Counted from the stretch's first letter, positions 1-64,000 are shown. The stretch is 64,000 nt of DNA from Nitrospirales bacterium (GCA_029261255.1 JAJDBQ010000109.1:1-64000), one strand, 5' to 3'. Numbers and translations: made by a program. Notes: generated from the letters alone by a model not told the origin.

Positions 1-1
1 A

Positions 2-1147
2 GGTGGCGCAGGCACCTACAGCGACGGCAAACTCTACACGCGGTCCAAGAAACGAGGTGATGTTAATAAGATCCTACAAACGCTGGTCGCTCACGGTGCC
101 AGCCAAGACATCATGGTCGATGCCCATCCGCATATCGGCACCAATAAATTACCTCAGCTCATTCAACAGATTCGAGAAACGATTCTACAATATGGTGGGG
201 AAATTCTGTTCAACAGCAAATTCATTGATTTTCAATTTCGCGATCAGACAATCAATTCAATTGTGATCGAAAACGAATCGGACACAAAAGAGATGCCTGT
301 CACGCATCTCCTCTTAGCGACGGGGCATTCCGCTAGAGACATTTATGAACTGCTCCACAGTAAACACATCCTTGTCGAAGCCAAGCCATTTGCGGTCGGT
401 GTACGAGTCGAACATCCTCAAGACATCATTGATCATATCCAATATCATTGCCGCACTCCTGCAGAAGTACACAGCACACGCCAATACCTCCCCGCGGCTA
501 GCTATAATCTGGCGCAACAGATCTCTGGAAGAGGCGTCTATTCATTTTGTATGTGTCCAGGTGGCATCATCGCTCCTTGCGCGACGGGAAAGCAGGAGGT
601 GGTCACCAACGGCTGGAGTCCCAGCAAACGAAATAATCCCTACGCCAATAGCGGCATCGTCGTTGGGCTTGAACTCCAGGACCTTGAACCGTTCAAAAAA
701 CATGGTCCTTTGGCGGGGCTAGAATTTCAGAAGACACTCGAAAACGAGGCCTGGGTTCTTGGTGGTCAATCTCAAGTCGCCCCTGCCCAACGGCTCACTG
801 ATTTTATGACCAGTAAACTCAGCTCGTCACTGCCCAATTGCAGCTATCAACCCGGCATCACACCCGTTGAGATGCGCCAAGTCCTCGGTCCCATGATCAG
901 TGATGCCTTACTAGCTGGCTTCCAAGAATTTGGCAAGAGGATGCGTGGCTATCTGAGCCATGAGGCTGTCCTTGTTGGAGTAGAATCGCGCACCTCAACG
1001 CCTGTACGCATTCCACGTGACAAAGATCGTCTACATCATCCTCAGCTCTTAAACCTTTTTCCTTGTGGAGAGGGTGCTGGATACGCAGGTGGAATTATGA
1101 GCGCGGCCATGGATGGAGAACGCTGCGCGAACAGTCTGAAATTCTAG
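2..1147 (+). CDS. FAD-dependent dehydrogenase, COG2509 type (5' truncated by window edge)
   Basis: Predicted flavoprotein oxidoreductase of the uncharacterised FAD-dependent dehydrogenase group; the substrate is unknown. The reading frame is open from the first complete codon and begins inside the conserved segment GGAGTYSDGKLYTRS, so the start and the N-terminal FAD-binding fold lie outside the window. About 381 residues remain, of roughly 500-550 usual for the family as I recall it. The C-terminus keeps the diagnostic FAD-contacting segment CGEGAGYAGGIMSAAMDG, and LLLATGHSARD is the usual second Rossmann contact. An internal ATG at 113 is not the start, because homologous sequence continues upstream of it. 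The next gene begins about 150 bases downstream on the same strand with its own ribosome site, so co-transcription is possible but unproven. Confidence 0.85.
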   Translation, partial: GGAGTYSDGKLYTRSKKRGDVNKILQTLVAHGASQDIMVDAHPHIGTNKLPQLIQQIRETILQYGGEILFNSKFIDFQFRDQTINSIVIENESDTKEMPVTHLLLATGHSARDIYELLHSKHILVEAKPFAVGVRVEHPQDIIDHIQYHCRTPAEVHSTRQYLPAASYNLAQQISGRGVYSFCMCPGGIIAPCATGKQEVVTNGWSPSKRNNPYANSGIVVGLELQDLEPFKKHGPLAGLEFQKTLENEAWVLGGQSQVAPAQRLTDFMTSKLSSSLPNCSYQPGITPVEMRQVLGPMISDALLAGFQEFGKRMRGYLSHEAVLVGVESRTSTPVRIPRDKDRLHHPQLLNLFPCGEGAGYAGGIMSAAMDGERCANSLKF

Positions 1148-1293
1148 AGCTGTCATGGCGCAAGATAGACCAAGATCGATCGCACAGTATCCTCTCTTTC
1201 TTACAGGTGTTCACGATCGTCAGGTAAAATGAAGCTTTCCGTTTTCAGAAAACTCGTTGCCGTTTTTTCAATTTTCTAGAAATGAGGTAGCTT

Positions 1294-2037
1294 ATGATGA
1301 TTGCAGACATCGAGACCGTTGATCTTCCCACTGAGACCGGACCGATGCACAGCTATATTTTTCGCCCAGCTCCGAAAGGTCGATACCCCGGGATCGTGTT
1401 GTATTCTGAGATTTATCAGGTTACCGGCCCCATTCGACGGATCGCAGCCTTCTTGGCCGGTCATGGTTTTGTGGTACTCGTGCCTGAGGTCTATCATGAA
1501 CTGGAGCCACTCGGCACCGTTCTCAACTATGATAAACCTGACACCGACCGTGGCAATCAGCACAAAATTACAAAGACGCTCTCAAGCTACGATGCTGACG
1601 GACGCGCCGCATTGGACTTCCTCCACACGTTTACACATTGCACAGGAAAACTTGGGGTTATGGGGATTTGTCTTGGAGGGCATTTAGCCTTTCGCGCAGC
1701 CATGAACCAGAATGTCCTAGCAGGTGTATGTTTTTACGCTACAGATATTCATACCCATGGCTTAGGAAAAGGAAAGCAGGATGATACGCTGGATAGAGTG
1801 GGGGAAATACAAGGGGAACTACTGATGGGGTGGGGACGCCAAGACCCTCATATTCCCCGCGAAGGCCGTGCGGAAATCTACAATGCCCTCACTGACCTCG
1901 ACGTACACTTTCAATGGCATGAATTTAATAATGCGCATGCCTTTCTCCGCGACGAAGGTTATCGATACGATCCAGCCACTACCCAGATTAGCTACAGCAT
2001 GATCCTAGAACTGTTTCACCGAAAGTTAAAGAGCTGA
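1294..2037 (+). CDS. Dienelactone hydrolase family protein
   Basis: Alpha/beta-hydrolase of the dienelactone hydrolase family, 247 residues, no signal peptide, so cytoplasmic. The cysteine-nucleophile elbow GICLGG places Cys126 where most hydrolases have Ser; Asp184 (GRQDPHIP) and His215 (NNAHAF) complete the triad. The family hydrolyses cyclic esters such as dienelactone in chlorocatechol breakdown, but many members act on other esters and there is no aromatic-degradation gene next door, so the substrate is open. The ATG is preceded by GAGGTAGCTT, a usable ribosome site. The following gene is convergent. Confidence 0.9.
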   Translation: MMIADIETVDLPTETGPMHSYIFRPAPKGRYPGIVLYSEIYQVTGPIRRIAAFLAGHGFVVLVPEVYHELEPLGTVLNYDKPDTDRGNQHKITKTLSSYDADGRAALDFLHTFTHCTGKLGVMGICLGGHLAFRAAMNQNVLAGVCFYATDIHTHGLGKGKQDDTLDRVGEIQGELLMGWGRQDPHIPREGRAEIYNALTDLDVHFQWHEFNNAHAFLRDEGYRYDPATTQISYSMILELFHRKLKS

Positions 2038-2142
2038 GACTTCGTAAAAAGCACGACTTGGGAAGGGAAAAAAATAGATTCCGAGAAGTCCGGAACTCTC
2101 AAAAAAAAATTCACGGTGCAACAGCATTATTGAAGAAATTTC

Positions 2143-2163
2143 TTATTGCTTACCAAGCAATAA
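2143..2163. terminator. Possible AT-rich hairpin between convergent genes
   Basis: A perfect 9-bp inverted repeat, TTATTGCTT and AAGCAATAA, with a 3-base loop lies in the 267-base gap between the dienelactone hydrolase and MOSC genes. The stem is AT-rich and has no clear T run, so it may be a weak bidirectional terminator or chance. Confidence 0.3.
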
Positions 2164-2304
2164 TCGTCGTTACCACAATTGCTAGTGCCCACTTCCGACT
2201 GAACGCATAAATAAGATTTAAGTCTTGCGCTAATTTGATAGCTGGCCGCAAAAGAGAAAATCGCGATTTCATCAATCCGCTACGCTTCCAGGTAGGGTTC
2301 AAGA

Positions 2305-3174
2305 TTACGTCTCAAGCCGTACTTGATCATCGGGGAAAATGGTGCCACTTCGCATGACGGTTGCGTACACGCCGACGTTTCCATGATTGTGCTGGAGCGC
2401 CGTGCGCAAGATTCCAGGATCCTTCGGGAGATGCTCTTGGGGCAAAGTGGTCATCACACAACGAGCACAAGGCCCGGTGATGTTCAAACGGACTTCTTTT
2501 CCGATGGCCAGGGTCTGCCCAATCCATGAATTTTCGGGAAAGCTCTTCGAGTTTTCTTCAACGTCTACCACGATATTGGGACGAAATCGCTGAATGTCAA
2601 AGCATCCATCGGGATAGCTTTTCTCGAGTTGACTGAGGGTGGTCGTTGTCAAAAGATGAACCATGGCCGCATCGAAAAACGTTCCTATGGGAAGCGTGAA
2701 ATCGGTGACGGTATCTCGGTGATCGCGACCGTCAATATCTGGCCAGTACTCTTCAGAATTGGCCGTCCAGGCCGTCGGTAGAGACGATTGCACACCCCTC
2801 ACCCTTCCTTGCTCGGCCGTGACCAACATGACGGGTCGCTTGAGCGCTCTGGACAGTACCTGATCGAGGTCGTCTTGCTCGCTGTTCACCATCGTCCCGT
2901 CGGGCAATGTGATGTGGACTGGAGACACTTTTTCGTGCTGATCCATGGCATCACGAAATGTCGCTTTGCAGTTAAACAACGTCGGCCATTTCCTAGGGTT
3001 TTTGGCGGTCGCCACTTTTCCATCTGAGAGATCCAGGATGGCGTACGATCGGTCACCGCATATCCCGTGGTCTTTGACTTGAGCCATAGGCAACTTCTCT
3101 CCCATCATCGACTTCACAGGATACTGCCAGAGAGACAAAACTGTTCCTATCTTGGCTTGCGGGGGATTGGTCAC
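2305..3174 (-). CDS. MOSC domain protein (YcbX/MOSC_N type)
   Basis: Predicted molybdenum-cofactor sulfurase C-terminal (MOSC) domain protein, 289 residues. The N-terminal beta-barrel half starts LSLWQYPVKSMMGEKL, a hallmark of MOSC_N. The C-terminal half carries GPCARCVMTT with the conserved cysteine thought to carry sulfur or bind molybdenum cofactor. Family members (YcbX, YiiM, mARC) take part in reducing N-hydroxylated compounds or in Moco-sulfur handling; which applies here cannot be told. The start is GTG, chosen because AAGGAGA lies 7 bases upstream. The small secreted protein gene downstream on the same strand is 164 bases away. Confidence 0.88.
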   Translation of the reverse strand: MTNPPQAKIGTVLSLWQYPVKSMMGEKLPMAQVKDHGICGDRSYAILDLSDGKVATAKNPRKWPTLFNCKATFRDAMDQHEKVSPVHITLPDGTMVNSEQDDLDQVLSRALKRPVMLVTAEQGRVRGVQSSLPTAWTANSEEYWPDIDGRDHRDTVTDFTLPIGTFFDAAMVHLLTTTTLSQLEKSYPDGCFDIQRFRPNIVVDVEENSKSFPENSWIGQTLAIGKEVRLNITGPCARCVMTTLPQEHLPKDPGILRTALQHNHGNVGVYATVMRSGTIFPDDQVRLET

Positions 3175-3338
3175 GATAAATCTCCTTGCTTAGAACATTG
3201 CTGTCACGATCAAAAGAACTGTCGACTCTCAGCCAGCGTGATCGATTACAGATAGTCGAAACACGCTGGCCAAGCCCGAGATGCAACGTTAGTCTATCTG
3301 ATGTAGATCGGTAGATCCTATCATCGACCCTGATGATG

Positions 3339-3680
3339 TCATTTGACCGACACGTCGATCGTGTCTGAGACAGCCACCATATCGTGATCATGAGTAGCCA
3401 CTTTCACGGTAATAGTATGGGGACCAGACGAGACATCCTTGAAGTGCCCCTTAAACCCTTTTTGATAGATGTCATCCATGAACACATGGACATGATCGGC
3501 CATCGTTCCCTTTTTCAAAGAGTGCATCAATTCAAAAGAACGTTCGACAGATGCACCATTGTGTGGGGACGTAATGGTGATCGCGGATCCATCATGCACA
3601 TCCAGCTGTTGGCCCGCCCAGACTGATGATGTCAGGGATACAAGTAGGAAGAGCAAGGCCGTCAGTCTCGTCACGAACAT
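3339..3680 (-). CDS. Secreted small beta-sandwich-like protein
   Basis: Unrecognised family; 113 residues. The N-terminus MFVTRLTALLFLLVSL...VWA is a classical Sec signal peptide with probable cleavage after Ala, leaving about 92 residues outside the cytoplasm. The mature part (ITITSPHNGASVERSFEL, GPHTITVKVATHDHD, DTIDVSV) looks like a small Ig-like beta-sandwich of the kind that describes extracellular binding or accessory modules. It is rich in His and Asp (DHVHVFMDD, ATHDHD), so metal binding is possible, as inference only. The ATG is chosen over an in-frame GTG six codons earlier because AGGAGGTGTCTC immediately precedes it. Confidence 0.7.
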   Translation of the reverse strand: MFVTRLTALLFLLVSLTSSVWAGQQLDVHDGSAITITSPHNGASVERSFELMHSLKKGTMADHVHVFMDDIYQKGFKGHFKDVSSGPHTITVKVATHDHDMVAVSDTIDVSVK

Positions 3681-3940
3681 GAGACACCTCCTGTCCACGT
3701 GTAGGTTGTTAATGAGTCAAAGCTTGCTCTATACCATATTTGAATGCCACATTGAAAAAAATGTGTCGACTAAAACGCCCACGGCATCGGCTAGACGATG
3801 ACCACATCCAAGAGACGATGAACTGTGTCGCTCTCTTGATGCAGCCTCAAAGTCTAGACAATCCCAGTGAGCGCTAAAGCCATGCTACATTGAACTTCAA
3901 AGACTGATGAGTTCTTCAGTATCGCATTCAAGAATCCCAC

Positions 3941-4399
3941 TTAAGGCATTTCGACAATATCTGGCTTCATCGGTCCGAGAAGGCCCAGTAACTCTTTCTG
4001 TTCTGTTTCCGGAACTTTAAAGGTATTGAGTGCTGCGATCAGATCTTCCACAATCGCGGAAAACTCAGCATTCTTAATGCCCATACCCTTATGAGTCGTG
4101 ATCATATCTCTGCCGGAGTATGTGCAAGGCCCACCAGAAGCTGAACAGACTTGATCAACCAGGTGTCCCTTTAATCGTGGGATATCCGTCGTGGCAAAAC
4201 GACCATTGATACGAGCATCCTTGGCAACATTGCCGACAAATTCATCCACAACAGCCGTAATCGCCGGTTTGCCTCCTAGCCGATCGTACAATGATGCAGA
4301 GGCTTTACCAATTGGGGACTCAGTCGTCGAACAAGCGACCACAGTCATCAACAGCCCTACTGCCGCATATATTGAGACATCTCTCACAAATGAACTCAT
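3941..4399 (-). CDS. Truncated hemoglobin (group I type) with lipoprotein signal
   Basis: Small heme protein of the 2-over-2 globin family, 152 residues. Residues 1-23 form a lipoprotein signal ending VVAC, so Cys23 would be lipidated and the globin tethered to a membrane outside the cytoplasm, which is uncommon for this family. The globin part starts SLYDRLGGKPAITAVVDEF, has the F-helix MITTHKGMG with proximal His103, and ends at the usual length. Truncated hemoglobins bind O2, NO or nitrite and several detoxify NO. AGGAGA precedes the ATG. It sits 50 bases downstream of the CPVC protein on the same strand and probably shares its regulated promoter. Confidence 0.88.
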   Translation of the reverse strand: MSSFVRDVSIYAAVGLLMTVVACSTTESPIGKASASLYDRLGGKPAITAVVDEFVGNVAKDARINGRFATTDIPRLKGHLVDQVCSASGGPCTYSGRDMITTHKGMGIKNAEFSAIVEDLIAALNTFKVPETEQKELLGLLGPMKPDIVEMP

Positions 4400-4449
4400 C
4401 TTTTTCTCCTTTATTTTCTACAGTGAACTATAAAATTAGCTTTGAAGAC

Positions 4450-4692
4450 TTATGAAGAACCTTTCACATCAGCCATGGATGCGCCAAAGTTGATATGAAA
4501 CACTTGATCATCCAGTACCAAGGCAGGAACTGATTTGACTCCGGCCGCTTCGGCCACAGATACCCGATCTGGATGTTGGGCAAAATGGACAATTTCTAGC
4601 TCATATTGGTTTCTGTCAATCGCATTTGCGACCATCCCTTCAGCTTCGACACACACCGGACACCCTGCATGGTAAAAAATAGCTTTTTTCAT
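4450..4692 (-). CDS. Thioredoxin/glutaredoxin-like CPVC protein
   Basis: An 80-residue thioredoxin-fold protein without signal peptide. The redox motif CPVC is at residues 11-14 after strand AIFYHAG, and the cis-proline loop SVPALVLDD follows near residue 54, as in glutaredoxin-like and thioredoxin-like mini-proteins. It should perform dithiol-disulfide exchange in the cytoplasm; the partner is unknown. AAAGGAG precedes the ATG by a normal distance. It is the first gene of a two-gene unit with the truncated-hemoglobin lipoprotein, and its promoter contains an inverted-repeat operator that also occurs in front of the cysteine-rich MarR regulator at 5887. Redox control by that regulator is therefore likely. 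Confidence 0.85.
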   Translation of the reverse strand: MKKAIFYHAGCPVCVEAEGMVANAIDRNQYELEIVHFAQHPDRVSVAEAAGVKSVPALVLDDQVFHINFGASMADVKGSS

Positions 4693-4721
4693 AGTAATTC
4701 TCCTTTAAAGTTAAAATGCAT

Positions 4722-4750
4722 TTAGTATTGACTCGATACCTTATTGCCAA
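4722..4750 (-). promoter_or_regulatory. Promoter with GTATCG-type operator for the CPVC/hemoglobin operon
   Basis: Read on the minus strand: TTGGCA, 17 bases, TACTAA. The spacer and -10 region contain the imperfect inverted repeat GTATCG-AGT-CAATAC (plus-strand 4725-4739). It aligns base for base with the module in front of the MarR gene. The predicted transcript starts about 20 bases before the CPVC start codon, leaving room for its ribosome site. Confidence 0.6.
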
Positions 4751-4770
4751 TATCGCACAGTCAACTCTCT

Positions 4771-4799
4771 TTGTCAATATGGTATCGATACGATACATT
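4771..4799 (+). promoter_or_regulatory. Second, divergent copy of the promoter-operator module
   Basis: TTGTCA, 17 bases, TACATT on the plus strand, with the perfect inverted repeat GTATCG-ATA-CGATAC at 4782-4796. Same layout as the module at 5852-5880. It points away from the CPVC gene, toward a 17-codon reading frame and the yggS remnant. It may fire divergently or act as a second operator for the CPVC operon, 57 bases from the first. Confidence 0.55.
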
Positions 4800-4824
4800 G
4801 CGCACTAAAGGACTAGGGGCAGAA

Positions 4825-4878
4825 ATGGCCTTTTCAGAAAAAGAACAGAAGGTCGCATACACACGACCCCTTCCGTAG
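4825..4878 (+). CDS. Possible 17-residue small protein downstream of a regulated promoter
   Basis: A very short frame, ATG to TAG, encoding MAFSEKEQKVAYTRPLP. AGGGG stands 5 bases before the ATG, and the predicted start of transcription from the module at 4771-4799 is about 20 bases upstream. No homologue is recognised. The frame could equally be the leftover start of a lost gene, because the neighbouring 700 bases are a decayed pseudogene. It is listed because promoter and ribosome site are both well placed. Confidence 0.25.
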   Translation: MAFSEKEQKVAYTRPLP

Positions 4879-4929
4879 ATGCGAGGGCGGCTTCGAATGT
4901 AAGATGTACCGTTGGCATGTCAAAGCTTT

Positions 4930-5640
4930 TTAGATAGGGTGATATTTACAATTCCAGCAATAGACATCAGATTGGGAGCACGGGCCGAAAAACGCATGAT
5001 TGTCTCGCACTGCGGTTGCTCCTTCTTCAATCGCGCATTCAAACTCGACGGACATACCCATAAAGAGCATTTCCCAGGACAGACCATGCGACTCTTCTTG
5101 ACACAATCGCTCACGTAATTCTCTCAGGCGAATAAAACATGAACGGTCCTTATTCTCGTCTTCGAAAACACAGCCAAGGTCATGAGACCATTCACTTTGA
5201 GCGCCCACAAGACGGGAAGTCCACACGGAAGACCCATAACTTCTTCTGGAATTAGGCCATATTTTTACGATTCACCTGAAGAATTTACCTCTATCAACAT
5301 ATCCATGAAAATTCCCTCATACTGCAAACGTTTAACCAATTCTTTGGCTAGTTTCAGACAGTCAAGCGAATGATCTTCCGTGACAAATCGTATAACCTGG
5401 CGTACTTAGTTGGTTTGCAAATGCCCAATCATGCACCCGCTGATCGACAAGCCTCTCAGATCCTCCGCTTTGTTTTTTGTTTCCTCTACCTTATTCTCAC
5501 CATAACCGGTCTAACCCGACTAAAAATATTTCCTACCATCCGAGACTGGTTTGATGTTGGTCACGCGCAGGAACGTCACTCCTGCCGAGTCACGGCCCGC
5601 GCGTGTGCAGGCCATCGCCAGACAGTCATAGATAATTGAG
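4930..5640 (-). pseudogene. yggS: Decayed yggS (PLP-binding homeostasis protein) pseudogene
   Basis: Minus-strand remnants of a YggS/PROSC-family pyridoxal-phosphate homeostasis protein in family order. From the 5' end I read ACTRAGRDSAGVTFLRVT, then GYGENKVEETKNKAEDLRG, CMIGHLQTN, DHSLDCLKLAKELVKRL, LIEVNSSGES, KYGLIPEEVMG, VNGLMTLAVF, and in another frame IRLRELRERL, MGMSVEFECAIEEGA and HAFFGP. In-frame stops follow RKYF, LQTN and SGES, and there is a frameshift near 5150, so no full protein can be made. The active-site lysine region near the N-terminus (VSKT in the family) reads LRVTN and is itself lost. Parts match the family well enough to suggest fairly recent loss. Confidence 0.85.
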
Positions 5641-5851
5641 AGGTGAGATGGTATCTGCTAGCTCACTTTTCACGTTGCCTCTATTTACCGCAAAGTGCTT
5701 GATTGCCTCTCGACCGCTTTTTAAGGTTTCTATGGCCTGTGTCATATCGATTCGTTGCTTGGACGTGCCTGAGTTTCAAGGCCATTCTTCTGGAATTCGT
5801 GCTTATCGCTTCGAATCGAAGCTACATGAACGATCACATCAAGATTCCAAT

Positions 5852-5880
5852 TTGTCAATAACGTATCGAGACGATACAAT
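5852..5880 (+). promoter_or_regulatory. Promoter-operator of the cysteine MarR gene (near-leaderless)
   Basis: TTGTCA (5852-5857), exactly 17 bases, then TACAAT (5875-5880): a strong sigma-70-type match. Between and overlapping them is the perfect inverted repeat GTATCG-AGA-CGATAC (5863-5877). Transcription would start at or next to the ATG at 5887, which lacks a ribosome site, so the mRNA is predicted to be leaderless or nearly so. Confidence 0.7.
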
Positions 5881-5886
5881 GAGCTT

Positions 5887-6450
5887 ATGAATGTGCCTGA
5901 TGTACAGAACCTTTTGGAACGCCTGAACAATCTCCTTCGGATGGAGGTGAGGAGCTTTGGCCTCAAATATGGATTACAGCCTGTACAAATAGAGGCCCTC
6001 ACCTACCTGACACGATGCAACCGCTATTCTGATACGCCGCAAGCTGTGACAGAATATTTAGGGCTGACAAAAGGGACGGTCTCGCAATCCCTAAAGGTCT
6101 TAGAGCAGAAAGAGTTTTTGCGGAAGCAACAGGACACGGAGGATAAACGGATCACGCATCTGGCCGTAACGGCGAAGGGGAAAAAGCTTATTGAGCACTC
6201 TCTCCCAGCCAAAAGCCTGGAAACGGCCCTGGGAAAAATACGTGCCGGACAGGGTAGTAAACTGGAGGAATTTCTGCGATCGCTATTACGCGAGATGCAG
6301 CATATTCATAACCGAAAGACGTTTGCCGCGTGCCATACCTGCCGATTTAATGAACATCACGGGAAAGGCTATGTCTGCGGATTGACAAAAGAAGCGTTGA
6401 GTGGACATGAAATACAACTCATTTGTCGGGAGCACGAATACCCATCATGA
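5887..6450 (+). CDS. MarR-family regulator with C-terminal four-cysteine motif
   Basis: Winged-helix regulator, 187 residues. Residues 30-110 carry the MarR DNA-binding domain: the helix-turn-helix TEYLGLTKGTVSQSLKVLEQKEFL and the wing DKRITHLAVTAKG. A C-terminal extension holds Cys149, Cys152, Cys164 and Cys180 (CHTC ... VCG ... ICREH), the spacing expected of a metal or iron-sulfur site, so it is probably a redox or NO sensor (inference). Its own promoter contains the GTATCG inverted repeat that is also found twice before the CPVC/hemoglobin operon 1.2 kb away, suggesting autoregulation and control of that operon. No ribosome site is seen before the ATG. Confidence 0.88.
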   Translation: MNVPDVQNLLERLNNLLRMEVRSFGLKYGLQPVQIEALTYLTRCNRYSDTPQAVTEYLGLTKGTVSQSLKVLEQKEFLRKQQDTEDKRITHLAVTAKGKKLIEHSLPAKSLETALGKIRAGQGSKLEEFLRSLLREMQHIHNRKTFAACHTCRFNEHHGKGYVCGLTKEALSGHEIQLICREHEYPS

Positions 6451-6781
6451 AGCCCTCGCAGCATTCGCTTGCTTAGCGGATGGATATCAAACAGTCCAAT
6501 TGGAATTTCCCCTTACGACCTCGTACACCTCGTTCCAACATAAATGCCACTGCGGACGAAAATCGTTACATGACAGAACGCTTTGATGGATTGGAAGATA
6601 AAAGGAGCTCTCAACACAGCAGGCCTGAGCAGCCAATTATAGATGTGATCATATTGATGAAGATAAACAACTGATGTTTTTGTCTGCAAACACAAGATCA
6701 TACGAAAAACAGGATAGAGCTTAAGAATCTGCCTCAGTTCAAACCTCATGAGAGAAGTGATATTTTCGAAATGAGCGTTTC
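6451..6781. other. Non-coding gap, nothing recognised
   Basis: About 330 bases between the MarR gene and the fumarase fragment. Short open frames on both strands have no ribosome site and resemble no family I know. No repeat or RNA motif was seen. Confidence 0.5.
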
Positions 6782-7078
6782 TTATTTCTTCCCTGAGTCA
6801 CTCACCTGAATAAGGCTTGCGGCCTTTCGGACTTCAAAGTCGGCGTAAAAATTTTTGCCTTCATGGTTAACGACCGTGAAGGCCGGGAAGTCTTCTAGTC
6901 CGATCTTCCAGACCGCTTCCATGCCCAGATCTTCGTATTCCAAGACTTCGGCTTTTTTAATGCTATGTTCGGCTAATCGTGCAGCAGGGCCTCCAATGGA
7001 GTCGAGATAAAATCCACCATACTTTCCACAGACCTCCCGCACCTGCTTGGAGCGATTACCTTTGGCCAGCATGACCAC
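6782..7078 (-). pseudogene. Orphan C-terminal fragment of class I fumarase
   Basis: 98 codons that match the last ~100 residues of the intact fumarase encoded at 7890-9560 (for example [45 protein letters not shown]). By eye about 83% of residues are identical, and DNA identity is also high. The fragment begins abruptly at the codon after the conserved GGSM region, has no ribosome site, lacks all cluster and active-site residues of the N-terminal part, and is shorter than a separate fumarase beta subunit. It is separated from the intact gene by a yefM-yoeB pair. The few amino-acid changes and the intact frame suggest either a partial duplication or a remnant of a second, displaced fumarase gene. 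Confidence 0.85.
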
Positions 7079-7146
7079 GGCATGAAATATTAGTCCTTTG
7101 TAGAGCCCCGCTCAACCAGACTGAAGATGATTTTCTGAGATTTACA

Positions 7147-7401
7147 TTAATAGTGATAACGCAGTTGGGCTAGTAACAAGGCATCACCATCTATGCGATA
7201 CACCATACGATGTTCATCTGTGATACGACGGGACCAAAATCCAGAAAGTGCATGTTTCAATGGTTCCGGCTTACCTAAGCCAGCGAAGGGTTCACGTTGT
7301 GTTTCGCGGATCATTTTGTTGATTCGTTCGACCATGCGTTTATCCTGTTTCTGCCAATAGAGGTAGTCTTTCCATGCCTCGTCGGCAAAGATCAGTTTCA
7401 C
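7147..7401 (-). CDS. yoeB: YoeB-family toxin
   Basis: An 84-residue ribosome-dependent mRNA interferase of the Txe/YoeB family. The diagnostic start FADEAWKDYLYWQKQDKR, the central GKPEPLKHALSGFWSRRITDEHRMVYRI and the C-terminal QLRYHY are all present. They include the conserved Glu/Arg/His region and the terminal His-Tyr that make up the active site in E. coli YoeB. The frame overlaps the antitoxin gene by 4 bases (ATGA), so translation is coupled. Full family length, so probably functional. Confidence 0.95.
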   Translation of the reverse strand: MKLIFADEAWKDYLYWQKQDKRMVERINKMIRETQREPFAGLGKPEPLKHALSGFWSRRITDEHRMVYRIDGDALLLAQLRYHY

Positions 7402-7649
7402 TTAGGCAGCTTCCGACTCACACCTTTACCAGCGTTTAATTGTGTGACAGCGGAAAGAAGGCGTCTGGCATTAGTAGGACTACGAAGGAGATAGGCCGTT
7501 TCCTCGAGCGCGTTAAAATCTTCTAAGGAAAGCATCACAACCGATTGCTCTCCATTGCGAGTGATGATCAAAGGATCATGATCATCACAAACTCGATTCA
7601 TCGTGCTTGCAAGATTGGCTCGTGCAGCAGAATACGTAATGGCATCCAT
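7398..7649 (-). CDS. yefM: YefM-family antitoxin
   Basis: An 83-residue Phd/YefM antitoxin. The N-terminal DNA-binding half is TYSAARANLASTMNRVCDDHDPLIITRNGEQSVVMLSLEDFNALEETAYLLRSP (quoted in family order, residues 5-58), and the C-terminal tail would wrap around YoeB. GGAG lies upstream of the ATG. It neutralises the toxin encoded immediately downstream and, with it, represses the shared promoter; two TGTAC-type boxes stand just upstream of the start. Confidence 0.95.
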   Translation of the reverse strand: MDAITYSAARANLASTMNRVCDDHDPLIITRNGEQSVVMLSLEDFNALEETAYLLRSPTNARRLLSAVTQLNAGKGVSRKLPK

Positions 7650-7670
7650 TTCAATAACTCCCTGATTTCA

Positions 7671-7690
7671 ATTGTACGTAATATTGTACA
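7671..7690 (-). promoter_or_regulatory. Probable YefM operator boxes
   Basis: Two boxes, TGTACG (7673-7678) and TGTACA (7685-7690), spaced 12 bases centre to centre, just upstream of yefM. E. coli YefM binds palindromes with the core TGTACA, and I recall a similar spacing there, so this is the likely autoregulatory site. Confidence 0.6.
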
Positions 7691-7889
7691 TCCCGTGTCC
7701 CCGGCTGTCCAGTTGGGCCTCTCATGAGACCCTACGCGCTTCATCGATAGGGCAATGAAGGATAGAATGAGACCGTGATTCAGGTATGTATTGACCCAGT
7801 TCCAAATAATGCTGGAAATCTCAAGAAGCAAAAAGCGGAAAAGGCATACAAGGCTAGGCGCACATTCAATGCGAGGGTAGCCCACTACC

Positions 7890-9560
7890 TTACTTTCCTG
7901 ATTCTTTACCATTATCATTCACTTGTATAAGACCTGCAGTTTTTTGGTTTTCAAGGTCGGCGTAAAAATCTTTGCCTTCGTGGTTGATGACGGTAAAGGC
8001 TGGAAAATCTTCCACTTCGATTTTCCACACCGCTTCCATACCCAGATCTTCGTATTCCAGGACTTCGACTTTTTTAATGCTATGTTCGGCTAATCGTGCA
8101 GCCGGGCCGCCGATTGAGCCAAGATAAAACCCTCCATACTTGCCACAGGCTTCCCGCACCTGCTTGGAACGATTGCCTTTGGCCAGCATGATCATGCTCC
8201 CGCCTTCGGCTTGAAACTGGTCCACGTACGAATCCATGCGCCCTGCGGTGGTGGGGCCAAACGAACCTGATGCATGGCCTTCAGGTTTTTTAGCAGGACC
8301 CGCGTAATACACCACATGATCTTTGAGGTATTGGGGTAACCCTTTTCCTGCATCCAGTCGCTCCTTGAGTCGAGCATGGGCGATATCTCGTGCGACAACA
8401 ATAGGACCTGTGAGTGAAAGCCTGGTGGCTACAGGGTGTTTGCGCAGTTCAGCTAAGATCTCTGGCATTGGTTGATTCAAATCAACCTTAACGACCTCAC
8501 CATCTAAATCCTGCTCCATTACCTCAGGAAGATATTGAGCGGGATTGGTTTCGAGCTGCTCAAGAAACACACCATCCTTTGTAATCTTTCCCAAGATTTG
8601 TCGATCTGCTGAACAGGACACGCCCAGGCCTACAGGGCAAGAAGCTCCGTGGCGTGGCAAACGAATCACACGGACATCATGCGCAAAGTATTTCCCGCCA
8701 AATTGCGCACCAATGCCGGTTTCGGCGCAGAGTTGAAAAATTTGTTTTTCTAGTTCTAGATCTCGAAACGCACGACCTTGTGCATTACCTGACGTGGGCA
8801 AATCATCCAAATAATGACAACTTGCTAGCTTGACGGTTTTCAAAGTGAACTCTGCTGACATTCCTCCAACCACTAACGCTAAGTGATAAGGTGGACAGGC
8901 TGAGGTCCCCAATGTCCGAATTTTTTCCGCCACAAATTTCATCAACGACGTTGGATTCAGTAAGGCTTTGGTTTCTTGATAGAGAAACGTTTTGTTGGCT
9001 GACCCGCCGCCTTTAGCGATAAATAAAAATCGATAGTCAGATCCCTTCTTCGCGTAGAGATCGATCTGCGCTGGCAAATTATTGCCAGTATTTTTCTCGG
9101 TATACATGTCCAGAGGAGCCATTTGCGAGTACCGCAAATTACGCTGATCGTAAGCTTCAAAGATTCCACGGGAAATCGTTTCTACATCATCGCCACTGGT
9201 AAAAACCTGTTGACCTTTATATCCAAGAGCGATAGCTGTCCCAGTATCCTGACAACCAGGTAACACTCGCCCCGCGGAAATATTCGCATTCTTCAGGAGT
9301 TCGACGGCGACAAATCGATCATTTTCCGAGGCTTCTGGATCATCCAAAATTTTGGCCAGTTGCTTGAGATGACTCGATCGCAAGAGATGGGTGACATCAT
9401 CCATTGCCTCACGGGCCAACAAGGTCAGGGCTTCTGGTTGGACTTTGAGAATCTCCTTGCCTTCAAATGTGCTGGTGGACACATAATCCGATGTGAGCTG
9501 ACGGTACGTGGTCGTGTCGGCTGCATGTTCAAATAATTCCTGGTACTGAAACTCCCCCAT
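7890..9560 (-). CDS. fumA: Class I fumarate hydratase (iron-sulfur)
   Basis: Single-chain class I fumarase, 556 residues, interconverting fumarate and malate in the TCA cycle in the cytoplasm. The N-terminal catalytic half has the [4Fe-4S] cysteines in [18 protein letters not shown] and the later CPVGLGVSC stretch. The C-terminal swivel half has [32 protein letters not shown]. The ATG giving [10 protein letters not shown] is chosen because AGAGGGG precedes it; the longer in-frame start 15 codons earlier has no ribosome site. The gene is complete. Just downstream on the same strand are the yefM-yoeB pair and then a stray copy of this gene's 3' end. Confidence 0.93.
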
Positions 9561-9712
9561 GAAGATACCCCTCTTTGTTCTTGTATTGAATGAATCTGCG
9601 AACAAGGACTCTACCCTACTTGTTACTCCACTTTTTTCGCAAGATCATTCTCCTAAATGAGGGTTCTATTTCTAGAGTTCCTCATTTGCCTGAATTTGAT
9701 TCTGGCTATAGA

Positions 9713-10069
9713 ATGATAAACATGTTTTCCTGTTCATCTCTTAGGGCGAAGTCCCTTTCGCTCTTATGTGTGAGTCTTCTTCTGTTATGTGGAAGCCTGA
9801 GCCTCTTCTGCCCGATGGCGACACAGTCTGCCGATACGGCGCCTCACGCCACTCATCATGGCATGGATGACCCTGGTGAATGCTTTGAGGCTTTCGTCAC
9901 GGGCTCAAATCTATCTGATGAGCAGAACGATACCATTCTGCTTCCCGAAATTTCTCAGGGTGTATGTCTGGGCAAACAGGCCAGCTACGCTCATCTCAAC
10001 CCCGCACCATCCTATTCACGAGGTGAAGGACCACCTCTCTATCTTCTTCTTTCTACGTTTCTGATTTAA
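9713..10069 (+). CDS. Small secreted Cys/His protein at head of copper-type cluster
   Basis: Unrecognised 118-residue protein. The N-terminus MINMFSCSSLRAKSLSLLCVSLLLLCGSLSLF is a strong signal sequence. The mature part has THHGMDDPGECFEAF and GVCLGKQ and ends in a hydrophobic PPLYLLLSTFLI. Two Cys and several His/Met would suit copper or other metal handling. The next gene, 100 bases downstream on the same strand, is a multicopper oxidase, which supports that reading only by context. An alternative ATG three codons on is equally possible, since neither has a clear ribosome site. Confidence 0.55.
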   Translation: MINMFSCSSLRAKSLSLLCVSLLLLCGSLSLFCPMATQSADTAPHATHHGMDDPGECFEAFVTGSNLSDEQNDTILLPEISQGVCLGKQASYAHLNPAPSYSRGEGPPLYLLLSTFLI

Positions 10070-10170
10070 TCCTTCCATCACAGCAGGCCGGCCCCTTGGC
10101 CTCATATTGTCCTGTTCCAATCCGCGATTGACATTCGAGTATTCATTGTTGAGGGAAAAAGAGGCAGATT

Positions 10171-11424
10171 ATGCACAAACGTTGGTCATCCCCATTAGAA
10201 ATATTATTCACATCCGTTGTCCTTCTCTCACTTTTCTCGCCGGCCTCTGCGGAAACCGAGAGGCTCAAACACCATGCCAACTCCAGCCCTCAAGCCTCAA
10301 CATCGAATACGATGGAAATGAGCAACCCTCTCGGAACGATTCATGCCCCACGAATTGAAGAAGGAAAAGTTTACACCACGCCTCCCTCACTCATGGGCAC
10401 ACAAATGGGACAAGTGAATACGGTCAATGTCCCGCCGCTTGGGTATACACTTGATGGGAGCGTAAAAGTCTTCACGCTGATTGCCCAGCCCTTCATGCAT
10501 GAGTTCACCAATGGGCAGCCGATGGATGAATCCACCATTCCTGTTATGAATCGCTTCACAGGCAATATGGCCCACAAGATGACGCATACGTCTCAAGAGG
10601 GTCTCGTCTGGGGATACAACGGCTCAGTCCCTGGTCCGACAATTGAGGCGACAGAAGGCGATCGTATTCGGGTCATCCTCATTAACGAACTGCCCGAACC
10701 AACATCAATTCACTGGCATGGCCTAGAAATTCCCAACGAGCAAGACGGAGCAGGCGGGGTCACGGAACCGCCCACACCACCCGGCGGCATGCACACCTAT
10801 GAATTCACGCTCTATCAACATGGCACTTTCATGTATCACACTGGCTTTAATGTTATGAAACAAGATGCACTAGGACTAGGTGGTATGATGGTCGTCCATC
10901 CCAAAGATGCCTCATTACGACCCGAACAAGACTTCGCCATCATGCTACAAGAATGGACTTTTGCCCCCGGGAACCCTAATCCGAATATCAGTTCGATGGA
11001 CTTCAACTGGTTTACCTTTAATGGGAAAGCTGCCCCCAGCATTGATTCGTTGCATGTCCAACAAGGAGCACGTGTACGAATACGATTTGGCAATCTCAGT
11101 ATGCAGAGTCACCCCATTCATATTCATGGCTATTCCTGGCGTGTTGTGGGAACGGAAGGCGGACCTATTCCGGAAGTGGCCCAATGGCGTGGCTCAACCA
11201 TCAATGTTCCACCGGGAACCACGCGCGATGTTGAATTTATGGCATGGAACCCCGGAGCATGGAGAATGCATTGTCATCGCTTACACCATGTGATGAATGC
11301 CATGGCCGACGCTCCCATGGGCATCATGCCCCATGGTGGAATGTTTACTCTCGTCCATGTCAATCCAACAGATCCAGAGGCCGAATGGCGCCACCCTTCC
11401 CAACAACAGGAACGTACGCCATGA
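10171..11424 (+). CDS. Multicopper oxidase, two-domain, periplasmic
   Basis: Exported copper oxidase, 417 residues, with signal peptide ending SPASA near residue 27. Copper-binding motifs in order: HWHG, then YHTG, then HPIHIHG, then HCHRLHH followed by Met for the type 1 site. The second motif should be HxH in a classical oxidase; here the second His is Gly, which would remove one type 3 ligand (see findings). The linker is rich in Met and His (SNTMEMSN, MGTQMGQ), common in copper-tolerance oxidases. The gene overlaps the downstream outer-membrane factor by 4 bases, so the two are translationally coupled and likely act together in copper detoxification at the cell envelope. Confidence 0.9.
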   Translation: MHKRWSSPLEILFTSVVLLSLFSPASAETERLKHHANSSPQASTSNTMEMSNPLGTIHAPRIEEGKVYTTPPSLMGTQMGQVNTVNVPPLGYTLDGSVKVFTLIAQPFMHEFTNGQPMDESTIPVMNRFTGNMAHKMTHTSQEGLVWGYNGSVPGPTIEATEGDRIRVILINELPEPTSIHWHGLEIPNEQDGAGGVTEPPTPPGGMHTYEFTLYQHGTFMYHTGFNVMKQDALGLGGMMVVHPKDASLRPEQDFAIMLQEWTFAPGNPNPNISSMDFNWFTFNGKAAPSIDSLHVQQGARVRIRFGNLSMQSHPIHIHGYSWRVVGTEGGPIPEVAQWRGSTINVPPGTTRDVEFMAWNPGAWRMHCHRLHHVMNAMADAPMGIMPHGGMFTLVHVNPTDPEAEWRHPSQQQERTP

Positions 11425-12776
11425 ACAAAACGCTCCTGCCTATTCTGCTTATCGGGTTGTGGTTATCTGGATGTTCGACGGTCAATGTACAGAAAGATCA
11501 TGCCAAGCTGCAGGAAGAAAGTCTGGTGCGAACGGGGTATCCCATCGCCTGGCAGCACACTGCAGAAGAGCAGGCACAAACCAACGCCATGGTTGATGAA
11601 CTTTTACAGGATGGGGTCACACGTGAAGAGGCCATACGCATTAGCTTATTGAATAACCAACAGCTCCAAGCCGCCTTCCAATCCTTAGGCATTTCTCGCG
11701 CTGATGTCGTCCAAGCGGGGCTCTACACAAACCCCTCTCTAGGAGCTCTGTTTCGCATTCCTACTAAAGAGGGAAGTGGAACAGGTATCGAACTCGATCT
11801 CTTATTCAGAATATCGGATCTGTGGAACGTGCCGTTACAACGCAAGGTGGCGGAAATCGAAGTATTTCGAACGACCCAATTAGTCATCCAAGAAATCCTG
11901 CACACCGCTGCTACAGCGCGGGACGCCTTTGACGAACTCCTCCTTCAACAAGCCATGGACGAATTCCTATCAAGAAATATTGCCCTGTTTCAAACCACGA
12001 TAGAGGAACTTCAGGTGAGATTTCATGCGGGGTTAGTTAATGATTTAGATATTTATCTGGCGGAAAACGTCTTATTTGACGGGCAAGTTGACCAAGCTAG
12101 AATACAATCGAGTCTCATCACTGCCCGTGCGCGTATAGTCGAAACTCTCGGGCTAGACCCTCTTCAATTATCCAAGATCAAGATAATTGGTGATCTTGAA
12201 AAGATGCCCTTACAAACCCTCTCACCGGAACAGGGCTGGGAATTTGCCCTAGACCATCGTACTGATTTGCAGCTCAATCGCCTACAAATTTTGCAAACCC
12301 GCCGACTATTGGATTGGCAGAAAGCCCAAATCTTTGGTGATGTGGGACTCGGAGGCAATTACACCAGAGAATTAGATAAGGAAAAGAGCATCGGCCCTCT
12401 GTTCGTCCTGCAAATTCCCATCTTCAATCAAAACCAAGGAGGTATTGCTCGAGCAGAATTTCAATTACGTCAAGCCCAACAACATCTGAAAGCGACCGAA
12501 CTCACGGCTAAGCAAGAAATTCAAAGCCTGTTAGGAGAACTCACCTTCCACGAAACCCATGCTCAATTATTTCGCGATAAAATGCTCGTCGCCCAACAAA
12601 ACGCCCTTTCCTATGTCGAACGCTTTTATTCCACAATGCAACTCAACAGCATCTTTCTTATCGAAGCCCGCCGTCGCATCCTGAGCACGCAACGAGGGTA
12701 TTTCCAAGCCTTACGAGCTTACCGCCAAACCGAATCCATGCTCCAAGTTGCTCTTGGTGGACAATTTCCACGATGA
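11421..12776 (+). CDS. Outer-membrane efflux protein, TolC/CusC family
   Basis: Outer-membrane channel subunit of an efflux system, 451 residues. The start MNKTLLPILLIGLWLSGC is a lipoprotein signal with lipobox LSGC, typical of CusC/CzcC/OprM-type factors. Two repeats of the family follow: TREEAIRISLLNNQQLQAAFQ early and LDHRTDLQLNRLQILQTRRL about 190 residues later, each with long coiled-coil-forming helices. Start taken at the ATG that overlaps the oxidase stop codon. No membrane-fusion protein or RND/ATPase pump follows; the next gene is on the other strand, so any pump partner lies elsewhere. Confidence 0.92.
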   Translation: MNKTLLPILLIGLWLSGCSTVNVQKDHAKLQEESLVRTGYPIAWQHTAEEQAQTNAMVDELLQDGVTREEAIRISLLNNQQLQAAFQSLGISRADVVQAGLYTNPSLGALFRIPTKEGSGTGIELDLLFRISDLWNVPLQRKVAEIEVFRTTQLVIQEILHTAATARDAFDELLLQQAMDEFLSRNIALFQTTIEELQVRFHAGLVNDLDIYLAENVLFDGQVDQARIQSSLITARARIVETLGLDPLQLSKIKIIGDLEKMPLQTLSPEQGWEFALDHRTDLQLNRLQILQTRRLLDWQKAQIFGDVGLGGNYTRELDKEKSIGPLFVLQIPIFNQNQGGIARAEFQLRQAQQHLKATELTAKQEIQSLLGELTFHETHAQLFRDKMLVAQQNALSYVERFYSTMQLNSIFLIEARRRILSTQRGYFQALRAYRQTESMLQVALGGQFPR

Positions 12777-12789
12777 CGGTCTCCTCTAT

Positions 12790-13140
12790 TTATCCGTGAT
12801 AAAAATCTTCTCTGATGATTTTCCCGTCTTTCCATGTTTGGACGGCGACTTGCTGCATCTTCACTCGATTGCCGTCCTTAAACGTGATATCAAACGACCA
12901 TTCCACTGCCGCATGATCGCCATCGACGATCACACGGCCAACCTGCCCGCCGTGAAACTCCAGGATATTGTCCAAAAATTTTATTTCATATTCTCGATTC
13001 ACCGATTTACCGACCCGCGCTTCTGCTCCATTTTCACTCATGACGACATCGTCCGCGTAGTAGACATCAAAGGTTTCGAGAATTTTCCCTGTTAAAATTC
13101 CATCAATAACAGCTTGAACCTGGGTATTAATACTCATCAT
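12790..13140 (-). CDS. SnoaL-like / NTF2-fold protein
   Basis: 116-residue cone-shaped NTF2-fold protein of the SnoaL-like group (TFDVYYADDVVMSENG, GDHAAVEWSFDITFKDG, QVAVQTWKDGKIIREDFYH). Members are small ligand-binding proteins, isomerases or hydrolases; no catalytic assignment can be made. AAGGAG precedes the first of two ATG codons. It is the last gene of a six-gene minus-strand run headed by a MarR regulator and begins 51 bases after the hydroquinone reductase stop. Confidence 0.8.
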   Translation of the reverse strand: MMSINTQVQAVIDGILTGKILETFDVYYADDVVMSENGAEARVGKSVNREYEIKFLDNILEFHGGQVGRVIVDGDHAAVEWSFDITFKDGNRVKMQQVAVQTWKDGKIIREDFYHG

Positions 13141-13191
13141 TCACTCTCCTTTTCATTTAGGTATTGATAATAAGGAACAATGCTCAGCCCT

Positions 13192-14130
13192 CTATAATCG
13201 TTCTCGACCATGCGGAGCGAGAAGATCTTGATCGGGACCCAGCGGGACAATCCCCGTGGGATTAATGTCATCATGCGTGATGTAGTAGTGGCGTTTGATA
13301 TGATCGAAATTTACCGTTTCTGGAATACCTTGCTGCTGATACAAATCCTTGAGATACCCAAAGAGATAGGGATAATCCACAATACGGCGGATATTGCACT
13401 TGAAGTGCCCATGATACACCGCATCGAAACGAATGAGTGTCACAAACAAACGCCAGTCTGTTTCGGTAATCCGTTGGCCAAAGAGATATCGCTGAGTGGA
13501 AAGCCGGTTTTCCAGGTGGTCGAGTGCGTCAAATAACTCTACCACCGCCTGTTCATAAGCCTGCTGCGTCGTGGAAAACCCTGACCGATACACACCGTTG
13601 TTCACCTTCTCATAAATAAACACATTCAGTTCATCAATCTCCTGCCTTAGATCTGTCGGATACAAATCAATAGGGCTCTCCGTGAATGACTTGAATACTT
13701 CATTCAACATTCGCATGATATCGTCATCGGAATTACTGACAATTTTCCGGGTTTCGGTGTCCCACAACACCGGCACCGTCACTCGCGATTGAAAACTCGG
13801 ACGAGTGGCAATATAGGCCTCACTCAAAAATTTGAACCCATTGATGTGATCAATGCTATGCCCAGGGCCCTCCCGAAATGCCCATCCGCGATCATCTCGA
13901 ATAGGATCGACGACCGTCATGCCCACCACATCCTCCAGTTGCCTGAGGTTCCGAACAATAGTCGTACGGTGCGCCCATGGACAGGCCCATGAGACATACA
14001 AATGATAGCGTCCTTTGGCTGAGGGATGGTCGGAACTTCCATCATCCGTCACCCAATCACGAAAGGCATCTTCTTGACGATCATAATGTCCATCTTCTGT
14101 TTGTTCTTGAGGGAATTGGGCCAGCGTCAT
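13192..14130 (-). CDS. Glutathionyl-hydroquinone reductase (Xi-class GST)
   Basis: Cytoplasmic glutathione transferase of the Xi class, 312 residues. The N-terminal thioredoxin-like domain carries the diagnostic SWACPWAHRTTIVR with catalytic Cys50; the C-terminal helical domain has the conserved family stretches VNNGVYRSGFSTTQQAYE and LRLFVTLIRFDAVYHGHFKCN-like sequence. The enzyme removes glutathione from glutathionyl-hydroquinones, returning free hydroquinone, and so takes part in quinone recycling or detoxification. Its start overlaps the pirin stop by 4 bases (ATGA). In the MarR-VOC-pirin run this is the clearest pointer to quinones as the stress signal. Confidence 0.93.
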   Translation of the reverse strand: MTLAQFPQEQTEDGHYDRQEDAFRDWVTDDGSSDHPSAKGRYHLYVSWACPWAHRTTIVRNLRQLEDVVGMTVVDPIRDDRGWAFREGPGHSIDHINGFKFLSEAYIATRPSFQSRVTVPVLWDTETRKIVSNSDDDIMRMLNEVFKSFTESPIDLYPTDLRQEIDELNVFIYEKVNNGVYRSGFSTTQQAYEQAVVELFDALDHLENRLSTQRYLFGQRITETDWRLFVTLIRFDAVYHGHFKCNIRRIVDYPYLFGYLKDLYQQQGIPETVNFDHIKRHYYITHDDINPTGIVPLGPDQDLLAPHGRERL

Positions 14131-15008
14131 GATCGAACCTCTTCTTGCCAGATAAAAGTCCCTTGTTTGAGATCTCGTAACGCCTGTTCAATTTCGTCCC
14201 TGGTATTCATGACAAAGGGACCATAGCGAGCAATTGGTTCACCCAAGGGTTTAGCGGAAATGAGTAACAACCGAGCAGCTTCTTCACCAGCCACAATCTT
14301 GACCAGATCTCCATCCTCCAACACAACCAAAGTAGTCTGGGCAATGTGTTGCTGTGAACCGTTCTCATCCTCCACAAAAGTCGCCGATCCTTCAAATACA
14401 TAGGCAAAAGCTGCGTGCCCTTGTGGAACAGGTTGGGTAAAGGATCGACCAGGAGGAATACGGACATCCAAATAAGTAGGATTGGCTGCGATGCCAGTGA
14501 TGCCGCCTTCCGTTCCTTCTACGTTTCCGGCAATGACTCGAATTTTCGATCCGTCCTCGGTCGTGACCTCAGGTATTTTTTGCGATGGGATATCTTGATA
14601 GCGCGGCTGCGACATTTTGAGCCTGGCGGGAAGATTGACCCAGAGCTGAAATCCTCCATTGCCCTCTGGACGCACTTGGGGCATTTCTTCATGAAGGATT
14701 CCACCTCCTGCTGTCATCCATTGCACATCGCCGGCCCCAATGCTTCCAGAATTTCCCAGAGTGTCCCTATGTTCTACTTCCCCCGCCAACATATAGGTCA
14801 CTGTTTCAATTCCGCGGTGCGGATGCATCGGAAACCCTGCTTCATAATCTTCTGCATTGGGTGACCCAAAATGATCAAAGAGCAAAAAGGGATCAAGATA
14901 ACTCAATTGCTCGCCACCCAGGCTTCGCTTGAGCCGCACGCCGGCCCCCTCAACAACAGGAGTCGGTTCGATGATTGTTTTCACTTTTCTCAGTTGTGTC
15001 GTCATCAT
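14127..15008 (-). CDS. Pirin family protein
   Basis: Bicupin protein, 293 residues. The N-terminal cupin has the metal-site signature FPMHPHRGIETVTYM with further ligands in GEVEHRDTLGN; the C-terminal cupin is less conserved, as usual. Bacterial pirins such as YhhW act as quercetin 2,3-dioxygenases in vitro; others bind regulators. Start chosen at the ATG preceded by AGGGTGAGG; a longer in-frame GTG/ATG start has no ribosome site. Coupled by a 4-base overlap to the hydroquinone reductase, which suggests work on phenolic or quinoid compounds. Confidence 0.92.
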   Translation of the reverse strand: MMTTQLRKVKTIIEPTPVVEGAGVRLKRSLGGEQLSYLDPFLLFDHFGSPNAEDYEAGFPMHPHRGIETVTYMLAGEVEHRDTLGNSGSIGAGDVQWMTAGGGILHEEMPQVRPEGNGGFQLWVNLPARLKMSQPRYQDIPSQKIPEVTTEDGSKIRVIAGNVEGTEGGITGIAANPTYLDVRIPPGRSFTQPVPQGHAAFAYVFEGSATFVEDENGSQQHIAQTTLVVLEDGDLVKIVAGEEAARLLLISAKPLGEPIARYGPFVMNTRDEIEQALRDLKQGTFIWQEEVRS

Positions 15009-15118
15009 ATTCACCTCACCCTTATTCTTTGTGTTCCCCAAGATTCCATTTACAACAAACGTCGTACGCCCGAGCCCTCTCCCTGATACTGAGAGGGTCG
15101 GTACAAGACCATTTCCGA

Positions 15119-15538
15119 CTACGAACTTTTAGCGTCAAAGGTTATTCCCGTGTCCTGAATCTCACGGTACGGGAGCAACCACACCAGAGATTCATCGTGT
15201 AAATCAACGACTTGAATTCGGTTGCCCCAAGGATCTCGAAAATCACAGCCATCTTCAGATGCTATTTTCAGTCCATATTTCTTCGTCAATTTTTGACGGA
15301 CCTCCTCAACCTGTGCTTCATCACGAACCATTATCCCAAAATGCTTCATTCGATCAGGTGATACTTCTGCCACTTCGAAAATAGCAAGAAATTGATGTTC
15401 ACCGAGTTGACACCAGGCGGCACCTTCCCCGCCTCTCAGCATTTTCAAATTGAACACATCTGAATAGAATTCCACCGCCTTTTGCGCATCATCCACTTCA
15501 ATCACAACATGATTCACTCCATACACTTGAACAGCCAT
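15119..15538 (-). CDS. VOC-family (glyoxalase/dioxygenase) protein
   Basis: 139-residue vicinal-oxygen-chelate protein. The first beta-alpha-beta module starts VYGVNHVVIEVDDAQKAVEFYSDVF with the metal-ligand His, the second has HFGIMV, and DPWGNRIQVVDL supplies the terminal Glu/Gln-type ligand region. Such proteins cleave or isomerise small aromatic or aldehyde substrates with Fe, Ni or Zn; the activity is undetermined. AAAGGAG precedes the chosen ATG; the frame is open 6 codons further upstream. Part of the MarR-headed operon. Confidence 0.85.
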   Translation of the reverse strand: MAVQVYGVNHVVIEVDDAQKAVEFYSDVFNLKMLRGGEGAAWCQLGEHQFLAIFEVAEVSPDRMKHFGIMVRDEAQVEEVRQKLTKKYGLKIASEDGCDFRDPWGNRIQVVDLHDESLVWLLPYREIQDTGITFDAKSS

Positions 15539-15630
15539 GTTCAATTCTCCTTTCAATTTTTTTCTGACGCTTCAGTTGGGAACAGACTTCTCTGACTTTC
15601 TCATTTGCAAGCTCAATAGTATTCTTTCCC

Positions 15631-16095
15631 TTACATATTGAGGGGCTTGATTGGAGCTAACACCGATTGTGGATCTCTCTTCCAGTCGACGCTCGGATCA
15701 TCTACATACAGCTCTACTTCATTAGCATCCGGGTCATAAAGATAGAGGCTTTGACTAACCGTGTGATCGCTCATACCAGAAATTTGGACTCCGTTTGCTT
15801 CAAGCTCTTTTTTCGCTGTACGAAGTTCTTCAAGACTGTCACCAACTTTGATGCCAATGTGATAGAACCCTCGCCTCATACCCGATGGTGGAGCTGGCGC
15901 TTCCCCCACTTCAATGAGAAGAATTTCATGATGTGTTCGCCCTGACGTCAAAGCAACGGCTCTACCACCTAAGGCTTTTCCTACTTCTTCAAACCCCACA
16001 ATGTCCCTGTAGAACGCGAGTGATCGCTCAAGCTCTTTGACGTAAAACACCACATGTCCTACGTAGTGCGCCTTCATGCTATTCATCCCTTTCAT
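15631..16095 (-). CDS. VOC-family protein, catechol-2,3-dioxygenase-like
   Basis: About 154 residues of VOC fold: AHYVGHVVFYVKELERSLAFYRDIVGF with its N-terminal His, FYHIGIKVGDSLEEL with the second His, and SLYLYDPDANEVELYVD with the terminal Glu typical of extradiol dioxygenase-like or glyoxalase members. Two starts are possible, ATG at 16095 (AGGA 5 bases upstream) or ATG at 16077 (AGGG upstream); the longer is given. The frame open further upstream to 16239 runs into the regulator gene and is not used. First enzyme gene after the MarR regulator, similar to the MhqR/YodB-type quinone-stress arrangement in other bacteria. Confidence 0.85.
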   Translation of the reverse strand: MKGMNSMKAHYVGHVVFYVKELERSLAFYRDIVGFEEVGKALGGRAVALTSGRTHHEILLIEVGEAPAPPSGMRRGFYHIGIKVGDSLEELRTAKKELEANGVQISGMSDHTVSQSLYLYDPDANEVELYVDDPSVDWKRDPQSVLAPIKPLNM

Positions 16096-16219
16096 GTTTT
16101 CCTGCGAATGACGTACGCATCGATTCTCTCTCAACACACATCTGTGAGCTATCTTGCACCATTGCATCTCACCCTGAGTTGGTCTCATCGCGCTCATGGT
16201 TCGATATGGGAGGCCTTGT

Positions 16220-16732
16220 CTATGTTGTACTCGTATCAATCGATGAATACTCCGTAGGCTGCGAGCCGATGCTCGACTGTCTTATGGGATCATTGAAGCT
16301 ATCTCGAATTCGACGGAGTAACTGCTTCGCCACTTGCACTTCTGACTCATTCAATGCTTGAGCGAAGAACGGACGCATGTATTCCGCATGTACCGGAAAG
16401 ACTTGCTGGAATAGGATTGCGCCTTTTGGTGTAAGCTGGACCTTGGTCGCTCGACGATCTCCGCTCACATCCCCGCGCTGAATCAACCCTTTTAACTCTA
16501 GACGGTCTAACACGCCTGTCAGTGTTCCTTTCGTGGTCAACGTATGCTCTGCCAATTCAGCACACGTAAGTCCCTCTGTTCCTTCTAATTCCGCGATGAC
16601 ATCAAATTGCCCAGGAGTTAATCCTAATGATTGAATATGCCGATTCCCTACTCGATAAAAAGCCAGATACGCTTCAACCAGAGGGCGCAGGAGACTTAAA
16701 AACGAATCATCTTTGTAATCACGAATTGCCAT
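16220..16732 (-). CDS. MarR-family transcriptional regulator
   Basis: 170-residue winged-helix repressor. The DNA-binding part is LTCAELAEHTLTTKGTLTGVLDRLELKGLIQR followed by the wing DVSGDRRATKVQLTPKG (residues ~55-105); flanking helices form the dimer interface. It has no cysteine, so direct thiol-based quinone sensing as in YodB is unlikely; ligand binding as in MhqR or MarR is more plausible. It heads a same-strand run of two VOC proteins, pirin, hydroquinone reductase and SnoaL-like protein. The promoter just upstream has a tandem 15-bp repeat, likely its operator. Confidence 0.92.
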   Translation of the reverse strand: MAIRDYKDDSFLSLLRPLVEAYLAFYRVGNRHIQSLGLTPGQFDVIAELEGTEGLTCAELAEHTLTTKGTLTGVLDRLELKGLIQRGDVSGDRRATKVQLTPKGAILFQQVFPVHAEYMRPFFAQALNESEVQVAKQLLRRIRDSFNDPIRQSSIGSQPTEYSSIDTSTT

Positions 16733-16771
16733 TGAATTTCCTCATGTTTTTCGTCAGGGACTGTATTCTTA

Positions 16772-16811
16772 TAGTACTTATTAGTATAGTCCTTATTAGT
16801 ATCTTTTGCAA
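16772..16811 (-). promoter_or_regulatory. Promoter with tandem 15-bp operator for the MarR-quinone operon
   Basis: On the minus strand, TTGCAA (16806-16811), exactly 17 bases, then TATACT (16783-16788) gives a good sigma-70-type promoter. Overlapping it on the plus strand are two back-to-back 15-base repeats, TAGTACTTATTAGTA (16772-16786) and TAGTCCTTATTAGTA (16787-16801), differing at one base; the first contains the inverted repeat TACT-N4-AGTA. Likely the binding sites of the adjacent MarR protein. Confidence 0.7.
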
Positions 16812-17080
16812 GTACGTCGTACTTGATCACGCATATAATTTATTCTCATAGGGAAACATATGCCTCACCCTCAAAAGCCTTATTTTTACTTGCTCAAACC
16901 GTGAAGGGCTTTTCCTAAGCCTGTAGGATTCTTCCTTCACGACCCTCATCGAAGCCTCTCCCATATTTGCAGATAACTCTCTGTTTTATCAGTATTTTTC
17001 TTACATCATCGTTCTTGGAACATCCTTTGCATTTGGGTCTTCATAAGTCGCTTTTTTCTTTTTATTCCGTGAGGGTTTCC

Positions 17081-17398
17081 ATGACCTACTCAATTCATGT
17101 TTTCATTTTTGTTGTTGTCTTCATCTTTTCACCTCTCTTTCCTGCCTTAGGAGGAGAAACAGTCAAAGAAATTCCTGGCAACACCGTTGAGGCGAAACCA
17201 GGCTCCAATGGGTCCTACATATTGGAAGGAAAGCTGCTGAATATCGATGGAGAGTTTTGGGTCGTAGAAGATCTCGCTAGCAAGCAACGCCGGATTCATA
17301 TTGGATCCGATACCACAGTTCCTCAATCAGCCAAGCAACCCGGAGACTCTCTTCAGGCTGTTGTCAGAAAAAATGGGCATGCCATTTTCATCCAATAG
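17081..17398 (+). CDS. Small secreted protein, possible OB-fold
   Basis: 105-residue exported protein of unknown function. Signal peptide MTYSIHVFIFVVVFIFSPLFPALG, then about 80 residues (GSYILEGKLLNIDGEFWVVEDLASKQRRIHIGSDT, PGDSLQAVVRKNGHAIFIQ) that read like a five-stranded OB-type barrel, as in DUF5666-like or YgiW-like periplasmic proteins (inference from pattern only). GAGGG precedes the chosen ATG; the longer frame upstream lacks a ribosome site. Followed by a large inverted repeat and then a receiver-domain protein on the same strand. Confidence 0.7.
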   Translation: MTYSIHVFIFVVVFIFSPLFPALGGETVKEIPGNTVEAKPGSNGSYILEGKLLNIDGEFWVVEDLASKQRRIHIGSDTTVPQSAKQPGDSLQAVVRKNGHAIFIQ

Positions 17399-17417
17399 AA
17401 ACGGTTAAACCGTCCAC

Positions 17418-17509
17418 GGCGGAGGGACTGGTCTTTAGGGAAACTGTGATTCCGACCGCACCCGGATTCTTGTTTCCTCATCAGCCACCTTCCCAATGGT
17501 CCCTCCGCC
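17418..17509 (+). other. Nested inverted repeat, candidate structured RNA or attenuator
   Basis: An 11-bp perfect pairing, GGCGGAGGGAC (17418-17428) with GTCCCTCCGCC (17499-17509), encloses a second pairing GGAAAC (17439-17444) with GTTTCC (17472-17477) and an innermost TCCG/CGGA. The arms are concentric, as in a folded RNA, and are followed by CCACCATTTTATT. It lies between the secreted protein gene and the receiver gene. Confidence 0.4.
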
Positions 17510-17552
17510 ACCATTTTATTAAGGGGAAGCGAACTTCAGGGATACGATAATC

Positions 17553-18020
17553 ATGGATATTTTTAGTCTCACTCAATCCTCAACAGTAGAGCCCGCCCCA
17601 GTCACGATTGTGAGTCAGGAGCGCATTTTGCTCGTTGACGATGATGAGCTCCACCGTTCCTGCCTGAAAGAATTTCTTGAACGACGTGGTTACGTCTGCG
17701 TGGAGGCTGAAAATGGGCTCGTTGGACTCGACATGTTGCGGCAAGAACCTATCTCGATCATCATCACTGACAATAACATGCCGAAGATGGATGGGCTCAC
17801 ATTTATTGAACAGGTGAAATATGAGTTCCCCAATGAGATTCTTCCTATCTTCCTTATGACGGCGGAGCTATCCAGCCCTGTCCGGCTCCGTGCGTTTAAA
17901 AATGGGGTATATCGTGTCTTCGAAAAACCTTTAGATTTTCAAGAACTCTGCTATGCCGTTGATTGGGTCGCTAAATTCGATTTACACCCTCCCCTTTCTC
18001 TCAAATCTTCTCCAGCGTAA
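17553..18020 (+). CDS. Single-domain response regulator (receiver only)
   Basis: 155-residue CheY-like protein. The receiver domain (residues ~24-145) has the acidic pair in ILLVDDDELHRS, the phospho-acceptor Asp in IIITDNNMPKMDG, the Thr of FLMTAE and the Lys of FEKPLDF. No output domain follows, so it acts by protein interaction or phosphotransfer. AGGGAT precedes the ATG. The large hybrid kinase gene is convergent 430 bases away and could be its partner, although that kinase carries its own receiver domain. Confidence 0.92.
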   Translation: MDIFSLTQSSTVEPAPVTIVSQERILLVDDDELHRSCLKEFLERRGYVCVEAENGLVGLDMLRQEPISIIITDNNMPKMDGLTFIEQVKYEFPNEILPIFLMTAELSSPVRLRAFKNGVYRVFEKPLDFQELCYAVDWVAKFDLHPPLSLKSSPA

Positions 18021-18449
18021 ATCGCCTGATCCCCGCTTTCCTGACATCCATCAGGAAATGCACCAAATGCAGACTCAGCATTGTAGGGAAGAGCAAACAC
18101 AACCTACCTTCACACTGCAAAACGACTCCCCACAGTAAAACCGATTGTCATGTCTTGCACACAAACCTTTAGCACATCATCTGACATCAAAAAGTGAGAC
18201 CTGCAAGGATTGCATCTGGCATTTGTATACTTACTGAATCTGGGTATGCATTTGAGTACGGATGATGATTGCCATGATAGACGTAGCTGGATTTTACAAG
18301 AAATAACTCACAGCCCCCCACAAATTGTTGCGGGGAACAGAGAGAGCATTTGACTATCAAGAGTTATTCGAGTGTGACTGCGGAGAAAACGGTGGGATGA
18401 AACTCAGAGCTTGCACTAAGAGAAATCAAATGAAAAAAACATCGACTGC
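18021..18449. other. Non-coding gap, nothing recognised
   Basis: About 430 bases between the convergent receiver and hybrid-kinase genes. No credible frame with ribosome site, RNA gene or clear terminator hairpin was found. Confidence 0.5.
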
Positions 18450-21400
18450 TCACTTACGATTCTCGAGTACGTCCTGCAAGGTTTTCGCGAGCCCTGCCCC
18501 ATTAACAGGCTTCATCAGAAACCCCTTGAGGCCAAGTTGATTGGCTTTTTCCTGAGACATGGTGTGACTAAACCCAGTGCACAACACAATAGGAATATCG
18601 TGACGAATCTCGAGCAATGCCTTTGCCAAAGTTTCTCCGCTCATGGTCGGCATCGTTTGATCCGTCACCACCACATCAAACTGATCCGGGTGCTTGTGAA
18701 AGAGCGCAACGGCTTCGTGTGGATTTGTTTTGGTGACAACAGTGTAGCCCAAATGTGTTAATACCTGCTCTCCCCACCTTGCCAATACGTCTTCATCATC
18801 AACAAACAAAATTTTACCCTGGCCTTGAGGCCACTCGACGACATTCGTCATTAGAGCAGGGAGAACGACATCTAACCGAGGAAGCAACACCGTAAAAGTG
18901 GTACCATGCCCCACTACACTTGAAGCAGCAATATGCCCTCCATGACCCACAATAATTCCATGCACGACGGCCAATCCTAACCCTGTGCCTTCACCTAAAC
19001 CCTTTGTCGTAAAAAATGGTTCAAAAATCCTTTCTAATACTTGAGGAGACATTCCTTGTCCTGAATCTTGAATAGTCAATTGCAAGTAAGTGCCAGGGTT
19101 CAAATCAGGAAATGCCTGACTCGAATCCTCCGTCAAATCAATTGATCTGACATTCAGAATCAACTCCCCTCCCGTTTTTCTCATAAAAAATTCGGCATTA
19201 GCACACAAATTCATAATGACTTGGTGCATTTGCGTGGCATCAGCAAACACGACGGCTGAATCGCTCGCTAAGGTCGATCGAATTTCAATCGTAGTTGGAA
19301 GTGTCGCTCGCACCATCTTGAGGGCTTCTTCCACCATCTTATTCAGATCAACGGCTTCCCGTTCTTGATCAGACTGACGACTAAAAGCCAAAATTTGCTT
19401 CACAAGTTCTTTGGCCCGATGGCCTGCGGTTAACACCTCACTTAAATAGGACGTTAATTTCGGCTCTTGCTTGGCCTGCGTCAGCGCAAGTTCTGAATAG
19501 CCGAGAATCGCCCCCAATATATTATTAAAGTCATGGGCAATCCCACCGGCCAAGGTGCCAATCGCTTCCATTTTCTGAGTATGCCGAAGTTGCTTTTCAC
19601 TCTGCGCCAATGCAACTTCCACACGCTTTTGCTCAGAAATATCCTCACACGACAATAACAACATTGGCTCTTGATTCGGACCGACAATAGATCGGCAGGT
19701 TTCTCGCACCCAGAGTCGCGTTCCATCTTTTTTAACTTTTCGGAAAATCTTTTGAGAGGCCTGATTCACAGAGATAAAACACTCCTTAATCTCTTGGCAG
19801 AATAGTTCTTGATCCTCTGGATCAACCACCATTTTCACCGACTGCCCCACAAGATCCTCACGTTCATATTCCAACATCTTTGCACCAAATTGATTCACTG
19901 ACAAAATTTTGAGATCGACATCAACCGTGAAATACATCAGTGGGGCTTCGTCATAGAGAGCTCGATATCGCTCTTCACTGTCTTGTAAGGCATCTTGAGC
20001 CCGCTTCCGTTCGAGTTCAGCCCCTGCTCGAGCCGCAAAGATCTGTAATAATGACTGGTCTTGTGCATTCACGCTCAGAGGCTTGAGATCCATGATCGCC
20101 AAGTTGCCAACGATCTTCCCCTCTGAATTGAAAAGCGGCGTTCCGCAATAGCTCTCAATGTTAAGATTTTTCACTGTGGGATTCTTCGGAAACCGTGCTT
20201 GAACTCCTTGAGAGAAATACACCGGATGTCCCTCAAACACTTTCTCACAAGGTCCTTCGAGACAATTATATTCAAATTTCTCTTCAAAATGATCTGTATG
20301 CCAAAAGGCCACCCCATGGACAATCGGAAAACTCTCTTCAACGCGTTCCGCTAAAAACACCATTGGCACCTGAAGAGCATCCGCCAATTGACGAACAAGA
20401 TTCTTGAAAAAGTTTGGGCTTCCGGGAGCGACAGTTCCCTGTACAATGGCTTCTAGGGCTTCTTCAGACTTTTTTCGATCGGTAATATCACGAGACACCA
20501 CCACCCCTCGAAGATCACCCAGAGCAGTCTGAAACATCCGCCCCGTACTTTCGAACCAACGAAATTCTCCATTTCGATGCCGATAGCGATAGATCGAACG
20601 ACCCGATCCCGCATTCTGCATACCCTGTGTAAATTCTTTCATCACATCTTCAAGATCTTCAGGATGTACGAAGGAAAAAATGTTTGACCCAATTAATTTC
20701 GAAGGGGCATAACCCAACACGGCTTCAAAATTTGGGCTGACATATAAAAACGTGGCGGATTCATCGACTTCGGCGATCAAATCATAGGCATTGTCCATAA
20801 TAGCTCGATATCGTTTTTCTCGTTCTCGAATCGTTAATTCCGTGGCTTTTCGGAATGTGATATCTCGAGCAATACAAAACAGCCCTTCAAGCCCTTCTTC
20901 CGTTTGTACAAAAATTTCCTTGGTCACCAAAAATGTACGGATAACAGCCCCTGCATCTGCCACATCAACTTCGAATGATTTCGGAGTTTTACTGCAAATC
21001 ACATCTTCATCATGTTGGGTAAAAAGCGTATGACTGCCCTCAGGAAATATCTCCCTATCTGTTCTTCCAATCATCTTTTCAATCGAAGATCCTATAATTC
21101 GTGCTCCCATTGAATTGACTAACAAGTATCGACCTTCATGGTCTTTGACAAAAATAATATCGCTTGTTCCCTCAACCACTGTTGTGAGTAACGCGTGCTT
21201 TCGTTTAACCGCTTGCTCTGATTCCTTTTGCTCCGTGATATCGCGAATGGTTCCTCCGCCGCGAATAAATGTTCCCTGCTCATCATAAATGGCCCGCCCT
21301 TTTCCTTTAAACCACCGATACTCACCCTGTTTCGTCTTCAGGCGAGATTCCACATCATAGGGCACATGATTTTCAATATGATTTCTCAAAGCTTGAAACA

Positions 21401-22289
21401 CATGGGGAACATCTTCGGGATGAATGCGTGATGCCCATGATCCCGACACAGGCGGAAACTCATGCTCTTCAAATCCCAAGAGAGCCATGAATTGCGCAGA
21501 GTACCAAGTGGGAGTCTCAGGAGACTCCCAAGATGTATCCGGCAGTAGATGGCATTCCCAGAAACCTTCTTGAGAGCCCATTGCGGCAACTTGAAAACGA
21601 TCAAGCTGTTCACGCAATGTCGCAATCTGACGTTGGGCCTCAGCAAGTTCGTGGCGGAGCTGATCCTTCGTCTTGCGGCTGTCAGGCACACCTGGCTTCC
21701 TCACCTCTTTGACCTTCTTCCCAACTGCTTCAGGCAACGACTCTTGGTTATATCGAGCTGTCACATCTAACAACACTCCCTCATATCCTATACGCTGGCC
21801 TTGGCTATCTCGTATCACTCGCGCATATTCTTCCAGCCACATGGACTCATGATTGGCTCGACGCCCTTGCCAGACGACAGGGCCTACGATTTCTTGATGT
21901 TGAAACAAATGTTGCCACTCGTTGCGTCGGTGTGGTTCCACATAGAGTTGGGTTTCAATATCGGTTACACACTGCATCATTTCTTGAGGAGAGGTATATC
22001 CAAAAAATTGGGCCATGACTTGGTTTGTCGTGACAAACTGTCCCTCGATTGAACTGCGATACATCCCAAACACGGCATGATCAACGAGCTCTTGCAAACC
22101 AATAAATTCCTGCTGTAAGGGTACATCCGTCTGATTCTGCGACAAACGGAGAGACAGATGCAGATCTCCAATTTGCTTTCGAAGGATTTCAAGCGGCTCG
22201 CGGGAAGATGTGCTCGCGGGGAGATTAGGATCCATGAAAGAGGTGTTTGGGTTAAAAAAACGAAACCCAGAGGGCATATACATAACCAC
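18450..22289 (-). CDS. Hybrid sensor histidine kinase with five PAS, one GAF and a receiver domain
   Basis: Cytoplasmic multi-sensor kinase, 1279 residues with no membrane segment. Rough layout: PAS 65-180; coiled coil ~195-225; PAS 230-360 (WFKGKGRAIYDEQG); PAS 365-490; PAS 490-615 (YRYRHRNGEFRWFESTGR); GAF 620-775; PAS 775-900; HisKA 905-975 with the phospho-His in GGIAHDFNNILGA; HATPase with DSGQGMSPQVLERIFEPFF and GEGTGLGLAVVHGI; receiver ~1150-1275 with phospho-Asp in VVVTDQTMPTMSG. Autophosphorylation is expected to relay to the fused receiver. No output-domain regulator is adjacent. The start is uncertain: the GTG used has in-frame ATG codons at 22283, 22277 and 22235, none with a clear ribosome site. 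Confidence 0.92.
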   Translation of the reverse strand: MVMYMPSGFRFFNPNTSFMDPNLPASTSSREPLEILRKQIGDLHLSLRLSQNQTDVPLQQEFIGLQELVDHAVFGMYRSSIEGQFVTTNQVMAQFFGYTSPQEMMQCVTDIETQLYVEPHRRNEWQHLFQHQEIVGPVVWQGRRANHESMWLEEYARVIRDSQGQRIGYEGVLLDVTARYNQESLPEAVGKKVKEVRKPGVPDSRKTKDQLRHELAEAQRQIATLREQLDRFQVAAMGSQEGFWECHLLPDTSWESPETPTWYSAQFMALLGFEEHEFPPVSGSWASRIHPEDVPHVFQALRNHIENHVPYDVESRLKTKQGEYRWFKGKGRAIYDEQGTFIRGGGTIRDITEQKESEQAVKRKHALLTTVVEGTSDIIFVKDHEGRYLLVNSMGARIIGSSIEKMIGRTDREIFPEGSHTLFTQHDEDVICSKTPKSFEVDVADAGAVIRTFLVTKEIFVQTEEGLEGLFCIARDITFRKATELTIREREKRYRAIMDNAYDLIAEVDESATFLYVSPNFEAVLGYAPSKLIGSNIFSFVHPEDLEDVMKEFTQGMQNAGSGRSIYRYRHRNGEFRWFESTGRMFQTALGDLRGVVVSRDITDRKKSEEALEAIVQGTVAPGSPNFFKNLVRQLADALQVPMVFLAERVEESFPIVHGVAFWHTDHFEEKFEYNCLEGPCEKVFEGHPVYFSQGVQARFPKNPTVKNLNIESYCGTPLFNSEGKIVGNLAIMDLKPLSVNAQDQSLLQIFAARAGAELERKRAQDALQDSEERYRALYDEAPLMYFTVDVDLKILSVNQFGAKMLEYEREDLVGQSVKMVVDPEDQELFCQEIKECFISVNQASQKIFRKVKKDGTRLWVRETCRSIVGPNQEPMLLLSCEDISEQKRVEVALAQSEKQLRHTQKMEAIGTLAGGIAHDFNNILGAILGYSELALTQAKQEPKLTSYLSEVLTAGHRAKELVKQILAFSRQSDQEREAVDLNKMVEEALKMVRATLPTTIEIRSTLASDSAVVFADATQMHQVIMNLCANAEFFMRKTGGELILNVRSIDLTEDSSQAFPDLNPGTYLQLTIQDSGQGMSPQVLERIFEPFFTTKGLGEGTGLGLAVVHGIIVGHGGHIAASSVVGHGTTFTVLLPRLDVVLPALMTNVVEWPQGQGKILFVDDEDVLARWGEQVLTHLGYTVVTKTNPHEAVALFHKHPDQFDVVVTDQTMPTMSGETLAKALLEIRHDIPIVLCTGFSHTMSQEKANQLGLKGFLMKPVNGAGLAKTLQDVLENRK

Positions 22290-22467
22290 AATGAAAGATC
22301 TAGAAACTTATGTCAAGAGAAAATTCCTATATCTATGCCCTTTTCCCTTCTCTTCAATAGACAGACTATTCTCAATTTTAATCTCCGCACCTCTCATTTT
22401 TGATACCACTGAAAGGCCATGGTAGACTTCAATCCATTTTTTCCTTTGTTACGAACTGGACACAATC

Positions 22468-23259
22468 ATGAAAAAACCCGTTCTGACGATCGCCGGCTCT
22501 GATCCTAGCGGAGGCGCTGGCATTCAAGCTGACCTTAAGGCTCTGTCTGCAAACAGCGTCTTCGGCATGTCGGTCCTCACTTCAATTACGGCCCAAAACA
22601 CATGTGGAGTTTCATCAGTCTTTCATCTCCCTTCCTCCATCATTCAAGCCCAACTTGATGCAATATTTTCCGACATCCCGGTCAAGACCATCAAGACTGG
22701 CATGCTGGCTACGACAGAAATTATCAAGACGGTGAGTCATACACTGGCAACTCAAAATATAGAACATCTTGTTGTGGACCCAGTGATGGTGGCGAAAGGT
22801 GGCCACAGACTCCTTGAAGATGAGGCAATCTCTGCGCTTAAGGACACACTGTGCCCTCAAGCGACTTTGATCACGCCTAACATTCACGAAGCAGAAGTGT
22901 TATCTGGCATCACAATTAAGACTCTTGCCGAGGCTCGAAACGCAGCAAAAATCATTCATCAACTTGGTTGCCAACATGTCTTGATTAAAGGCGGACATTT
23001 GCACGAACAACCTGGCACGGATCTCCTCTATGACGGTCGATTCTTTCGAATGTTTAAAGCAGATTATATTCAGACGAAGAATACACATGGCACCGGGTGC
23101 ACCTTGGCATCAGCTATTGCGGCAGAGCTTACAAAAGGAAAGCCTATGGCTGATGCCATTGAAGCGGCTAAGACCTACACGACAGAAGCCATACGCCATG
23201 GCTTCTCGCTTGGACAAGGCCATGGGCCAACGGACCATTTCTACTTTTTGCCAAAGTAA
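22468..23259 (+). CDS. thiD: Hydroxymethylpyrimidine/phosphomethylpyrimidine kinase
   Basis: ThiD, 263 residues, phosphorylates HMP and HMP-phosphate to HMP diphosphate for thiamine synthesis in the cytoplasm. Ribokinase-fold signatures are complete: TIAGSDPSGGAGIQADLK at the N-terminus, VVDPVMVAKGG in the middle, TPNIHEAEVLSG, and the anion-hole/catalytic-Asp motif KNTHGTGCTLASAIAAEL. No TPP riboswitch is visible upstream, unlike many thiamine genes. An alpha/beta-hydrolase gene starts 7 bases after its stop, so the four genes from thiD to the carbonic anhydrase may be one transcript. Confidence 0.97.
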   Translation: MKKPVLTIAGSDPSGGAGIQADLKALSANSVFGMSVLTSITAQNTCGVSSVFHLPSSIIQAQLDAIFSDIPVKTIKTGMLATTEIIKTVSHTLATQNIEHLVVDPVMVAKGGHRLLEDEAISALKDTLCPQATLITPNIHEAEVLSGITIKTLAEARNAAKIIHQLGCQHVLIKGGHLHEQPGTDLLYDGRFFRMFKADYIQTKNTHGTGCTLASAIAAELTKGKPMADAIEAAKTYTTEAIRHGFSLGQGHGPTDHFYFLPK

Positions 23260-23265
23260 AAACCC

Positions 23266-24069
23266 GTGGACACTGGCAATGAAAAAGAGCAGATCATTGA
23301 AACGTCCGTGGCGTTTTGGCATTCCTCTGGTCTCTCAACTATTGGCATATTGGCTACGCCCTCCACACCAACAAATCTTGGCGTCATTCTCTGTCATGGC
23401 TTTCTGTCTGATAAACAGAGCCGCACCAATCGACGACTCACTGAGCTGCTCGTACCTCAAGGGATTGCGACGTTTCGCTTTGATTGGTATGGAATGGGAG
23501 AGACTCAGGAGCAGTTCTCCAGCCTGAGCCTCAAGCATTGTGAAGACCAACTCGATGCGGCTTTTCACATGTTGCAAGAGCGTGGCATGGATCGACTCGG
23601 ACTCGTTGGATCAAGCTTTGGTGGATTACTCTCGATTCTCTCAGCTCCTAGGCTAGACGGCCTCCTTGCGTTAGGACTCAAATGCCCAGTCGTGGATTTT
23701 GCAGAATCCTTGCGTCTGGAATTTGGACAAGAAGCCATGGCAAACTGGAAATCGACCAACCAGATACCCAATATCGTTGGTGATGGCTCACCTATTCCCT
23801 TGCATTATCGTTTTTATGAAGAATGTCTGACGTATGATGCATATGCCGTCATCCCACACATACAGATACCCACATTGATCGTTCATGGTGATCAAGATGA
23901 ACTCATTCCACGACCGCAAATTGACCGCTTACTGACCTCACTCACCACGACAAAACAACTAAAATTAATTCAAGGAGCGGGCCATCAATTTGGCCAACCT
24001 GAAGAATTTCGGCTCATGACGAATCATCTGGCCAAATGGATGGTTCATTATCTGAAGAGCTCCTCATGA
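23266..24069 (+). CDS. Alpha/beta hydrolase (S33-like, BAAT/esterase type)
   Basis: 267-residue soluble hydrolase. Oxyanion region VILCHGFLSDKQ, nucleophile elbow GSSFGG (Ser near residue 118), acid in VHGDQDELIPRP and His in GAGHQFGQPEEF: a complete triad. The substrate is unknown; the closest general description is a serine aminopeptidase/feruloyl-esterase-like hydrolase. The GTG start at 23266 is the only good in-frame start, 7 bases after thiD. Its end overlaps the next gene by 4 bases. Confidence 0.85.
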   Translation: MDTGNEKEQIIETSVAFWHSSGLSTIGILATPSTPTNLGVILCHGFLSDKQSRTNRRLTELLVPQGIATFRFDWYGMGETQEQFSSLSLKHCEDQLDAAFHMLQERGMDRLGLVGSSFGGLLSILSAPRLDGLLALGLKCPVVDFAESLRLEFGQEAMANWKSTNQIPNIVGDGSPIPLHYRFYEECLTYDAYAVIPHIQIPTLIVHGDQDELIPRPQIDRLLTSLTTTKQLKLIQGAGHQFGQPEEFRLMTNHLAKWMVHYLKSSS

Positions 24070-24563
24070 GTGAAAGCAAACGAACGCACTATTCGCGTTT
24101 AGCCACAATGGAATCAACTGATACACAGTTGGAAATATTCCGTGTACTCTATCCGATTTTCAAAGATGAAGTTTTCAAACGACGTGAACACATGATACAG
24201 CTGACAGCTTTTGCCAGTACCCTCTTATTCCTCTCGCTTGTTGCCCTGCTTCCGTTGACCATCTGGGAAGCCACACCGCCTTCTATTCGATGGCTCGCGA
24301 TTTCAGGTGTGGGATTATTCTCTGGGCTATTCGCCTATTTCATACTCCAGCATGCAGAACGACATCGGATGGCCAAGCAGCAATTAATAGAATTGGAAAG
24401 AGCCATTGGTCTCTATGATAAGGGTTGGCAAGCAAACAAAGAGGCGCTTTTTCCGCAAAATTGGCAAACCGACTGGGCCACGGACCGAAGCGTCACGATG
24501 TATCTCACCATCCTAAGCGCGCTGACTCTTTTGGTCATCTGTGCCATACTCATTCAGTTTTGA
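24066..24563 (+). CDS. Small membrane protein, unknown
   Basis: 165 residues, no family recognised. A charged N-terminal half (residues 1-45) precedes two adjacent membrane helices (LTAFASTLLFLSLVALLPLTIW and WLAISGVGLFSGLFAYFIL), a soluble stretch with QQLIELERAIGLYDKGW, and a C-terminal membrane helix MYLTILSALTLLVICAILIQF. Start ATG overlaps the hydrolase stop (ATGA), so the two are translated together; the longer open frame upstream belongs to the overlap. The topology suggests a bitopic inner-membrane accessory protein. Confidence 0.75.
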   Translation: MSESKRTHYSRLATMESTDTQLEIFRVLYPIFKDEVFKRREHMIQLTAFASTLLFLSLVALLPLTIWEATPPSIRWLAISGVGLFSGLFAYFILQHAERHRMAKQQLIELERAIGLYDKGWQANKEALFPQNWQTDWATDRSVTMYLTILSALTLLVICAILIQF

Positions 24564-24615
24564 AAGGCCGTCGATTGATACGCAGTATTCGTTCTGCAAC
24601 CAAAGGATTGCACTC

Positions 24616-25134
24616 ATGTTGAAGCCTTATCGGGGTGTCGCTCCCGTTGTCGCAGCCAACACCTTCATTGAAGACACGGCCATGGTCATTGGAGATGTGG
24701 TCATTGGCTCAGACTCTAGCATCTGGTTTTATGCCGTTGTCCGTGGAGATGTGCATTTCATTCGAATCGGGCATCGAACAAACATCCAAGACCTTTCTCT
24801 CCTTCATGTCTCACACGATACGTATCCCTTAACACTCGGGGATGATATTACTATAGGACATCGTGTCATCTTGCATGGATGTACGATTCATGATCGGGTG
24901 CTCGTGGGCATGGGATCAATCATCATGGACGGTGCAGTAGTGGAAGAAGACTGCATTATCGGTGCAGGCAGTTTGGTCACGGAGCATACTCAAATTCCTT
25001 CAAAAAGCCTCATCATGGGATCTCCAGCTAAAGTGAAACGTGCGCTCACAGATGAGGAGTTACTCTGGATCAAAGAGTCGGCATCAAATTACTCTCGTTA
25101 TGCACAACATTATATCTCAGACCAAGAACGATAA
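24616..25134 (+). CDS. Gamma-class carbonic anhydrase family protein
   Basis: 172-residue left-handed beta-helix (hexapeptide repeat) protein of the gamma-carbonic anhydrase/YrdA/PaaY family. The metal-ligand histidines are present: LLHVSHD supplies the first, and IGHRVILHGC supplies the next two, with the family Arg and Asp in VVRGDV. A trimeric zinc or iron enzyme hydrating CO2 is the expectation, though many members are inactive. AAAGGATTGC precedes the ATG, which is why the longer upstream frame is not used. Confidence 0.92.
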   Translation: MLKPYRGVAPVVAANTFIEDTAMVIGDVVIGSDSSIWFYAVVRGDVHFIRIGHRTNIQDLSLLHVSHDTYPLTLGDDITIGHRVILHGCTIHDRVLVGMGSIIMDGAVVEEDCIIGAGSLVTEHTQIPSKSLIMGSPAKVKRALTDEELLWIKESASNYSRYAQHYISDQER

Positions 25135-25209
25135 TTATGAATTGAACGGTGAATATCGTCAAAGCCTTGCATCCCTCGATATCTATCCGACTTCCTAAGA
25201 TCCACCATT

Positions 25210-26019
25210 TTGACCGCTTCTCTCGCACCAAAATCGGCACCGCAACCCCACCCACTTGTCATTCTCGGGGCAGGTTATACCGGCTTTCGGGTCTATCAAC
25301 AAGCTCTCGAAAAAGGGTGGCAAGTCTTCGCCACAAGCCGCAACCCTCAAGACCAATTGCGTGACATCTCTCCTGAACACCGTTTACAGTTTGATCTCAC
25401 CCAAGCCAGCACGTGGTCAACCATCCCCGACCCGGCACACCTTCTTTGGTGTTTTCCTGCTGTGCCCTTTAACCTTGTTAAAGAATTTATGATGACTCGC
25501 ACGCGACAGACTGGTCGACTGCTCGTCATGGGGAGCACCTCTGCCTATGTACCAGAGGGTCATCCCATTACCGAGGACTCTCCGCTCCAGACAGATCTCC
25601 CACGTGTCCAGACAGAGGAGTATCTACGCACGACGTTTGGAGCCGTGCTTATTCGCCTAGCTGGACTCTACGGACCAGGACGACATGTGTTTGATTGGAT
25701 CAGAAAAGGGAAGATTCAGAACACGCGAAAATGGGTCAATCTGCTTCACGTCGAAGACGCCGCCGCCATTTGCCTACAAGCCATCGAACAGGCTTCCGAT
25801 GAAAGCACGTATTTAGCGAGTGATGGTTGTCCACGAACCTGGAATGAAATTTGTGCTGTTGCGTCATCAACATGGCAAATCCCGATACCTGCTCTAACGA
25901 CATCACCAAACCCGGGCAAACAGATATCAATTCAGAAATTGCAAACCGAGTTAGCATACACCTTTCGTTTCCCAGATCTCTTCCAAGCGTTGGATGATAT
26001 TGAGAGAGGCGCATCTTAG
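25210..26019 (+). CDS. NAD-dependent epimerase/dehydratase family protein
   Basis: 269-residue extended-SDR-like protein. Rossmann motif VILGAGYTGFRVYQQAL near residues 17-33, then MGSTSAYVP, YGPGRHVFDWI and LLHVEDAA. The classical YxxxK is not clear (TEEYLRTTFG stands at that place), so it belongs with atypical SDRs such as YeeZ-type proteins rather than true sugar epimerases. The function is unknown. The start codon is TTG, with no better candidate; the upstream GTG at 25149 is in another frame. Confidence 0.75.
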   Translation: MTASLAPKSAPQPHPLVILGAGYTGFRVYQQALEKGWQVFATSRNPQDQLRDISPEHRLQFDLTQASTWSTIPDPAHLLWCFPAVPFNLVKEFMMTRTRQTGRLLVMGSTSAYVPEGHPITEDSPLQTDLPRVQTEEYLRTTFGAVLIRLAGLYGPGRHVFDWIRKGKIQNTRKWVNLLHVEDAAAICLQAIEQASDESTYLASDGCPRTWNEICAVASSTWQIPIPALTTSPNPGKQISIQKLQTELAYTFRFPDLFQALDDIERGAS

Positions 26020-26030
26020 TGCGTCGCGTC

Positions 26031-27485
26031 TTATCGAAAAAGCGCCACGAGAAAATAGACGACCAACCCATTATTGATAGCATGGGCACACATGCCAGGA
26101 ACGATACTTCCAGTTCTCTCATACAACCACGCCCACAAGATTCCGCTCCAAAAAACTGAGAGAAAGGCGATTGGCCCATATCCATGAGCCAAGGCAAATA
26201 TTCCAGCACTCCCAATCAGAGAGAGAAAAAAACCAAATTTAGCGCGTAACGTTGAAAAAACAATTCCTCGAAAAATTATCTCCTCAAAAAATGGAGCAAG
26301 GACAACCACTTCAAGGGAAGTTTTCAGTAATTCCACCTGGCTGCCCCAGACCAATTGCGGAAGAAACCATTCTGTCCAATGGACGGATATCCCAAACGCA
26401 TCACCGCCAAGCATAATAAGCCATTCACCCGCGAGTCCTAAGGCCATGGCACTCAATAAAAGCGGGAGAGAAGATGTGATGCGTTGAAAAAAATTATGGC
26501 AACCAAGCACACCTAAAAGCGATTGTTCTTTTGGCCAACACAGCAAGACAATGGCCATTGCCACAGTGGGGATATACAGTAAAAGGGAACCGTAATCCTC
26601 CAAAATAGTCATTCCATGCGGAACTGCAGCCATGAGGAGAATGAGAAGAATTGACAACGCTCCTCCTCGAGCTAACACAGCCACGCCTTCATGAAAGGTC
26701 CAAATTGATTCCCGCTGAATGCTCGCTCCTTCACTCTGAAGCTGCCACAACTTGAACCGCATGACGACCATATAGACGACACACATCAATCCTATTCCTC
26801 CTAGAAGGCACTCAACAATGATCAACCCTCGCCACTTCCACAATTGAAGATCAGTCAATTGTTGAAATTGAATTTGGAAGTTTTCTCGTAAGTGCTGATC
26901 ACCAGATTGACTGGCTAACCGTCGCGCCAATTGAAAATAAAACCAATTGGCGGGGACCTCTTCAGCTAACAGCGCTTGTAAACCAGCATAATCCACACCT
27001 GTTGCATTTCTCTCAAAATATACGGCATCGAGTATCTGCTGAAATACTACAGTCTGCTGAATGACAGGCATCCCCACCTGTAGTGACTCCAGTCGATTTG
27101 CTCTCAACATCGCTTCGCCATCGAAAATTCCCATATACAGTTGATCTAATCGACTGCGTCTATCTTGCGGAATTTCTGCATACCAGTGGCGAAGTTGTTC
27201 TTGAGTGTGACGATCTTCCCACCAAAAATGATAGAGGCTTTTCTCAACATTCGAGAGATCAGAGAGCCGTGCCTCCAAACCCAAGATGCGACTGGCCAGT
27301 CGCTCTAAATCACGACTAGCCGTCAATGATTCCGGCATGATATCAGAAGAAGAGACACTCCACAGAAGCAGAGCAAACCCAGACAAGCATACCATCAGGC
27401 ACAGCGCAGTCAGGTAAGAAGAAAAATAAAGTTTTTTGAATGAGCCTGACTCAGAGTCCGGCAGGAGATGAGAAGTTTGAGGCAT
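26031..27485 (-). CDS. CPBP-family intramembrane metalloprotease with long N-terminal region
   Basis: 484-residue membrane protein. The C-terminal ~200 residues are an Abi/CPBP domain: FEEIIFRG holds the Glu-Glu and Arg motif, FALAHG the first His and MCAHAINNG the second His/Asn, as in Rce1-like glutamic proteases. The N-terminal ~200 residues start with a membrane helix (TALCLMVCLSGFALLLWSV) followed by a probable exported, mostly helical domain (WWEDRHTQEQLRHWYAE, FYFQLARRLASQSG), which is not part of the protease domain. The substrate is unknown; relatives process prenylated proteins or bacteriocin-type peptides. Confidence 0.85.
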   Translation of the reverse strand: MPQTSHLLPDSESGSFKKLYFSSYLTALCLMVCLSGFALLLWSVSSSDIMPESLTASRDLERLASRILGLEARLSDLSNVEKSLYHFWWEDRHTQEQLRHWYAEIPQDRRSRLDQLYMGIFDGEAMLRANRLESLQVGMPVIQQTVVFQQILDAVYFERNATGVDYAGLQALLAEEVPANWFYFQLARRLASQSGDQHLRENFQIQFQQLTDLQLWKWRGLIIVECLLGGIGLMCVVYMVVMRFKLWQLQSEGASIQRESIWTFHEGVAVLARGGALSILLILLMAAVPHGMTILEDYGSLLLYIPTVAMAIVLLCWPKEQSLLGVLGCHNFFQRITSSLPLLLSAMALGLAGEWLIMLGGDAFGISVHWTEWFLPQLVWGSQVELLKTSLEVVVLAPFFEEIIFRGIVFSTLRAKFGFFLSLIGSAGIFALAHGYGPIAFLSVFWSGILWAWLYERTGSIVPGMCAHAINNGLVVYFLVALFR

Positions 27486-27700
27486 CTGAATTATGGGTCG
27501 ATCGAAGATGTCGTATGGCCAATTTCAGCTTCCCATGCGACTGATGCCATGCAAAGTCAGTGTTTTTGAATAGCCTAGGAGGAAATATGAGACGGAGGAA
27601 TTTTCATCCTGAATCGAGATGGACAAGAGATATGCTCAATAAAGAGAACCTACCGGAAGATGGGACGGACCCCAGGACGACAATCTCGTGAAAACGTCAT

Positions 27701-28513
27701 TCAGGATTTAAATACTCCCCAGAGGAGAATGCTCGTTCCCAGTGGCCAGAGATAATACGAAAATAAATAAAAATTATTGTGACGGACCAACCGAAGAATC
27801 ACCCCGATCGACCAATATCCAACCAGCGCCGCCACCGCCATTCCCACCAAATAGACTTCAAGTGCATCATGGGCATCACCTAAAACTTTGATGAGTTCGA
27901 GTAGGGTGGCCCCAACAATTGCCGGCATCGAAATCAATAAGGAAAAACGCGCCGCGAGCTCACGGTCCAACCCCAGAAACATGCCTCCAGCGATGGTAGA
28001 ACCCGAACGAGAAATTCCCGGGAAGACGGCTGCACCTTGGATTATCCCAATCAGCAGTGCGTCTCGAGCCCTCATGTCCTTCGCCGTCCGATCTGAAGTC
28101 CCGTCTCGAGTCACCCACAGGATCACACCGGTGATTAAAAACATGACTGCCACAAGCGATGGCTGTGCCAATGTTTCAATTCCAATAGACTGCACACCTA
28201 AACCAATGATCGCCGTGGGGACGGAGGCCAATAACACATAATGAATGGTCTGACGTTCACAGCCCTGGAACATACTCCCCGCCTCGGTGGGTAACCCCAC
28301 ATAGCCTTTCGCTAACGTGAGAAGATCATGCCAAAAATAGAGAATGATCGCGGTAACCGTTGCCATATGGAGCATGACATCATACAGTAAATTTTCTTCG
28401 CTGAATTGCCCAAACCAATGCTGCGCCATCACTAAATGGCCAGAAGAGGAGACAGGTAAAAATTCAGTCAGTCCTTGAATGACGGCTAAGACGATTGCTT
28501 CGACATATCCCAT
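27701..28513 (-). CDS. uppP: Undecaprenyl-diphosphatase
   Basis: UppP/BacA, 270 residues, about eight membrane helices. It dephosphorylates undecaprenyl diphosphate outside the cytoplasm so that the lipid carrier of peptidoglycan and O-glycan building blocks can be reused. Both active-site motifs are present: GLTEFLPVSSSGHL (N-terminal) and FPGISRSGSTIAGG (middle), with the catalytic Glu, Ser and Arg. Normal length. It leads a same-strand group upstream of rfbD/glmS/glmU in genome order, all cell-envelope precursors. Confidence 0.97.
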   Translation of the reverse strand: MGYVEAIVLAVIQGLTEFLPVSSSGHLVMAQHWFGQFSEENLLYDVMLHMATVTAIILYFWHDLLTLAKGYVGLPTEAGSMFQGCERQTIHYVLLASVPTAIIGLGVQSIGIETLAQPSLVAVMFLITGVILWVTRDGTSDRTAKDMRARDALLIGIIQGAAVFPGISRSGSTIAGGMFLGLDRELAARFSLLISMPAIVGATLLELIKVLGDAHDALEVYLVGMAVAALVGYWSIGVILRLVRHNNFYLFSYYLWPLGTSILLWGVFKS

Positions 28514-28560
28514 ACGTTAGAGCAGGCTCCATTGCATATGTTTAAAAAAATAGAACACCA

Positions 28561-29406
28561 TCACGTCTTAATCTCTTTCAGTTGAGTGGTAAAATCCCGA
28601 ACTCCTTCTTCCCATGGCGGTAAGGTCATGGCTGGATCCTGCAAAGATGTCAGAACCGAATACGCTGGGCGAGGCGCGGGTAAGGGATAATCTGCAGACG
28701 TGATGGGTATCACGGCGGTTTGAATGCCAGAAGCCTGATAGAGCGCTTGAGTAAAATCATACCAACTCGTTCCTCCAGATCCGGCCAAATGAAAAGTGCC
28801 ATATGATTCGGTTTCAATTAAACGAGAGACCGCTTTAGCCAAATGAGGAGCATACGTCGGAGATCCAAATTGATCGCTCACCACCCGAACCTGTTCCTGT
28901 TTAGCCAATCGTAACATCGTGAGAGGAAAATTTTTTCCGATCACATGATAAAGCCAAGCCGTTCGGATGATATAATTTCGTGGATTCGTCTTTTGCACTT
29001 CTTGCTCCCCGGCCAACTTACTTTGCCCGTAGACCGAATGAGGATTAGTACGATCAAATTCATGATAGGGGCGAGACTGGCATCCATCAAAGACATAATC
29101 CGTGGAGAAATGTACGAGAGGGATTCCAATTTCGTTTGTCGCCAAGGCCAGGTTCCTGGGACCCAAGGCATTGCCACGATAGGCAGCTTCTTGATGAGTT
29201 TCTGCTTGATCGACTTGAGTAAATGCTGCAGCATTGATCACAATGTCAGGCCGTATATGCTTCACAGCCTTTCGAACTTGGTCTAGCTGACAAATATCAA
29301 GATCCTGAATATCCCAAGCGATTACCTCACAATCACGAAATTGAGCTTGTAATGCCTGGCCTAATTGACCCTGGGCTCCAATGATGAACAATTTAGAATT
29401 TTTCAT
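28561..29406 (-). CDS. rfbD: dTDP-4-dehydrorhamnose reductase
   Basis: RmlD/RfbD, 281 residues, performs the last NAD(P)H-dependent step in dTDP-L-rhamnose synthesis. Rossmann start FIIGAQGQLGQAL, then INAAAFTQVDQAE, HFSTDYVFDG and the catalytic YGQSKLAGE (Tyr and Lys) with RTAWLYHV. RfbA, B and C are not in this window. Located 48 bases from uppP on the same strand. Confidence 0.94.
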   Translation of the reverse strand: MKNSKLFIIGAQGQLGQALQAQFRDCEVIAWDIQDLDICQLDQVRKAVKHIRPDIVINAAAFTQVDQAETHQEAAYRGNALGPRNLALATNEIGIPLVHFSTDYVFDGCQSRPYHEFDRTNPHSVYGQSKLAGEQEVQKTNPRNYIIRTAWLYHVIGKNFPLTMLRLAKQEQVRVVSDQFGSPTYAPHLAKAVSRLIETESYGTFHLAGSGGTSWYDFTQALYQASGIQTAVIPITSADYPLPAPRPAYSVLTSLQDPAMTLPPWEEGVRDFTTQLKEIKT

Positions 29407-29640
29407 ATCTAATAGTCAGCAAACCTTTCCTTTAAGACTGGTAAGATTATCCTCTGTACTCCCATTCGGCACGATCAAAAAAGAGTCAAGAGACTAGGTC
29501 AAACCCAGAGGGCATATCAATCTATTAACAATTTATTGGTTTCATTCTGAAGCCATCTACGAGTAAGAAAAATGATATGACGATATTTCTTTAGCAAGTG
29601 AGAAAAACATCAGAAGAGTGTTTACCCGTGCAAATGTCAA

Positions 29641-31470
29641 CTATTCCACGGTCACACTTTTGGCTAGATTTCTTGGGCGATCGACATCCAAGCCGCGTTG
29701 GACGGCAATATGATAGGCCAAGAGTTGAAGACCGACAGTAAACAGAATGGGCGTCAGTAGAGGGTGAACGTCCGGAATAGCAAACACATGATCAGCCACC
29801 TGATCTAATGCATGATCTCCTTCAGTGACAAAAGCAATGACAGGGGCATTCCTTGCCCGCACTTCCATCAGATTACTCACAGACTTTTCGTACAGACGAT
29901 CTTTTGGCGAAAGCACGACAACCGGCATTTCACTATCAATTAAAGCAATTGGACCATGTTTCATTTCTCCTGCCGCATAGCCTTCCGCATGAATATAGGA
30001 AATTTCTTTTAGTTTGAGGGCACCCTCCAAAGCAATGGGATAATTGACGCCACGCCCTAAGTACAAGAAATTTCGTTTTTGCGCATACTGTTTGGCGATA
30101 GCTTCAATCGTGCTTTCCTGTTTTAAAATATGCTCGACTTGACCAGGCAGCAAAAGAAAATGATCCAGCCACCACCGTCCTTCTTCAGGGCTCAACACCT
30201 CGTGTACACGTCCAACATGCAAAACCAATAAATACAAAGCAATCACTTGCCCGGTAAAGGCCTTGGTTGATGCCACGCTGATCTCTGGGCCACAGCGCGT
30301 ATAAATCACCCCATCGGCTTCACGGGCTAAGGTACTCCCCACGGCATTCACAATCGCCAAGACGCGCGCGCCGCGCCGCTTGGCTTCTCGCGCTGCCGCC
30401 AACGTATCAGCCGTTTCGCCAGACTGCGAAATGGCAATAAACAGATCATTGGGTTGAATCATGGGTTCGCGATACCGAAACTCTGAGCCAATATCGACTT
30501 GAATTGGACGACGTACCATTTCCTCGAAGAGATATTTCCCGACCAATCCAGCATGCCAGGATGTTCCACAGGCCACAATCCAAAATCTTCTTGCCCCTAA
30601 AAGCTCGTCTTTCGTCATGGCCAAATCAGGAAGATCGGCCTCACCCGTTTCATAATTAAAACGCCCTCGAAGCGTATCCATGATGACTTGAGGCTGTTCA
30701 TGGATTTCCTTCATCATAAAATTTGGATAGCCGCCTTTTTCAGCAGCTTCCGCATCCCAATGAATGGTTTCTGCCTGAAAACTCTTTGGCTGCCCATCAG
30801 GATCAAAGACCTTGATTTCAGATTCTTCCAATATGGCGACTTCACCATCTTCTAAAAACACGACTTCTCGGGTATGTTCCAATAACGGTGTGACATCTGA
30901 AGCCAAAAACGCACCTGTTCCATTTAATCCAATGACCAACGGACATCCTGAACGACTGACAACAATGCGATTGGGTTCAGTGAGAGACATGGCTGCAATG
31001 GCATAACTACCATGTAACTCATGCGCCACCTGGCGAACAGCCTCATCTAAACGACTCCCCCGTTTAACAGCAGAAGACAGTAAATGAGCGATAACTTCGG
31101 TATCCGTTTCTGACTCAAACCGATGTCCTTCCGACTCCAATCGATGCCGTAAGGTCAGAAAGTTTTCGATAATGCCATTATGAACGAGTACCACATCTCC
31201 TGAACGGTGAGGATGCGCATTTTGTTCAGATGGCCGACCATGTGTCGCCCACCGCGTATGTCCAATACCTGTGTGGCCTTCAAGCGGACCCTTCCGAAGG
31301 ATCGCTTCCAAATTGACGAGCTTCCCTTCACTTCTTCGTATTTCGAGATTTCCATTGTGCTGCATGGCAATACCAGCGGAATCATATCCACGGTATTCCA
31401 GGCGCCGTAACCCAGATAACAAAATCGGTACGGAAGATTCGCGGCCAACATACCCAATAATCCCACACAT
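29641..31470 (-). CDS. glmS: Glutamine-fructose-6-phosphate aminotransferase (isomerizing)
   Basis: GlmS, 609 residues, makes glucosamine-6-phosphate from fructose-6-phosphate and glutamine, committing carbon to amino sugars. N-terminal class II amidotransferase begins MCGIIGYVG with nucleophile Cys2; HTRWATHGRPSEQNAHPH follows. The two SIS domains have ACGTSWHAGLVGKYLFE and FLYLGRGVNYPIALEGALKLKEISYIHAEGYAAGEMKHGPIALI. The C-terminus PRNLAKSVTVE is canonical, so the gene is complete. It lies just downstream of glmU on the same strand (133 bases), so the pair supplies UDP-GlcNAc. No glmS ribozyme is seen. Confidence 0.98.
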   Translation of the reverse strand: MCGIIGYVGRESSVPILLSGLRRLEYRGYDSAGIAMQHNGNLEIRRSEGKLVNLEAILRKGPLEGHTGIGHTRWATHGRPSEQNAHPHRSGDVVLVHNGIIENFLTLRHRLESEGHRFESETDTEVIAHLLSSAVKRGSRLDEAVRQVAHELHGSYAIAAMSLTEPNRIVVSRSGCPLVIGLNGTGAFLASDVTPLLEHTREVVFLEDGEVAILEESEIKVFDPDGQPKSFQAETIHWDAEAAEKGGYPNFMMKEIHEQPQVIMDTLRGRFNYETGEADLPDLAMTKDELLGARRFWIVACGTSWHAGLVGKYLFEEMVRRPIQVDIGSEFRYREPMIQPNDLFIAISQSGETADTLAAAREAKRRGARVLAIVNAVGSTLAREADGVIYTRCGPEISVASTKAFTGQVIALYLLVLHVGRVHEVLSPEEGRWWLDHFLLLPGQVEHILKQESTIEAIAKQYAQKRNFLYLGRGVNYPIALEGALKLKEISYIHAEGYAAGEMKHGPIALIDSEMPVVVLSPKDRLYEKSVSNLMEVRARNAPVIAFVTEGDHALDQVADHVFAIPDVHPLLTPILFTVGLQLLAYHIAVQRGLDVDRPRNLAKSVTVE

Positions 31471-31603
31471 ACGCTTACACGTCCTTATTTGGTTAATTTA
31501 TAGAACATTGTATAAAGATATATGATATTTCGGTGAGTTCCTAGAAAAACTTAAGCCGTCATGAAGATCTTCGCACAGGTAATCGAGAGGGAGGAAAGCG
31601 CGT

Positions 31604-33112
31604 TTATGATGATTTTTGCTCTTCCTGAATAACCGGTGTTGCTGAAGGCCTATCTTCAACCTGACCGCTTTGACCATTGGTAGGTAGAACCGAGGAATCC
31701 AACAACGCCCTACGACGTGCTGCCGTACCTTCTTTCGTAATTTGTGATACTCGAGATATACCGAGCGCATCGGCAGGAACGTTGTCTGTGACAGTCGTCC
31801 CAGCAGCGATGAGTGCGCCCTTCCCAATCGTGACAGGAGCGATTAATTGTACGTCACTTCCAATAAAGACATTATCTTCAATGACGGTTTGCGCTTTTTG
31901 ATAGCCGTCATAGTTACAGGTAATCGTTCCTGCGCCAACATTCACATTTCGGCCGATCCAAGTATCTCCAAGATAACTGAGGTGATTCACCTTTGACCCT
32001 TCTCCAACCTCGGTTTTTTTGAGTTCCACAAAGTTTCCAACCTTGGCTTTTCGATGAATCACTGTTCCTGGCCGGAGGTGAGCCATCGGACCAATCACAG
32101 CCTCGTCTTCAACCGTGGCCTCTTGAAGCACGCATGCATCTTGAATCGTGACCCCTCGATGCACAACAGAATTGGTTAGTCGTGAATTCGCACGAATCGT
32201 GCAGCATTCCCCGACTTGAGTCTGGCCCTCCAGGACTACGCCTGGGTGAAGCACGCTATCCCGACCAACCGTGACCTGATGATCAACAACCACCCGATCA
32301 GGATCCAAGATCGTCACCCCATCCAACAGCAACCGTTCACAAATGCGGCGACGCATTTCTTTTTCTGCAAGAGCCAGATGCACTCGATTATTCACACCAG
32401 TGGTTTCAAGAGAATCCTTCGTCACCCAGGCCATCACTTTCTGCTTGTCCTTGACGGCCATCTCGATAATATCGGTCAGGTAATATTCACCCTGCGCGTT
32501 TTGAGGACTCAATTTACCAAGAGCGGTTTCAAGAAACTGCGCTTCCACCACATAGGTACCAACATTAATTTCAGATACCTTTTTTTCCTCTGGAGATGCG
32601 TCACGATCCTCAACAACTCGGCAAACCGTTCCTTCCGCTTCGCGAAGAACTCGCCCATATCCGCTCGGATCTGGCAAATGAGTGGTTAACAACGTGAGCG
32701 TCGCGCGCTCTGTTTGATGATACCCTACTAATGCTGAAATCGTTTCTGTTGTTAGGAGTGGTGTGTCACCACACATAATCACATACTGACTCGCCAGCGC
32801 AGATGAACCAGCAGTCAGGGCAGGATACGCTTGTTGAACGGCATGCCCTGTCCCTAGTTGTTCCGTTTGCTCCACGACGAGGTACGGCTCGAATTGTACT
32901 GCTTCCTTTTGTAAATACGTACGCAGCTTATCCGACCCATGACCAACCACAACTGCGACATTTTTGGTGGCAACATGGCGCGCTAAAAGCATCGCGTAGC
33001 CCAACATGGGACGTCCCGCGACACAATGCAATACTTTTGGCATCTCAGACTTCATTCGTGTCCCCTGCCCTGCGGCAAGAATGATCACTGATGTGGTATT
33101 TTGACTACTCAT
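31604..33112 (-). CDS. glmU: Bifunctional GlcNAc-1-P uridylyltransferase / GlcN-1-P acetyltransferase
   Basis: GlmU, 502 residues, acetylates GlcN-1-phosphate and couples it to UTP. N-terminal pyrophosphorylase: ILAAGQGTRMKSEMPKVLH; also GDTPLL and EINVGTYV. C-terminal left-handed helix acetyltransferase: GPMAHLRPGTVI, FVELKKTEVGEGSKVNHLSYLGD and TITCNYDGYQK, with Lys and His of the active site. It is about 45 residues longer than E. coli GlmU owing to an extra acidic/Ser-rich tail after RRRALLDSSVLP. Upstream is the DUF502 protein 65 bases away on the same strand. Confidence 0.97.
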   Translation of the reverse strand: MSSQNTTSVIILAAGQGTRMKSEMPKVLHCVAGRPMLGYAMLLARHVATKNVAVVVGHGSDKLRTYLQKEAVQFEPYLVVEQTEQLGTGHAVQQAYPALTAGSSALASQYVIMCGDTPLLTTETISALVGYHQTERATLTLLTTHLPDPSGYGRVLREAEGTVCRVVEDRDASPEEKKVSEINVGTYVVEAQFLETALGKLSPQNAQGEYYLTDIIEMAVKDKQKVMAWVTKDSLETTGVNNRVHLALAEKEMRRRICERLLLDGVTILDPDRVVVDHQVTVGRDSVLHPGVVLEGQTQVGECCTIRANSRLTNSVVHRGVTIQDACVLQEATVEDEAVIGPMAHLRPGTVIHRKAKVGNFVELKKTEVGEGSKVNHLSYLGDTWIGRNVNVGAGTITCNYDGYQKAQTVIEDNVFIGSDVQLIAPVTIGKGALIAAGTTVTDNVPADALGISRVSQITKEGTAARRRALLDSSVLPTNGQSGQVEDRPSATPVIQEEQKSS

Positions 33113-33177
33113 GAACTCCGCCTGATGAAGAAATCACGCGCCCTTTATGGAACAGCAAATTTTGGTGACCGCTAAAG

Positions 33178-33834
33178 TCACATTGTACTTGTTTTTTTAG
33201 CAATTTCAATGCCAGAAGCCTTCTCTTGAGGAGAATAGAACCCACCGGATACAATAAGTTTCATTGCCTCTTCGACACTCATGTCTACTGGGAGCACTTC
33301 CGTTTCTGGAACCAGCAAAAAATAACCCGATGTCGGATTAGGTGATGTTGGCACAAACACGTGAACCAAGGGTTCGGGGGCCAAGCATTGAATTTCCTCA
33401 CGGGTTTCCCCGGTCACAAAGGCTAGGCAATAATTTCCATTTTTTGGGAACTGAATCATGACGACCTTGTCATATTTTTCCCGCTGCTTAAACGACAAAA
33501 TATCCATCATGGACTTCAATGTGGCATAAATGCCCCGGACGATGGGGACTCGATCCAAAAACTCTTCCCAGCGGCTCACCATCCGTCTCCCTAGAAAATT
33601 CGTGGCCAACACACCAGCAAACAAAATCAGGAGCACCAAGGCCATGATTCCAAGGCCTGGAAAATAATAATCAGGAAGGACCAAGTCGGCTAACGCCGTC
33701 CCGAGAATACTATCCACAGTGACAAACAGGGTTTTTAAAATCAGAATAGTGCCCCAAATGGGCGTGATGACGAGTAACCCCGTGAGGAAATATCGCTTAA
33801 GAGAAGCTCGCAAGGTATTCATGGGAGATGACAA
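33178..33834 (-). CDS. DUF502 family membrane protein
   Basis: 218-residue inner-membrane protein of family DUF502. Two membrane helices near the N-terminus (YFLTGLLVITPIWGTILILK and LGIMALVLLILFAGVLATNFLG), then the family hallmarks VPIVRGIYATLKSMMDIL, VMIQFPKNGNYCLAFVTGE and VPTSPNPTSGYFLLVPETEVLPVDMSVEEAMKLIVSGG (quoted in segments). The biochemical function is unknown. Divergent from tmk. Confidence 0.93.
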   Translation of the reverse strand: MSSPMNTLRASLKRYFLTGLLVITPIWGTILILKTLFVTVDSILGTALADLVLPDYYFPGLGIMALVLLILFAGVLATNFLGRRMVSRWEEFLDRVPIVRGIYATLKSMMDILSFKQREKYDKVVMIQFPKNGNYCLAFVTGETREEIQCLAPEPLVHVFVPTSPNPTSGYFLLVPETEVLPVDMSVEEAMKLIVSGGFYSPQEKASGIEIAKKTSTM

Positions 33835-33977
33835 ACCTCAGTCATTGTCAGTTTGGATACCCTGAAAAAGGCGGGTCGAGAAATACCTTCAGTATCTTAC
33901 AATTCCAACATGACAGCAGCAAGACTTTTCTTTAAAATTTCAATAACTTAGACTATGGAGATGACGAGGCGTTTTTA

Positions 33978-34712
33978 ATGGAATCCAAACGACCACGAGC
34001 ACAAAAGCCGCATACACGACGCGGTGTATTCATCAGCTTCGAAGGCACCGAAGGTTCCGGGAAGACGACTCAATGCCGGCGACTGGCTCAATCACTGCGG
34101 ACACAGGGCTACGAAGTCCTTGAAACGCGTGAACCCGGTGGGACCCCATTGGCTGAAGCCATTCGCAAGCTATTGCTGACTTCATCAAAATCCAAGGGCC
34201 CCGCGGAATCCATCACAGCATCTTGTGAATCCATGCTCATTCTTGCTGCGCGCTCACAACATATCGCTCATGTCATTCAGCCTGCACTCGCAAAGGGGAC
34301 AGTCGTGATTTGTGATCGGTTCTTTGACTCCACCTTAGCGTATCAGGGCTATGCACGTGGCGTTGATAAGACATTTCTCTATGAAGCTCAGAACTTTGTC
34401 ACAAATGGACTTCAACCTCATCTTACATTCTTCCTTGATCTTCCTGTGAAAGTTGGGTTAGCAAGACGGCAACGGGCAAAGGATCAAAATCGACTAGATC
34501 TCGAATCGCTCAGCTTTCATCAATGCGTCCGTCGGGGATTTTTAGCCTTGGGCAGAGAGGCTCCAACGCGAATCCGAACGATTGATGCCACACAATCGCC
34601 TCAGGCAATGGCCAACGAAATTAAATCAACAACTGAGGCAATTATCCACAGGAAGAAATCTTTGCTTTTGGACCGTTCAGGCTTATCAAAAAAACCTCTA
34701 CCCAAGAAATAG
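33978..34712 (+). CDS. tmk: Thymidylate kinase
   Basis: dTMP kinase, 244 residues, phosphorylates dTMP to dTDP. P-loop ISFEGTEGSGKTTQ near residue 20, DR(F/Y) motif CDRFFDSTLAYQGYARG, and the lid region LPVKVGLARRQRAKDQNRLD with Arg residues. About 30 residues longer than E. coli Tmk through basic tails at both ends. GAGG lies before the ATG. It is directly followed by holB with almost no spacer, the usual tmk-holB pairing. Confidence 0.96.
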   Translation: MESKRPRAQKPHTRRGVFISFEGTEGSGKTTQCRRLAQSLRTQGYEVLETREPGGTPLAEAIRKLLLTSSKSKGPAESITASCESMLILAARSQHIAHVIQPALAKGTVVICDRFFDSTLAYQGYARGVDKTFLYEAQNFVTNGLQPHLTFFLDLPVKVGLARRQRAKDQNRLDLESLSFHQCVRRGFLALGREAPTRIRTIDATQSPQAMANEIKSTTEAIIHRKKSLLLDRSGLSKKPLPKK

Positions 34713-34721
34713 TTGACACAT

Positions 34722-35741
34722 ATGCCATTTAGCACAATTATTGGCCATCAACGACCTATCAAATGGCTTCAGACGGCTGTAAAAACGAATCACCTCGGAC
34801 ATGCCTATCTCTTCCATGGTGAAGCAGCAATTGGAAAACGGCAAACCGCGAAGGCCCTCACTCAATTTCTCCACTGCGAACATCCACACGAAGATTCGTT
34901 ACCTGACGCATGTGGCACCTGTCGGTCATGTCATCAAGTAGAGGAAGCCATCCATCCAGATTGTTTAATTATTGAGCCAGAAGATGCGCAGAAGCCAAAC
35001 CCCAAAATAAAAGTTGACCAAATTCGTGCCATCGAACACTTGATGATTTATCGCCCACTCATCGGGTCGCACAAGGTGTGCGTCATTGATAGTGCTGAGG
35101 CCATGACCACAGAAGCGGCCAATGCCTTACTGAAAACACTGGAAGATCCACCGGATCACTGCCTCTTTCTGCTTATCTCAAGTCGTCCAGAACACCTCTT
35201 GCCGACTATTCGATCTCGATGTATTGCTCTGCGATTTTCCCCTCTTCCACTCACCGATGTGTATGATTTTCTTATGCAGCATGCATCCATGGAGCCAACC
35301 GACGCCAAACTAGTCGCCACCTTTTCGGAAGGTCGGCTAGGACAAGCTCTTCACCTCGACCCTGAGGAATTGAAGGTCAAGCTTCGCCAATACTGGACTT
35401 TATTATTTGGGGAACATCTCACCTCTGCCACGCAGATCTTTGAGATCAGCGACAGCCTCGTTAAATCTCAGCAAGTCCCAGAAGCCATCCAGTGGTTTCA
35501 GCAGGGGCTCAGAGATCTGCTCTTACTGACTTTAGAGGAATCAAATGCTCCTATGCTCTATCGAGATCAAGAACCCGCACTTCGCCAATTGGCAGAGCGA
35601 ATCACTGCTTCAGCGATCATAGAGCTTTCACAAGAATTGAACCAGCTTGAACGCGGGCAACAACGCAACCTCAACATGCAAATTGGCTTGGAACAATTTT
35701 TCTTTCATCTCCACGACCAACTGGAACATGCCTCGGCCTAG
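34722..35741 (+). CDS. holB: DNA polymerase III delta' subunit
   Basis: Clamp-loader subunit, 339 residues. AAA+ fold with a Walker A region degenerate as usual for delta' (FHGEAAIGKRQTAKAL), a four-Cys zinc module (CEHPHE ... CGTCRSC), DSAEAMTTEAANALLKTLEDPP and the SRC motif SRCIALRF. Works with the tau/gamma and delta subunits to load the sliding clamp. The ATG at 34722 is chosen; a TTG three codons earlier abuts the tmk stop. Confidence 0.93.
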   Translation: MPFSTIIGHQRPIKWLQTAVKTNHLGHAYLFHGEAAIGKRQTAKALTQFLHCEHPHEDSLPDACGTCRSCHQVEEAIHPDCLIIEPEDAQKPNPKIKVDQIRAIEHLMIYRPLIGSHKVCVIDSAEAMTTEAANALLKTLEDPPDHCLFLLISSRPEHLLPTIRSRCIALRFSPLPLTDVYDFLMQHASMEPTDAKLVATFSEGRLGQALHLDPEELKVKLRQYWTLLFGEHLTSATQIFEISDSLVKSQQVPEAIQWFQQGLRDLLLLTLEESNAPMLYRDQEPALRQLAERITASAIIELSQELNQLERGQQRNLNMQIGLEQFFFHLHDQLEHASA

Positions 35742-35933
35742 AAAGAAGAGTGAAGGAAGAAGTCATAAGCAATAAGCAAGAGAGAAAAGACAGCAAACAG
35801 CTTCTTCTTTTTTATCCTGCACCTCGCTTTACACTTCTCACTTTCCACCGTTTTAAATGCTCAAAACTCATCGAAAAGTTACCCCATTTGAGTAGAGTTC
35901 ATTACAGAACCAAACAATAGGAACCATTACATT

Positions 35934-37913
35934 ATGCCCAACAGGTTTTATGTCACCACCCCGATTTATTATGTGAACGATGTCCCTCATATCGGTCATG
36001 CCTATACCACAATCGCCGCAGATGTCTTAGCTCGCTTTTATCGTTTACGAGGCGATGATGTCTTCTTCCTCACTGGGTTGGACGAACACGGGCAAAAAGT
36101 ACAACAAGCGGCCGCAAAAGCTGACATAGATCCCCAAGCTCACTGTGATCGACTGATGCCCACATTCAAGGATCTGTGGACGAAACTAGATATTTCATAC
36201 GATGGGTTTATTCGAACCACTGACCCGCAGCACCAAGCGGTCGTCCAGCGCTGCTTACAAACACTGCATGACAAGGGATTGATTTACCAAGCCGAATATA
36301 CCGGATGGTACTGCACGTTCGACGAGCGATTCTGGACCGAAAAAGATTTGGAACAAGCCCTCTGCCCTGATTGCCGACGTCCAGTCGAACAGGTCAGCGA
36401 ACGCAACTACTTCTTCCGTATGAGCCAATTCCAAGATCGGCTGAAAGAACATATCCACTCACATCCTGAATTTATTCAACCTGACTCACGACGCAACGAG
36501 GTCTTAGGATTTCTTCAAAAGCCACTTGAAGACCTCTCCATCTCTCGACCGAAATCACGACTCTCATGGGGAATCGAATTGCCCTTTGACAAAGACTGTG
36601 TGACCTATGTGTGGTTTGACGCGTTAGTCAATTATTTTTCGGGCTTGGAATATCTCGGGACTCATGCGAACGCGCCAGAATTCTGGCCTGCGTCTGTCCA
36701 TTTAGTGGGGAAGGACATTCTGACGACACACGCCGTCTATTGGTCGACCATGCTCATGGGCATGGAACGCACACTTCCACAGTCAATCTTCGCCCACGGA
36801 TGGTGGACCGTCGATGGCGAAAAGATGTCTAAGAGTCGTGGGAACGTCGTTGATCCATTTGCCATGATCAAAGAATTCGGCACAGATGCCTTTCGGTATT
36901 TTTTACTCCGACAAGTGCCCTTTGGCCAAGACGGCGATTTTTCCCTCTCGTCCTTCCATAGCCGATATCAAGCAGAACTCGCCAATGACCTGGGGAACCT
37001 GGTCTCGCGAACGTTGGCCATGCTGGGGAATTTTTCACAACATATGGTCCCACGGTCCGATCCTCAAACTGAAACTGAATTGGAGCACCAACTTCAGCAG
37101 GCGGCCTCAGCGCTTTCTGAAAAAATTGAACAGCACCTTCGCGCGTTGGAGTTTCATCGTGCTTTAGAGGTCACATTGGGGTTAGTCCAAATGGCCAATC
37201 AATACATCGATAAAACAGCACCATGGATCTTAGCGAAGGACCCTGACAAAAAATCACGACTACAAACAGTCTTGTTCCATTTAGCAGAATCCCTACGGTT
37301 CCTGACTTTTGCCCTTGCTCCCTTTATGCCTCATGCGGCAGATTCGATGAAAACCCGATTGGGTTTGACGATCGATATGTCAACACCCATCCTAGCCAGT
37401 GGTCCAATTTGGGGCGAATACGACTATATTAATCCAGTCACGAAAGGCACATCATTGTTTCCGAAAAAAGACCTGCCATCTACCAGTGCGCCAGAACCCG
37501 CATCATCACCAACAGCCTCGGCTGCTACTGGAAAGAAAATCGAATCGGCCACGCCACAAACACCATCTGATTTGACTCCGAGCGATACTCCGCTCATCGG
37601 TATCGATGAGTTTCTAAAAGTACAACTAAAAGTCGCCAAGATTCTTGAAGCCGAACGTGTGCCAAAATCTTCGAAACTCTTGAAACTGCAAGTGGATGTT
37701 GGGGCAGAAAAACGTCAGATTATCGCAGGTATCGGGAAGAAATACTCGCCAGAAGAATTAGTAGGAAAAACCATTGTGGTTGTGGCCAACCTCAAACCGG
37801 CGAAATTGATGGGACTTGAATCGCAAGGGATGGTCCTCGCCGCCGGAGAAAACGACATGCTGGGATTACTGGGAGTCTCGGAAGATATTGCTCCAGGCAC
37901 AAAAGTTAAATAA
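35934..37913 (+). CDS. metG: Methionyl-tRNA synthetase
   Basis: Class I MetRS, 659 residues, charges tRNA-Met. Catalytic Rossmann with TPIYYVNDVPHIGHAYTT (HIGH motif) and GEKMSKSRGN (KMSKS). The inserted connective peptide has CPDC of the zinc knuckle. A linker rich in Ser/Pro/Ala (residues ~500-550) joins the anticodon-binding helix bundle to a C-terminal tRNA-binding OB domain (FLKVQLKVAKILEAERVPKSSKLLKLQ, GKTIVVVANLKPAKLMG), used for dimerisation in MetRS of this type. Convergent with asnB two bases beyond its stop. Confidence 0.98.
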   Translation: MPNRFYVTTPIYYVNDVPHIGHAYTTIAADVLARFYRLRGDDVFFLTGLDEHGQKVQQAAAKADIDPQAHCDRLMPTFKDLWTKLDISYDGFIRTTDPQHQAVVQRCLQTLHDKGLIYQAEYTGWYCTFDERFWTEKDLEQALCPDCRRPVEQVSERNYFFRMSQFQDRLKEHIHSHPEFIQPDSRRNEVLGFLQKPLEDLSISRPKSRLSWGIELPFDKDCVTYVWFDALVNYFSGLEYLGTHANAPEFWPASVHLVGKDILTTHAVYWSTMLMGMERTLPQSIFAHGWWTVDGEKMSKSRGNVVDPFAMIKEFGTDAFRYFLLRQVPFGQDGDFSLSSFHSRYQAELANDLGNLVSRTLAMLGNFSQHMVPRSDPQTETELEHQLQQAASALSEKIEQHLRALEFHRALEVTLGLVQMANQYIDKTAPWILAKDPDKKSRLQTVLFHLAESLRFLTFALAPFMPHAADSMKTRLGLTIDMSTPILASGPIWGEYDYINPVTKGTSLFPKKDLPSTSAPEPASSPTASAATGKKIESATPQTPSDLTPSDTPLIGIDEFLKVQLKVAKILEAERVPKSSKLLKLQVDVGAEKRQIIAGIGKKYSPEELVGKTIVVVANLKPAKLMGLESQGMVLAAGENDMLGLLGVSEDIAPGTKVK

Positions 37914-37915
37914 TC

Positions 37916-39856
37916 CTAGTTCATATTTCCTGATGTATTGCCATACCGCCCGGAAATAATGTCGTCGCGATCGCCATCGATATAGGCCTGATGCCACAGT
38001 TCCAGCATGAGTAAATTCCATAAGCGATAGTGCCAATTATTAGCCCCAGAGACATGTTCATCAAGCATCGTCTCCACCACATGCTTATGAAAGTACCCCC
38101 GTTGAACTGCTCGTGTGGACAATAAAAGATCATAAGCCATCTCACGAAGATCCCGCCTAAACCATTGATCAAGCGGAACGCCAAAACCCATCTTCGGGCG
38201 ATTGAGAACCTTGGCTGGTAGCAACGATTTTGCTGCTTGTTTTAACACATATTTTTTATCTCCTCCTTTGAGTTTCATGGAAGAGGGCAATGACGCACAA
38301 AATTCCATGACATGATGATCAAGAAACGGAGAGCGAGCCTCAAGACCATGAGCCATACTGGCAATATCCACTTTCACTAAGAGATCATCAGGTAGGTACG
38401 TATTCACATCGACATCCAAAAGACGGCTCAAAAAATCCTTCGCATCGGAGCTCTGAAATGCATCGACCAACAACTCAAACGAATCTCTTTGCCCACTATC
38501 TTGCATGAATTCTTCCGTGCATAAGTGTTGTTTCATGACGGGATCAAAATGACACATCCAATATCCATAGCGTCGTTCTGGCGTCTCAGATAACACTGCC
38601 ACAAAACGTTTCAACCGACTGAGAATGGTTTTGGATTTCGAGGCGGCTGGAAGAAACTGTGTCCCCCATTCAACAATATGTCGAAGGGATTTTGGCAAAC
38701 GGTCATACCACCTACCGTAAAGACTCGCGACATAGCGATCATAGCCTAAAAGATTTTCATCACTACCGTCACCATTCAGTGCGACCGTCACATGTCGTTG
38801 AGTCATTTCGGACAAATATAAAGTTGGAATGGCTGATGAATCAGCAAAAGGCTCATTATAGAACCACACAAGTTTTTGGAAAATTTCTGTCGCATTCGGA
38901 GTCACGACCAATTCATGATGGTCTGTATCATATTGTTGAGCCACTAACTTCGCATATGGCAGTTCATTATAGGCTTGTTCTTCGAACCCTATTGAAAACG
39001 TTTTTATACGTGGGACACCCAATTCTGCCATCAACGCGACAATCACACTCGAATCAATCCCTCCACTCAAAAATGCCCCTAACGACACGTCACTAATCAA
39101 TCGTAATTTCGTCGCTTCTTTGAGTTTGGCGAGGAGTTCCTGTTGAGCTTCTTCACACGAACCAGAGAATGTCGTGCTATAGGAGAGTTTCCAATATCGC
39201 TCAAGATGGATCTGTTCTTTTTGCACGATGAGCACATGCGCCGGAGGGAGCTTTCGAACTCCCTGAAAAGCTGACCAAGGGGTAGGAACATACTGATACG
39301 TCAGATAGTGAGAAATCGCTTCTTTGTTTACCTCTGGGTTGAAATGTGGATCAGCCAAAAAAGCTTTCGGCTCAGATGCAAAAGAAATTCCATCCTGATC
39401 CGTCCAATAATAGAGAGGCTTTTGCCCCACTCGATCTCGTGCTAAAAAAAGGCGCTTTTCGCCTTCATCCCAGATGGCAAACGCAAACATTCCTCGTAAA
39501 TATTCAACACATTTCGTGCCGTATTCTTGGTATGAGGCCAAGACCACTTCGGTATCGCTATCCGAATAGAACTGATGCCCTCGTTTCTCAAGATTCTGTC
39601 GGAGCTCTTGAAAGTTATAGATCTCTCCATTGTATGTAATGACGAACCGGCCATTTACTCGCACCATGGGCTGCTTAGCGGCTTCAGTCAGGTCAATGAC
39701 CGCCAGTCGACGATGACCAAAACCAACGTTAGCCTTTTGGTAGATACCTTCTCCATCTGGTCCCCGATGTGCGAGTAAATCACACATCCTTTTAAGGAGC
39801 TCCCCTTGAACAGGCACACCAGAAGAAAAATTATACCGACCAGCTATTCCACACAT
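37916..39856 (-). CDS. asnB: Asparagine synthetase (glutamine-hydrolyzing), AsnB-type amidotransferase
   Basis: 646 residues. N-terminal class II glutaminase: MCGIAGRYNF with nucleophile Cys2, LAHRGPDGEGIY, GFGHRRLAVIDL and YNGEIYNF. C-terminal ATP-pyrophosphatase: LGAFLSGGIDSSVIVALM (SGG-D-S P-loop) and the region MKLKGGDKKYVLKQA. The protein fits the long AsnB/AsnO group often found in exopolysaccharide loci, where the acceptor need not be aspartate and may be a sugar acid. Placed directly beside three glycosyltransferase genes, which favours that context over plain asparagine synthesis. Confidence 0.92.
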   Translation of the reverse strand: MCGIAGRYNFSSGVPVQGELLKRMCDLLAHRGPDGEGIYQKANVGFGHRRLAVIDLTEAAKQPMVRVNGRFVITYNGEIYNFQELRQNLEKRGHQFYSDSDTEVVLASYQEYGTKCVEYLRGMFAFAIWDEGEKRLFLARDRVGQKPLYYWTDQDGISFASEPKAFLADPHFNPEVNKEAISHYLTYQYVPTPWSAFQGVRKLPPAHVLIVQKEQIHLERYWKLSYSTTFSGSCEEAQQELLAKLKEATKLRLISDVSLGAFLSGGIDSSVIVALMAELGVPRIKTFSIGFEEQAYNELPYAKLVAQQYDTDHHELVVTPNATEIFQKLVWFYNEPFADSSAIPTLYLSEMTQRHVTVALNGDGSDENLLGYDRYVASLYGRWYDRLPKSLRHIVEWGTQFLPAASKSKTILSRLKRFVAVLSETPERRYGYWMCHFDPVMKQHLCTEEFMQDSGQRDSFELLVDAFQSSDAKDFLSRLLDVDVNTYLPDDLLVKVDIASMAHGLEARSPFLDHHVMEFCASLPSSMKLKGGDKKYVLKQAAKSLLPAKVLNRPKMGFGVPLDQWFRRDLREMAYDLLLSTRAVQRGYFHKHVVETMLDEHVSGANNWHYRLWNLLMLELWHQAYIDGDRDDIISGRYGNTSGNMN

Positions 39857-39890
39857 ACGAATTTATCCATCATCTCTTATGACACTAACG

Positions 39891-41177
39891 TTAGGACAAT
39901 ATATCGGTAATTGGCATATCTGGATTCCCCAACAACCCATGATACAACTGCCCATATTCCTTCACACACTTAGACAAGGCAAATGCATTCATCACTCGAT
40001 CCCTGCCTGCCATACCCATTTGTTGACGTAATGCAGGGCTTTGAGCCAGTTTGACAATAGCCTCACCAATGGCTTGAGGCGAATGAGTCGCAACGACAAA
40101 CCCTGTGCTACCATCAATCACAGCCTCACGATTTCCTCCAACATCAGTCACCACCATGGGTAATCCTGCTGCCATATTTTCCAGAATGGTATTAGAAAAA
40201 CCTTCTTCATGCGAACAAAGAATTCCTACATCTGAGGCTAATAAAAATTCTGGTATATTATCCGATTGCCCAATCCAGCGAACGTGTTCGGCAATCTGTA
40301 AAGTCTCAGCTAGGGTCTTAAGGGAGCTTCCAATACCATCATCACGACCGACACATAGGACAATCCAATTCTCATGGAGTTTCTCACTCGCCAATGCAAT
40401 ACCTTGCAATAAATCTCTATGCCCTTTATAGGAAATGAGGTTTGCCACCATGACAAGGACGAACGTTCCCGAGGAAATATTGAGAGATTCCCGAATATAC
40501 ATTCTTTGCTTCGGCTTTTCATCATCCAGCACTTCAACACCATTATAAATGATACCTAGTCGTTCGGGCGCGACCCCCTCATCAAGAAGTTGCACAACAA
40601 CAGCCTTGCTATTGCCCAAAATAGCATTCATTCTTCTGTGCAAGTAATACTCTAGATACTTCAGTATAGGATACTTTTTTTGGTAGTCATTGAGACTGCG
40701 GCGACTCATGATCTGAATACTTTTTTTAGAAAAAAAACTGCACACGCCACCCAGCAAGTACGCAGCAGGAAGAAAATAATGCACGATGTCAGGTCGTTGC
40801 TGATGGATCGTCCACCACAAAAAAATCGCGGCAAGGGGAATGGAGAATAATGGCCTTATAACAGAAGGAAAACGACGGACAAAAGAACTGAGCGGGGGAG
40901 CAAGGACTTCAATTCCTGCTGCCCTAACCTTGGGAGCTAAATACCCTTCATGAGTCAAAGCATACACTGCGACACGAAATCCATGGCTCTTCAGGTATGG
41001 CATGATACGAACAAGATGCTTTTCTGTCCCTCCAACATCAAGATCTCCAATAATAAAAAGAATGAACGATCCGGGGAAAAGGGGATTTACTGACCCATTA
41101 CAGAAAGGCCCGTGCTTTGCGCGGGTATGAAGGTAATCCTTTTCAGGGAATGTGGTGGAAAGATTTTCCAAAATCAC
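39891..41177 (-). CDS. Glycosyltransferase family 4
   Basis: 428-residue retaining GT-B glycosyltransferase. N-terminal acceptor fold FIIGDLDVGGTEKHLVRIMPYLKSHG (segments) and C-terminal donor site EEGFSNTILENMAAGLPMVVTDVGGNREAVIDGSTG with the conserved Glu-x7-Glu. The donor and acceptor are unknown; transfer to a lipid-linked polysaccharide intermediate is likely. The first ~45 residues are not typical and an internal start is possible. Confidence 0.88.
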   Translation of the reverse strand: MILENLSTTFPEKDYLHTRAKHGPFCNGSVNPLFPGSFILFIIGDLDVGGTEKHLVRIMPYLKSHGFRVAVYALTHEGYLAPKVRAAGIEVLAPPLSSFVRRFPSVIRPLFSIPLAAIFLWWTIHQQRPDIVHYFLPAAYLLGGVCSFFSKKSIQIMSRRSLNDYQKKYPILKYLEYYLHRRMNAILGNSKAVVVQLLDEGVAPERLGIIYNGVEVLDDEKPKQRMYIRESLNISSGTFVLVMVANLISYKGHRDLLQGIALASEKLHENWIVLCVGRDDGIGSSLKTLAETLQIAEHVRWIGQSDNIPEFLLASDVGILCSHEEGFSNTILENMAAGLPMVVTDVGGNREAVIDGSTGFVVATHSPQAIGEAIVKLAQSPALRQQMGMAGRDRVMNAFALSKCVKEYGQLYHGLLGNPDMPITDILS

Positions 41178-41667
41178 TGTATCAGGTTTTTGAGAATCCC
41201 TGCCCTTTAAGCCGTGAATTTCACTTACATTGCTAAGGAGATGAAAGGGGGGAAGATAAATAGAAAAATCGAAGAACAGAAAGAGGTGACCACGTTGCTT
41301 TCAACATGAAAAGCTGCTTCTATAAGTAGATCGTTCCCTCTTGGGTTATGCCACTTTTGCCTGCGGCTGACTTTGAAAATGCACGTGTTTTGCAGCCTTG
41401 TCCCCATGGCTCAAATAGGGTCGCAAACTCATGACATGCCTCATTGAAAGTTGGAGACATCCTGGCACCTGTGCGGAACGCCTCCGTTTATTGGATCGCT
41501 CAGGTTCTTGAAGTCCCCCCTGAAACCGATTTTGAAAACTACGATTCCCCATACTGCGTTGAACGAGAAAGAAAATCAAAAAATTCCACAATCAGAATTC
41601 AATCTCGACAAGTGATACCATCCACTATGTACCACAGCGTTCAAACCCTCATTCTTCAAAAATCTGA
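41178..41667. other. Non-coding gap between glycosyltransferase genes
   Basis: About 490 bases. Open frames on both strands lack ribosome sites and resemble nothing I recognise. No terminal repeats were found. It may be debris of a lost insertion, since an IS fragment lies 1.1 kb away. Confidence 0.45.
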
Positions 41668-42768
41668 CTACCTATTCAAAACCTCTTCCCATTTTCCCAT
41701 GATTTTTCCCATGCTAAAATGTTCTATCACGTCCACAGCACGCATGCTCAATCGTTCTCGTTCAACTTTATTCCCCATTAAACACTCCATAGCACAAGCT
41801 AACGCTTCTTCATCATCTGTCGGCACAAGAACGCCATTGACACCCTCTTGAATGATCTCCCCTGGACCGCTTGGACAATCTGTAGAAATCACCGGTAAGC
41901 CACAAGCCATCGCTTCTAAAAGAGCATTCGGAAACCCCTCAAACCGAGAAGATAGGATAAAAAGATCTGCCTGACATAGAATCTCATGGGGATTCTTGAC
42001 AAGACCAGCAAACAGAACATCATCCAAGATTTTCAATTCGTCGCATAAAGATTTTAATTTCAAATGAAGTGGGCCCTGGCCAATAATAACTAGAGTCCAC
42101 AAAGGAAATTTCTCTTTCAGACGAGCAAAGGCACGAATAAGGATGTCAAATCCTTTTTGTTCGACGAGACGACCCATAGCAACTATAAATGGCTTTTGAT
42201 AGTTATTAGACAAGAGTGCTTGTTGAAATATTCGTTGTACTATGACTGGGCTGGGAATAATCATTATCTTTTGTTGGTGTGCGGAGAAAAAAAACTCCCT
42301 AGCTCGCTGAGTTTGAACAATAATATGACTTGCCATAAAATAGGTCACAAATCTTAAGAAATTCCATATGTGACCAATGAAATAACGCCTAGGGTCCATC
42401 TGTTCTGAGACCACCACCCTTACGTTCATGCCACGCGTAGCAAGAAGTGTTAAAATATTAGTTTTATCAACAAAACTAATTACGACATTTGACTTACAAC
42501 CATCAATAGCTCTTCGTAATTTCCATATTCTTTGCAAATTCTTAACGAGAGCCGCGCAGAAATTATATGAATTGCTTAAGAGTGAGAGAGAGATCAGCTG
42601 AACACGAGGATCAAGAGGATAAAATGGTTTAACAGATCTATCGTCCAATGAGACCAGTGATATCAACCATCCTTTTTCGGCCCAGTAGTTAGCCATGGCG
42701 GATAAAGTTCGCTCAGCTCCTCCAGCACCTAATGAAGAGATCACGAGTGTTAACTTCATGAAAGACAA
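41668..42768 (-). CDS. Glycosyltransferase family 4
   Basis: 366-residue GT-B glycosyltransferase. ISSLGAGGAERTLSAMANYW at the N-terminus, the hinge MGRLVEQKGFDILIRAFA, and the donor motif RFEGFPNALLEAMACGLPVISTDCPSGPGEII. Related to CapM/WbnK-type enzymes that accept lipid-linked sugars. The gene is AT-rich compared with glmU or metG, as seen directly in its many A/T-ending codons, suggesting recent transfer. Its start faces the transposase fragment. Confidence 0.9.
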   Translation of the reverse strand: MSFMKLTLVISSLGAGGAERTLSAMANYWAEKGWLISLVSLDDRSVKPFYPLDPRVQLISLSLLSNSYNFCAALVKNLQRIWKLRRAIDGCKSNVVISFVDKTNILTLLATRGMNVRVVVSEQMDPRRYFIGHIWNFLRFVTYFMASHIIVQTQRAREFFFSAHQQKIMIIPSPVIVQRIFQQALLSNNYQKPFIVAMGRLVEQKGFDILIRAFARLKEKFPLWTLVIIGQGPLHLKLKSLCDELKILDDVLFAGLVKNPHEILCQADLFILSSRFEGFPNALLEAMACGLPVISTDCPSGPGEIIQEGVNGVLVPTDDEEALACAMECLMGNKVERERLSMRAVDVIEHFSMGKIMGKWEEVLNR

Positions 42769-42786
42769 AAATCGCTGCTCTTAAAC

Positions 42787-43041
42787 ATGGATCTAGCCTT
42801 GGTTCGGAATGAAACGCGCCAGCTGGCAAAGGATCTCCGCTTATTCCCAGTGCCGTCACCAAAAAGAACTGGGGCGAAATCTGAGATTATGGATCATCTC
42901 CTCTACAAAAAGCGTAATAAAGCCGAGCAGCACTTCAGGCGTTTCAAGGGATTCCGTCGGATTTTCAGGAAGTTCGACATGCTCGATGTCCTATTTACAT
43001 TTTTTGTCGACTTTGCACTTATTAAGAATGCACTCAATTAA
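42787..43041 (+). pseudogene. C-terminal fragment of an IS5-type transposase
   Basis: 84 codons resembling the end of an IS5-family DDE transposase: RTGAKSEIMDHLLYKKRNKAEQ, HFRRFKGFRRIFRKFDMLDV and the final FFVDFALIKNAL, with the Y-x2-R-x3-E signature of the third catalytic residue (YKKRNKAE). The N-terminal two thirds, including the two Asp residues, are missing, so it is inactive. Wedged between two glycosyltransferase genes, overlapping the end of one by a few bases. Confidence 0.75.
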
Positions 43042-44029
43042 ATAAACGCACCATAGAAACTCTATTCAGAAATTTCTCTTTCATTTTTAAATACTTGTCG
43101 TGAATAGATTCGGGTAAGACACCCCAGATTACTTTCCGAATCACATTCAAGAGAATTGTTCGTACAATAGAAAAATCCAAAAACCCTTTATATTTTCTGA
43201 AGTCACGCATAACCACTCTGAGAACATCCGTTTCAAAATAATAGATGATTCCGGATCTTTGGAATTTAGACAACACATCGCGATATTTTGGCGATAAGAG
43301 TAAATCAAAAATTCCTTTGACCAAGTCATCTCTAAAAGTCTTGCAACTTGAAGAATAGGAACCTGTCGTTTTTCGAAAAACAGCTAAAGATTCAGGAACA
43401 TAGCACACCCCATATCTAAACCCGATGACATTTAATGCAAAAAAATCACATACAGATTTCAGCTCTGGAATCAGATAGGCACCTTGTTCGCCAATATCCT
43501 TAAGAAGCGCTTTCTTTACAACAACACCATTACCCTGATTCCCAACAGCAAATCCTTTTATGCGGCCTAACTCTGCTAACTCATGAGGAGAGAAGTAGCA
43601 CGACTCATTTGCCAAAAACACCGATAATTGGCGCACAAATTCACCCCTGTCTTTTTGAACCATTGAATGGCATATCGATAAACCAGCTTGTGGATAGCAA
43701 GCAAGAATCTTCATAGAGCGCTCAAGAAATTCCGGCAAAACATAATCATCCGCAGCGGCCATAAGAAGATAGTCCCCTTTAGCGAGATCAATCCCACGGT
43801 TTAAGGTATAGACTACTCCACGATTTTTATCATTGAGAAACAATCGAATAACAGCGTGCTCTTTTGCAAAACGCTCAATGACTTCAACGCTATTATCCGT
43901 AGACCCATCATCTATGATAATGAATTCCAATGGTTGATATGATTGGGCTAGGATTCCCCTCAAGGCATGCGGTAAATATTCCGCATGGTTAAAATTCGGC
44001 ATAATGACTGATACAGTTCGGGTAACCAT
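43034..44029 (-). CDS. Glycosyltransferase family 2
   Basis: 331-residue inverting GT-A glycosyltransferase. TVSVIMPNFNHAEYLPHALRGIL at the N-terminus, nucleotide-sugar motif FIIIDDGSTDNSVEVI, and the DxD-like AAADDYVLPEFLE; the C-terminal part is more divergent. Donor sugar unknown. AT-rich like its neighbour GT4 gene. Confidence 0.9.
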   Translation of the reverse strand: MVTRTVSVIMPNFNHAEYLPHALRGILAQSYQPLEFIIIDDGSTDNSVEVIERFAKEHAVIRLFLNDKNRGVVYTLNRGIDLAKGDYLLMAAADDYVLPEFLERSMKILACYPQAGLSICHSMVQKDRGEFVRQLSVFLANESCYFSPHELAELGRIKGFAVGNQGNGVVVKKALLKDIGEQGAYLIPELKSVCDFFALNVIGFRYGVCYVPESLAVFRKTTGSYSSSCKTFRDDLVKGIFDLLLSPKYRDVLSKFQRSGIIYYFETDVLRVVMRDFRKYKGFLDFSIVRTILLNVIRKVIWGVLPESIHDKYLKMKEKFLNRVSMVRLFN

Positions 44030-45709
44030 AATTCTTACCGTTAAGATCTATGCTATTGGTCTTTGTAATAAAATACTAATGAATTTCCTTAGTGAACACT
44101 ATAGCATGCCAACATGATTTAACACTCGAATTCATCCTACGTTCGTCAACAATTCTGTCTCTGAATTCACACTAATACCAAAGGGAAAAAACTGAAATAA
44201 AAAATCCATCCACACTTCCATAATTGTAAATTTCATAGAATAGTACCGATAAGGGAAGGAGTACCAGATAGGTTCAAACACAAAAGACCTCCGGTTACAC
44301 CTGACCGCCAAAGCCCCCGCAATTAACTATCGAGACGCACTCTATTGAAGTAACGACCACCATTCCATGTTGCGGCATCTCAGGCTCCATACCGTTTAAA
44401 TCGGGACGGCGCTTGTCTTAAGAAAATCGAAAAGGATGCAGGAAATGAGCTTGACATATGATTCGGGAAGAGATCGTTATGGCGGCCAACTACGAAGGAA
44501 ATCCTTCCCACCACAAACAAGAAATTTACTTGAAATCTCAGAGATGCGTGGAACTCGAAAAAAGGTTGAAGTCCGTGCTTCTCCCCCCTTAAGCTACGAC
44601 ACTCTTCCCTTCATACAACGAGAAGATAGAAGAAATAAGAATAATCGTTGACAACACAACCCTGTAAACTGAAGCAACCCAGCCTCTCTAGAGCAAAGGG
44701 ATCGCCCTACGTGTGCATGAAGTGCTTCTTGCCAAGCACAATTGAATGGAACTTTCGTGGGATACAGAGGCCGCAGCATTATAACCCGACCCAGTAACAA
44801 GGGCTCTCTTACAGAATTTTGATCAATTTCCGATCTATGTATTTTTGAGCATTAGTTACTCTAAGCCCATCAGGCTTAATGCATCAGATTTTGAATGCGT
44901 GGAGGTTTTTGCGGCGAAACATCTACAATATAATCTCATTTATAAATAATGATTAAGAAGAAGACCCCTAGCTAACCCATGCAACCGCTTGGCCATACGA
45001 TGTGAGCACCATTGGCGGCACGATCAACCAGGTTTCCAAAGCACCAAACACACGACCTAATGCATTCACACTGTTGCAAGAAGAAGTTACGTTCCATTGT
45101 GCGTGCAGAAAGCTAAATTGACAATACGAGATGATTTTTTATATTATCCGCGGCTTGAATGGTCACTGGGATACGATTCTCGCTGTTTTAGAAAATAAAT
45201 TCCTCAACCACTCAATAGCCAAGAATTCTAAAAACAATTAACACTTTTGAAATTAAGATTCTATGCTGCAACAAGTCAGAAATTTTCGCAGTCGCTACAC
45301 AAAATAATGCACCTGCTGCAGTCGCTAGGAAAACCCCCATTCACTAAAAAATCCAGATACGGATTCCCCTTCTACGGACCACACCCATATACGGAGGAGT
45401 GCACTTTGTTTTTTTCACTTTTGGGAGATCCCATTGTCGCTGCTCGACCAAACTGACTGGAACCTTATAAACCAAGCAACAGGCTGGTTATCACCATAAA
45501 GTTCACAGATTATGCTGTAGTTCAAATTTTCATCTTGCACAAGCACCGAACTACCCGCTTTATCATTCCTCTCAGCAGTGATCAATTTCAAACAAATAGC
45601 CCTTGCCACTCGATGTTCGATTACTCAAGATCTCTAAGTGCTAAAATTGGCTTTCTATTAAACAGCCCGAGGCAACAAACGAAAGTGAAGTCCTAGGAAA
45701 ATTCTGACG
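44030..45709. other. 1.7-kb gene-poor stretch
   Basis: No frame longer than about 70 codons, none with a convincing ribosome site plus recognisable product. Both strands are broken by frequent stops, as in decayed sequence. It separates the minus-strand glycosyltransferases from the plus-strand sugar cluster. No tRNA, repeat array or IS ends were recognised. Confidence 0.5.
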
Positions 45710-46381
45710 ATGGGAACACGGGAAAATCAATACCAACTCCTACTGGAAAAGTTCAAAAAGCAGGGATTGGTGCCCCTTGGCTTGATGACTAACCAGGCCT
45801 GGGACGACGATCCTAAACGCCTCGCCTTTACATTTGCACGCTACAAATTTACAGCAAAGATGCTGTCGGGACGCAAGGACGTACTGGAAATCGGTTGCGC
45901 TGATGCATTTGCCAGCCGCATCGTACTACAGCATGTGGAACGTTTAACAGTGACAGACTTCGACAACGTCTTTATTGACGACATCAATTGCCGCCTATCA
46001 GAAAAGTGGCCAATGACATGCTTTCAACACGATATCTTGGCTGGTCCGGTGCCAGGTCAATATGACGGTATATACGCACTCGATGTACTCGAGCATATCA
46101 AACGAAACGACGAAGCCACCTTCATGGCCAACATGGTGTCTTCGCTGGCACCCCATGGGACTGCTATCATTGGCATGCCATCGCTCGAATCACAACCTTA
46201 CGCCTCACCCATTAGTCGTGAAGGCCATGTAAATTGTAAGTCGATGCCAGACTTGAGGGTATTAATGGAACAGTACTTTCATACAGTCTTCATCTTTTCC
46301 ATGAACGACGAAGTCGTTCACACAGGCTACCACAAAATGGCAAACTACCTACTGGCCATTTGCTGCGAGAGTCGGCAGTAG
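45710..46381 (+). CDS. Class I SAM-dependent methyltransferase
   Basis: 223 residues. Rossmann-type SAM site DVLEIGCADAFASRIVLQHV (motif I), TVTDFDNVF (motif II), and YDGIYALDVLEHI with motif post I/II. Similar to Methyltransf_11/23 proteins of polysaccharide clusters; the acceptor (sugar, lipid or protein) is unknown. TAGGAAAATTC lies upstream of the ATG. First gene of the plus-strand surface-glycan block. Confidence 0.85.
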   Translation: MGTRENQYQLLLEKFKKQGLVPLGLMTNQAWDDDPKRLAFTFARYKFTAKMLSGRKDVLEIGCADAFASRIVLQHVERLTVTDFDNVFIDDINCRLSEKWPMTCFQHDILAGPVPGQYDGIYALDVLEHIKRNDEATFMANMVSSLAPHGTAIIGMPSLESQPYASPISREGHVNCKSMPDLRVLMEQYFHTVFIFSMNDEVVHTGYHKMANYLLAICCESRQ

Positions 46382-46516
46382 AAATCAATTTAAAGCGTGT
46401 TCGGCTTTAGCTGCCGCTCCTATCACCTCAATAGAGCCCTAGGGTTGACTTCGGCTTGTTAAGCTTGTCATGAAAATTATTTTTTTAAGTTGCCGCATAG
46501 GAAAAATTTCAAACTA

Positions 46517-47476
46517 ATGACATGTTTTTTACTCACTGGTGCCGCCGGGTTTATCGGTAGTACATTGACCGACCGACTCTTAGCTGATGGCCACCAGGTG
46601 ATTGGCATAGATAATTTTTCCACAGGCCGCCAGGAATTTCTAACCAATGCGTTGAAGAATCCTGCCTTCACTTTTGTCGAAGGTGATTTACTGAATCGGG
46701 ATCAATTGCTGAAAGCGATGCAACTGATGCCCGTGGATTTCGTCTACCATCTTGCCGCCAATGCAGATGTACGCTGCGGCACTGAAAATCCCCGCAAAGA
46801 CTTAGAACAAAACACCATTGCCACCTTCAACGTACTTGATACCATGCGTGAGGTAGGGGTGAAAAATATCGCCTTTTCATCTACCGGTTCCATCTATGGG
46901 GAGCCGGACGTGGTTCCAACCCCAGAAAACGCACCCTTCCCCATTCAAACCTCACTATACGGTGCCTCAAAGCTCGCAGGAGAAGGACTGATTCAAGCCT
47001 TTGCTGAAGGGTTTGGCTTCAGTACCTGGATTTTCCGATTCGTGTCTGTTCTGGGCGAGCGATATACTCACGGCCATATCTATGATTTCTGCCGAAGGCT
47101 TCAAAGTAATCCAACCCGGTTGGAAGTATTGGGCGACGGTAACCAGACTAAATCGTATATGTATGTACAGGACTGCATCGATGCAATGTTACTCGCCACC
47201 GCCAAGACTTCGAATCCGGTCAACATCTTCAATTTGGGAGTCGACGGCACAATCCAAGTGAGAGACTCCATATCCGTGATTATTAATCGGATGGGAGTCA
47301 AGCCTGAGCTGGTCTACGGCGAAAGTACGCGAGGGTGGATTGGCGATAGCCCCTTAATCCATCTGAACTGCGACAAGATTCGCGAAATAGGCTGGGTCCC
47401 TCGACTAACTATTCCCCAGGGAATCATAAGGACTCTCGATTGGCTACTGAACAATCAGTGGGTATTGAAACCGTGA
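46517..47476 (+). CDS. NAD-dependent sugar-nucleotide epimerase/dehydratase
   Basis: 319-residue extended SDR of the GalE/WbpP group. Cofactor motif LTGAAGFIGSTLTDRLL, YHLAANADVR, and the catalytic FSSTGSIYGEP (Ser/Thr) with YGASKLAGEGL (Tyr-x3-Lys). A functional C4-type epimerase is possible. It overlaps the next gene by one base (TGATG) and begins a six-gene tightly coupled cassette. An in-frame TTG nine codons earlier is less likely than the ATG used. Confidence 0.9.
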   Translation: MTCFLLTGAAGFIGSTLTDRLLADGHQVIGIDNFSTGRQEFLTNALKNPAFTFVEGDLLNRDQLLKAMQLMPVDFVYHLAANADVRCGTENPRKDLEQNTIATFNVLDTMREVGVKNIAFSSTGSIYGEPDVVPTPENAPFPIQTSLYGASKLAGEGLIQAFAEGFGFSTWIFRFVSVLGERYTHGHIYDFCRRLQSNPTRLEVLGDGNQTKSYMYVQDCIDAMLLATAKTSNPVNIFNLGVDGTIQVRDSISVIINRMGVKPELVYGESTRGWIGDSPLIHLNCDKIREIGWVPRLTIPQGIIRTLDWLLNNQWVLKP

Positions 47477-48771
47477 TGAAAATTTGCGTCTACGGACTCT
47501 GGCACCTCGGCTCGGTGACTGCAGCATGCCTTGCTGAGGCCGGCTTCGCCACCATAGGATTGGAAGATGATCCAAACGCCGTGAAAAACCTTGCTAATGG
47601 TACACCGCCCTTGTTTGAACCAGGCCTAGAGGAACTGCTTCGTTCAGGCCTGGCCAACGGAAAATTGTCTTTCACTGATGACGCGAAGACAGCTGTTGGC
47701 GATGCCGACGTTGTATGGATCACCTTTGACACACCTGTAGACGAAGAAGACTGCGCCGATGTTCATTCGGTGATGGCCCGCGTTACCTCACTGTTTCCCT
47801 TTTTGCGCGATGGAGCAATACTCCTCGTATCTTCCCAAATGCCCGTATGCAGCATTCAAAAGTTGGAAAAAGAGTTCGTGCTAACAGGAAGTTCGAAGCG
47901 GGTTACCTTCGCCTGCTCGCCAGAAAATCTCAGGCTAGGTAAGGCCATTGATGTGTTTCGCCAACCCGAACGAGTGATTGTTGGAGTGCGCGATGAAGAG
48001 AGCAAAGCCATCCTGAATAATTTGTTCACCCCGTTCAGCGATTCTATTATCTGGGTCGGCGTGGAGTCGGCAGAATTAGCGAAACACGCCATCAACGCCT
48101 TTTTAGCCACCAGTGTCACATTCATTAATGAGATCGCAACGGTCGCAGAAGCAGTTGGCGCTGATGCCCATGAAGTGGAACGAGCACTGCGCTCCGAGCC
48201 GCGCATTGGGCCCAAAGCCTATATCCGCCCCGGAGCGGCGTTTGCTGGAGGCACTTTGGCCCGTGACGTCAACTTCCTAGATGAAATAGCCAGACAGAAC
48301 GGCCTGCCTCTGACCATGATCGGTAGCATTTTGGAAAGTAACCGATTTCATGGAAACTGGTCACTACGACGCTTGACGGATAGACTCGGCAACCTCAAAG
48401 ACCGAACTATCGTTGTGTTGGGTCTGTCCTATAAGGCAGGCACCGATGCCATTAGGCGCTCATTGGCAGTGGAATTGGTCCATACCTTAGTGACTGCCGG
48501 AGCCAAAGTAGTAGCTTATGACCCTAAAGTGCTTGCATTGCCTTATCCACCGGCCAACTTTGTCATGGCCGACAGCATCACGCAGGCGCTGGCCGGGGCC
48601 AACGCGTTGGTAATCATGACAGAATGGCCAGACTTTAAATCCATCACCGCAGACGACATCCTAGACAACATGCTGACTTCCCTAGTCATCGATCAAAATG
48701 GTTTTCTGAATCATCTTGCCGACGATACTAGGGTTGAATTCCTCACAATTGGGAAACCGTTAAAAACATGA
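47476..48771 (+). CDS. UDP-glucose/GDP-mannose dehydrogenase family protein lacking catalytic Cys
   Basis: 431 residues with all three UGD-family regions: N-terminal Rossmann MKICVYGLWHLGSVTAACLAEAG (segment 1-23), central VESAELAKHAINAFLATSVTF with the active-site Lys and Asn, and C-terminal VLGLSYKAGTDAIRRSLAVEL. At the position of the catalytic Cys (family GFGGSCFPKD) the sequence is AFAGGTLARD: Thr260 replaces Cys and Arg replaces Lys. The usual second Glu of PEFLREG reads PENLRLG. A normal two-step oxidation to a sugar acid through a thio-intermediate is therefore unlikely. Translationally coupled on both sides. Confidence 0.88.
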   Translation: MKICVYGLWHLGSVTAACLAEAGFATIGLEDDPNAVKNLANGTPPLFEPGLEELLRSGLANGKLSFTDDAKTAVGDADVVWITFDTPVDEEDCADVHSVMARVTSLFPFLRDGAILLVSSQMPVCSIQKLEKEFVLTGSSKRVTFACSPENLRLGKAIDVFRQPERVIVGVRDEESKAILNNLFTPFSDSIIWVGVESAELAKHAINAFLATSVTFINEIATVAEAVGADAHEVERALRSEPRIGPKAYIRPGAAFAGGTLARDVNFLDEIARQNGLPLTMIGSILESNRFHGNWSLRRLTDRLGNLKDRTIVVLGLSYKAGTDAIRRSLAVELVHTLVTAGAKVVAYDPKVLALPYPPANFVMADSITQALAGANALVIMTEWPDFKSITADDILDNMLTSLVIDQNGFLNHLADDTRVEFLTIGKPLKT

Positions 48772-49625
48772 ACGGTATCAACATAGTCATCACGGGTGCC
48801 AGCATGGGCCTAGGTGCAAGAATAGCCGAAGAACTTGTACGCCAGGGTGCTTCTGTTCTTTTGTGTGCACGCGGTGCTGGCCCTCTCGATGAAATGGTCT
48901 CCCGTCTGAGAGAAATCGCTAGCTCTGCCCAAATAGTAGAAGCGATGACGTGTGACATCACCAATGAAATGCAAGTTGACGCATTGGGAGTCCGATCCTT
49001 GCAAGTTTTCTCTCATGTAGATGGCTTGATTAACAATGCCGGCGTGTATGGCCCATTCGGGCCCATTGAAGATGTGGACTGGGAAGAATGGAAACAAGCC
49101 ATAGCAGTCAATCTGTTCGGCACAGTTTATCCCTCACGAATATTCATACCTCATTTCAAGGCACGTCGTTATGGAAAGATTGTTAATATTTCTGGCGGAG
49201 GCGCGACTAATCCTCTACCCTGCATTTCGTCCTATGCTGCCTCAAAAGCCGCAATGGTGCGTATGTCCGAAACCCTGGCCAGAGAGGTGAGTGAGTTTGG
49301 TATTGATATTAATTCCATTGCACCCGGCGTATTGAATACTCGCCTGACTCAAGAATTGCTTGAGGCAGGAGCACAAACAGTGGGCGAGACTCTGTATGGC
49401 CGTATTAGCAGTATGGCCAAAGACGGTGAATCTTCGATCCGCAAAGCATCGGAGCTCGTAGCTTACCTCTGCTCACCCAGTAGTGATGGAGTGACCGGAC
49501 GTCTAATTTCCGCCTTGTGGGACCCCTGGCCAACACTGCACGAACGGAAAAATGAACTCGCCGACAGCGACATCTATACCATACGTCGAATCGTTCCCAA
49601 GGACCGCGGGAAGGATTGGGGTTAA
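48768..49625 (+). CDS. Short-chain dehydrogenase/reductase
   Basis: Classical SDR, 285 residues. Cofactor motif VITGASMGLGARIAEEL (Gly-x3-Gly-x-Gly), NNAGVYGPFG, and the active site ISGGG ... SSYAASKAAM with Tyr-x3-Lys and the preceding Ser. Oxidises or reduces an alcohol/ketone with NAD(P). It overlaps the upstream gene by 4 bases and the downstream gene by up to 10. Cassette context points to a sugar or sugar-nucleotide substrate, as inference. Confidence 0.9.
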   Translation: MNGINIVITGASMGLGARIAEELVRQGASVLLCARGAGPLDEMVSRLREIASSAQIVEAMTCDITNEMQVDALGVRSLQVFSHVDGLINNAGVYGPFGPIEDVDWEEWKQAIAVNLFGTVYPSRIFIPHFKARRYGKIVNISGGGATNPLPCISSYAASKAAMVRMSETLAREVSEFGIDINSIAPGVLNTRLTQELLEAGAQTVGETLYGRISSMAKDGESSIRKASELVAYLCSPSSDGVTGRLISALWDPWPTLHERKNELADSDIYTIRRIVPKDRGKDWG

Positions 49626-50599
49626 CATTGCGTCTCGGTATTATCGGATGCGGCTTGATTGGAGAGAAGCGGGCGTCGTCTGCCAAGAACCACGACATTG
49701 TTATTGCCTATGACCTAAACCAAGATCGCGCCAAAACATTAACGGCTAAACATGGGGGGGAAGTTGCCAACGATTGGCACGACGTAATCGCTGCCGATCT
49801 TGACGCAGTGATAGTCGCTACGACCCATGATGCTTTGGCAGAAATATCTCTAGCAGCCGTTCAGGCAGGTCATCATGTGTTGGTGGAAAAACCAGGTGGC
49901 CGCAACTCTGACGAAGTATTGCCAGTTGTTGAGGCAATGCGAACCCATAGTCGGGTAGTAAAAGTGGGGTTCAATCATCGATTCCATCCATCGTTGCAAA
50001 AAGCCAAGGCCTTGGTCGAGGCCGGTGAGACCGGACCATTACTATACATTCGCGGCCGCTATGGTCACGGTGGTCGACTAGGCATGGAAAAGGAATGGCG
50101 TTGTGTCCCACGTCTATCCGGTGGAGGCGAATTAATTGACCAGGCACCACACTTAATCGATCTGTCTCGGTGGTTCCTAGGTGACTTGAACCTGGAATAC
50201 GGTATTGCTCCAACGTTGTTTTGGGATATTCCTACAGACGACAATTGCTTCCTGGCCTTACAAACACCCAGCGGACAGATCGCTTGGCTGCATGCAACCT
50301 GGACTGAATGGAAGAACATGTTCAACTTCGAAATTGTCGGTCGTAACGCTAAGCTGGTAATAGATGGATTGGGAGGGTCCTATGGCTTGGAACGTCTGAC
50401 TTTATACAAAATGTTACCCCAAATGGGTCCACCGGAAACCACTATTTGGGAATACCCATTCCCCGATAGGTCATGGCAACTAGAATTTGACGATTTCACT
50501 GCTGCCATCCAAGAGGGTCGACGAGCCTGCGGCGACATCGAGGACGCTTACGAGGTCCTAAAGATAGTGGATAAAGTATATGGCAGGATAGCCCAATGA
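49616..50599 (+). CDS. Gfo/Idh/MocA family oxidoreductase
   Basis: 327 residues. N-terminal Rossmann LRLGIIGCGLIGEKRASSA, the family Lys in HVLVEKPGGRNSDE, and LIDQAPHLIDLSRWFLGDL with the active-site His/Asp region; the C-terminal sheet domain follows. Members oxidise, reduce or rearrange sugar hydroxyls/ketones, including nucleotide sugars. The start is a TTG; another TTG four codons later (after a GGGG stretch) is an alternative. Ends overlap the kinase start by 4 bases. Confidence 0.9.
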   Translation: MGLTLRLGIIGCGLIGEKRASSAKNHDIVIAYDLNQDRAKTLTAKHGGEVANDWHDVIAADLDAVIVATTHDALAEISLAAVQAGHHVLVEKPGGRNSDEVLPVVEAMRTHSRVVKVGFNHRFHPSLQKAKALVEAGETGPLLYIRGRYGHGGRLGMEKEWRCVPRLSGGGELIDQAPHLIDLSRWFLGDLNLEYGIAPTLFWDIPTDDNCFLALQTPSGQIAWLHATWTEWKNMFNFEIVGRNAKLVIDGLGGSYGLERLTLYKMLPQMGPPETTIWEYPFPDRSWQLEFDDFTAAIQEGRRACGDIEDAYEVLKIVDKVYGRIAQ

Positions 50600-51576
50600 T
50601 CATTGTCCGCGCACCACTTCGCATAACGCTCGGCGGCGGAGGCACCGACTTGCCTTCCTATTATCGCAATCATGGCGGCTCTCTCATTGCTGCGGCAATC
50701 AACAAATACATTTATCTAACTATCCACCAAACATTCGTCGAAGACATGATTGTCAAATACTCGCAAATGGAGCGAGTATCAACACTGGAGCAACTGCAAC
50801 ATCCCCTCGTACGCGAATGCTTCAAGCTGTTGGAAGTACCAGGCAACCATCTAGAAGTCTCCAGCTTAGCTGACATTCCCGCAGGCACCGGCCTAGGGTC
50901 ATCCGGCAGTTTTTGCGTTGCTCTGCTACAAGCGCTCTACTGTCACCGTAAGCAGCCAGTCTCATCTGAAACATTGGCGCAATTGGCCTGCGAAGTGGAA
51001 ATCGATCGCTTGAAGGAGCCTATAGGAAAGCAGGATCAGTACATCGCCGCGTATGGCGGCGTGACTTGCTTCGATTTTAACTGCAATGACACCGTCAATA
51101 CCGCAGCACTAAATTGCTCGCAAGAGGCTATCTATAACTTGGAAGAAAATCTCTTGCTGTTTTTCACCGGCTATTCCCGAAAGGCCTCCAGTATCCTGAA
51201 GGATCAAGACCAGCGAAGCCGCCAAAACGACCCAGAAATGATCGACAACTTGCATTTCATCAAGGATCTTGGGCAGCGCAGTAAAAAAGCTTTAGAAATA
51301 GCCAACCTACATGAATTCGGCCGTCTGATGCATGAGCATTGGCTATTCAAACGCAATCGGTCACCATCCATGACTAACGACTTGGTGGACGAATGGTACA
51401 AGATTGGCATGCGCAACGGTGCAGTCGGGGGGAAACTGGTGGGGGCTGGTGGGGGCGGGTTCATGCTGTTCTACACAGAAGATCGTATACGCTTGCGCCA
51501 TGCCATGACCGAGAGCGGGTTAAAGGAAGTGCGCTTCAACTTTGACTTCGAAGGGGCGAAAGTGATCGCGAATTAA
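50596..51576 (+). CDS. hddA: GHMP kinase, D-glycero-D-manno-heptose 7-phosphate kinase-like
   Basis: 326 residues. GHMP motifs: RAPLRITLGGGGTDLPSYY (motif 1), PAGTGLGSSGSFCVALL (ATP loop), GKQDQYIAAYGG (characteristic of HddA-type heptose-7-phosphate kinases) and GGKLVGAGGGGFMLFY (motif 3). HddA phosphorylates D-glycero-D-manno-heptose 7-phosphate at C1 on the way to GDP-heptose, but related sugar kinases share these motifs. The isomerase and phosphatase of that route (GmhA, GmhB) are not in the window. Coupled to the MocA gene; the nucleotidyltransferase starts 43 bases downstream. Confidence 0.82.
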   Translation: MIIVRAPLRITLGGGGTDLPSYYRNHGGSLIAAAINKYIYLTIHQTFVEDMIVKYSQMERVSTLEQLQHPLVRECFKLLEVPGNHLEVSSLADIPAGTGLGSSGSFCVALLQALYCHRKQPVSSETLAQLACEVEIDRLKEPIGKQDQYIAAYGGVTCFDFNCNDTVNTAALNCSQEAIYNLEENLLLFFTGYSRKASSILKDQDQRSRQNDPEMIDNLHFIKDLGQRSKKALEIANLHEFGRLMHEHWLFKRNRSPSMTNDLVDEWYKIGMRNGAVGGKLVGAGGGGFMLFYTEDRIRLRHAMTESGLKEVRFNFDFEGAKVIAN

Positions 51577-51619
51577 TTCGACGTATGCCTGACCAAATCA
51601 ATATTTATGGGGAAACCAG

Positions 51620-52342
51620 ATGAAGACGATGCCCCCTATCGCAGTGATTGCAGGCGGGCTAGGAACACGTCTTTATCCCGTCACCAAAACAATCACAAAG
51701 TGCCTGGTGGATGTATGTGGCACACCATTCATTGATCATCAACTTCGACTATTTGCCCGTTGTGGACTGCATAAGGCAGTATTCTGCGTCGGCCATTTGA
51801 GCGAGCAGGTCGAGGCCTATCTCAATGAGCACGATACCCACGGCGTTGAGGTTCTGCTCTCTCACGATGGCGATGTTTTGCGTGGCACTGGAGGGGCCTT
51901 GTCCCATGCTCTGCCCTTGCTAGGTACGGAATTCCTGGTCACCTATGGCGACAGTTATCTAGACATTAACTATCGAGCAGTCGCTGAAACCTTTCGCCGA
52001 TCTCAGGCCTTGGCCTTAATGACGGTTTTTCATAATGAGAATTCATGGGATACCAGTAACGTCGAATACGACGGACAACAGATCATCGATTATGATAAGA
52101 AGAATCGCACATCGCGCATGGAATATATTGATTATGGTCTCCTGGCTATGCATATCGACGCGTTTAAAAACTGGCGAGATCGAAAAGCATTTGACTTAGC
52201 AGAGCTCTTGAGCACGATGGCCAAGAATCAGCACCTTGATGGCTATGAGGTTCACCAACGCTTCTATGAGATCGGTTCTCAAGCCGGCATCGCCGATCTG
52301 TCAGAATATTTGACAAGGTGCTCGTCACCTAGCCAAACATGA
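51620..52342 (+). CDS. Sugar-1-phosphate nucleotidyltransferase, HddC/RfbA-like
   Basis: 240-residue nucleotidyltransferase. Signature VIAGGLGTRLYPVTKTITKCLVDV, GTGGALSHALPL, and the metal-site TYGDSYLDI. It would activate a sugar-1-phosphate with NTP; GTP for a heptose is suggested by the HddA-like neighbour, but UTP/CTP/dTTP cannot be excluded. Last gene of the six-gene cassette, followed by 730 bases without a gene. Confidence 0.87.
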   Translation: MKTMPPIAVIAGGLGTRLYPVTKTITKCLVDVCGTPFIDHQLRLFARCGLHKAVFCVGHLSEQVEAYLNEHDTHGVEVLLSHDGDVLRGTGGALSHALPLLGTEFLVTYGDSYLDINYRAVAETFRRSQALALMTVFHNENSWDTSNVEYDGQQIIDYDKKNRTSRMEYIDYGLLAMHIDAFKNWRDRKAFDLAELLSTMAKNQHLDGYEVHQRFYEIGSQAGIADLSEYLTRCSSPSQT

Positions 52343-53074
52343 ATTAATTTCGCCAAGTGGCTTCGGCCTTTGAGATGAGAAACAAGCATCTCAAGGCAAA
52401 GACGTTGGAACTTTTAGCATACGACATTTCACAGTTCCGTTACGAATCGAAGATGAATCGATAATGAAAGCGCACATGCCATAGAGCAACATTCGTTAAG
52501 GAGAGTCCATCGAACTTTATTTTGTAATTACCCTAAACAATGCAAAGAAGACCACATACCGATGTACTCTAACCTCATGACCTCACAGGGATAGAAAACA
52601 AGCTCGGCAAATACTTGGCTCCAAGCACCATCGTAAGGACACATCAAATAGGACATTCAAACACTTAAGAAATTGAGGGAAGCTGGCTTTAAAGGTGCCG
52701 ATTTTTTTGCACTAAGAGAGTATATTCAACCATGCCGAGTTGAAATATAGTCGTCCACATCAGCCCTGAATTATGGAGAGCTGAAAATTTTCCCTGCCGC
52801 CACTAGCATAGTGAAGCGTGCGCGCTAAGGAGCAGGAACAAACCAGCTAAATAGTAAGAATCTCTAAAATGGCCAAAGACTCCATAGCATGTAAGCAGTT
52901 AACCCAAAAAATAGATATATTACAGAATCAATCCGTTGCCATTACATAGGGTTCAGATGACTGAATATCTCAAAATATTTTATTGGCGTAATTGACAGTC
53001 CGACTGGCTATGACACACTTGATTGGATATTAAAAACGCATTGGCACGTCTTCTGAAATTTTTGCAAAGTCGTC
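52343..53074. other. 730-base gap without recognisable gene
   Basis: Frequent stops in all frames, no ribosome site with a plausible product, no RNA gene or IS ends seen. It separates the sugar cassette from the methyltransferase-exporter set. Confidence 0.45.
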
Positions 53075-54238
53075 ATGATGTCTGACATGCATTGCTGCCA
53101 AGTTTGCAGGAACTTGTCGCTCGCCGAAGTCGAGCAATACAAACAAGTTACAAGAGTTACATCAGATTGCAAGCCTTTTGACAAAGGTGGGCGGCTCGCC
53201 GTATGTATGGCCTGTGGGGCTGTCCAGAAGCCAACCGATGATATTTGGCAGGCAGAAGTTGATAAAATCTACAAACAATACACACCATATTACTCATCTG
53301 GTGGGAAAGAACAGTTTGTCTTTGATCCCATATTAGGGACCCCAAGCTCACGCAGTTCAATCATTCTTAACCGTTTGATGGAATCATTAACTGTGCGTGC
53401 AACAGGCTCGGTACTCGATATAGGAAGCGGAAATGGCGCACTGCTTTCAGCCTTTTCAAGCATCCGCCCACAATGGGTACTACACGGTCACGATCTTTCT
53501 GATATCAACATCACGGCACTAGAGTCTATTCCCGGCTTTCAAAAGCTTTACACCTGCCCATTGCCTGAAATTCCTGGTAGCTATGATATTGTTACCTTGA
53601 TCCATTCCTTAGAGCATTTTGTATCCCCTTTGGAAAACCTAAGGGCAATAAAGCATTTAATTAAGCCAGATGGGCTCCTGCTCATTCAAGTCCCCAACGC
53701 AGAAGCCACACCATTTGATCTTCTGGTTGCAGATCACGTCACCCACTTTACACTGCATCACCTGATGCGCCTACTCTATGATACGGGCTATGGTTTAGAG
53801 GTAGTCGCCAACAATTGGGTGACTAAGGAGTTAACGGTAGTCGCTCGCCCACAACCTGAGCCTGTAATATCCCTGCCGGAAGCGCCAGCACCCGAGGATG
53901 TTCTACGACGAGTAACCGCTCAAATTAATTGGCTGAACAGTATCGTCAAAGACGCAGAGAATGTCTCACGTGAGACGGACCAGTTTGGTCTATTTGGAAC
54001 ATCAATTGCGGCCACTTGGCTTTATGGGCAATTGGGTGATTTGGTGAAATTTTTCGTAGACGAAGATCCGAGTTGTATCGGGCGAGCAATCGATTGCAAA
54101 ACAATCTATGCGCCATCCAAAGTCCCATCTGCAGCGGTGGTCTATGTCATGCTGATCCCACATGTCGCGCAAGCTGTGGCCGCTCGACTTTCGGGATTCA
54201 ATATTGACCTGCGCCTACCGCCTGAGATTCAGCATTAA
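53075..54238 (+). CDS. Zinc-ribbon class I methyltransferase (sugar C-methyltransferase type)
   Basis: 387 residues in three parts. N-terminal putative zinc-binding module with CQVC and CMAC (residues ~8-50), a Rossmann SAM domain (SVLDIGSGNGALLSAF, DIVTLIHSLEHF, ~110-260), and a C-terminal domain with FGLFGTSIAATWLYGQLGDL and VDEDPSCIGRAI (segments), as in Methyltransf_13/14 enzymes. Members such as TylC3/NovU-type proteins C-methylate keto-sugar nucleotides at C3. That would suit a deoxy- or branched-sugar product, but the substrate is not shown by sequence. Confidence 0.87.
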   Translation: MMSDMHCCQVCRNLSLAEVEQYKQVTRVTSDCKPFDKGGRLAVCMACGAVQKPTDDIWQAEVDKIYKQYTPYYSSGGKEQFVFDPILGTPSSRSSIILNRLMESLTVRATGSVLDIGSGNGALLSAFSSIRPQWVLHGHDLSDINITALESIPGFQKLYTCPLPEIPGSYDIVTLIHSLEHFVSPLENLRAIKHLIKPDGLLLIQVPNAEATPFDLLVADHVTHFTLHHLMRLLYDTGYGLEVVANNWVTKELTVVARPQPEPVISLPEAPAPEDVLRRVTAQINWLNSIVKDAENVSRETDQFGLFGTSIAATWLYGQLGDLVKFFVDEDPSCIGRAIDCKTIYAPSKVPSAAVVYVMLIPHVAQAVAARLSGFNIDLRLPPEIQH

Positions 54239-54404
54239 AATGCGTCATAGTCAAATTAGACACGTATGAATGCCATGGCTTCCTCAGATATAAGATGGGC
54301 GCAATGAAAATCCACAATGGGCCGAGGGCAGGAGACTGCCGCAGCCTTGAGGTGAAATTCCTAAACATCGAGACTTTTTGAACATTCAAAACTCAATACA
54401 AGCC

Positions 54405-55208
54405 ATGAGTAATTCAAAATCGCAATGGGCCTTAGCCTTTCAGGACGTGGTTAGCGGCATCTCAACGTATCATCTTTGGTGGTCAATTAGTTGGCATGAA
54501 GTTCGGCAACGCTATCGCCGGTCTCTGCTAGGGCCGTTCTGGATGACCATTAGCATGGGTGTACAAGCATTAGTCTTTGGATACCTTTTGGGCTTTCTCT
54601 TTGGCCACGAGACCAACCGATTTCTGCCCTACGTGTGCGTGAGTCTAGTGACCTGGTCACTAATCGCCGGCTGCATCATCGAGGGCGCAAGCACGTTCAT
54701 TGGGAGTGCCGGCGTAATGACACAGATACGCCGTCCTCTCAGCAGTTACATCATGCGGACCATCGCCCGTAACGTGATCCAGTTTTTTCATGCTATCGTC
54801 ATATTCTTTGTAGTGGCGATTCCTTTCGGGATTTATCCCACACTAGCCTCATTGTGGGCCTTATTCGGATTATTCCTGGTGATTGTCAATCTTATCTGGA
54901 TGGGAATGATTGCGGGAATTGTGTCTACTCGCTATCGCGACGTGCCAATGATCATCGTGAATATATTCTCAGTGCTCCTATGGCTGACGCCAGTTTTGTA
55001 TTACCCCTCACAAATGACCGGGCAACGGGCATGGATCACAATGCTCAACCCCTTTTCGTATTTCCTTGAAGTGGTGCGCGATCCGTTAATGAACGAACCG
55101 TTGAGAGTACAAAGCTTCGCTTTGCTCATAGCCTTCGCCATTGTAGGATGGCTTATTACCCTAAAGTTATTCGCCCGTACACGCGGCCGAATCGTGTATT
55201 GGTTGTGA
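54405..55208 (+). CDS. wzm: ABC-2 type polysaccharide exporter, permease
   Basis: Wzm/KpsM-type integral membrane subunit, 267 residues, about six helices (LVTWSLIAGCIIEGAST, NVIQFFHAIVIFFVVAIPF, LIAFAIVGWLITLKLFA). The family start SWHEVRQRYRRSLLGPFWMTIS is clear, and LLWLTPVLYYPS is the typical periplasmic loop. With the ATPase encoded next door it moves a completed, lipid-linked glycan to the outer face of the inner membrane. The ATG is preferred over an upstream in-frame TTG. Confidence 0.93.
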   Translation: MSNSKSQWALAFQDVVSGISTYHLWWSISWHEVRQRYRRSLLGPFWMTISMGVQALVFGYLLGFLFGHETNRFLPYVCVSLVTWSLIAGCIIEGASTFIGSAGVMTQIRRPLSSYIMRTIARNVIQFFHAIVIFFVVAIPFGIYPTLASLWALFGLFLVIVNLIWMGMIAGIVSTRYRDVPMIIVNIFSVLLWLTPVLYYPSQMTGQRAWITMLNPFSYFLEVVRDPLMNEPLRVQSFALLIAFAIVGWLITLKLFARTRGRIVYWL

Positions 55209-55212
55209 TCCT

Positions 55213-56013
55213 ATGATGCCACAAATTTCTCTCAAGGGAGTGTCCGTCGATTTCCCTATCTACGATCCAAACGCACAATCCCTACGCCATGTTTTGTTCA
55301 TCAATCGAATTAAAGTTGCGCAACGGGCTTTCACCGAAGGAAAAATTGGCGGTTCGGTTGGCCAGGACCAACATGGCCACACCATAGTTCGGGCCCTCAG
55401 CGACATCAACCTCGAACTTCACGCTGGCGACCGACTTGGCCTTATCGGCCACAATGGGTCTGGGAAAACAACCCTCCTGCGTGTTCTGTCTGGCATTTTC
55501 GAACCCACTGCTGGTGAGATCACACTCAGTGGGACTTCCATGACCTTATTCAATATTACCGAGGGCATGGACCCCGACTCCACTGGCATGGAACTTATCC
55601 GAGTGCGTGGCTATCTGATGGGATTGAGTCCTGCCGAAATAAACAGGATCACGGATGACGTTATTGAGTTCTGCGAGTTGGGAGAATTCATCGATCTTCC
55701 CACACGGACCTATTCTGCAGGGATGTTCGTACGCTTGGCTTTTGCCATTACGACGGCCATTACCTCCGATATCTTACTGATGGACGAAATCATCGGCGCT
55801 GGAGACGCGGCCTTCATCGAACGTGCAGAACAGCGCCTGCAGAAATTTATCGACCGGTCAGGGATTCTGGTAGTTGCAAGCCATAGTCCAGGAATTCTGC
55901 AAAAGTGGTGCAACAAGGCCATGCTTCTAGAGCACGGGCGCATAGTAATGCTGGGCGCTGTTGACCCTGTGCTCGAGTTCTATCAATCCAAGGTCACAGA
56001 CCAGAACGTATAG
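55213..56013 (+). CDS. wzt: ABC-type polysaccharide exporter, ATP-binding subunit
   Basis: 266-residue Wzt/KpsT-type ATPase. Walker A GHNGSGKTTLL, signature RTYSAGMFVRLAFAI, Walker B DILLMDEI with GAGDAAF after it and the H-loop VASHS. It starts 4 bases after wzm. It lacks the ~150-residue C-terminal carbohydrate-binding domain of O9-type Wzt, so export should not depend on a terminal cap recognised by that domain. Confidence 0.94.
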   Translation: MMPQISLKGVSVDFPIYDPNAQSLRHVLFINRIKVAQRAFTEGKIGGSVGQDQHGHTIVRALSDINLELHAGDRLGLIGHNGSGKTTLLRVLSGIFEPTAGEITLSGTSMTLFNITEGMDPDSTGMELIRVRGYLMGLSPAEINRITDDVIEFCELGEFIDLPTRTYSAGMFVRLAFAITTAITSDILLMDEIIGAGDAAFIERAEQRLQKFIDRSGILVVASHSPGILQKWCNKAMLLEHGRIVMLGAVDPVLEFYQSKVTDQNV

Positions 56014-56320
56014 ACTCGCGGATCATCCTGAACGCCAATCGAAGACATTGTATTTCTCGGCTAGAGAATTGATCAATAGCATGAGAATGTCCAGCACAAG
56101 AGAAGGACCGCTTGATAGAAGAGAATATGCTTTGTGCCTGGTCAGGATGATACGATTACGTTCACGTCAAAAAACATTCAGCAGTCGTTTGTCGCTCGAC
56201 CACAACAGTGGTACTGACGCTAAACTTCGTTTCCAGTCCCCTAGCGTATGACCCGGGAAACCTTGGAAATCTCTCCAACGGGAGCACGAGTAAGCAATCT
56301 GAATTTTCCGTGATTTTCAA
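56014..56320. other. Gap between wzt and IS remnant
   Basis: About 300 bases with no gene or RNA signal recognised. Ends where the left terminal repeat of the IS remnant begins. Confidence 0.45.
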
Positions 56321-56323
56321 CTA

Positions 56324-57004
56324 GGGCGTGTTCACAATAAAGAAACATTGCTGTATATTCCTGGCCATCACCGACCCTTTCTTGTCCAGAAGGCACGAAA
56401 GCCCTCAAGATGTTAAGGAATAATCATTGGGCAAAATTGAAACAACGGTTATCAGGGAAAGGCACCGACTGCGGCGTCACAATAGCCGGCAACCGGTGCG
56501 TATCTGTCTGCCTTGTATAGATCATACACATAGCCGCCCTCTGACGAGATTTGCCTGACAAATATGGCCACTGGGACACGGTATCTGTACAGATTGTCTC
56601 GCTGGGTGTAAAGATATTTGGCCACAGATAGAAGCAGAAGTCGGACCGAGAGTGGCCTTTCCACCAAGATTCATACTCTGGTTAATTTGTTGAGTAATCC
56701 CGAGAGACTACGCGGCTCAAGGTCGAACATGACTCCGAGTTCACATTATTGCTGCCTGATTTGAATGGCGTTCGGATCAGGCTGGTCAATAAGGTCTATG
56801 GTGGCCAAACGGTTCTTGCCGCCATTAAGAAATGTGGGGCCACGGCCATTATTCCCTAAAGAGTCTCCCTAAGCATCGACCGAAATGAGAAAAAAAATCT
56901 GGATCGAAAACGGGCGACCAGCTACGATTACTTGGCTCACAACGATCAGACCCTCTTATCCCCGACCTCAACAGTTATCTGGCTATTTTAATTGTGAACA
57001 CGCC
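56324..57004. mobile_element. Degenerate IS5-family (IS427-like) element with intact ends
   Basis: Perfect terminal inverted repeats GGGCGTGTTCACAAT (56324-56338) and ATTGTGAACACGCCC (56990-57004), each bordered by TA, which fits a TA target duplication as in the IS427 group. The interior holds frameshifted transposase remnants. At 681 bases it is shorter than the ~830-1000 bases usual for such elements, so part has been lost. The next gene's ribosome site AGGAGGAAGG begins immediately outside the right end. Confidence 0.85.
56638..56859 (+). pseudogene. Frameshifted IS5-type transposase remnant
   Basis: Inside the IS. One frame reads RTESGLSTKIHTLVNLLSNP, matching the GRSRGGLSTKIHALVDA-type segment around the first catalytic Asp region; another, slightly downstream, reads LPDLNGVRIRLVNKVYGG and QTVLAAIKKCGATAIIP, matching the second catalytic segment (ADKGYDG in active elements, here NKVYGG) before a stop. 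The catalytic Asp is mutated and frames are broken, so it is not functional. Confidence 0.75.
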
Positions 57005-57027
57005 CTAGGAGGAAGGAAAGAATCTTC

Positions 57028-59370
57028 ATGAAAATATTCAGAATTTGTCCCGAACCACCGTATCTTCGCAAATTCCGAAAATTTCACTACGACAGCTTAT
57101 TCAACAAGCCCTATGATGAGCAAATAGCACTTTTTCGCCGTGAGAACATTCTCTTACCAGGCGGCTGGGCAGCCGCCATGGAAGCGGAAGGCTTCGAAGT
57201 ATTCGAAACCATCTATGGCGATACCGCACTTATGGCTCATTGGGCAATAGAAAATGGCCATCATGGACTGATTACCCAAACCACTCTTCAAGAATTGATA
57301 CTGAAGGAAATGGTACGGTCCTTCAACCCAGATGTCATCTTCATCTACGCCGGTGTATTCTTTCGATTGCCACCGGATTTTCGTGAAGCGCTCCGTCACT
57401 GCTGTTCAAAAAATATCATTATGACTGGGTTCTGGGGAGATGAATTACCGCATGGCCTGACCTATAGGGATTACTTTCACCAAATGGACTTTGTCTTTTG
57501 TAGCAGTACCGTTTACGAAAAAACATTCATCGAGGCTGGCATTCCTACCATGACCATTGGCAATTGTTTCGATAACACTATTCCCCACAAACCCGCACCC
57601 ACAAAGGTTCATCCCTTTATCTTCTCCGGCACGACGGGCTATAACTATCCCGATCATGTAGGACGGTACGAAAAGATCATTGATCTGATGCACAAGACAA
57701 ATTTGGAAATTTGGGCGAATGAACGACCTGACCTGTTCGCAACCCGCATCAGGAAGCTATTCCGTGTGATATGCGCTCGACTCATCGATGGAGTCGTCCT
57801 TCTACCAAATTTGTGTTTACGCGTACTCCAAGGGCTTACACCCTCCCGTCATGTGCGTCATCTGACGAGATTAGCTGTCTTCGCCCGAGATGCTGAAGTT
57901 CCCGGCGAAACAATGTTTCTTCCCCCCAAGGGCGCCCACCCTTTAAGTCACTACTTCGACCGGCGTAAACCACTCCGAAAGCTGTTTCCAAAAAGGGTTC
58001 ACCGTCTCTTAATGAATTCAAGTGAATATTATACGATGGTTGAAAGCGCACAGATTGTACTCAACCTCCATCGCGATGAAAAAGCTGACATTGGGAATAT
58101 TCGCTGTTTCGAAGTGACCGGCTTGGGGAGCCTACTAGTCACCGATCGGGGACAGGAACTGGCTGAGTTTCTTGAACCCGATGTAGATTTTGTGGCATTC
58201 GAAACCATTGATGAATGCGTGCAAAAGGTGGATTACCTTCTTGCCAACCCTGCTGAATTACAGCGCATTGCGACCAATGGCCAAGCAAAAACTCTATTCC
58301 GTCATACTGTGCGACATCGCTGTCACCAGATTGCTGAAAAGCTTCATGAATTAACTAGCGATTCGCCAAGCACAGTGATTGCCCGGTCTCTTGTTGTCGA
58401 CGCTGTCTACGACCTGAACCACCACCCCATTTCCTATGACATCTCATTTTTCCTGCAGGCATCAGAGATTTATCGTAAGAAACAGCACGCCAACGATCTA
58501 CAGATCACCATAGTGTGGCCGCAAGACATTGACAATATGCCGGGAGTTTCTAAGGAGGCAGATGCCGCCGTAGATGCGGCGGCCCGTGCATTCCGCATCA
58601 ACCACATTTGCGGTCAAATGGCAGAACTCATGCCCTCAAAAGGCGTCACCCATATCCGCACTCAGTCACAACAGGCTGACATGCGTCTAAGGAAGGGCCT
58701 AAATGTCTTGCCTTATCCGCTAGAACGAGACCATCACACCGCCTATTTTCGTGCTGTCATGGCGGACCACGAACTCATGACAGGATTTTCAGCCAGTATC
58801 GATGCTCATCGATATATACGCACTTGGCTGGAACCATTGCGTGCTAATCGCAAGGTTATCACTGTCACATTACGACAGTACGCATTCGACGTGGAGCGCA
58901 ATTCCAATATTGAGGCCTGGGCGGAATTTCTCGAGCCTTTGGATAAACGAGAATATGCCATCGTAATCGTACCTGACACCGATCATATCGAGGAATTCAA
59001 GGCGTCAAAGCTAAAGGTCTATCCCTCGTTTGAGCCAGTGTGCTTCGATGTCGATCTTCGTCTCGCCCTCTACGAACAGGCATTCCTTAACATGTTCATC
59101 AACAATGGCCCCTGCGTAGCAGCGACCTTGGACAAGAACGTCAACTACTTGATGTTCAAAATCATCACTCCATCGGTACCCCATTGTACTGAGGATTTTA
59201 TTCGCTGGAGCGGCTTTGAGATTGGCGAGAATCCGCCCTACGCAGGGCCCTACCAGAAATGGGTATGGGAAGACGACACGGTCGACGTTCTTTGGCGTGA
59301 GTTCATTAAGATGCGAGACAAAATTCTAAAAAAGGAACAGGTTATATCTACGGCAGAGACTCATGCCTAA
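57028..59370 (+). CDS. Large CgeB-like glycosyltransferase with extra C-terminal domain
   Basis: 780 residues. The N-terminal ~450 residues are GT-B-like, ending in a CgeB/Glyco_trans_1_2 donor domain (VLNLHRDEKADIGNIRCFEVTGLGSLLVTDRGQELAEFLE in segments, then DVDFVAFETIDECVQKVDYLLANPAE). The remaining ~310 residues form a separate domain with DLQITIVWPQDIDNMPG, NVLPYPLERDHH, YAFDVERNSNIEAWAEF, FINNGPC and VWEDDTVDVLW. It looks like a second sugar-handling module but matches no family I can name. AGGAGGAAGG precedes the ATG and sits right at the edge of the IS remnant. Probably adds sugars to the glycan exported by Wzm/Wzt. Confidence 0.82.
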   Translation: MKIFRICPEPPYLRKFRKFHYDSLFNKPYDEQIALFRRENILLPGGWAAAMEAEGFEVFETIYGDTALMAHWAIENGHHGLITQTTLQELILKEMVRSFNPDVIFIYAGVFFRLPPDFREALRHCCSKNIIMTGFWGDELPHGLTYRDYFHQMDFVFCSSTVYEKTFIEAGIPTMTIGNCFDNTIPHKPAPTKVHPFIFSGTTGYNYPDHVGRYEKIIDLMHKTNLEIWANERPDLFATRIRKLFRVICARLIDGVVLLPNLCLRVLQGLTPSRHVRHLTRLAVFARDAEVPGETMFLPPKGAHPLSHYFDRRKPLRKLFPKRVHRLLMNSSEYYTMVESAQIVLNLHRDEKADIGNIRCFEVTGLGSLLVTDRGQELAEFLEPDVDFVAFETIDECVQKVDYLLANPAELQRIATNGQAKTLFRHTVRHRCHQIAEKLHELTSDSPSTVIARSLVVDAVYDLNHHPISYDISFFLQASEIYRKKQHANDLQITIVWPQDIDNMPGVSKEADAAVDAAARAFRINHICGQMAELMPSKGVTHIRTQSQQADMRLRKGLNVLPYPLERDHHTAYFRAVMADHELMTGFSASIDAHRYIRTWLEPLRANRKVITVTLRQYAFDVERNSNIEAWAEFLEPLDKREYAIVIVPDTDHIEEFKASKLKVYPSFEPVCFDVDLRLALYEQAFLNMFINNGPCVAATLDKNVNYLMFKIITPSVPHCTEDFIRWSGFEIGENPPYAGPYQKWVWEDDTVDVLWREFIKMRDKILKKEQVISTAETHA

Positions 59371-59946
59371 GAATGTCGGCTTTTGTAGAAATATGGAGAG
59401 GTCGTAAGCAAACCTAGTCAGAAGTTGAGACATCCAATGGAAGACCTGATCCAAATACGAAACGCCGGATCATCGATTCGCCCATTTGACCAACCATCGT
59501 CTACATTAGCCACACAAGGTAGCGATTCCGACTCTAAGATGAGAAACCAGGCCATCATTCGAAGTTCCCCTGAGGAGAATCTGACGCGTTCAGCAACCAC
59601 ATCCGGCAGATCCCTCTAAGCCAACCATAGTTTAGGCATATCGACGCTAAACTTGAAATCAGGGAGCTGAACAAATACTCAGGCAATGCGGCAATTGCAT
59701 CGGACCAGACCAAAATTGTTCACAGCACTCCAGCGCCAACAAGAAGGCTCCCTTGAAAGATGAACTGCCCAAGCGCCGAAACGGAGGCCAATTGTAGCCC
59801 CATGCTGGACGCTATGATGTTACGACCGTAGGCTACTCAGCCACCTTTATGATGGTGCGTGCCGCCACTGCCCCTGGCAGGCTAATTCAAGGACATACTT
59901 GCATGACGATAAGTTCGTGAAACAGAAGAACCGGGGGAAACTTTAA
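59371..59946. other. 576-base gap without recognisable gene
   Basis: A 64-codon frame at 59425-59619 lacks a ribosome site and homology that I recognise. No IS ends, RNA gene or repeat array seen. Confidence 0.45.
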
Positions 59947-61044
59947 ATGGAACCGACAGTACGATCACACTACATACCAGAACTCGATGCCATCAGAGCC
60001 TTGGCCTTCTCGCTTGTGGTCGTAGTGCACTATGTGGTTCCAACTTGGAATCCCGCACTACAAAATCACGGCTTCATTATTTCCACCGTCCTGCAAGCCA
60101 TCATCACCTGTGGATGGTTTGGCGTGCCAATATTTCTGTTCGTCTCTGGCTACTCCTTAGCTAACGGCAAGACCGCCCCCAATACAACAATTGACCCAAA
60201 ACTCTTTTACCTCAACCGCTTCCTCCGAATTTATCCCCTCTATTTAGTCTGCCTCACCATCCTTGCCTTTACACACAAACTTCCCGGCATGACCGTTCTC
60301 AGCATAGCATTGATGCAGACCCAGGACATCCCGATCCCCAGCGCCTTTGCCCTGCTGTGGTCCATTCAGCTGGAGGTCATGTGCTATTTACTATTTCCAA
60401 TTTATCTCTTAGCTGTAATTAAACGTGACCGACAGCAAATCCTTTACTTCGTCCTAGCCCTTATTCTATTCCGGGTCTTACTCTACTACCTCCAAGCGTC
60501 GATGATGTGGGTCATGGTTTACAACACCATGTTTGGGGGCGCGGCGATTTTCCTCTTCGGCATGCTGGCAGCCAGTATGAAGAATATTGAATCACGCGCG
60601 TTGGCTTTGACGATGTCCGTGGGCGGCGGCTTCCTTCTGATCGTCTTAGCCACCATCGTGTTCCGCATGGGAGGATACCAAACAAGCACAGGATATGCTG
60701 CGACTGCGTTCTGGATGTTTTTTCCAGAAATGATATCGGTGGCCATATTTCTGCTACTCAAAGGAAGTATTAGTTTCAGCGCTAGCAAACCCCAACGGAA
60801 TTCGACCGTACTTGCCCGACTGACTTTCCACATTGGCCGTGTTTCATATTCAGGTTATGTGTTTCACTTGTTCATTCTGGATTTCTGGGGCCATGCAATC
60901 GCTCATCACTTCGACAAGGACAGCCTCACTATTCTGTGCTTGAGTTTTATTGGCTACTATTCGGTCGTAGTCGCATTTTCCCACATTACCTATAATGCCA
61001 TTGAACTTCCATTTCTTCGCTTTCGGCGTGTATACCAAAAATGA
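59947..61044 (+). CDS. Acyltransferase 3 family (OafA/YrhL-like)
   Basis: 365-residue integral membrane protein with about ten helices. Family start YIPELDAIRALAFSLVVVVHY (segment; conserved Arg and His), FGVPIFLFVSGYSLANG, and the cytoplasmic motif FYLNRFLRIYPLYLVCL with Arg-Ile-Tyr-Pro. Such proteins transfer acetyl or other acyl groups from the cytoplasm to surface sugars. GGGGGAAAC precedes the ATG. It probably decorates the glycan of this cluster. Confidence 0.92.
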   Translation: MEPTVRSHYIPELDAIRALAFSLVVVVHYVVPTWNPALQNHGFIISTVLQAIITCGWFGVPIFLFVSGYSLANGKTAPNTTIDPKLFYLNRFLRIYPLYLVCLTILAFTHKLPGMTVLSIALMQTQDIPIPSAFALLWSIQLEVMCYLLFPIYLLAVIKRDRQQILYFVLALILFRVLLYYLQASMMWVMVYNTMFGGAAIFLFGMLAASMKNIESRALALTMSVGGGFLLIVLATIVFRMGGYQTSTGYAATAFWMFFPEMISVAIFLLLKGSISFSASKPQRNSTVLARLTFHIGRVSYSGYVFHLFILDFWGHAIAHHFDKDSLTILCLSFIGYYSVVVAFSHITYNAIELPFLRFRRVYQK

Positions 61045-61115
61045 AGTGTTTAAAGCTTTCATTTGCTATAATCATGTCCAGAAATTAGTATCGAATTTCT
61101 ACAGAGAGGAGTGAG

Positions 61116-62573
61116 ATGACGGAAAACAATCACAATAATTTCAAAGAGCTATCTTCCCTTCAGGCCACTATTGAAGGTCCACAACTTACAATAAAAAAAC
61201 GCGAAGAAACAGATACTGATATGTTCTTGCGCCGCTGCTATCAAGAAGACCGGGAAGCCGACACACGCATGTGGGAAGCGAAGGCTCACACCAATTACAT
61301 GCCCAATGAAGTGAACATTCAGATTTCACGGCGGTGCAACATACGCTGCAAGATGTGTGGATGGGAAGCCTGGGAGCGAAACACGGGTTCCATGTCCTTC
61401 GACCTATTCAAGCACGTCATTCGCGAACTCAAGACCAATGAAATTGGAAAAATCCACCTGACTTCGGCCCAAGGAGAACCTCTGCTAAACCCCAACGCGT
61501 TTGAATTCATGGCCCATGCCATCGACGAAGGGCTTTCCGTGTTCTTTAGTACCAATGGGACAACCCTCAGTCAAACGAACATCACCAAAATCTGCGCGTT
61601 AGCACAAAAAGGCGATTTAACGATGATTGCCTCCTTTGCTGGCTATGACAAGGAAAGCTATGAAAAAGTCTATGATGGTGCGAATTTCGAGAACGTATCT
61701 AGAAACATCAAACTCCTGAATGAACAGTTGCAAGCAATTGGTCGACAAGACATCCTCGAAATTCGAGGCGTCATATTCAATAGTAATCAAAAACAACCCA
61801 GCATCGATTTCCTGAAGGGGTTGGGGGTTGAAGAAAATCGTATCCACATAGTCTTGCCGGATAATTTTGCAGGTAAGATTGAAGTGGGAAGGAAGTCGTC
61901 ACGCCACAATGTCTTCTCATTGAAAACTAGGCTCAGTGAAAGGCCTTTGCGACTTTGCTCAATCCTGTTGAACATTATGGTTGTATACGATGATGGCAAG
62001 GTTTCTGCTTGTGGTTGTCGTGACTCAGAAGGTGTCATGAATATTGGGGACCTCACCAAGGAAAGCTTTAAGAATATTTGCAATAGCGAAATGTACAAAA
62101 GCATGATTCAAAGCCACCTAGACCGGAATATTGATTCAATGCCATTGTGCCGTAGTTGCGACGTTCCTTACGGAGAGCCGCAACAGTATCCTGATCCCAA
62201 AAGGGAGATAGAACATGCTATCGCCGATGGTAAATTCGAAAAGGCCCTCAAGCTGATAGAAAAGGAATTGCTTCAAGATCCAAATAAAACCATCCATGTC
62301 GAACAACACATCCGCGTCAATAAAATGATGGGCCAAGTACCACGAGCCTTAAAGAGCGCCACCCGTTTGGTCGAGCTGTTACCGACTGACATGAGTATTC
62401 GGCTGTTGCGAGCCAACCTCCAATACGAGCTTCAAATGTGGTCTGGAGCCCTGAATGATTATGAGACGATTTTGTCGAGTACCCCCTCAGAAATTTCAGT
62501 ATCCTTTGAGGAAATTATCGCGAATCGTGATTTTGTTCAGAGAAAAATACAAGAGAACACGTCATGTACTTGA
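61116..62573 (+). CDS. Radical SAM/SPASM protein with TPR-like tail
   Basis: 485 residues. Radical SAM core (~65-260) with the cluster motif CNIRCKMC; strand LTSAQGEPLLNP includes the GEP SAM-binding motif. The SPASM region (~285-355) has LCSIL, CGCRD and the C-x2-C of CRSCD, so one or two auxiliary clusters are likely. Residues ~370-480 contain helical TPR-like repeats (KFEKALKLIEKELLQDPN, GQVPRALKSATRLVELLP). GAGGAGTGAG precedes the ATG. SPASM enzymes modify peptides, and a few modify sugars or heptoses; the cluster position suggests a glycan or glycopeptide substrate (inference). Confidence 0.88.
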   Translation: MTENNHNNFKELSSLQATIEGPQLTIKKREETDTDMFLRRCYQEDREADTRMWEAKAHTNYMPNEVNIQISRRCNIRCKMCGWEAWERNTGSMSFDLFKHVIRELKTNEIGKIHLTSAQGEPLLNPNAFEFMAHAIDEGLSVFFSTNGTTLSQTNITKICALAQKGDLTMIASFAGYDKESYEKVYDGANFENVSRNIKLLNEQLQAIGRQDILEIRGVIFNSNQKQPSIDFLKGLGVEENRIHIVLPDNFAGKIEVGRKSSRHNVFSLKTRLSERPLRLCSILLNIMVVYDDGKVSACGCRDSEGVMNIGDLTKESFKNICNSEMYKSMIQSHLDRNIDSMPLCRSCDVPYGEPQQYPDPKREIEHAIADGKFEKALKLIEKELLQDPNKTIHVEQHIRVNKMMGQVPRALKSATRLVELLPTDMSIRLLRANLQYELQMWSGALNDYETILSSTPSEISVSFEEIIANRDFVQRKIQENTSCT

Positions 62574-63069
62574 CGTGTTCAGAAAGAGTGATCACGTAAG
62601 GACAAATACAGCCTTACAGACCCTTGAGCAGTAAACCACGTTCTCACTCTATTGGAGAACGAATTAATCTGATTCAACAGCATGCGACAGTGTCGGCTGT
62701 TGATGATCTACTTGTGGGAAGAATCGAATAGAAGGGTACAATGTGTCATTTACTTTTTCCATGTGTATTTGAGTCTCAACCATATGCCTAGAAGCTTACT
62801 TCACATTAATCGTCCTCAATAGGCTACTGTCTTAAGCCCATGATCTCACACCTAAGTAGCCCTCAAAAGCACGTTAACCGAAACAGATCCTGAACGACGC
62901 GTGCATGTATGCGTAAGATAACAATCTTACGGGGTCCGTTGAAAAAACCGCCAACGCATCACCAGATAGGGGACGCAAATTGTGGCCCTGAACGATTCAA
63001 GCTAGCAAGTTGGAATAATTCGCCATGATGTTTGATTGGCCTACGCAACCGTTCGCGCCACCTTAACGC
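62574..63069. other. Gap at end of the polysaccharide block
   Basis: About 500 bases without a supported gene. A region near 62930-62960 resembles IS-end sequence (a run of A after GTTG), but no matching second end was found. Confidence 0.4.
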
Positions 63070-63867
63070 TCAAACCATCATGTAGACAAATGGCGATGGC
63101 AGTATTTCCTGGAAGAAGCGCGGATCATTAACACGGCAATTGACAGAACTGATCAAGAAAATTCTGAAATTAAAGGCCATGAACAGAACGGCGATTGTGG
63201 CTTCGTTCCCCTTGAGAGCGTCATCCAACAAGTCCATCAATTTTTCACGTTCTTCGCTGACCACGGTGGGTGCGTGCAACGTCCACCAATCAAACTGATA
63301 GCCGTCAACATCAGGAGTTGGTGCAAGTTCCAGTATTTTTGACAAGCCTTTGTAATCTATGTGGCGCAAGGTCAAAAGCTTCGACAAGATTTTTTGGCGC
63401 TGTTGGTCCGTGAAGTCCGGCAAACGCGCCGCAACATAACTAGCGAATTCCTCGTCAGACGCCGTCGCATTTGGCAATGGTTTTAGGATCCCACCCACTT
63501 GGAACGGCTGCCAACCTGGAACCAGCAGAGTGCCGCGGATCTTATCCTGAAGACTCCCACCGGGACCTTGCGTGATCTGCGGCAACGGATTTTTCATGTG
63601 AGGCAAGAGTGATTCAGAGGTGCGCTGAGCCTCGGCCTGATAGGTATCAATCATTCCTCGATAGCGTTGATTCTCCTCCTCCATAACCTTGTAGTTCTGA
63701 GAAACATCATCCTGGGTTGCACCTATCTTGACTTCGGCAGGCCGGAAAGCCATGTCATCGACCGAGGAAACAACAGTGGAGACCCAGGGCCTCGGAACGG
63801 CCTTGGCATAAATTCGAAGACGACACACCAACGGTCGCAAGATTGCTTTCAGCGAGCTGATGAGCAT
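63070..63867 (-). CDS. Unknown protein coupled to an SGNH-hydrolase-like gene
   Basis: 265 residues, no family recognised. A short basic/hydrophobic start (MLISSLKAILRPLVCRLRIY) could be a membrane anchor or signal. A central helical region follows (KVMEEENQRYRGMIDTYQAE), then a mixed domain with PGWQPFQVGGILKP, DEEFASYVAARLPDFTDQQRQ and YQFDWWTLHAPTVV. Start taken at the ATG that overlaps the upstream stop codon (TGATG); a GTG one codon earlier is also in frame. Coupling suggests a joint role with the upstream hydrolase. Confidence 0.6.
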   Translation of the reverse strand: MLISSLKAILRPLVCRLRIYAKAVPRPWVSTVVSSVDDMAFRPAEVKIGATQDDVSQNYKVMEEENQRYRGMIDTYQAEAQRTSESLLPHMKNPLPQITQGPGGSLQDKIRGTLLVPGWQPFQVGGILKPLPNATASDEEFASYVAARLPDFTDQQRQKILSKLLTLRHIDYKGLSKILELAPTPDVDGYQFDWWTLHAPTVVSEEREKLMDLLDDALKGNEATIAVLFMAFNFRIFLISSVNCRVNDPRFFQEILPSPFVYMMV

Positions 63868-64000
63868 CACGCCAATCCTGCAATGTCCTGGTCAACAAAA
63901 AGAAGAGGCATGAGAGCTTCCTTATAGACCTCGGCGATGAGGCGGTCACCTTCTGGTACAGTGTGTACATGGTCGGCGAAATGAGTCACGCTACCGTCAA
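63867..64000 (-). CDS. C-terminal end of SGNH/GDSL hydrolase-like protein (cut by window edge)
   Basis: The frame enters from beyond the window and ends DGSVTHFADHVHTVPEG, DRLIAEVYKEALMPLLF and DQDIAGLA. This resembles the last block of SGNH hydrolases, where D-x2-H carries the catalytic Asp and His, followed by the G-x-R-L-I-A helix. Only 44 residues are visible, so the assignment is tentative. Its stop overlaps the next gene's start. Confidence 0.5.
   Translation of the reverse strand, partial: DGSVTHFADHVHTVPEGDRLIAEVYKEALMPLLFVDQDIAGLA

Follow-up and report, generated by a model that had tools for sequence, protein, structure and literature searches.

A six-gene cassette of a Nitrospirales bacterium for the probable activation and tailoring of a lincosamide-type GDP-octose

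Which activated sugar is made by the six tightly packed genes in the middle of this polysaccharide locus? We propose, on the strength of sequence comparisons, that they probably represent the M-L-Z-P-O part of the lincosamide GDP-octose pathway, to which a short-chain dehydrogenase (SDR) has been added. The cassette would likely be the activation and tailoring part of an eight-carbon (C8) pathway feeding a surface polysaccharide. The genes considered here, in the 64,000-nucleotide stretch of DNA that was analyzed (the window), are these:

45710..46381, plus strand: SAM-dependent methyltransferase just upstream of the cassette (Pfam Methyltransf_25)
46517..47476, plus strand: M, NAD-dependent epimerase, LmbM relative, 319 aa (Pfam Epimerase, 2.3e-50)
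47476..48771, plus strand: L, UGD-fold protein of the LmbL type (Pfam UDPG_MGDP_dh domains)
48768..49625, plus strand: SDR, short-chain dehydrogenase (Pfam adh_short; YAASK and NNAG motifs)
49616 or 49628..50599, plus strand: Z, Gfo/Idh/MocA oxidoreductase, LmbZ relative (Pfam; EKP and D-x3-H motifs)
50596..51576, plus strand: P, GHMP sugar kinase, relative of LmbP and HddA (Pfam GHMP)
51620..52342, plus strand: O, sugar-1-phosphate nucleotidyltransferase, LmbO relative (Pfam NTP_transferase; GGLGTR motif)
53075..54238, plus strand: SAM-dependent methyltransferase downstream of the cassette (Pfam Methyltransf_23)
54378..56013, plus strand: ABC-2 permease and ATPase of the Wzm/Wzt polysaccharide export type (NCBIfam models)

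Searches for open reading frames and with Pfam and NCBIfam models confirmed the order and families originally predicted for the six cassette genes, all of which lie on the plus strand. All six frames are open, and the standard enzyme motifs are intact (YGASK and TGAAGFIG in M, for example), the UGD homologue excepted. Z starts at TTG 49616 or TTG 49628, of which the second gives a more usual N-terminus and is more likely. The successive overlaps of 1, 4, up to 10 and 4 bases, and the 43-base gap before O, are as predicted, except that the 10-base SDR/Z overlap exists only with TTG 49616, TTG 49628 leaving a 2-base gap instead. The idea that the six genes work together in a single coupled pathway toward an activated sugar is supported.

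The octose part of the lincomycin cluster consists of R, N, P, K, O, M, L and Z (PMC4351081 Table 2; PMC12945683). To find this cluster, Streptomyces loci with R-like transaldolases were searched. The locus L114 proved to be the lincomycin cluster, as its LmbT and the solved one (PDB 8IXP, 8IL0) show no difference when aligned and its gene order, K-L-M-N-Z-P-O-S-R, is the published one (PMC4351081 Table 2). The Lmb proteins of L114 were then compared with stretches of the Nitrospirales genome, which included the window, a 5.7-kb contig (C72) and others. Among the stretches searched, the window contains the best matches to LmbM (37% over 294 aa, E 7e-61), LmbL (36% over 412 aa, E 7e-61), LmbZ (37%, E 2e-54), LmbP (35%, E 2e-38) and LmbO (31%, E 2e-24), and C72 contains those to LmbK (43%), LmbN (31%) and LmbR (28%). 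These identities, 28–43%, are low. Compared with the whole genome of the lincomycin producer, window Z finds LmbZ at 8e-55 and the next of 13 matches at 1e-18, a distance of 36 orders of magnitude, and the match is reciprocally best.

Streptomyces makes the octose of lincomycin (lmb) and celesticetin (ccb) with nine enzymes, and eight of these have relatives here: five are encoded in the cassette and the other three about 30 kb from it. The Z-P-O block has the same order in both. The ninth, the aminotransferase LmbS, has no relative in the window, at the end of the window's contig (C12) or on C72; the locus has instead the SDR, which is without a counterpart among the lincomycin octose genes. 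The original prediction held that the set matches no characterized pathway. This part is not supported, since there is a large measure of agreement with the GDP-octose pathway of the lincosamides (LmbR, N, P, K and O, then M, L and Z), with the SDR replacing LmbS; the cassette is probably a variant of that known pathway, with an SDR and without LmbS. The surroundings differ as well. The lincomycin cluster, in its antibiotic setting, includes LmbT and LmbV, the thio-sugar and condensation genes, whereas the present locus, in a surface-polysaccharide setting, has neither: no match to them was found at E 0.1 in the window, the C12 end or C72.

The genes for isomerase N, phosphatase K and transaldolase R are not in the window. 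N and R have single close relatives in the genome, both on C72, with K between them. The C72 proteins R and N belong to Pfam TAL_FSA and SIS_2, and are closer to the proteins of a Lawsonia intracellularis cluster (54% and 53% identity, respectively) than to LmbR (28%) and LmbN (31%). The first 100 bases of C72 are exactly the last 100 of C12, and an epimerase reading frame is continuous across the join, which places N-K-R at about 80.6–82.5 kb in contig coordinates, about 30 kb downstream and on the other strand. The assembly is fragmented (251 contigs, 88% complete, 4% contamination), and the join, although overlap, reading frame and synteny all speak for it, is one of a draft assembly and not finished sequence. 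The isomerase and phosphatase that were noted as missing are, therefore, missing from the cassette and the window but not from the genome, in which N-K-R stand apart from the remaining octose genes, unlike the arrangement in the lincomycin cluster.

In three relatives (G823, G803 and G801), the same N-K-R genes adjoin a second cassette, made up of an HldE-like nucleotidyltransferase–PfkB fusion, a MocA protein, a UGD-like protein with GGNLERD and epimerases, with a split transketolase seen in G823. This second cassette is also in the present genome, at 70.4–79.5 kb. A window-type kinase, at more than 41% identity, is found in none of the 48 other genomes of the family, which makes a separate acquisition of the window cassette probable. 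It could then be a stranded acquisition, with N-K-R serving only the second cassette and the window genes idle or acting on another precursor. The contiguity of N-K-R with the second cassette speaks for this, as do the same-genus genomes G821 and G823, which have N-K-R without the window-type kinase, and the absence of the window cassette from every relative in the 49-genome family. We nevertheless consider it unlikely. The six window frames are intact, with their catalytic motifs, and a single N-K-R set could supply both branches, the octose 8-phosphate that N and R would make being common to the two. We infer, rather, that the window cassette shares the resident octose supply.

Relatives of P at about 60% identity are found on Rhizobium plasmids and on a plasmid of Lawsonia intracellularis, where the order is SIS isomerase, HAD phosphatase, transaldolase, membrane protein, UGD homologue, SDR, MocA, kinase and nucleotidyltransferase. 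A scan with one genome per species gave at least 80 further loci, and 83 loci in all were compared; they were picked by kinase similarity, and the counts describe this sample rather than all genomes. A search for the same gene order in other genomes, a check proposed with the original prediction, found M-L-SDR-Z-P-O complete in 37 of the 83 loci among the matches listed; the order of the cassette is not due to chance. Among the same listed matches, isomerase N is present in 66 of the 83 loci, transaldolase R in 64 and the SDR in 57. All nine genes occur together in 29 of 83 (again among the matches listed), from at least nine phyla and including two archaeal loci; the archaea with this enzyme set are methanogen-related. 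Cultured environmental isolates with the nine genes intact include Rhizobium tubonense and Desertibaculum subflavum. L is absent from 14 of the 83 listed loci, and 16 have P-O without Z. These absences indicate that the gene set is modular and, given the relatives without L, that one product does not fit all loci. Two Streptomyces plasmid matches, L096 and L097, proved to be clusters of the heptose and not the lincosamide type; one of the two has a hygromycin-type APH(7'').

The kinase and nucleotidyltransferase had been predicted to resemble the GDP-heptose pair in a pathway that is nevertheless not that of GDP-heptose, and both halves of this statement are borne out. The pathway to GDP-D-glycero-D-manno-heptose (GmhA, HddA, GmhB and HddC) has the same activation logic, with an isomerase, C1 kinase, phosphatase and nucleotidyltransferase of the same superfamilies, to which the octose set adds a dedicated transaldolase and tailoring enzymes of the LmbL/M/Z type. 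It is appropriate, then, to ask whether a modified heptose pathway makes GDP-D-glycero-D-manno-heptose here, which the other enzymes would turn into an unusual heptose. HddA is the best NCBIfam model for P, and the nearest PDB relatives of P are solved heptose kinases. However, P scores 157.5 bits against the HddA cut-off of 600, a weak sign if taken alone, as this strict cut-off is reached in 0 of 14 control genomes. In the kinase tree, P lies within a clade of octose-cassette kinases (100/99), apart from the solved HddA and WcbL kinases across a 100/100 branch. Furthermore, L and Z belong with LmbL and LmbZ, types known only from octose chemistry, and the genome already has a separate HddA-like kinase and nucleotidyltransferase on contig C244. 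Finally, a transaldolase accompanies the set in most of the listed loci (the 64 of 83 above); housekeeping metabolism already provides sedoheptulose 7-phosphate, and a heptose pathway would have little use for a dedicated transaldolase. On the transaldolase, the kinase tree and the LmbL and LmbZ relatives, we reject the GDP-heptose reading as quite unlikely; octose 8-phosphate, rather than heptose 7-phosphate, is probably the fitting candidate substrate.

Contrary to expectation, the same tree did not place LmbP in the window clade: LmbP joins hygromycin-type kinases on long branches, so that the lincosamide identification rests on the other genes. For O, the best model is MurU (98.8 bits against a cut-off of 250), slightly above the HddC model. 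A MurNAc-type salvage role was rejected because the kinase that accompanies O does not resemble AmgK and the module is one of biosynthesis.

The reactions of LmbR, N, P, K and O, up to GDP-octose, were reportedly characterized by Sasaki in 2012 and Lin in 2014. The steps that follow are said, in the primary paper on LmbM, L, Z and S, to be 6-epimerization, 6,8-dehydration, 4-epimerization and 6-transamination. GDP-octose is converted to GDP-lincosamide by LmbM, LmbL, CcbZ and CcbS (PMC12945683). By analogy, the C72 transaldolase R would join a three-carbon unit to ribose 5-phosphate, giving octulose 8-phosphate, which the SIS isomerase N would convert to octose 8-phosphate. The window kinase P would then form the octose 1,8-bisphosphate, the HAD phosphatase K of C72 would take off the 8-phosphate, and O would produce GDP-octose. 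M, L and Z would change the stereochemistry at C4 and C6, and L, if it acts like LmbL, would convert the terminal CH2OH to CH3 and leave a keto group at C6. Where the lincomycin producers aminate C6 by means of LmbS, the SDR would most likely reduce the ketone to an alcohol; it probably takes the place of the aminotransferase. Surrounding glycosyltransferases and the ABC exporter would then move the octose from GDP into a glycan. Every reaction, together with the C8 chain length, the GDP carrier and the stereochemistry, is thus predicted; the GDP carrier is suggested by the relatives of LmbO and HddC only, and the C8 substrate by those of LmbR.

With the SDR present and LmbS absent, the simplest prediction is that the 6-ketone is reduced, and we tentatively put forward a non-aminated 8-deoxy octose as the exact product. 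It might be argued that an amino-octose is made, as in lincomycin, by an aminotransferase encoded elsewhere in the genome, given that M, L and Z are common to the lincosamide producers. This is very unlikely, as the window, the C12 end and C72 have no LmbS relative and none was found beside the cassettes of the 83 related loci among the matches listed, the SDR being in the locus instead.

The UGD homologue provides a further tie between this locus and the lincomycin pathway. L resembles UGDs in fold from end to end, scoring 300.8 bits against the nucleotide sugar dehydrogenase subfamily, and it has the NAD site and the conserved Lys and Asn in common with UDP-glucose 6-dehydrogenase. In the alignment, however, the catalytic Cys of the GGSCFPKD motif of true UGDs is Thr in the AGGTLARD of window L, with LARD in place of FPKD, and LmbL shows the same Cys-to-Thr change. 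Thr occupies this position in 48 of 48 LmbL-type proteins, LmbL and window L among them, and these proteins also carry SPENLRLG-like and KHA.NA-like motifs; in the tree, the L proteins are split from three true UGDs at 100/100. In UGD chemistry, the carboxylate should not form without the catalytic Cys. A nucleotide-activated uronic acid, with C6 oxidized to the carboxylate as in many O-antigen loci, would be consistent with the full-length fold and its score but is rejected as highly improbable because window L and all 47 relatives have Thr in place of the Cys on which the second oxidation depends. It follows that UGD-family proteins with Thr at this position do not warrant annotation as uronate-forming dehydrogenases.

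In the literature searched, GDP-octose chemistry is documented only for lincosamide antibiotics, and for octoses in polysaccharides with this gene set the search gave only branched octoses made differently (paulomycin/yersiniose type); the parts of the bradyrhizose cluster paper that we consulted name no such octose enzymes. A new class of sugar on cell surfaces is predicted from the distribution of the enzyme set, which is found among surface-polysaccharide genes in at least nine phyla, on the plasmid of the pig pathogen L. intracellularis and in methanogen-related archaea. Judging from these gene sets, the octose known mainly from lincomycin is probably a widespread and unnoticed sugar of the cell surface. 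It is tempting, if speculative, to suggest that a non-aminated 8-deoxy octose from a lincosamide-type pathway is common, though unrecognized, as a building block or side-chain in bacterial and archaeal surface glycans and that lincomycin producers took over their sugar from this older pathway of the cell surface, the SDR being exchanged for an aminotransferase. The analysis offers named enzymes, a named substrate and a candidate source for the lincomycin sugar pathway.

As to the setting itself, the best NCBIfam models of the exporter pair are those of galactan export, Wzm (237.8 bits) and Wzt (259.6 bits), both below the cut-offs of 380 and 400. A 732-base stretch without a gene separates the cassette from the downstream methyltransferase, and no link was found between the upstream one (45710..46381) and the methyltransferases that accompany other octose cassettes. 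Many of the related loci have gtrB, a methyltransferase and gtrA directly before M, as in GtrA/GtrB side-chain glycosylation systems, which suggests that the sugar may be moved to a surface polymer via a lipid-linked intermediate. In the window, by contrast, GtrA- and GtrB-like genes do not adjoin the cassette, and the ABC-type exporter stands in their stead.

The same Nitrospirales genome carries two further sets of sugar genes, one of them a second, parallel cassette that adjoins the SIS isomerase, HAD phosphatase and transaldolase genes (N, K and R).

L093:6385-15527 (contig C12 70385-79527), with L090 (contig C72): second sugar cassette
L091:6202-10980 (contig C244): HddA-like kinase and nucleotidyltransferase pair, apart from the window cassette

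The second cassette comprises an HldE-like nucleotidyltransferase–PfkB fusion, a MocA protein, a UGD-like protein with Asn in place of the catalytic Cys (GGNLERD), several epimerases, a methyltransferase and a split transketolase, and the relatives G823, G803 and G801 keep it beside N-K-R. Its product may be a second octose or, alternatively, with the transketolase, may be an even longer sugar. In the C244 pair, the kinase is ~34% identical to P of the window cassette and the nucleotidyltransferase ~29% identical to O.

Lincosamide-like octose clusters also occur in actinobacteria.

L107:85-10207 (genome G178): actinobacterial cluster carrying M, L, Z, N, K, R, P and O; some stretches masked

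Besides these genes it encodes a class IV aminotransferase and perhaps an acyl-CoA reductase, and it probably directs the synthesis of a natural product bearing a lincosamide-like octose. More such octose clusters are found in Streptomyces (L113, L115, L116 and L117, genomes G527, G484, G169 and G514); their aminotransferases are of the LmbS type and share 53-74% identity with LmbS.

In Lawsonia intracellularis, which infects pigs as an obligate intracellular pathogen, the nine-gene set minus M lies on plasmid 3 (NC_008014.1, locus L003). Glycosyltransferase genes and one for an ABC permease adjoin it there, and the kinase of the set bears the annotation galactokinase.

Within the window, a stretch without clear genes lies on either side of the cassette; the two look as if they were remnants of an earlier insertion or gene loss.

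44030-45709: upstream stretch without clear genes, in a low-GC region (40-42%)
52343-53074: downstream stretch without clear genes
61116-62573: inside the polysaccharide region, a radical SAM protein that has SPASM and TPR-like domains
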